This document shows, piece after piece, positions 1 through 15,130 of a stretch of 15,130 nt of DNA. The position numbers and the translations under genes are program-made. Position 1 is the first letter of the stretch. The number at the start of each line of letters is the position of its first letter. The notes below the pieces were generated by a model, which had not been told where the DNA came from, did no database searches, and saw nothing but the letters and a program-made list of their open reading frames with translations. Origin of the DNA: an uncultured Erysipelotrichaceae bacterium (GTDB taxonomy: Bacteria > Bacillota_I > Bacilli_A > Erysipelotrichales > Coprobacillaceae); assembly GCA_945981915.1 (NCBI GenBank), contig CAMFRJ010000007.1, positions 1 through 15,130 on the forward strand, written 5' to 3'.

Positions 1-2484
1 AGCAACATTGTTTTCAATATCATATTTTCCAACTTTGATGGATGTCATTTCATCTTTCATGACGACTTCTGTTTCAATTCCTGCTTCATTGACTGTAAAG
101 GATTGATCAGGAGCATATGTATAACCAGCTGGTGCTTGTTTTTCATGTAAAAGATATGTTTTCCCTGCTGTTAATTGTCCTTTGATCACATGTGGTTTTG
201 CTGATGAGATCCATTCATCAAGTACATGCCCTGTTTCATCTTTTATCTGTAGTTTAGCTCCCACTATTTTTGTTTTACCCGTTTTGTCTGTTTTTGAAAT
301 AGCAACAATGGTCTGTTTTGTTTCATATTCATTTTCAAAATCAACCTTTGAAGGACAAAATATATGCCCTTGTTCATCTTTGACTGTCACCAATAATTGA
401 TTTTTCCCTTCATCTTTAACATCAACTTGTAAATGATATTCAGTTGTGTTTTCTTTAAATTCTTCTAATTGTTCAGGTTTCTTTTCTTTGATGACATAAT
501 AATGTGTTCCTTGGATTACATATTGAAGAGGTGCAAATTGAAATATTTGACCTTCTTGACTTGTAATCAATCCAGATGTAGAGATTGTTTGTAAAGCTTG
601 ATTACCACAGACATAGCGTTCATTGGTTTCATATAATTCAAAAGTAAAGACTTTATCTGTTTGATTTAATCCTGTAATGGTCTTCTTCCCTGAAAAAGTT
701 AAACTTCCTGAAGGGATTGTTGGAGACTCTTGCAATTGATTGGTAATAAGATAACCTGTCTCTTGATTTCCATTGATTGTTGCTTTATATCCTACAGGAG
801 TTCTTTCAACAACATGATAAAGAATTTTTTGACCATTTTGATATTTCAATAACTCATGAGATTCAAATTGTAATTCTCTTTCATCCCAAATACCATTATC
901 TCCAGCATTTAATGAAATCGTTTCAACGATTTCATCATCATGTAAAATATCGAAAGCAATTGCTTTTGGTCTATTAGTAGAGTTGTTGTCATCCCATATT
1001 TTACGGCCTTTGATCTTGATGGTTTCACCTAATGGGAAAACAAAAGGATAATTATGAGCTTCTCCTCCACCACTATTCATGACATACTTGTTGACAATAA
1101 TTGTCCCATTAGTGCTACTTCCCGATCCTTCAACACGTAAAGAAGCTGATGGTGCAAGAATAGAGCCAATCATAACACCTGAAACATTGATTTCATGAAC
1201 TTGTTTGAAATTCCAGATGATATTTTTACTATAATCTCTATTGACTCCATCATCTATTCTTTCAAAAGTACTGTCATTAACAATAGTTGATGCATAATAG
1301 ATGATTTGATGTTTATATGTTTGATGAGATGCATCACCAATGACGTTAATCTGGACCTTTGCATTTTGAGAAACTTGAATATATAATTCTTTGATATCAT
1401 TTAACATAGCAACATCGATTGAAAACACATTGTATTGTTTTTGTCCTGTTAAATATAATTGATTCCCTTCTTTTTTGATAGTTCCATCACTACTTATAGC
1501 GAATAGACTTTCATTTAACTTTTGTAAATCATTTTGTGCATCTTGAAAATATTGAGTTAAACGATCTTTAACATTTGAATCATCATCAAATGTATCATTT
1601 CCTTGAAGCACACGTTGTGTTGTCACTAAACCATTGGCATTACCACTTATCTTATAACCACCATCAGCTAAAGATAAGGTTGCCTGTAGCTCTTGACAGT
1701 TTCCACCAACGGCTAACCAGCCATTGACTTCACTAATATTACCTGAAGCATTGCCATTGATCAAATAACGGACTTCGTTTTTTGTATATGGCATTTCATC
1801 ACCATTGCCAATATGAGAAGGGACAAATCCTAAATTGGTCATTATACTTTCAATATTTAAATTTCCTCCAACTGCCATCTTTCCACAAATTTCAGCTCCT
1901 GCTTGAAAATCTAAATCTGAAAAAGTAAAAACTGCTGATCTTGAAGCTGAACCAAAAGGTAACAGTGCACTAGGATGTTGCCATTTCAAATCATCAACAC
2001 GTGGTTCATAACCATCTGGTAATTCACCACTCCTAACTTTTTTCTGACTTTCCTTTGTCAATTTTTGTTCAAAAAGATCATGCCATTGCTTAGAAAACAC
2101 ATTGTTGTCATCAAGATAACATGTTAATGATCCTGCAATCTGTGTTGACTCTTCAACATTCAAAATATATGTTTTTGTTTCTTGTGCCAATATTGTTTGA
2201 TTCTCCCATGTCACAACATTTTGAGAAACACGATAGCTATCATCTTTACATTGTACAACAACTTGTTGAGGCAAATGAATTTGAAACGAAGATAGTGTCT
2301 TGTCTTCTTGACTTATATTTTGTAGTAAAATAGTCAATTTTGTTTTTTGATTATCTTCTCTTTTTCCATAAACATCAACTTGGATGTCTAAAGAATTCCC
2401 TGTTGCATAAACGCTAGATAAAAAAGAAAAAATCATCATCATTGAAAGAAAACATTGAAAAATAAGCTTAGATTTTTTTAATAT
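1..2484 (-). CDS. Secreted multi-domain adhesin / pilin-like surface protein (C-terminus outside window)
   Basis: The frame is open for 828 codons and runs off the window at position 1, so the C-terminus and any sortase signal are not visible. Residues 1-27 form a signal peptide (KKSK, hydrophobic stretch, VYA before the likely cleavage). Residues about 170-488 resemble the choice-of-anchor A domain (GAEICGKMAVGGN near 195-208; GSILAP and NGTIIVNKY near 439-468). A Cna_B domain follows at about 489-588 (GRKIWDD, ERTPVGY), then an FctA/Spy0128-like pilin isopeptide domain at about 592-722 (GKKTITG, FELYE, FENEYE). A SpaA-type prealbumin-like domain lies at about 728-812 (ISKTDKTG, EKQAPAGY), and another may begin at the edge. 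Such domains normally carry Lys-Asn/Asp isopeptide bonds and build sortase-anchored adhesins or pili. The start is unusual: ATA at 2484-2482 lies 6 nt behind GGAGGA, and the frame holds no ATG, GTG or TTG until codon 15. A c-di-GMP-I riboswitch precedes it. The adhesin role is inferred from the domains. Confidence 0.88.
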   Translation of the reverse strand, partial: MLKKSKLIFQCFLSMMMIFSFLSSVYATGNSLDIQVDVYGKREDNQKTKLTILLQNISQEDKTLSSFQIHLPQQVVVQCKDDSYRVSQNVVTWENQTILAQETKTYILNVEESTQIAGSLTCYLDDNNVFSKQWHDLFEQKLTKESQKKVRSGELPDGYEPRVDDLKWQHPSALLPFGSASRSAVFTFSDLDFQAGAEICGKMAVGGNLNIESIMTNLGFVPSHIGNGDEMPYTKNEVRYLINGNASGNISEVNGWLAVGGNCQELQATLSLADGGYKISGNANGLVTTQRVLQGNDTFDDDSNVKDRLTQYFQDAQNDLQKLNESLFAISSDGTIKKEGNQLYLTGQKQYNVFSIDVAMLNDIKELYIQVSQNAKVQINVIGDASHQTYKHQIIYYASTIVNDSTFERIDDGVNRDYSKNIIWNFKQVHEINVSGVMIGSILAPSASLRVEGSGSSTNGTIIVNKYVMNSGGGEAHNYPFVFPLGETIKIKGRKIWDDNNSTNRPKAIAFDILHDDEIVETISLNAGDNGIWDERELQFESHELLKYQNGQKILYHVVERTPVGYKATINGNQETGYLITNQLQESPTIPSGSLTFSGKKTITGLNQTDKVFTFELYETNERYVCGNQALQTISTSGLITSQEGQIFQFAPLQYVIQGTHYYVIKEKKPEQLEEFKENTTEYHLQVDVKDEGKNQLLVTVKDEQGHIFCPSKVDFENEYETKQTIVAISKTDKTGKTKIVGAKLQIKDETGHVLDEWISSAKPHVIKGQLTAGKTYLLHEKQAPAGYTYAPDQSFTVNEAGIETEVVMKDEMTSIKVGKYDIENNVA

Positions 2485-2500
2485 ATCTGATCCTCCCTAT

Positions 2501-2550
2501 AAATAAAAACAGCCAGTCACAAAAAGTAATCCTACTTCTTGCAACTGGCT
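2501..2550 (-). terminator. Intrinsic terminator of the riboswitch expression platform
   Basis: The minus strand shows an 18-bp hairpin: 5' arm AGCCAGTTGCAAGAAGTA (2550-2533), loop GGAT, 3' arm TACTTTTTGTGACTGGCT (2528-2511), with three G-U pairs and no mismatch. GTTTTTATTT follows. The first ten bases of the 5' arm are the conserved 3' strand of the aptamer, so aptamer and terminator cannot form together. This predicts antitermination (ON) when ligand is bound. The terminator lies just upstream of the adhesin ribosome-binding site. Confidence 0.85.
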
Positions 2551-2605
2551 ACCTTAAAATGTTTAAGGCCCTATAGCTTTGCGTGGTCTATTCAACCTTG
2601 CCTAG
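2541..2605 (-). promoter_or_regulatory. c-di-GMP-I (GEMM-I) riboswitch aptamer
   Basis: On the minus strand the leader contains GGCAA, a short hairpin GGTT-GAATA-GACC (2597-2585) and the hallmark ACGCAAAGC (2584-2576). Next come TATAGGGCC, a perfect 7-bp hairpin CCTTAAA-CAT-TTTAAGG (2568-2552) and GTAGCCAGTTGC (2552-2541). This order and these conserved strings match the GEMM-I family as found in Firmicutes. The G that recognises one guanine of c-di-GMP in the Vibrio Vc2 structure appears to be kept in the GGCAA segment, which favours c-di-GMP over cGAMP. That alignment was done by eye. The first hairpin is shorter than usual and has a five-base loop, so covariance scoring would be useful. 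Confidence 0.85.
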
Positions 2606-2639
2606 ACAAATAATAGCACGTTTGTTTTTTATTTGTCTA
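2603..2639 (-). promoter_or_regulatory. Adhesin promoter overlapped by a 10-bp inverted repeat
   Basis: On the minus strand there is a -35 TAGACA (2639-2634), an 18-nt spacer and a -10 TATTAT (2615-2610) preceded by TG at the extended -10 position. Transcription would then start at about 2603, right at the aptamer. The arms TAGACAAATA (2639-2630) and TATTTGTCTA (2612-2603) are perfect inverted repeats 17 nt apart. One covers the -35 and the other covers the -10 and start site, so this may be an operator. Confidence 0.6.
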
Positions 2640-2651
2640 TACAAGTTTGTT

Positions 2652-2689
2652 AAAATATAAAAAAATAGTATCTCGTTTGAGATACTATT
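2652..2689 (-). terminator. Intrinsic terminator of the permease / aminopeptidase / membrane protein operon
   Basis: A perfect 11-bp hairpin, AATAGTATCTC-AAAC-GAGATACTATT as read on the minus strand, covers the TAG stop of the upstream gene. A run of seven T follows. It separates that operon from the riboswitch-controlled adhesin. Confidence 0.9.
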
Positions 2690-3329
2690 GATTCAATTCT
2701 TTTTCAAATATTTTTTTATTTGTGAAAAAAGCAGCTACTAAAATGACAAAAGTGATATCAAAAGGATAGGCATACATCAAAAATACAACGATAAATGATA
2801 CAATAAAACCGACTATTTCAATAATGATAGGTTTCATAGATAATTGATAGCGTTTGATCGTAGCAATTTCATTACTTAAATTATGTATAGCAATACAAAG
2901 TGAAACGACTGCAACCAACGAATCAACATAAAAATGAATAAGATAATGATTTGATAACAATTCTTTGACAAATAGAAGAACAAGATAGCCACACATAGTC
3001 ATCCATAGACCAGCAATCGTATAATGAATCTGATCATGATTTTTAATGGCAGCTATGCGTTCTTTATATTTGATCTTTCTATCAATTTTATCGATAAAAG
3101 TCTGTTTGTTTTTGCCAAGCAGAAGTGTAGGATCATGAATAGTTTCTTGATGTTTGATCATTTCATCTAAAATATCGCTCATCAAAATATTTGTTTTGAC
3201 GATATTCTTTGATTTTTTGAGTAATGATTTTTCAATATCTTGAAAATATGAAAAATAATCAGCATTTAAACGTTTGATTTTTTCTTTATTATCATATGTG
3301 ATATCATATGTCTTCTGTTCTTTTTTCAT
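2685..3329 (-). CDS. Four-helix membrane protein of unknown function
   Basis: This 214-aa protein is not recognised as a member of any named family. Residues 1-100 are charged, lack a signal peptide and look helical, possibly coiled-coil, suggesting a cytoplasmic domain. Four hydrophobic segments follow at about 103-123, 132-151, 167-187 and 191-203, and the protein ends in a short lysine-rich tail. The ATG overlaps the stop of the aminopeptidase gene by one base (TAATG). Translation is therefore probably coupled, and the protein is made together with the peptidase and the amino-acid permease. That context hints at a role in the same nutrient-uptake process, but nothing in the sequence gives a mechanism. 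The gene ends inside a terminator hairpin. Confidence 0.85.
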   Translation of the reverse strand: MKKEQKTYDITYDNKEKIKRLNADYFSYFQDIEKSLLKKSKNIVKTNILMSDILDEMIKHQETIHDPTLLLGKNKQTFIDKIDRKIKYKERIAAIKNHDQIHYTIAGLWMTMCGYLVLLFVKELLSNHYLIHFYVDSLVAVVSLCIAIHNLSNEIATIKRYQLSMKPIIIEIVGFIVSFIVVFLMYAYPFDITFVILVAAFFTNKKIFEKELNQ

Positions 3330-4645
3330 TAATCAACCTTTAAAATATGAGAAGTTTCTTCATGAATATGACTATTAAAGAATTCTTCCATCACTTTGAT
3401 CATATAATAAGTATCTTTTACACCAGCAGTTTCATAAGATGAATGCATTGCCAATTGTGGTAAACCAATATCAACACTATTCATTGAAACTTGTGACATG
3501 GCAATATTACCTAAAGTACTTCCTCCTAGTTCATCAGAACGATTAGCGAAAAATTGAACAGGAACTTGTGCTCTTTGACACAATTCTTTAAAAACAGCAA
3601 TACTCAAGGCATCACTTGTATATTTTTGTCCTGCGTGAGATTTCACAACAATTCCTTCATTCATATAAACACAATTTGTGGCATCGGTTTTTTGAGGATG
3701 ATGAGGATGAACAGCATGAGCATTATCAGCGCTTAACATAAAGCTTGACGCTAAAGCACGATAGTAATCTTCTTCACCTTTTCCAAGAGCCGCATTTGTA
3801 CGTTTTAAGACATCATATAAAAATGTAGAAGCAGCCCCCTGTTTTGTTCCTGACCCTACTTCTTCATTATCAAAGCATGCATAAACATTAATTGAACGAT
3901 CATTATAGCCTTTTAAAAACCCTATTAAAGATGTATAAGCACATTGAAGATCATCGAGATGTTGACTAGAAATAAACTCACGATGAGCTCCCCAAATAGA
4001 TGGTGCCGTTCTATTATATAAATAGAGATCACTACCATAAATATCTTCTACATTCACATTTGCTTCTTGAGCGAGCAATTTTTTAAAATCACCTGCTTGA
4101 CATTGTGTCATACCTAATAATGGTAACATATCAATCTGTTTATTATAGGCATAACCATCATTAACAGCTCTATTCATATGGATGGCCATATTAGGGATCA
4201 GCAACAAATCTCTATCAATATTGATCAATTGTGTTTTGAATGTATTTCCTTCTTTAATCAATAGACGTCCTGCAACAGATAAAGGTTTATCAAACCATGT
4301 TGAACATAACATACCACCATATCCTTCTGTATTTAAAGTCGTATAATGATTATTGACTACAATTTCTGCATTTTCTTTAACTTTAAATGTAGGACAATCA
4401 CTATGTGAAGCAGCGACATTAAAGCCATATTCACTAAGATCTTGACCAACATGAAGCGCAATCAAACTTGAATGATTACGTGTCACATAATAACGACCAC
4501 CTGGTTGCATCTGCCATGTTTGTCCTTCTAATAATTGTTGATATCCTTCTTCTTTTAATTTATCTTCAATATTTGCGATAGCATGAAAAGCTGTTGGACT
4601 TTTTTGAAGAAAAGCTAACATATCTTTTGATACTTGTTCAAACAT
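3329..4645 (-). CDS. M18 family metalloaminopeptidase
   Basis: A cytosolic zinc aminopeptidase that removes N-terminal residues from peptides. At 438 aa it has full family length. The metal and catalytic residues of the M18 family are visible: His81 and Asp83 in ASHSDCP, a bridging Asp231 in HLDDL, the Glu261-Glu262 pair in DNEEVGSGT, Asp307 in SADNAHA and His401 in AMHSSYE. The conserved RSDELGGSTLG block is at 369-379. No signal peptide is present. GGAGGTG lies 6 nt before the ATG. It starts 23 nt after the permease stop with no terminator between, so the two are co-transcribed. Pairing with an amino-acid permease suggests peptide or amino-acid turnover. The residue specificity (acidic residues in several M18 enzymes) cannot be read from the sequence. 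Confidence 0.95.
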   Translation of the reverse strand: MFEQVSKDMLAFLQKSPTAFHAIANIEDKLKEEGYQQLLEGQTWQMQPGGRYYVTRNHSSLIALHVGQDLSEYGFNVAASHSDCPTFKVKENAEIVVNNHYTTLNTEGYGGMLCSTWFDKPLSVAGRLLIKEGNTFKTQLINIDRDLLLIPNMAIHMNRAVNDGYAYNKQIDMLPLLGMTQCQAGDFKKLLAQEANVNVEDIYGSDLYLYNRTAPSIWGAHREFISSQHLDDLQCAYTSLIGFLKGYNDRSINVYACFDNEEVGSGTKQGAASTFLYDVLKRTNAALGKGEEDYYRALASSFMLSADNAHAVHPHHPQKTDATNCVYMNEGIVVKSHAGQKYTSDALSIAVFKELCQRAQVPVQFFANRSDELGGSTLGNIAMSQVSMNSVDIGLPQLAMHSSYETAGVKDTYYMIKVMEEFFNSHIHEETSHILKVD

Positions 4646-4668
4646 TTATAACACCTCCATTTTCATCT

Positions 4669-6117
4669 TTATTTTACCACATTTGCTGAAGAATTTGCTT
4701 TTTGTCTTTTCGCAATAGTAGGTAAAATTAATCCTAATGCAACTAAAACACATGGTGTCACAATATTTAAAATAAGTGTAAATGGATCAGTTGAGTAAAC
4801 ACCCAGTAAACAACATGCAGCTGTCACAAAGAAACACCAGAAACCAAAGAATTTTGCAATTGTCTGATTTTTTACAAAACGATATTCAGCTGGGAATCGA
4901 TCCATAGCACGACGTAATCCAATATAAGCTAAGAATACCCATAAATAACGCATCGGCATACACACAGAGTTCAATTTATTTAATTGTGTTAAAACACCAG
5001 CTGCTCCTTGTCCACCTAAGATCTGAATTAAGATAATACTTCCTGATAAGGCGACAACCATCCAAATACCATTGATATAAGCTCCATATTTATTCTTCTT
5101 TAATAATTGTTGAGGAATAAATTGACGTGCATCTTCATTATCTAATAACATTCTTAATGGGGCATCAATACTTAATACTAAAGTAGAGAATTGACCAATC
5201 ATATTACAAAGTGCATAGATGATCAATAATGCATCACCCATATGATAGTAACCCCCTAGTTTTTGGAAGGCCCAATAAGCTCCATTTGAAACATAAGAGT
5301 TAAATGATTCAGGACTTGCATTGATGATAGCAGGATCAAACATCATTCCCATTGCAAAAGTTCCTAAAATAGCACATACCATAACCATGATTGCAAGTGC
5401 AATCATACCTTTAGGAAATCCTTTTGAAGGATTTTCTACTTTATTAACATAAGGTGAAATTTTTTCACATCCACCTACTGCAAATACCAGAATAGATAAT
5501 GATGTAAAGTAATTGACATTAAATTGTGGAATAATTTTATCAAAGCTAAAATCAATTGATGCAAAGCCTCCATTTGGATTAATAACCGGTGCAGCAAACA
5601 TCATCAAGATATATAAGATAGACATGATAAACATACTTGTTCCAGCGACAGTGGCAAGTTTCTTTAATGGATTGAGTCCTCGGCTGGCAACCCAACAGAA
5701 AAATAAGAAGACAGCAAGTGTTGCTAATTGAACAACAATTGTTGGAAAAGTATCATAAGTCTCTGCATTTCTAAAAACTGCCCAACTTAAGGCTTTTAAT
5801 CCACCACTTCCTTTACTGGCAATATAAGTGACATGAACTGCCCAATAAGTCCATCCTGCATAATAAGCTAATTTAGGTCCAAATGTTTCATGTACCCAGG
5901 AACTGACTCCTCCACCACTATGTTTGAAGGCAGATCCAAGTTCCCCAACCATTAAAGCATAAGGAACGAAATACAATGCAAACATGAGCACCCAACTAAA
6001 AATGACTTGAATTCCATTGAAGTATACAAAACCATTTAAGACATTTCCAAAACCCCATACAGTAGAAAATGCCATAAACGCCAAGCTATACCACTTGATT
6101 TTTTTTGAATCTTCCAT
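4669..6117 (-). CDS. APC-superfamily amino-acid permease (YjeM-like, glutamate/GABA transporter group)
   Basis: A polytopic inner-membrane transporter of 482 aa with about twelve hydrophobic segments. The N-terminal block AFSTVWGFGNV, followed by GELGSAFKHSGGGVSSWV and a glycine/serine-rich helix, matches the APC fold. The overall pattern resembles YjeM of the glutamate:GABA antiporter group. The start is the ATG at 6117, with AAGGAGGAT just upstream. An in-frame start 23 codons earlier would fall inside the -10 box and is rejected. First gene of a three-gene operon with an M18 aminopeptidase and a four-helix membrane protein. Substrate is inferred only at the level of amino acids or their decarboxylation products; no decarboxylase lies nearby, so an acid-resistance antiporter role is not supported locally. 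Confidence 0.88.
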   Translation of the reverse strand: MEDSKKIKWYSLAFMAFSTVWGFGNVLNGFVYFNGIQVIFSWVLMFALYFVPYALMVGELGSAFKHSGGGVSSWVHETFGPKLAYYAGWTYWAVHVTYIASKGSGGLKALSWAVFRNAETYDTFPTIVVQLATLAVFLFFCWVASRGLNPLKKLATVAGTSMFIMSILYILMMFAAPVINPNGGFASIDFSFDKIIPQFNVNYFTSLSILVFAVGGCEKISPYVNKVENPSKGFPKGMIALAIMVMVCAILGTFAMGMMFDPAIINASPESFNSYVSNGAYWAFQKLGGYYHMGDALLIIYALCNMIGQFSTLVLSIDAPLRMLLDNEDARQFIPQQLLKKNKYGAYINGIWMVVALSGSIILIQILGGQGAAGVLTQLNKLNSVCMPMRYLWVFLAYIGLRRAMDRFPAEYRFVKNQTIAKFFGFWCFFVTAACCLLGVYSTDPFTLILNIVTPCVLVALGLILPTIAKRQKANSSANVVK

Positions 6118-6185
6118 TTTATCCTCCTTTATGATAAATATATATATTATTGTTTGAAACACAAAAATGTATTCCAACTTGTACA

Positions 6186-6214
6186 ATTATAATGCAATAA
6201 TCGTATTTTTTCAA
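6186..6214 (-). promoter_or_regulatory. Promoter of the permease operon
   Basis: On the minus strand TTGAAA (6214-6209), a 17-nt spacer and a perfect TATAAT (6191-6186) precede the permease. The predicted start near 6179 gives a leader of about 60 nt. The promoter lies just downstream of the diguanylate cyclase terminator, so the operon is independent of that gene. Confidence 0.85.
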
Positions 6215-6256
6215 GAAATTGGTAATAAATTGTTTTTATTAAAAAACATTATTTAT

Positions 6257-6288
6257 AAAAAACAGAGATTACCAACTTTGTATCTCTG
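6257..6288 (-). terminator. Intrinsic terminator after the diguanylate cyclase
   Basis: CAGAGAT and ATCTCTG form a 7-bp stem around a 12-nt loop that includes the stop codon. TTTTTT follows. A slightly longer alternative stem (AGAGATTA/TAATCTCT) shares the 3' arm. Confidence 0.75.
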
Positions 6289-7495
6289 CCTTTAATCTCT
6301 TTTTATTATCTTTTTTACACTGATACATTAGATCATCAGCCTCTTTCAAAATATCTTTCATAATTCGATGATCTTGACCTTTGACTTCCACCAAGCCATA
6401 GCTAAAACTTGTTGGATAATCCTTGTGATGTAAAGTGAAGAAACTCTGATAGACAGCCTTCATTTTTTGACGAGCCAATGGAAAAGGACATTGATTTAAA
6501 ATTAGTGCAAATTCATCTCCACCAATTCTTGCAAATACATCATTATTTCTAAAACTCTTCTTAATTAATGAAACAAAAGATCTAATGTATTCATCACCTT
6601 CTAAATGAGAATAGTGATCATTGACCATTTTTAATCCATCAAGATCCATATAACAAAAAACAAAATTTTCTTGTTTATCTAATAATAACTGAAAATATTC
6701 ATCAAAGAAGACACGATTATAGATTCCATAGACATCATGATATGCCTTATTTGTCAAATCGTCTTCCTGTAGTTTCTCTTTGGTAATATCATAAACAATA
6801 TGCATATAACTTTCTTGACCACACCATTCAATCTTAAAAGAGTTGATTGAATAATATTGACCATTATCTCGCGCTTCCCAAATTTCATAATCTTCTTTTT
6901 CCCAATTGACAATACGATGATAAAATGGAAGATCTTGAGGATGAGAAAAAATACCACTTTGATCATTCTGGATTCCTTCGTTGGAATAAATAATCTTATC
7001 ATGCCATCTATCAACAACAAGAATTAATTCATTTCTTTTTCTTGACATTTCCACCAGAAGATCATTATAACTTTCAATCATTTGTGCTTTTTTTCTTGTT
7101 TTTTCTGCTTCTTTTTTTAATTCTTCTTCTCTATATTTCAATTGTTCGGTCATCTTATTGAAAGCAAGTGAAAATTCTCCTAAATAAGATACTTCCTGAT
7201 TGTAATCACCTTGAGCAACCTGCTTTGCCTGCCATGTCAAATGATTTAAATTAGCATGTAGATTTTTTAAGTTGGAACAGAGATAATTGTCACGAGAAGG
7301 CATCTTCGCTGAAAGATTCCCTTGTGAAAGGTCAGCGCTATAATGTCTCATTTCTTCAACTTGTTGTTGTAAAACTTCTAAACCTAAAGCCAATTTTTGA
7401 TTTTCTGCTTTGAGCTGTTGAAAATCAGGCTTTTTGATATGATCATCATAAAGTATACTTTTTAAATATTGAAAAAGAACTTCTGTATCATTCAT
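6269..7495 (-). CDS. Soluble HAMP-like / PAS / GGDEF diguanylate cyclase
   Basis: This enzyme makes c-di-GMP from two GTP. Of its 408 residues, about 24-52 form a coiled coil and about 53-118 resemble a HAMP-type signalling helix pair (QGNLSAKMP, AQGDYNQEV, FNKMTEQL). Helical linker 120-155 leads to a PAS-like domain at about 156-240. The GGDEF domain spans about 245-405. The active-site loop GGDEF is intact at 325-329, the metal-binding DLDG lies at 284-287, and the inhibitory I-site RNND at 316-319 has the standard five-residue gap. The enzyme is thus predicted active and feedback-inhibited. There is no membrane segment. Its ATG overlaps the V4R gene by 8 nt, so the V4R protein is the likely input partner. 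The c-di-GMP riboswitch in this window is a plausible downstream target, but this is inference. Confidence 0.93.
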   Translation of the reverse strand: MNDTEVLFQYLKSILYDDHIKKPDFQQLKAENQKLALGLEVLQQQVEEMRHYSADLSQGNLSAKMPSRDNYLCSNLKNLHANLNHLTWQAKQVAQGDYNQEVSYLGEFSLAFNKMTEQLKYREEELKKEAEKTRKKAQMIESYNDLLVEMSRKRNELILVVDRWHDKIIYSNEGIQNDQSGIFSHPQDLPFYHRIVNWEKEDYEIWEARDNGQYYSINSFKIEWCGQESYMHIVYDITKEKLQEDDLTNKAYHDVYGIYNRVFFDEYFQLLLDKQENFVFCYMDLDGLKMVNDHYSHLEGDEYIRSFVSLIKKSFRNNDVFARIGGDEFALILNQCPFPLARQKMKAVYQSFFTLHHKDYPTSFSYGLVEVKGQDHRIMKDILKEADDLMYQCKKDNKKRLKAEIQSW

Positions 7496-8036
7496 GATTT
7501 GTTATCTCCTCTACCATTGCTTGGAAACGACAAACACGATCACCTGTCGCCCAGCAATCGACTTCGATCACACTGTAAGATTTACCTGTATATTTTGATA
7601 AAACACCACTAAAAAAACCTTCATCATAGTTACAGACCGTTTCACCAATAAATGGTAATCCCGAACAATCTGCATCTTCTGATACAGTTAAGACAATCTT
7701 CCCAGTCTTTTCATCATAATCCTCAATTCTTAAGATACCTATTTTTAAATGTTTTAATTCTTTTTGTAATTGAGCAACAAACTCATGAAAAGGTAAGTGA
7801 AGATCTAATATATGACTTGCAAAATACACACCTGAACGATATCCCGCTTTTCTAAATATATCTATTTGAACATCTTTTCCAAATTGTTCCATCAGTTCTA
7901 TTTTTAAAGAATATTCTAACAACCTATATGTCACAATAGAAATATGATCACCTAAATTTCCTCTACCATCTTTACCATAACACATATAATCATCTAATGT
8001 GAATTCTTGATTATCTTCAAAAAAAATATTCTTCAT
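7488..8036 (-). CDS. V4R-domain sensor protein
   Basis: A cytosolic 182-aa protein. The C-terminal half matches the V4R (4-vinyl reductase) small-molecule or redox sensing domain: GKSYSVIEVDCWATGDRVC at about 151-169, ending CRF. Four cysteines (about 124, 135, 161, 169) could bind metal or act as a thiol switch; V4R domains serve as redox sensors in archaeal MsvR regulators and as ligand domains in XylR-type activators. The start is the ATG at 8036 with AAGGGG 7 nt upstream. An upstream in-frame GTG at 8093 lies in the promoter region and is rejected. It has no output domain of its own and overlaps the GGDEF gene, so it probably tunes that enzyme. The ligand is unknown. Confidence 0.85.
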   Translation of the reverse strand: MKNIFFEDNQEFTLDDYMCYGKDGRGNLGDHISIVTYRLLEYSLKIELMEQFGKDVQIDIFRKAGYRSGVYFASHILDLHLPFHEFVAQLQKELKHLKIGILRIEDYDEKTGKIVLTVSEDADCSGLPFIGETVCNYDEGFFSGVLSKYTGKSYSVIEVDCWATGDRVCRFQAMVEEITNHE

Positions 8037-8073
8037 AACAACGCCCCTTATTTTTACTGATATATCTATAAAT

Positions 8074-8082
8074 ACTATAGCA
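8074..8082 (-). promoter_or_regulatory. Extended -10 promoter of the V4R-GGDEF operon
   Basis: The minus strand reads TGCTATAGT, an extended -10 element (8082-8074), about 38 nt before the V4R start codon. No good -35 is seen at 17 nt, in keeping with extended -10 use or activator dependence. An alternative pair is GTGACA (8093-8088) with TATAGA (8070-8065), also 17 nt apart. Confidence 0.5.
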
Positions 8083-8130
8083 CAAATTGTCACAAAAGTA
8101 TTAATATAATCAAAAAAGAATGTTTTACAA

Positions 8131-8156
8131 TTTTTTGTGTCCGCTTTTTGTGACCG
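8131..8156. repeat. Tandem 13-bp direct repeat upstream of the V4R-GGDEF promoter
   Basis: Read on the minus strand, CGGTCACAAAAAG (8156-8144) is followed at once by CGGACACAAAAAA (8143-8131), matching at 11 of 13 positions. A further inverted copy of the core, TTTTGTGAC, lies at 8097-8089 on the same strand, close to the promoter. This is the layout of a regulator-binding site; no regulator is identified. Confidence 0.55.
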
Positions 8157-8171
8157 TTTTTAAAAAATAAT

Positions 8172-8201
8172 CAAATAAAAAAACATGAGTGACTCATGTT
8201 T
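8172..8201 (-). terminator. Intrinsic terminator after the PTS IIB gene
   Basis: AAACATGAG-TCA-CTCATGTTT forms a 9-bp stem with a 3-nt loop on the minus strand, followed by a T-rich tract. It begins at the end of the IIB gene. Confidence 0.85.
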
Positions 8202-8517
8202 ATTTATTTCTATTTTTATCAATAATATCAATGGCATGTTTTAATAAAGCATCGCCATCCATATTGATAAAGTCTTCTTCTTTCATCATTTCACATGGAA
8301 TAACACCATGGATCATGTCTTTCACTTTTTGAAAATTTGCTCTTGATTGAGGTGCTACTAAAACACAATCGGCATCAGCCCATGAAAACTTGATAGATAG
8401 AGCTCCAACTGCCCAACACATCACTGTCTGATTTTCTTTTTTCGCACTCTCTTTGATTGAATTAACTAACATGTTTGTCGTTACACCTGATGCACAACAT
8501 AATAATATTTTATACAT
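8200..8517 (-). CDS. Orphan PTS lactose/cellobiose-type IIB protein
   Basis: This small 105-aa cytosolic protein carries the IIB fold signature KILLCCASGVTTNMLVNSI. Cys8 fits the phosphocysteine position (C-A-x-G) of lactose/cellobiose IIB subunits, which pass phosphate from IIA to the sugar at IIC. No IIA or IIC gene is seen in the window, so the protein is an orphan here. It may serve a permease elsewhere or have a regulatory role. The chosen start is ATG 8517, because GGGGGA sits 8 nt upstream of it. An ATG three codons earlier has that sequence directly abutting it. It has its own promoter but also lies behind a uridine-kinase-family gene and a probable DUF7916 gene on the same strand. 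Confidence 0.85.
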   Translation of the reverse strand: MYKILLCCASGVTTNMLVNSIKESAKKENQTVMCWAVGALSIKFSWADADCVLVAPQSRANFQKVKDMIHGVIPCEMMKEEDFINMDGDALLKHAIDIIDKNRNK

Positions 8518-8547
8518 TTCTTTCATCCCCCAACTATTGTTGATAAA

Positions 8548-8576
8548 ATCATATCACAATTCAAATACTTTTCCAA
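8548..8576 (-). promoter_or_regulatory. Promoter of the PTS IIB gene
   Basis: TTGGAA (8576-8571), a 17-nt spacer and TATGAT (8553-8548) with TG at the extended -10 position, on the minus strand. It abuts the end of the upstream kinase gene. Confidence 0.65.
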
Positions 8577-9161
8577 TTATTTTTCGTATTCCAAAATAAA
8601 ATGTGCTTGCTGATAAATATTATACGTTTGAAAATAGTAATTTTCTAGAGGAATCCATCTTTTTTCGAACGTTTTCCATTTTTCTAAACCTTCTCTTTTG
8701 ATAATTCTTTTTTTCTGCAAGTCTGCACTGACATCTAAAACTATCGCAATATCATAGTAATCTTGAAAATATGGATGTAAACTATAAGTTCCTTCAATAA
8801 TATTGATATGATGATAAGGTATGGTTTGGACTTTTCCTAGTGTCATCGTGGAACAGTCAAAACGTTGATAATTAACATCATTATGTCCTAACAAAGGAAG
8901 AATAACGCTCTGATAGAATCTTTCATAATCAACGTTACCACCCGCTTCATTGAATCTTTCTGGTGTTCTTTGATATATCTGCAAGAAAAAATCGTCCATA
9001 TGAAATAATGAAGCTTGATAATGTTGTTGCAAATCATAAGCAAGCGTACTTTTCCCGCTCCCACTTTTTCCATCAATCACAATAATGATGTCTTTTTTTT
9101 CATGAATGATATGATCAATATCTTTAAATACATCTTTATACAACAATTTATTATTCATCAT
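8577..9161 (-). CDS. Uridine kinase family P-loop ATPase
   Basis: A cytosolic 194-aa kinase. The Walker A motif GKSGSGKST is at 31-39. HMDDFF at 54-59 supplies the acidic residues that in this family contact the substrate hydroxyl and Mg. GGNVDYERF at 74-82 and the YQRFDC region are typical of Firmicute uridine-kinase-like proteins, and IIEGTY is the Walker B-type strand. Family members phosphorylate uridine/cytidine, but related small kinases act on other compounds such as sugars, so the substrate is not certain. AGGAGG lies 5 nt before the first ATG (8 nt before the second). It has a promoter buried in the terminator of the upstream probable DUF7916 gene. Neighbouring sugar-related genes leave a carbohydrate substrate possible. 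Confidence 0.85.
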   Translation of the reverse strand: MMNNKLLYKDVFKDIDHIIHEKKDIIIVIDGKSGSGKSTLAYDLQQHYQASLFHMDDFFLQIYQRTPERFNEAGGNVDYERFYQSVILPLLGHNDVNYQRFDCSTMTLGKVQTIPYHHINIIEGTYSLHPYFQDYYDIAIVLDVSADLQKKRIIKREGLEKWKTFEKRWIPLENYYFQTYNIYQQAHFILEYEK

Positions 9162-9183
9162 TTCATCCTCCTATGACAAAAAT

Positions 9184-9212
9184 ATGATATAAAAAAGATT
9201 GATCTTAGTCAA
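9184..9212 (-). promoter_or_regulatory. Kinase promoter inside the upstream terminator
   Basis: TTGACT (9212-9207), 17 nt, TATCAT (9189-9184) on the minus strand. The -35 lies in the loop of the preceding terminator hairpin and its 3' arm and T-run form the spacer. Confidence 0.65.
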
Positions 9213-9227
9213 ATAAAATCAATCTTT
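9188..9227 (-). terminator. Intrinsic terminator after the DUF7916-like gene
   Basis: AAAGATTGAT (9227-9218) pairs perfectly with ATCAATCTTT (9203-9194) around a 14-nt loop and is followed by TTTATATC on the minus strand. Confidence 0.8.
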
Positions 9228-9233
9228 CTATTA

Positions 9234-10127
9234 TTATCGATTAATTGAAGAAGCAATGCGATGATAAGTATGACGTTTCCCTCGGATTGCTAGTGACAAA
9301 GTCATGATATTTTCAGGTAAAGCAACTCCACAGAATCCTGCATCTCCAATATGTTGGATATCAACACCGCAACGTTTATTGATTAAAGCGATTTCTCTAA
9401 CTGTTGCTTCATCAGAACCTTCTTGACTTGTTCCAATCGCACTTAAAGATAATGCACCATGTGCTTTAATATACTTACATGCTTCTGTTACTTCCTGTTC
9501 TGATAAACCAGGAACAGTATTAACAGCAGGCATTAAAATAACATCTGCTCCTGCTTCAATAAATTCTTTAATACTATTCATATCAACGATTGGTTCATCA
9601 ATACCAGCAGCATGCATCTTTCCTGCAATAATCAAACCTTTAAAATATTTTTTAGCTTCTTTGATGGCTGCACATATTGATTTATTAGAAACACCAACCC
9701 CTGGATTCCCTGTTAAACAAATAAAATTAAATCCTAGTTCCTGTGCTTTTTGATATGTGCTGGCAGTTGCTTGTCTTCCTGAAGCAATTGTGTGTCTTTC
9801 TTCCATCATATCAGCATCTAGATCAACTGGTTCCAAGTTACAACCAATCGGTCTACCTACCAATTCCTGTAATTTTTTAACTGGATTATCACATGCAGGT
9901 AATCCTTTGATTTCTGGATTTTCACAATCAAAACAATTTAATAGGATCATGTCACTCCCAAAAGCAACAGCTAATTCTGCATTTGTCACATCTCCTAATA
10001 ATGGATCAATAGCGACAACTGTTTCTGTCATCACTGTTCTTCCTTCGCTGGCAAGAATTGCCTGTTTTAATTGTTGACCATCCATTGCCAACATTTCACT
10101 ACTTGAACAACTTAAAAATCTTTTCAT
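9234..10127 (-). CDS. Probable DUF7916 family protein, TIM-barrel-like enzyme of unknown function
   Basis: A 297-aa cytosolic protein. The alternating strand/helix pattern with glycine-rich loops (SEGRTVMTETVV near 27-38, DMILLNCFDCENP near 59-71, CLTGNPGVGVSNKS near 137-150, GLIIAGKMHAAGIDEP near 164-179, GADVILMPAVNTVPGLS near 193-209, HIGDAGFCG near 259-267) suggests an (alpha/beta)8 barrel. It resembles a family I recall as DUF7916, often labelled 'haloacid dehalogenase-like' or phosphonomutase-like in databases; the lack of the HAD DxD start motif argues against a true HAD enzyme. Residues His172, Asp177 and Glu178 are candidate active-site positions. Members are often found beside PTS genes, and here an orphan IIB is two genes downstream. 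The reaction is unknown. AAGGAGGA lies 8 nt before the ATG. Confidence 0.75.
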   Translation of the reverse strand: MKRFLSCSSSEMLAMDGQQLKQAILASEGRTVMTETVVAIDPLLGDVTNAELAVAFGSDMILLNCFDCENPEIKGLPACDNPVKKLQELVGRPIGCNLEPVDLDADMMEERHTIASGRQATASTYQKAQELGFNFICLTGNPGVGVSNKSICAAIKEAKKYFKGLIIAGKMHAAGIDEPIVDMNSIKEFIEAGADVILMPAVNTVPGLSEQEVTEACKYIKAHGALSLSAIGTSQEGSDEATVREIALINKRCGVDIQHIGDAGFCGVALPENIMTLSLAIRGKRHTYHRIASSINR

Positions 10128-10150
10128 TTTTTAAATCCTCCTTACCTAAT

Positions 10151-10179
10151 ATTATCTAATAAAGCAAAAAAATAAACAA
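10151..10179 (-). promoter_or_regulatory. Promoter of the DUF7916-like gene
   Basis: TTGTTT (10179-10174), 17 nt, GATAAT (10156-10151) on the minus strand, about 24 nt before the start codon. The -35 is weak. Confidence 0.5.
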
Positions 10180-10212
10180 GATGGATTTGATATTATCACT
10201 ATAAAAGACGAT

Positions 10213-10725
10213 TTAAAATTCCGGCCATTTTTTTATTTTTGTCTTTTTACTCTTTAATAATTGGAAAAAAGCTTTTCCTCCATCTTTTAAAGCGCTCTTA
10301 CAAACAATCATCACTTCACCATATTTACCAATGACTACATAAGCACTGTTTGTTTCATTGATTTGTCTCATATTTTCATAAGGAATCTTTTCATCGCTTT
10401 TTAAAGCATTGTTGTGGACTGTCACATCTTCATCCTTAAATACCAATGAAAAAGGGACTTGTTCTCTGTTATCAAACATTTTTAAATATTTCTTATATAA
10501 TTTCCTATGCATAAATATCAGTTCTAAAAAAATCAAAACAGTTAAAACCAAGAAAACAATACATAGTACCCAATGTTTTACTGTTAAATGATAAACAGTA
10601 AAACATGCACCTAAGATTCCACACAAAAATAAACTCACCCTTGGAAAACGAGATACCATCTTATTCTTTATTTCTTTTAAAATGTCTTTTGTCAAAACAT
10701 CACGATCTATATGAAAATGTTTCAT
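10213..10725 (-). CDS. YcxB-like membrane protein
   Basis: A 170-aa protein. A short basic N-terminus is followed by two transmembrane helices at about 29-49 and 52-72. A soluble beta-rich domain of about 95 residues comes next, with SLVFKDEDVTVHN, KIPYENMRQI and a hydrophobic strand SAYVVIGKYGEVMIVCKSAL. This two-helix plus beta-domain plan and the Y-x-x-I strand pattern match YcxB-like proteins, whose function is not known. AGGAGG lies 6 nt before the ATG. It follows the broken DUF3169 gene but has its own good promoter. No convincing terminator is seen between it and the DUF7916-like gene. Confidence 0.7.
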   Translation of the reverse strand: MKHFHIDRDVLTKDILKEIKNKMVSRFPRVSLFLCGILGACFTVYHLTVKHWVLCIVFLVLTVLIFLELIFMHRKLYKKYLKMFDNREQVPFSLVFKDEDVTVHNNALKSDEKIPYENMRQINETNSAYVVIGKYGEVMIVCKSALKDGGKAFFQLLKSKKTKIKKWPEF

Positions 10726-10746
10726 AAAATGCCTCCTTTTCCAAGT

Positions 10747-10775
10747 ATCATACCAAATTTAAAAGACGATATCAA
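10747..10775 (-). promoter_or_regulatory. Promoter of the YcxB-like gene
   Basis: TTGATA (10775-10770), 17-nt spacer, TATGAT (10752-10747) on the minus strand, 21 nt before the start codon. Confidence 0.75.
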
Positions 10776-10787
10776 CTATCCTCCACT

Positions 10788-11491
10788 TTATCCTTCCTTC
10801 AGTGCATAAAGCGAATGGACTGCTTGTTGGAACAACCATAATCCGCCAATCACGACTATCCAAATTGGTTCAACCCAACCACTAAGTGATAAGCAAGAAA
10901 TGATGATCATCACTAATAGATAAAGAGAGTTGATGAACTTAAACACTTGATAACAACATATGCCAATTTGAGCTCTCTCCATCTCATCACAACTGTTATA
11001 CCAATCTTTTTGAAACTTGGTATCAAAAACATTACCTTGTTTTTCTGGTGCTAACTTTTTGATTTGATCAATGACTACCTTTTGTAAAAAGGCAAACCAA
11101 ATCAAAGTATAAAGAAATAACTAAACATCCTAAAGAAAGCACAATGTTTTCAATGATATTTACAAAATTCAAACCTAATACAATATAGAGAAAAGGTGCT
11201 GACACATTAGTAAAAAGCATAGACAAATTCAAATAACGACTTGCTTTTTCATAATTGTCATCATCATCAATATTGAATTGAATGATTTTTCCCTTTTAGA
11301 TAATAATAAGTTCCTAAAATGAGTAAAATAAACTCAATACAATAGGACTACAATCCATAATTTCTTAATCCATCATTGATCATTAACCATAAACTTGTAA
11401 TATCTTCTTCAAAATTACCAATACTATAACCAATTATTAATGATGCTACTATGATCAGTGCAAATTGAATATATACTTTTTTATCCTTCAT
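10788..11491 (-). pseudogene. DUF3169 membrane protein gene, broken by several frame changes
   Basis: An ATG at 11491 with GGAGG 6 nt upstream starts MKDKKVYIQFALIIVASLIIG but reaches TAG at 11350. Downstream, the protein continues across other frames: IKKLWIVVLLY, then IEFILLILGTYYYLKGK, then IQFNIDDDDNYEKASRYLN to about 11105, then a long piece ending at 10788 (FLQKVVIDQIKKLAPEKQG, NVFDTKFQKDWYNSCDE). Joined, these give about 233 residues with the membrane segments and the PEKKGxVFDxKFQKxW motif of DUF3169 proteins, which normally sit next to a small XRE regulator, as here. About four single-base indels (near 11370, 11340, 11285 and 11102) are needed. The TTG that could start the last piece has no ribosome-binding site. 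The gene overlaps the XRE gene by 11 nt. Confidence 0.82.
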
Positions 11492-11696
11492 AATCGTCCT
11501 CCGTTAATATAAATGCTTCTTCTACATTTTGACAAAATACATGAGCTGTCTTTAAAGCTAAGGTAATGCTTGGATTACAATCTCCTCTTTCAATCAAACT
11601 GATTGTCTGTCTAGAAACACCACCGAGCGTCCCTAGTTCCTGTTGATTGATACCTTTGCTTGCTCTAAATTCTTTCACTCTATTTTTTAATGGCAT
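11481..11696 (-). CDS. Small XRE/Cro-CI family transcriptional regulator
   Basis: A 71-aa DNA-binding protein made almost entirely of a helix-turn-helix: NRVKEFRASKGINQQELGTL then GVSRQTISLIERG (about 27-39, the recognition helix region) and NPSITLALKTAHVF. This is the compact type that represses its own operon in Firmicutes and is often paired with a DUF3169 membrane protein. Here the partner gene is broken. GGAGG lies 5 nt before the ATG. A palindrome in its leader is a probable autoregulatory site. Confidence 0.92.
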   Translation of the reverse strand: MPLKNRVKEFRASKGINQQELGTLGGVSRQTISLIERGDCNPSITLALKTAHVFCQNVEEAFILTEDDYEG

Positions 11697-11718
11697 ATAG
11701 ACCTCCTGACTATTTTAT

Positions 11719-11746
11719 TTGTCATAATGACAAGAATAATTGTCAA
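11719..11746. promoter_or_regulatory. Candidate operator of the XRE regulator
   Basis: On the plus strand TTGTCAT-A-ATGACAA (11719-11733) is a perfect 7-bp palindrome. A third half-site TTGTCAA lies at 11740-11746. The complement of the third half-site contains a consensus -35 TTGACA, but no -10 stands at the normal distance, so the exact promoter is unclear. Confidence 0.6.
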
Positions 11747-11751
11747 TGATA

Positions 11752-11794
11752 ATAAAAAAAGAACAGATTCTTTATTGCTGATCAATCTGTTCTT
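11752..11794 (-). terminator. Intrinsic terminator after the ABC-F gene
   Basis: AAGAACAGATT (11794-11784) pairs with AATCTGTTCTT (11769-11759) around a 14-nt loop holding the stop codon, followed by a T-run on the minus strand. Confidence 0.85.
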
Positions 11795-13523
11795 GTAATT
11801 CTAATAAGTACAAAAATCTTTCATTTTTTTCATCTAATAGATCTTGCAACTCATCTCTTTGTTTGGTCAACTTAAATATCTCATCAAATTGAATGATATG
11901 TTCCATCTTATCCTCAATATTTCTCATTTGTTTTTCTAAGTGAGAGATATCATCTTCAATCGTTTCAAATTCTTTCTTTTCCTGATAAGTCATTTTCAAT
12001 TTGACTGGCTTATGTTTTTTATAATTTTGTAAAGAATTTGTCTTTTCTTTTTCTACTTTTGTAGAAGTATCCATTTGTTGACTATAACCACCATTGACAT
12101 ACCGTAAATGCTGATTTTGTATAATGAATAGACCATCACAAATTCTATCTAAAAAATACCGATCATGAGACACAGTAAGAATAATTCCTTCGAAATCATC
12201 GAGATAATCTTCTAATATAGCCAATGTTTCGATATCTAGATCATTGGTTGGTTCATCCAGCACCAAAACATTAGGCATTTCCATTAAGACCCTTAATAAA
12301 TACAATCTTCTCTTTTCTCCTCCAGATAATCTGGAAATCGGTGTATATTGAAGGTTTGCATCAAATAGGAATCTTTCCAACATATCTTTAGCTGAGAGCC
12401 TTTGACCGTCACTCACAAAATCATTAGAAAGCTCTTGAATATAATCAATGACCCTTTTTTGTAGAGGAAGATCATCATGACCTTGTTTAAAATAACCAAT
12501 GCGCACAGTTTCACCAATAATCACTTGCCCACTATCGCTTTTAACTAGTCCTGTAATAATATTTAATAAAGTTGATTTTCCTGTTCCATTATCGCCTAAA
12601 ATTCCTATTCGATCATGTCTTTTAAACGTATAGGAGAAATCATCAAATAATACATTTGTATCAAAAGCTTTAGAAATATGATCTAGTTCTATTGTCTTTC
12701 CTCCTAAACGAGACATTGTATGGATCATTTCAACCTTACCATTGAGTTGAACATCTTTCATTTGACTGAGCTTTTCAAAACGTTGTAAACGATCTTTGCT
12801 TTTTGTTGTACGTGCTTGAACTCCTGCACGCACCCATTCTAATTCCTTTTTTAAAAACAACTTACGCTTCCTTTGGCTCTGTAACTGGTTGTCTATTCTT
12901 TCCTGTTTAAGCTGTAAATATTTTGAATAATTCGCTTCATATTTATAGAGCATTCCATGGTCAATTTCTACAATTCTATTAACAACTCTTTCTAAGAAAT
13001 AACGATCATGTGTCACCATCAGTAAGCCTTTATTCCATTTTATTAAAAATTTTTCTAAATAATCTATCATCGTATTATCTAAATGATTGGTTGGTTCATC
13101 TAAGATGAGGAGATCACATGATTTTACCAATGCAATAGCTAAAGCAATTCTTTTGATTTGCCCCCCTGATAAGTTCTTGATTTTTTCATCTAATTGATAA
13201 ATACCAAATTTACTTAATGACGCCTTCATTTCATATTCATGAATATCTTGATGATCAAACTGTTTGACAACAGTTTCTAAAATCGTATCTTCCTTATTAT
13301 AAACAGGTGTTTGTGGTAAATAATTTATTTTGATATCTTTTTGATAAATGATTTTCCCCTGATAATCTTCTTGGCCAGCTATTATTTTCAACAAAGTTGA
13401 TTTTCCTGTGCCATTAACCCCTAATAATCCTATTTTATCTTTATTTTCAATATGTAATTCTATGTTATCTAAAAGGCAACGATCACCTACATATTTTGTT
13501 AGATTAGACAATGATACTAACAT
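11772..13523 (-). CDS. ABC-F ATPase, Uup-like with C-terminal coiled coil
   Basis: A soluble 583-aa protein with two ABC ATPase domains and no membrane segments. Domain 1 has GVNGTGKST (35-43), LSGGQ (118-122), LILDEPTNHLD and the switch His172. The linker at about 195-270 is helical and basic. Domain 2 has GDNGTGKST (310-318), LSGGE (399-403) and LVLDEPTNDLD. After about residue 505 comes a coiled coil starting KLKMTYQEKKEFETIE, which resembles the C-terminal domain of Uup. ABC-F proteins act at the ribosomal E site or, for Uup, are linked to DNA/ribosome quality control. A target-protection resistance role is less likely, as no long antibiotic-resistance arm is seen. The start is ATG 13523 with AGGGGTG upstream; an earlier in-frame ATG at 13562 falls at the promoter. 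Confidence 0.9.
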   Translation of the reverse strand: MLVSLSNLTKYVGDRCLLDNIELHIENKDKIGLLGVNGTGKSTLLKIIAGQEDYQGKIIYQKDIKINYLPQTPVYNKEDTILETVVKQFDHQDIHEYEMKASLSKFGIYQLDEKIKNLSGGQIKRIALAIALVKSCDLLILDEPTNHLDNTMIDYLEKFLIKWNKGLLMVTHDRYFLERVVNRIVEIDHGMLYKYEANYSKYLQLKQERIDNQLQSQRKRKLFLKKELEWVRAGVQARTTKSKDRLQRFEKLSQMKDVQLNGKVEMIHTMSRLGGKTIELDHISKAFDTNVLFDDFSYTFKRHDRIGILGDNGTGKSTLLNIITGLVKSDSGQVIIGETVRIGYFKQGHDDLPLQKRVIDYIQELSNDFVSDGQRLSAKDMLERFLFDANLQYTPISRLSGGEKRRLYLLRVLMEMPNVLVLDEPTNDLDIETLAILEDYLDDFEGIILTVSHDRYFLDRICDGLFIIQNQHLRYVNGGYSQQMDTSTKVEKEKTNSLQNYKKHKPVKLKMTYQEKKEFETIEDDISHLEKQMRNIEDKMEHIIQFDEIFKLTKQRDELQDLLDEKNERFLYLLELQEQIDQQ

Positions 13524-13539
13524 AATTTCACCCCTAACA

Positions 13540-13568
13540 ATCATAACATCGACATCTATCAATGTCTA
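13540..13568 (-). promoter_or_regulatory. Promoter of the ABC-F gene
   Basis: TAGACA (13568-13563), 17 nt, TATGAT (13545-13540) with TG at the extended -10 position, on the minus strand. The predicted leader is only about 10 nt and is almost entirely the ribosome-binding site. Confidence 0.65.
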
Positions 13569-13762
13569 GTCAACTACTCATCACCTAAGGGTCATCATTC
13601 TCTGTTTTTCAAATAGAAACGTTATTGATAATGATTGATCATCAAAAATGATTTGAATAGTATCTGATAATATGAATCAGTTACATATGATAGAACTCAT
13701 TACTCATATCAAAAAAACTTTGAAATATAAAAGAAGTTCATGTATTGTTAATAATGCAATCA

Positions 13763-13768
13763 TATAAT
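13763..13768 (+). promoter_or_regulatory. -10 box of the J-protein operon
   Basis: A perfect TATAAT 23 nt before the first gene on the plus strand. No clear -35 stands at 16-18 nt. The 229-nt divergent gap (13563-13791) otherwise holds AT-rich sequence with short ATGATT/ATCAT repeats and no gene. Confidence 0.5.
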
Positions 13769-13791
13769 GCTAGAGAAAAAAGGAGATTATT

Positions 13792-14184
13792 ATGAAAGAA
13801 AAATTCATTCGTTTTATGCAAGGAAGATATGGTGTTGATAATTTAAACACACATGCATTATGGTTTGTGATCATATTATTGGTTATCAACATATTTTTAC
13901 AAAATACATTTATTTCTATTTTTAGTTATGTCATATGGTTTATTGTGATATATCGTACATTTTCTCGACAAGTCTATAAAAGATATGTAGAAAACGAAAA
14001 ATATTTAAAAATGATTCAACCTATCACTCAATTCTTTCATTTACATAAAAAAAGAATGAGTGATAGAAGTCATAAATACTTTCGTTGTCCACAATGTAAA
14101 CAGATGGTAAGACTTCCTAAAGGTAAAGGAAAAATCATTGTGACATGTCCAAAATGTCAAAATAAATTTGAAAAGAGAACTTAA
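13792..14184 (+). CDS. Two-helix membrane protein with C-terminal zinc ribbon
   Basis: A 130-aa protein. Hydrophobic residues 21-57 form two closely spaced membrane helices. A basic linker (58-95) leads to a zinc ribbon: CPQC at 99-102 and CPKC at 119-122, each followed by a basic patch. Both ends should face the cytoplasm. It is the first gene of an operon with a DUF5685 protein and a J-domain protein, and zinc-ribbon domains are common in chaperone partners, so a role in tethering or client binding is possible but unproven. AGGAGAT lies just before the ATG. Confidence 0.85.
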   Translation: MKEKFIRFMQGRYGVDNLNTHALWFVIILLVINIFLQNTFISIFSYVIWFIVIYRTFSRQVYKRYVENEKYLKMIQPITQFFHLHKKRMSDRSHKYFRCPQCKQMVRLPKGKGKIIVTCPKCQNKFEKRT

Positions 14185-14185
14185 T

Positions 14186-15022
14186 ATGTTTGGATATATT
14201 GTTGTCAATAAACCTGAATTAAAAATCAAAGACTTCGATAAATATCAACAATATTATTGTGGACTTTGTCAAAGTTTAAAGAAAACACACGGCAAAATTT
14301 CACAGCTTACATTAAATAATGATCTCACATTTGTTGGTATTTTATTAACCAGTTTATATGAACCACAAGAAACGGTCAAAACAATCAGATGTCCTTTGCA
14401 TCCTGCTCATAAAAAAGATGTGCGCTTAACTCCTTATTTGGATTATGTCAGTGATATGACAATCGTTTTGACTTATTATAAATTAGAAGATGATATCATT
14501 GATGAGAAAAGTTTAAAAAGTAAGCTGGCATGTTCTTTACTACAAAAAGAGTTTTTAAAGGTCAAAGAAAAATATCCTGAAAAAGTAAAAATAATCATGG
14601 AACAACTAGAAAACATTCACCGTTTAGAAAAAGAAAACACACAAAACTTAGATGAAATTTCTGGTTGTTTTGGAAAGATTATGGGTGAGATCATGGTCTA
14701 TCAAGATGATATTTTTAAAGATGATCTCTATAATATGGGTTATTATTTAGGAAAGTTCATTTATTTGATTGATGCTTATGAAGATGTTGAACAAGATATC
14801 GAGAAACACAATTATAATCCGTTCATTGACCGATTTTCCAATCGTGAAGAATTCCAGGATTATTGTTATCACATCTTAGAAATGATGATCTCACAAAGCT
14901 GTTTCTATTTTGATAAACTTCCAATTATAGAAAATATTGATATTTTAAAAAATATTATTTATAGTGGTATTTGGACAAAGTTTGAAATGGTTAAAAAGAA
15001 AAGATTGGAGGAAAAAAGATGA
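14186..15022 (+). CDS. DUF5685 family protein
   Basis: A 278-aa protein starting [20 protein letters not shown], the characteristic opening of DUF5685. The ATG at 14186 is one base after the stop of the previous gene; an in-frame TTG at 14168 would only add six residues and is rejected. The cysteine/histidine set CGLC (25-28) and CPLHPAH (69-75) could bind a metal. The rest is mostly alpha-helical, with DDIID at 102-106 and DAYED at 196-200, two DxxxD motifs. It overlaps the J-domain gene by 4 nt (ATGA). No membrane segment or signal peptide is seen. Function is not established. Confidence 0.88.
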
Positions 15023-15130
15023 ATCCCTATCAAGTATTAGGTATTTCTCCTAATGCCAGTGATGATGAAGTTAAGAAAGCCTATCGTACACTTTCTAAAA
15101 AATATCATCCTGATGCGAATATTGGTAATC
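15019..15130 (+). CDS. DnaJ-domain protein, 5' part
   Basis: The first 37 codons are present and the gene runs off the window. The start of a J domain is clear: [22 protein letters not shown] followed by KKYHPDAN with the HPD motif that stimulates DnaK/Hsp70 ATPase. GGAGG lies 7 nt before the ATG, which overlaps the DUF5685 stop (ATGA). Whether it is full DnaJ or a short J-domain protein cannot be told. The neighbours suggest a specialised co-chaperone rather than the main dnaK-dnaJ locus. Confidence 0.92.

What the first reader, a model, noticed from the sequence alone, without database searches (positions are those of the whole stretch)
2501..2612. c-di-GMP-I riboswitch built as an ON switch for a surface adhesin
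The GEMM-I aptamer strand GTAGCCAGTTGC also forms the 5' arm of an 18-bp terminator that ends just before the adhesin ribosome-binding site. Ligand binding should block the terminator, so high c-di-GMP would turn on the adhesin. Many GEMM-I switches in Clostridia (for example upstream of flagellar genes) are OFF switches, so the ON logic on a choice-of-anchor/Cna_B/SpaA adhesin is worth testing.
Basis: partly seen in the sequence, partly recalled or inferred. Interest (0 to 1): 0.75.

Follow-up and report, generated by a model that had tools for sequence, protein, structure and literature searches.

The report
c-di-GMP riboswitch before a surface adhesin
A gut bacterium carries an RNA sensor for the signal molecule c-di-GMP in front of a surface-adhesion gene, laid out so that the signal should switch the gene on; the layout is already known from Bacillus, but here one arm of the sensor is unusually short and the gene lacks a normal start codon.

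Summary
Window 2612-2537 (minus) is a c-di-GMP-I (GEMM-I) aptamer by Rfam (37.7 bits, cut-off 35) and by a model built from 28 family relatives without it (47.4 bits). Its last ten core bases, AGCCAGTTGC (2550-2541), are also the base of an 18-bp terminator (2550-2511) that ends just before a Shine-Dalgarno site. Aptamer and terminator exclude each other, so ligand should give read-through: an ON switch. By strict criteria 4 of 29 family loci have this overlap, and all 4 precede Cna_B adhesins. It is not a new kind: Bc2 RNA of Bacillus thuringiensis is a proven class I ON switch on a Cna_B collagen adhesin, and pilM has the same exclusive layout. Two things were missed. P2 is shortened and its loop is GAATA, where 28 of 28 relatives have GAAA; an exact pattern for short P2 matched 1 of 315 genomes of the order, this one. 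And the codon at the adhesin's expected start is ATA. So the wiring is well supported, but ligand response and adhesin output in this strain are open; a decayed, always-terminated copy is the main rival.

The parts
2664..2689 (-). Terminator of the upstream DUF1129-like gene (2685-3329), insulating the leader
   Evidence: 11-pair stem, loop of 4, T-run
2610..2639 (-). Promoter-like pair TAGACA-18-TATTAT with TG before the -10; predicted start about A2603/G2602, next to the first conserved aptamer base
   Evidence: 10 of 12 matches, but the scan found 3 sites in the region against 3.3 in shuffles, so it is no evidence by itself; L029 has TATAAT 6 bases before its aptamer core
2541..2602 (-). 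GEMM-I aptamer core GGCAAGG...GTTGC (Rfam match 2537-2612). G20, A47 and C92 equivalents are G2602, A2580 and C2541 (numbering recalled)
   Evidence: RF01051 37.7 bits; relatives-only model 47.4 bits
2585..2597 (-). Shortened P2: GGTT-GAATA-GACC, against about six pairs and GAAA in relatives
   Evidence: 28 of 28 relatives have GAAA; short form in 1 of 315 genomes by exact pattern
2541..2550 (-). Switching strand AGCCAGTTGC, shared by the aptamer (3' side of P3 and the C92 equivalent) and the terminator
2501..2550 (-). Intrinsic terminator: 18-bp stem, GGAT loop, T-rich tail
2492..2496 (-). Shine-Dalgarno site GGAGG
   Evidence: read from sequence
1..2484 (-). Adhesin frame (pAdhesive_15, Cna_B, FctA, SpaA), cut at the contig end. 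First in-frame codon at normal spacing is ATA (2484-2482), after an in-frame TAG (2499-2497); first canonical start is ATG 2442

Best explanation
A member of the c-di-GMP-I (GEMM-I) riboswitch family wired as a transcriptional ON switch for a surface adhesin. Shown by sequence: the aptamer's 3' strand (2550-2541) is the base of a strong intrinsic terminator, so the two folds cannot coexist. Inferred: RNA polymerase starts near 2603 and has made the aptamer core by 2541. If c-di-GMP binds within the next 25-30 bases, the strand stays in the aptamer and polymerase passes the T-run into the adhesin gene. Without ligand, the hairpin seeded by AAGAAGTA/TACTTTTT invades the aptamer strand from about 2517 on and transcription stops near 2505. 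The finished terminator is far more stable than the aptamer fold, so ligand must act by kinetics. c-di-GMP rather than cGAMP is predicted because the position equivalent to G20 is G. Output in this strain may be weak, because P2 is short and the start codon is not canonical.
For: Rfam match and relatives-only model. Mutually exclusive folds: forcing the aptamer costs 0.4-2.2 kcal/mol until the transcript end reaches 2520, then 19.1 at 2508. The same overlap stands at L006, L007 and L029, each before a Cna_B adhesin. L029, in another genus, shares the strand AAGGTAGCCAGTTGCA, a nearby -10 element and an adhesin with a related N-terminus (26% over 121 residues) and pAdhesive_15. The genome has 17 GGDEF matches. 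Bc2 and pilM show that this layout works as ON (PMC4933901, PMC9262584, passages).
Against: P2 and its loop depart from 28 of 28 relatives, and the short form was found only here among 315 genomes by exact pattern. Lowest Rfam score of the 29 untruncated loci. No canonical start codon. In one search the terminator's 3' arm still pairs with non-aptamer bases at a mean 0.35 in the window and 0.83 in L029 when the aptamer is removed, so the bound state is not wholly clean, for L029 above all. The promoter scan is no better than shuffles. The 5 same-genus genomes carry the DUF1129 neighbour, but none of their RF01051 matches lies on the same contig as it, so conserved position gives no support.
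Confidence: 0.7

Rival explanations
1. A decayed copy: the aptamer no longer binds well enough to compete, the terminator forms nearly always, and together with the missing canonical start codon the adhesin is silent or nearly so in this strain.
For: Short P2 and non-GAAA loop against 28 of 28 relatives; short form in 1 of 315 genomes; ATA at the expected start; terminator favoured by about 19 kcal/mol once made.
Against: Ligand-contact equivalents are kept and the terminator is perfect. The frame is open for 814 codons to the contig end, and a relative protein with 45 member sequences is 98% identical over 476 residues.
Confidence: 0.2
2. OFF switch: ligand-bound aptamer favours termination, as in C. 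difficile class I switches.
For: Class I switches in C. difficile are OFF (PMC6366702, passages). 20 of 29 family loci have terminators that do not overlap the aptamer, the layout expected of OFF switches.
Against: With the aptamer forced, no strong hairpin adjoins the T-run in the window; the only strong terminator needs the aptamer's own strand.
Confidence: 0.04
3. The aptamer prefers 3',3'-cGAMP to c-di-GMP.
For: pilM, a c-GAMP riboswitch with a highly similar aptamer, is an ON switch of this layout (PMC9262584, passages). L006 and L007, two of the four overlap-type loci, have A at the G20 position, a change linked to cGAMP sensing (recalled).
Against: The window has G at that position (G2602). 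GGDEF genes are plentiful; enzymes making cGAMP were not looked for.
Confidence: 0.04

Closest known systems
Bc2 RNA upstream of cap/cbpA, Bacillus thuringiensis (PMC4933901 and PMC7423583, passages read)
   Same: Class I c-di-GMP riboswitch, terminator next to the gene, ON by read-through, target a cell-wall adhesin with Cna_B repeats.
   Different: Different phylum branch and adhesin head (collagen-binding N domains there, pAdhesive_15 here). Function proven there, not here. No short P2 or missing start codon appears in the passages read; its sequence was not compared.
pilM riboswitch, Geobacter metallireducens (PMC9262584, passages read)
   Same: Aptamer and terminator mutually exclusive; terminator captures the C that pairs with ligand; ON.
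   Different: Senses cGAMP and controls pilus genes.
G028 locus L029 (relative found here, another genus of the family)
   Same: Same switching strand AAGGTAGCCAGTTGCA, overlap terminator, -10 element 6 bases from the aptamer core, adhesin with pAdhesive_15 and Cna_B.
   Different: Full-length P2 with GAAA, ordinary ATG start, and a second GEMM-I aptamer (L026) starting 273 bases upstream.
C. difficile class II switches Cdi-2-1 and Cdi-2-3 (PMC6366702, passages read)
   Same: c-di-GMP turns on sortase-dependent surface proteins predicted to be adhesins.
   Different: Another aptamer class (c-di-GMP-II).

Membership tests
c-di-GMP-I (GEMM-I) riboswitch, RF01051 | Covariance-model match above the gathering score | tested here: met
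   37.7 bits against 35
c-di-GMP-I (GEMM-I) riboswitch, RF01051 | Ligand-contact positions G20, A47, C92 (numbering recalled) | tested here: met
   G2602, A2580, C2541 in the alignments
c-di-GMP-I (GEMM-I) riboswitch, RF01051 | P2 helix with GNRA tetraloop that docks on P3 (docking recalled) | tested here: not met
   4-pair P2 with GAATA; 28 of 28 relatives have GAAA. A common but not strictly required feature, hence membership by descent is kept
c-di-GMP-I (GEMM-I) riboswitch, RF01051 | Binds c-di-GMP | not testable with these tools
   needs in-line probing or ITC
ON-type transcriptional riboswitch | Aptamer fold and terminator share a strand | tested here: met
   AGCCAGTTGC 2550-2541
ON-type transcriptional riboswitch | Ligand raises read-through | not testable with these tools
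   needs single-round transcription
Sortase-anchored Cna_B/SpaA adhesin | Adhesive head and isopeptide-type stalk domains | tested here: met
   pAdhesive_15, Cna_B, FctA, SpaA above cut-offs
Sortase-anchored Cna_B/SpaA adhesin | Signal peptide and C-terminal anchor | tested here: inconclusive
   Signal-like start without a canonical start codon, no predictor run; the window ends inside the gene. P0001, 98% identical, ends in a VDTGD-like motif, hydrophobic stretch and lysines by eye

The most novel reading that the evidence does not exclude
A working minimal GEMM-I aptamer that has given up the P2 tetraloop contact kept by all 28 relatives compared, is transcribed with no 5' leader so that the RNA begins at or next to the ligand-contacting G, and reports to an adhesin that starts at AUA: a low-output, kinetically decided ON switch.
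Probability: 0.15. Interest if true: 0.55.

Novelty: new member of a known kind. Interest (0 to 1): 0.3.

Why it matters
It adds a gut relative of Faecalibacillus and Thomasclavelia to the bacteria in which c-di-GMP is predicted to turn on a cell-wall adhesin through a class I riboswitch, and it suggests a family-level pattern: overlap-type ON switches on Cna_B adhesins, non-overlapping terminators on most other targets examined. If the short-P2 aptamer works, it is a natural test of how much of the GEMM-I tertiary fold is needed for switching.

Tried and rejected
OFF switch: disfavoured, because with the aptamer forced no strong hairpin adjoins the T-run. cGAMP sensor: disfavoured, G2602 is G. 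Chance hairpin: rejected. The upstream 11-bp inverted repeat as an RNA part of the switch: set aside, because the predicted start lies at its end; as an invertible promoter: rejected, its arms are only 15 bases apart.

Led nowhere: 2.7 kb against plasmids, no match. The adhesin in genome contigs, no relative. A protein search with its N-terminal 160 residues, none of 249 candidates at E 0.001; with residues 1-480, P0001 and one weak hit among the 7999 candidates scored. No other strain of the species was available, so the short P2 and the ATA codon could not be checked for polymorphism or assembly error.

Limits of the counts: the looser hairpin scan also gave imperfect hairpins overlapping the aptamer at L003, L004, L005, L012, L016, L018, L020, L021, L022 and L024; the 4 of 29 rests on the stricter limits, under which 5 of 29 (L002, L004, L008, L009, L027) had no terminator called. 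L030, cut by a contig end, was dropped before the 29. Of the 25 non-overlap loci, 21 had a downstream protein scanned in Pfam, none with Cna_B, but many were cut about 1.5 kb from the riboswitch; L009, L011 and L022 were not scanned, and L026 precedes the same adhesin as L029. L006 and L007 are close homologues in one genus, so the four are not independent.

Full report
What is there. On the minus strand of window 2640-2480 lies a compact leader: a promoter-like pair TAGACA-18-TATTAT with TG before the -10 (2639-2610), 7 bases later the aptamer core GGCAAGG... (2602-2541), an 18-bp terminator whose 5' arm begins inside the aptamer (2550-2533 with 2528-2511, then 2510-2501 T-rich), GGAGG at 2496-2492 and the adhesin frame. 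The upstream DUF1129-like gene ends in its own terminator at 2689-2664. The promoter scan was no better than shuffles (3 sites against 3.3).

Is the aptamer real? Rfam gives RF01051 at 37.7 bits, threshold 35. In the family, 13 of 43 genomes had matches, 30 matches in all; in the genus 4 of 6. I dropped L030, cut by a contig end, and compared 29; the window is the lowest-scoring of these. A model built from the 28 others scored the window at 47.4 bits in a 53.5-kb search, against 12.8 for the next window match. RNAalifold on the 28 gave the GEMM-I fold, 11 of 15 pairs with both-side changes. Descent from GEMM-I is secure. The equivalents of G20, A47 and C92 are G2602, A2580 and C2541 (numbering recalled; PMC9049102, of which I saw only the listing and abstract start, names G20 and C92 as conserved).

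How it should switch. Forcing the aptamer pairs costs 0.4-2.2 kcal/mol over the free fold while the transcript end lies between 2541 and 2520, then 5.2 at 2517, 11.4 at 2514 and 19.1 at 2508. The hairpin AAGAAGTA/TACTTTTT can form beside an intact aptamer and then invade 2550-2541. The decision therefore falls within about 25-30 bases of transcription and must be kinetic. This is the layout described for pilM, where aptamer and terminator are mutually exclusive and the terminator captures the C that pairs with ligand (PMC9262584, passages read). A ligand-held aptamer should give read-through: ON.

Family pattern. By strict criteria 4 of 29 loci have a terminator overlapping the aptamer strand (the window, L006, L007, L029), 20 have one that does not overlap, and 5 have none called; looser criteria blur this line. 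All 4 precede proteins with Cna_B domains. Of the other 25, 21 downstream proteins were scanned and none had Cna_B; they include NPCBM proteins, solute-binding proteins, CAP proteins, papain-like peptidases, a GGDEF protein, a protein with a pilin-type N-terminus and an M60 peptidase. Many were read over only about 1.5 kb. L026 is a tandem copy upstream of L029 and precedes the same adhesin. L029 is the closest counterpart: same AAGGTAGCCAGTTGCA strand, -10 element 6 bases from the aptamer core (7 in the window; among each locus's top promoter candidate only L007, at 1, is nearer), and an adhesin with pAdhesive_15, Cna_B and a related N-terminus, 26% over 121 residues. Against the simple reading, with the aptamer taken away the terminator's 3' arm still pairs with other bases at a mean 0.83 in L029 and 0.35 in the window.

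First, P2. The 28 relatives fold with six P2 pairs (a few of them broken in single loci) and all have GAAA; the window has GGTT-GAATA-GACC, and two bases invariant in the 28, the third A of GGCAAA and the G before ACGC, are G and C. An exact pattern for a short P2 matched 1 of 315 genomes of the order, this one; the normal-length pattern matched 17 places in 14 of 315; inexact forms would be missed by both. Docking of the P2 loop on P3 (recalled) should be lost or altered. Second, the start. After an in-frame TAG (2499-2497) the codon 7 bases after GGAGG is ATA (2484-2482); L029 has an ATG at that spacing, and another two codons earlier. The next ATG, 2442, has no Shine-Dalgarno by eye and would drop the charged start of the signal-like peptide. 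The frame is otherwise open to the contig end, and P0001, a cluster of 45 sequences, matches 476 residues at 98%. Both oddities come from one draft contig.

The organism. The nearest named contigs for the M18 peptidase gene are [Clostridium] spiroforme An567 (84%), an uncultured Firmicutes bin (82%), a Bacillota bin (80%), Faecalibacillus (79-80%) and Thomasclavelia (72-74%) (best 80 of 174 kept). The genome is 73% complete with 17 GGDEF matches, one in the window at 6269-7495. The five same-genus genomes have the DUF1129 neighbour, but none of their RF01051 matches is on the same contig as it, so this riboswitch-adhesin unit is not seen at that place in them.

Comparison with the known. Bc2 RNA in B. 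thuringiensis is a class I ON switch that lets transcription through into cap (PMC4933901, passages read); the gene, cbpA, encodes a 2187-residue LPXTG protein with 17 Cna_B repeats (PMC7423583, passages read). C. difficile class II switches turn on two sortase-dependent surface proteins, and its seven functional class I switches are OFF (PMC6366702, passages read). A search for c-di-GMP, riboswitch, Erysipelotrich and adhesin (161 papers with at least three terms, 10 listed) showed no listed paper with Erysipelotrich; that is not proof that none exists. The finding is a new member of a known kind with an unusual aptamer.

Verdict. Observation confirmed; ON wiring well supported by anatomy; ligand response and adhesin output in this strain open: about 0.7 for a working ON switch, about 0.2 for a decayed copy.

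Noticed in passing
window 2639-2629 and 2613-2603: A perfect 11-bp inverted repeat (TAGACAAATAA / TTATTTGTCTA, 15 bases apart) covers the predicted -35 and reaches from the -10 to the predicted start; possibly a protein operator, possibly chance in AT-rich DNA (one search shows it as the first hairpin).
   Followed up: no
window 6269-8093: A GGDEF protein (6269-7495) overlaps the end of a V4R-domain gene (7488-8093), a possible local c-di-GMP source with a sensor partner.
   Followed up: no
L006, L007, L025, L028 aptamers: 4 of 28 relatives have A where Vc2 has G20 (mapping recalled), a position linked to cGAMP sensing; L006 and L007 are overlap-type switches before Cna_B adhesins.
   Followed up: partly
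L149 6575-6650 and 6848-6925 (L026, L029): Two GEMM-I aptamers 273 bases apart, the first with a non-overlapping and the second with an overlapping terminator, before one adhesin.
   Followed up: partly
L015: GEMM-I aptamer upstream of a GGDEF gene, a possible feedback loop.
   Followed up: no
L019 aptamer: GCCAAA with GACGGAAAG: the core G-C pair is swapped to C-G on both sides, a compensatory change.
   Followed up: no
L018, L023, L028 leaders: Two terminator-like hairpins in a row after the aptamer.
   Followed up: no
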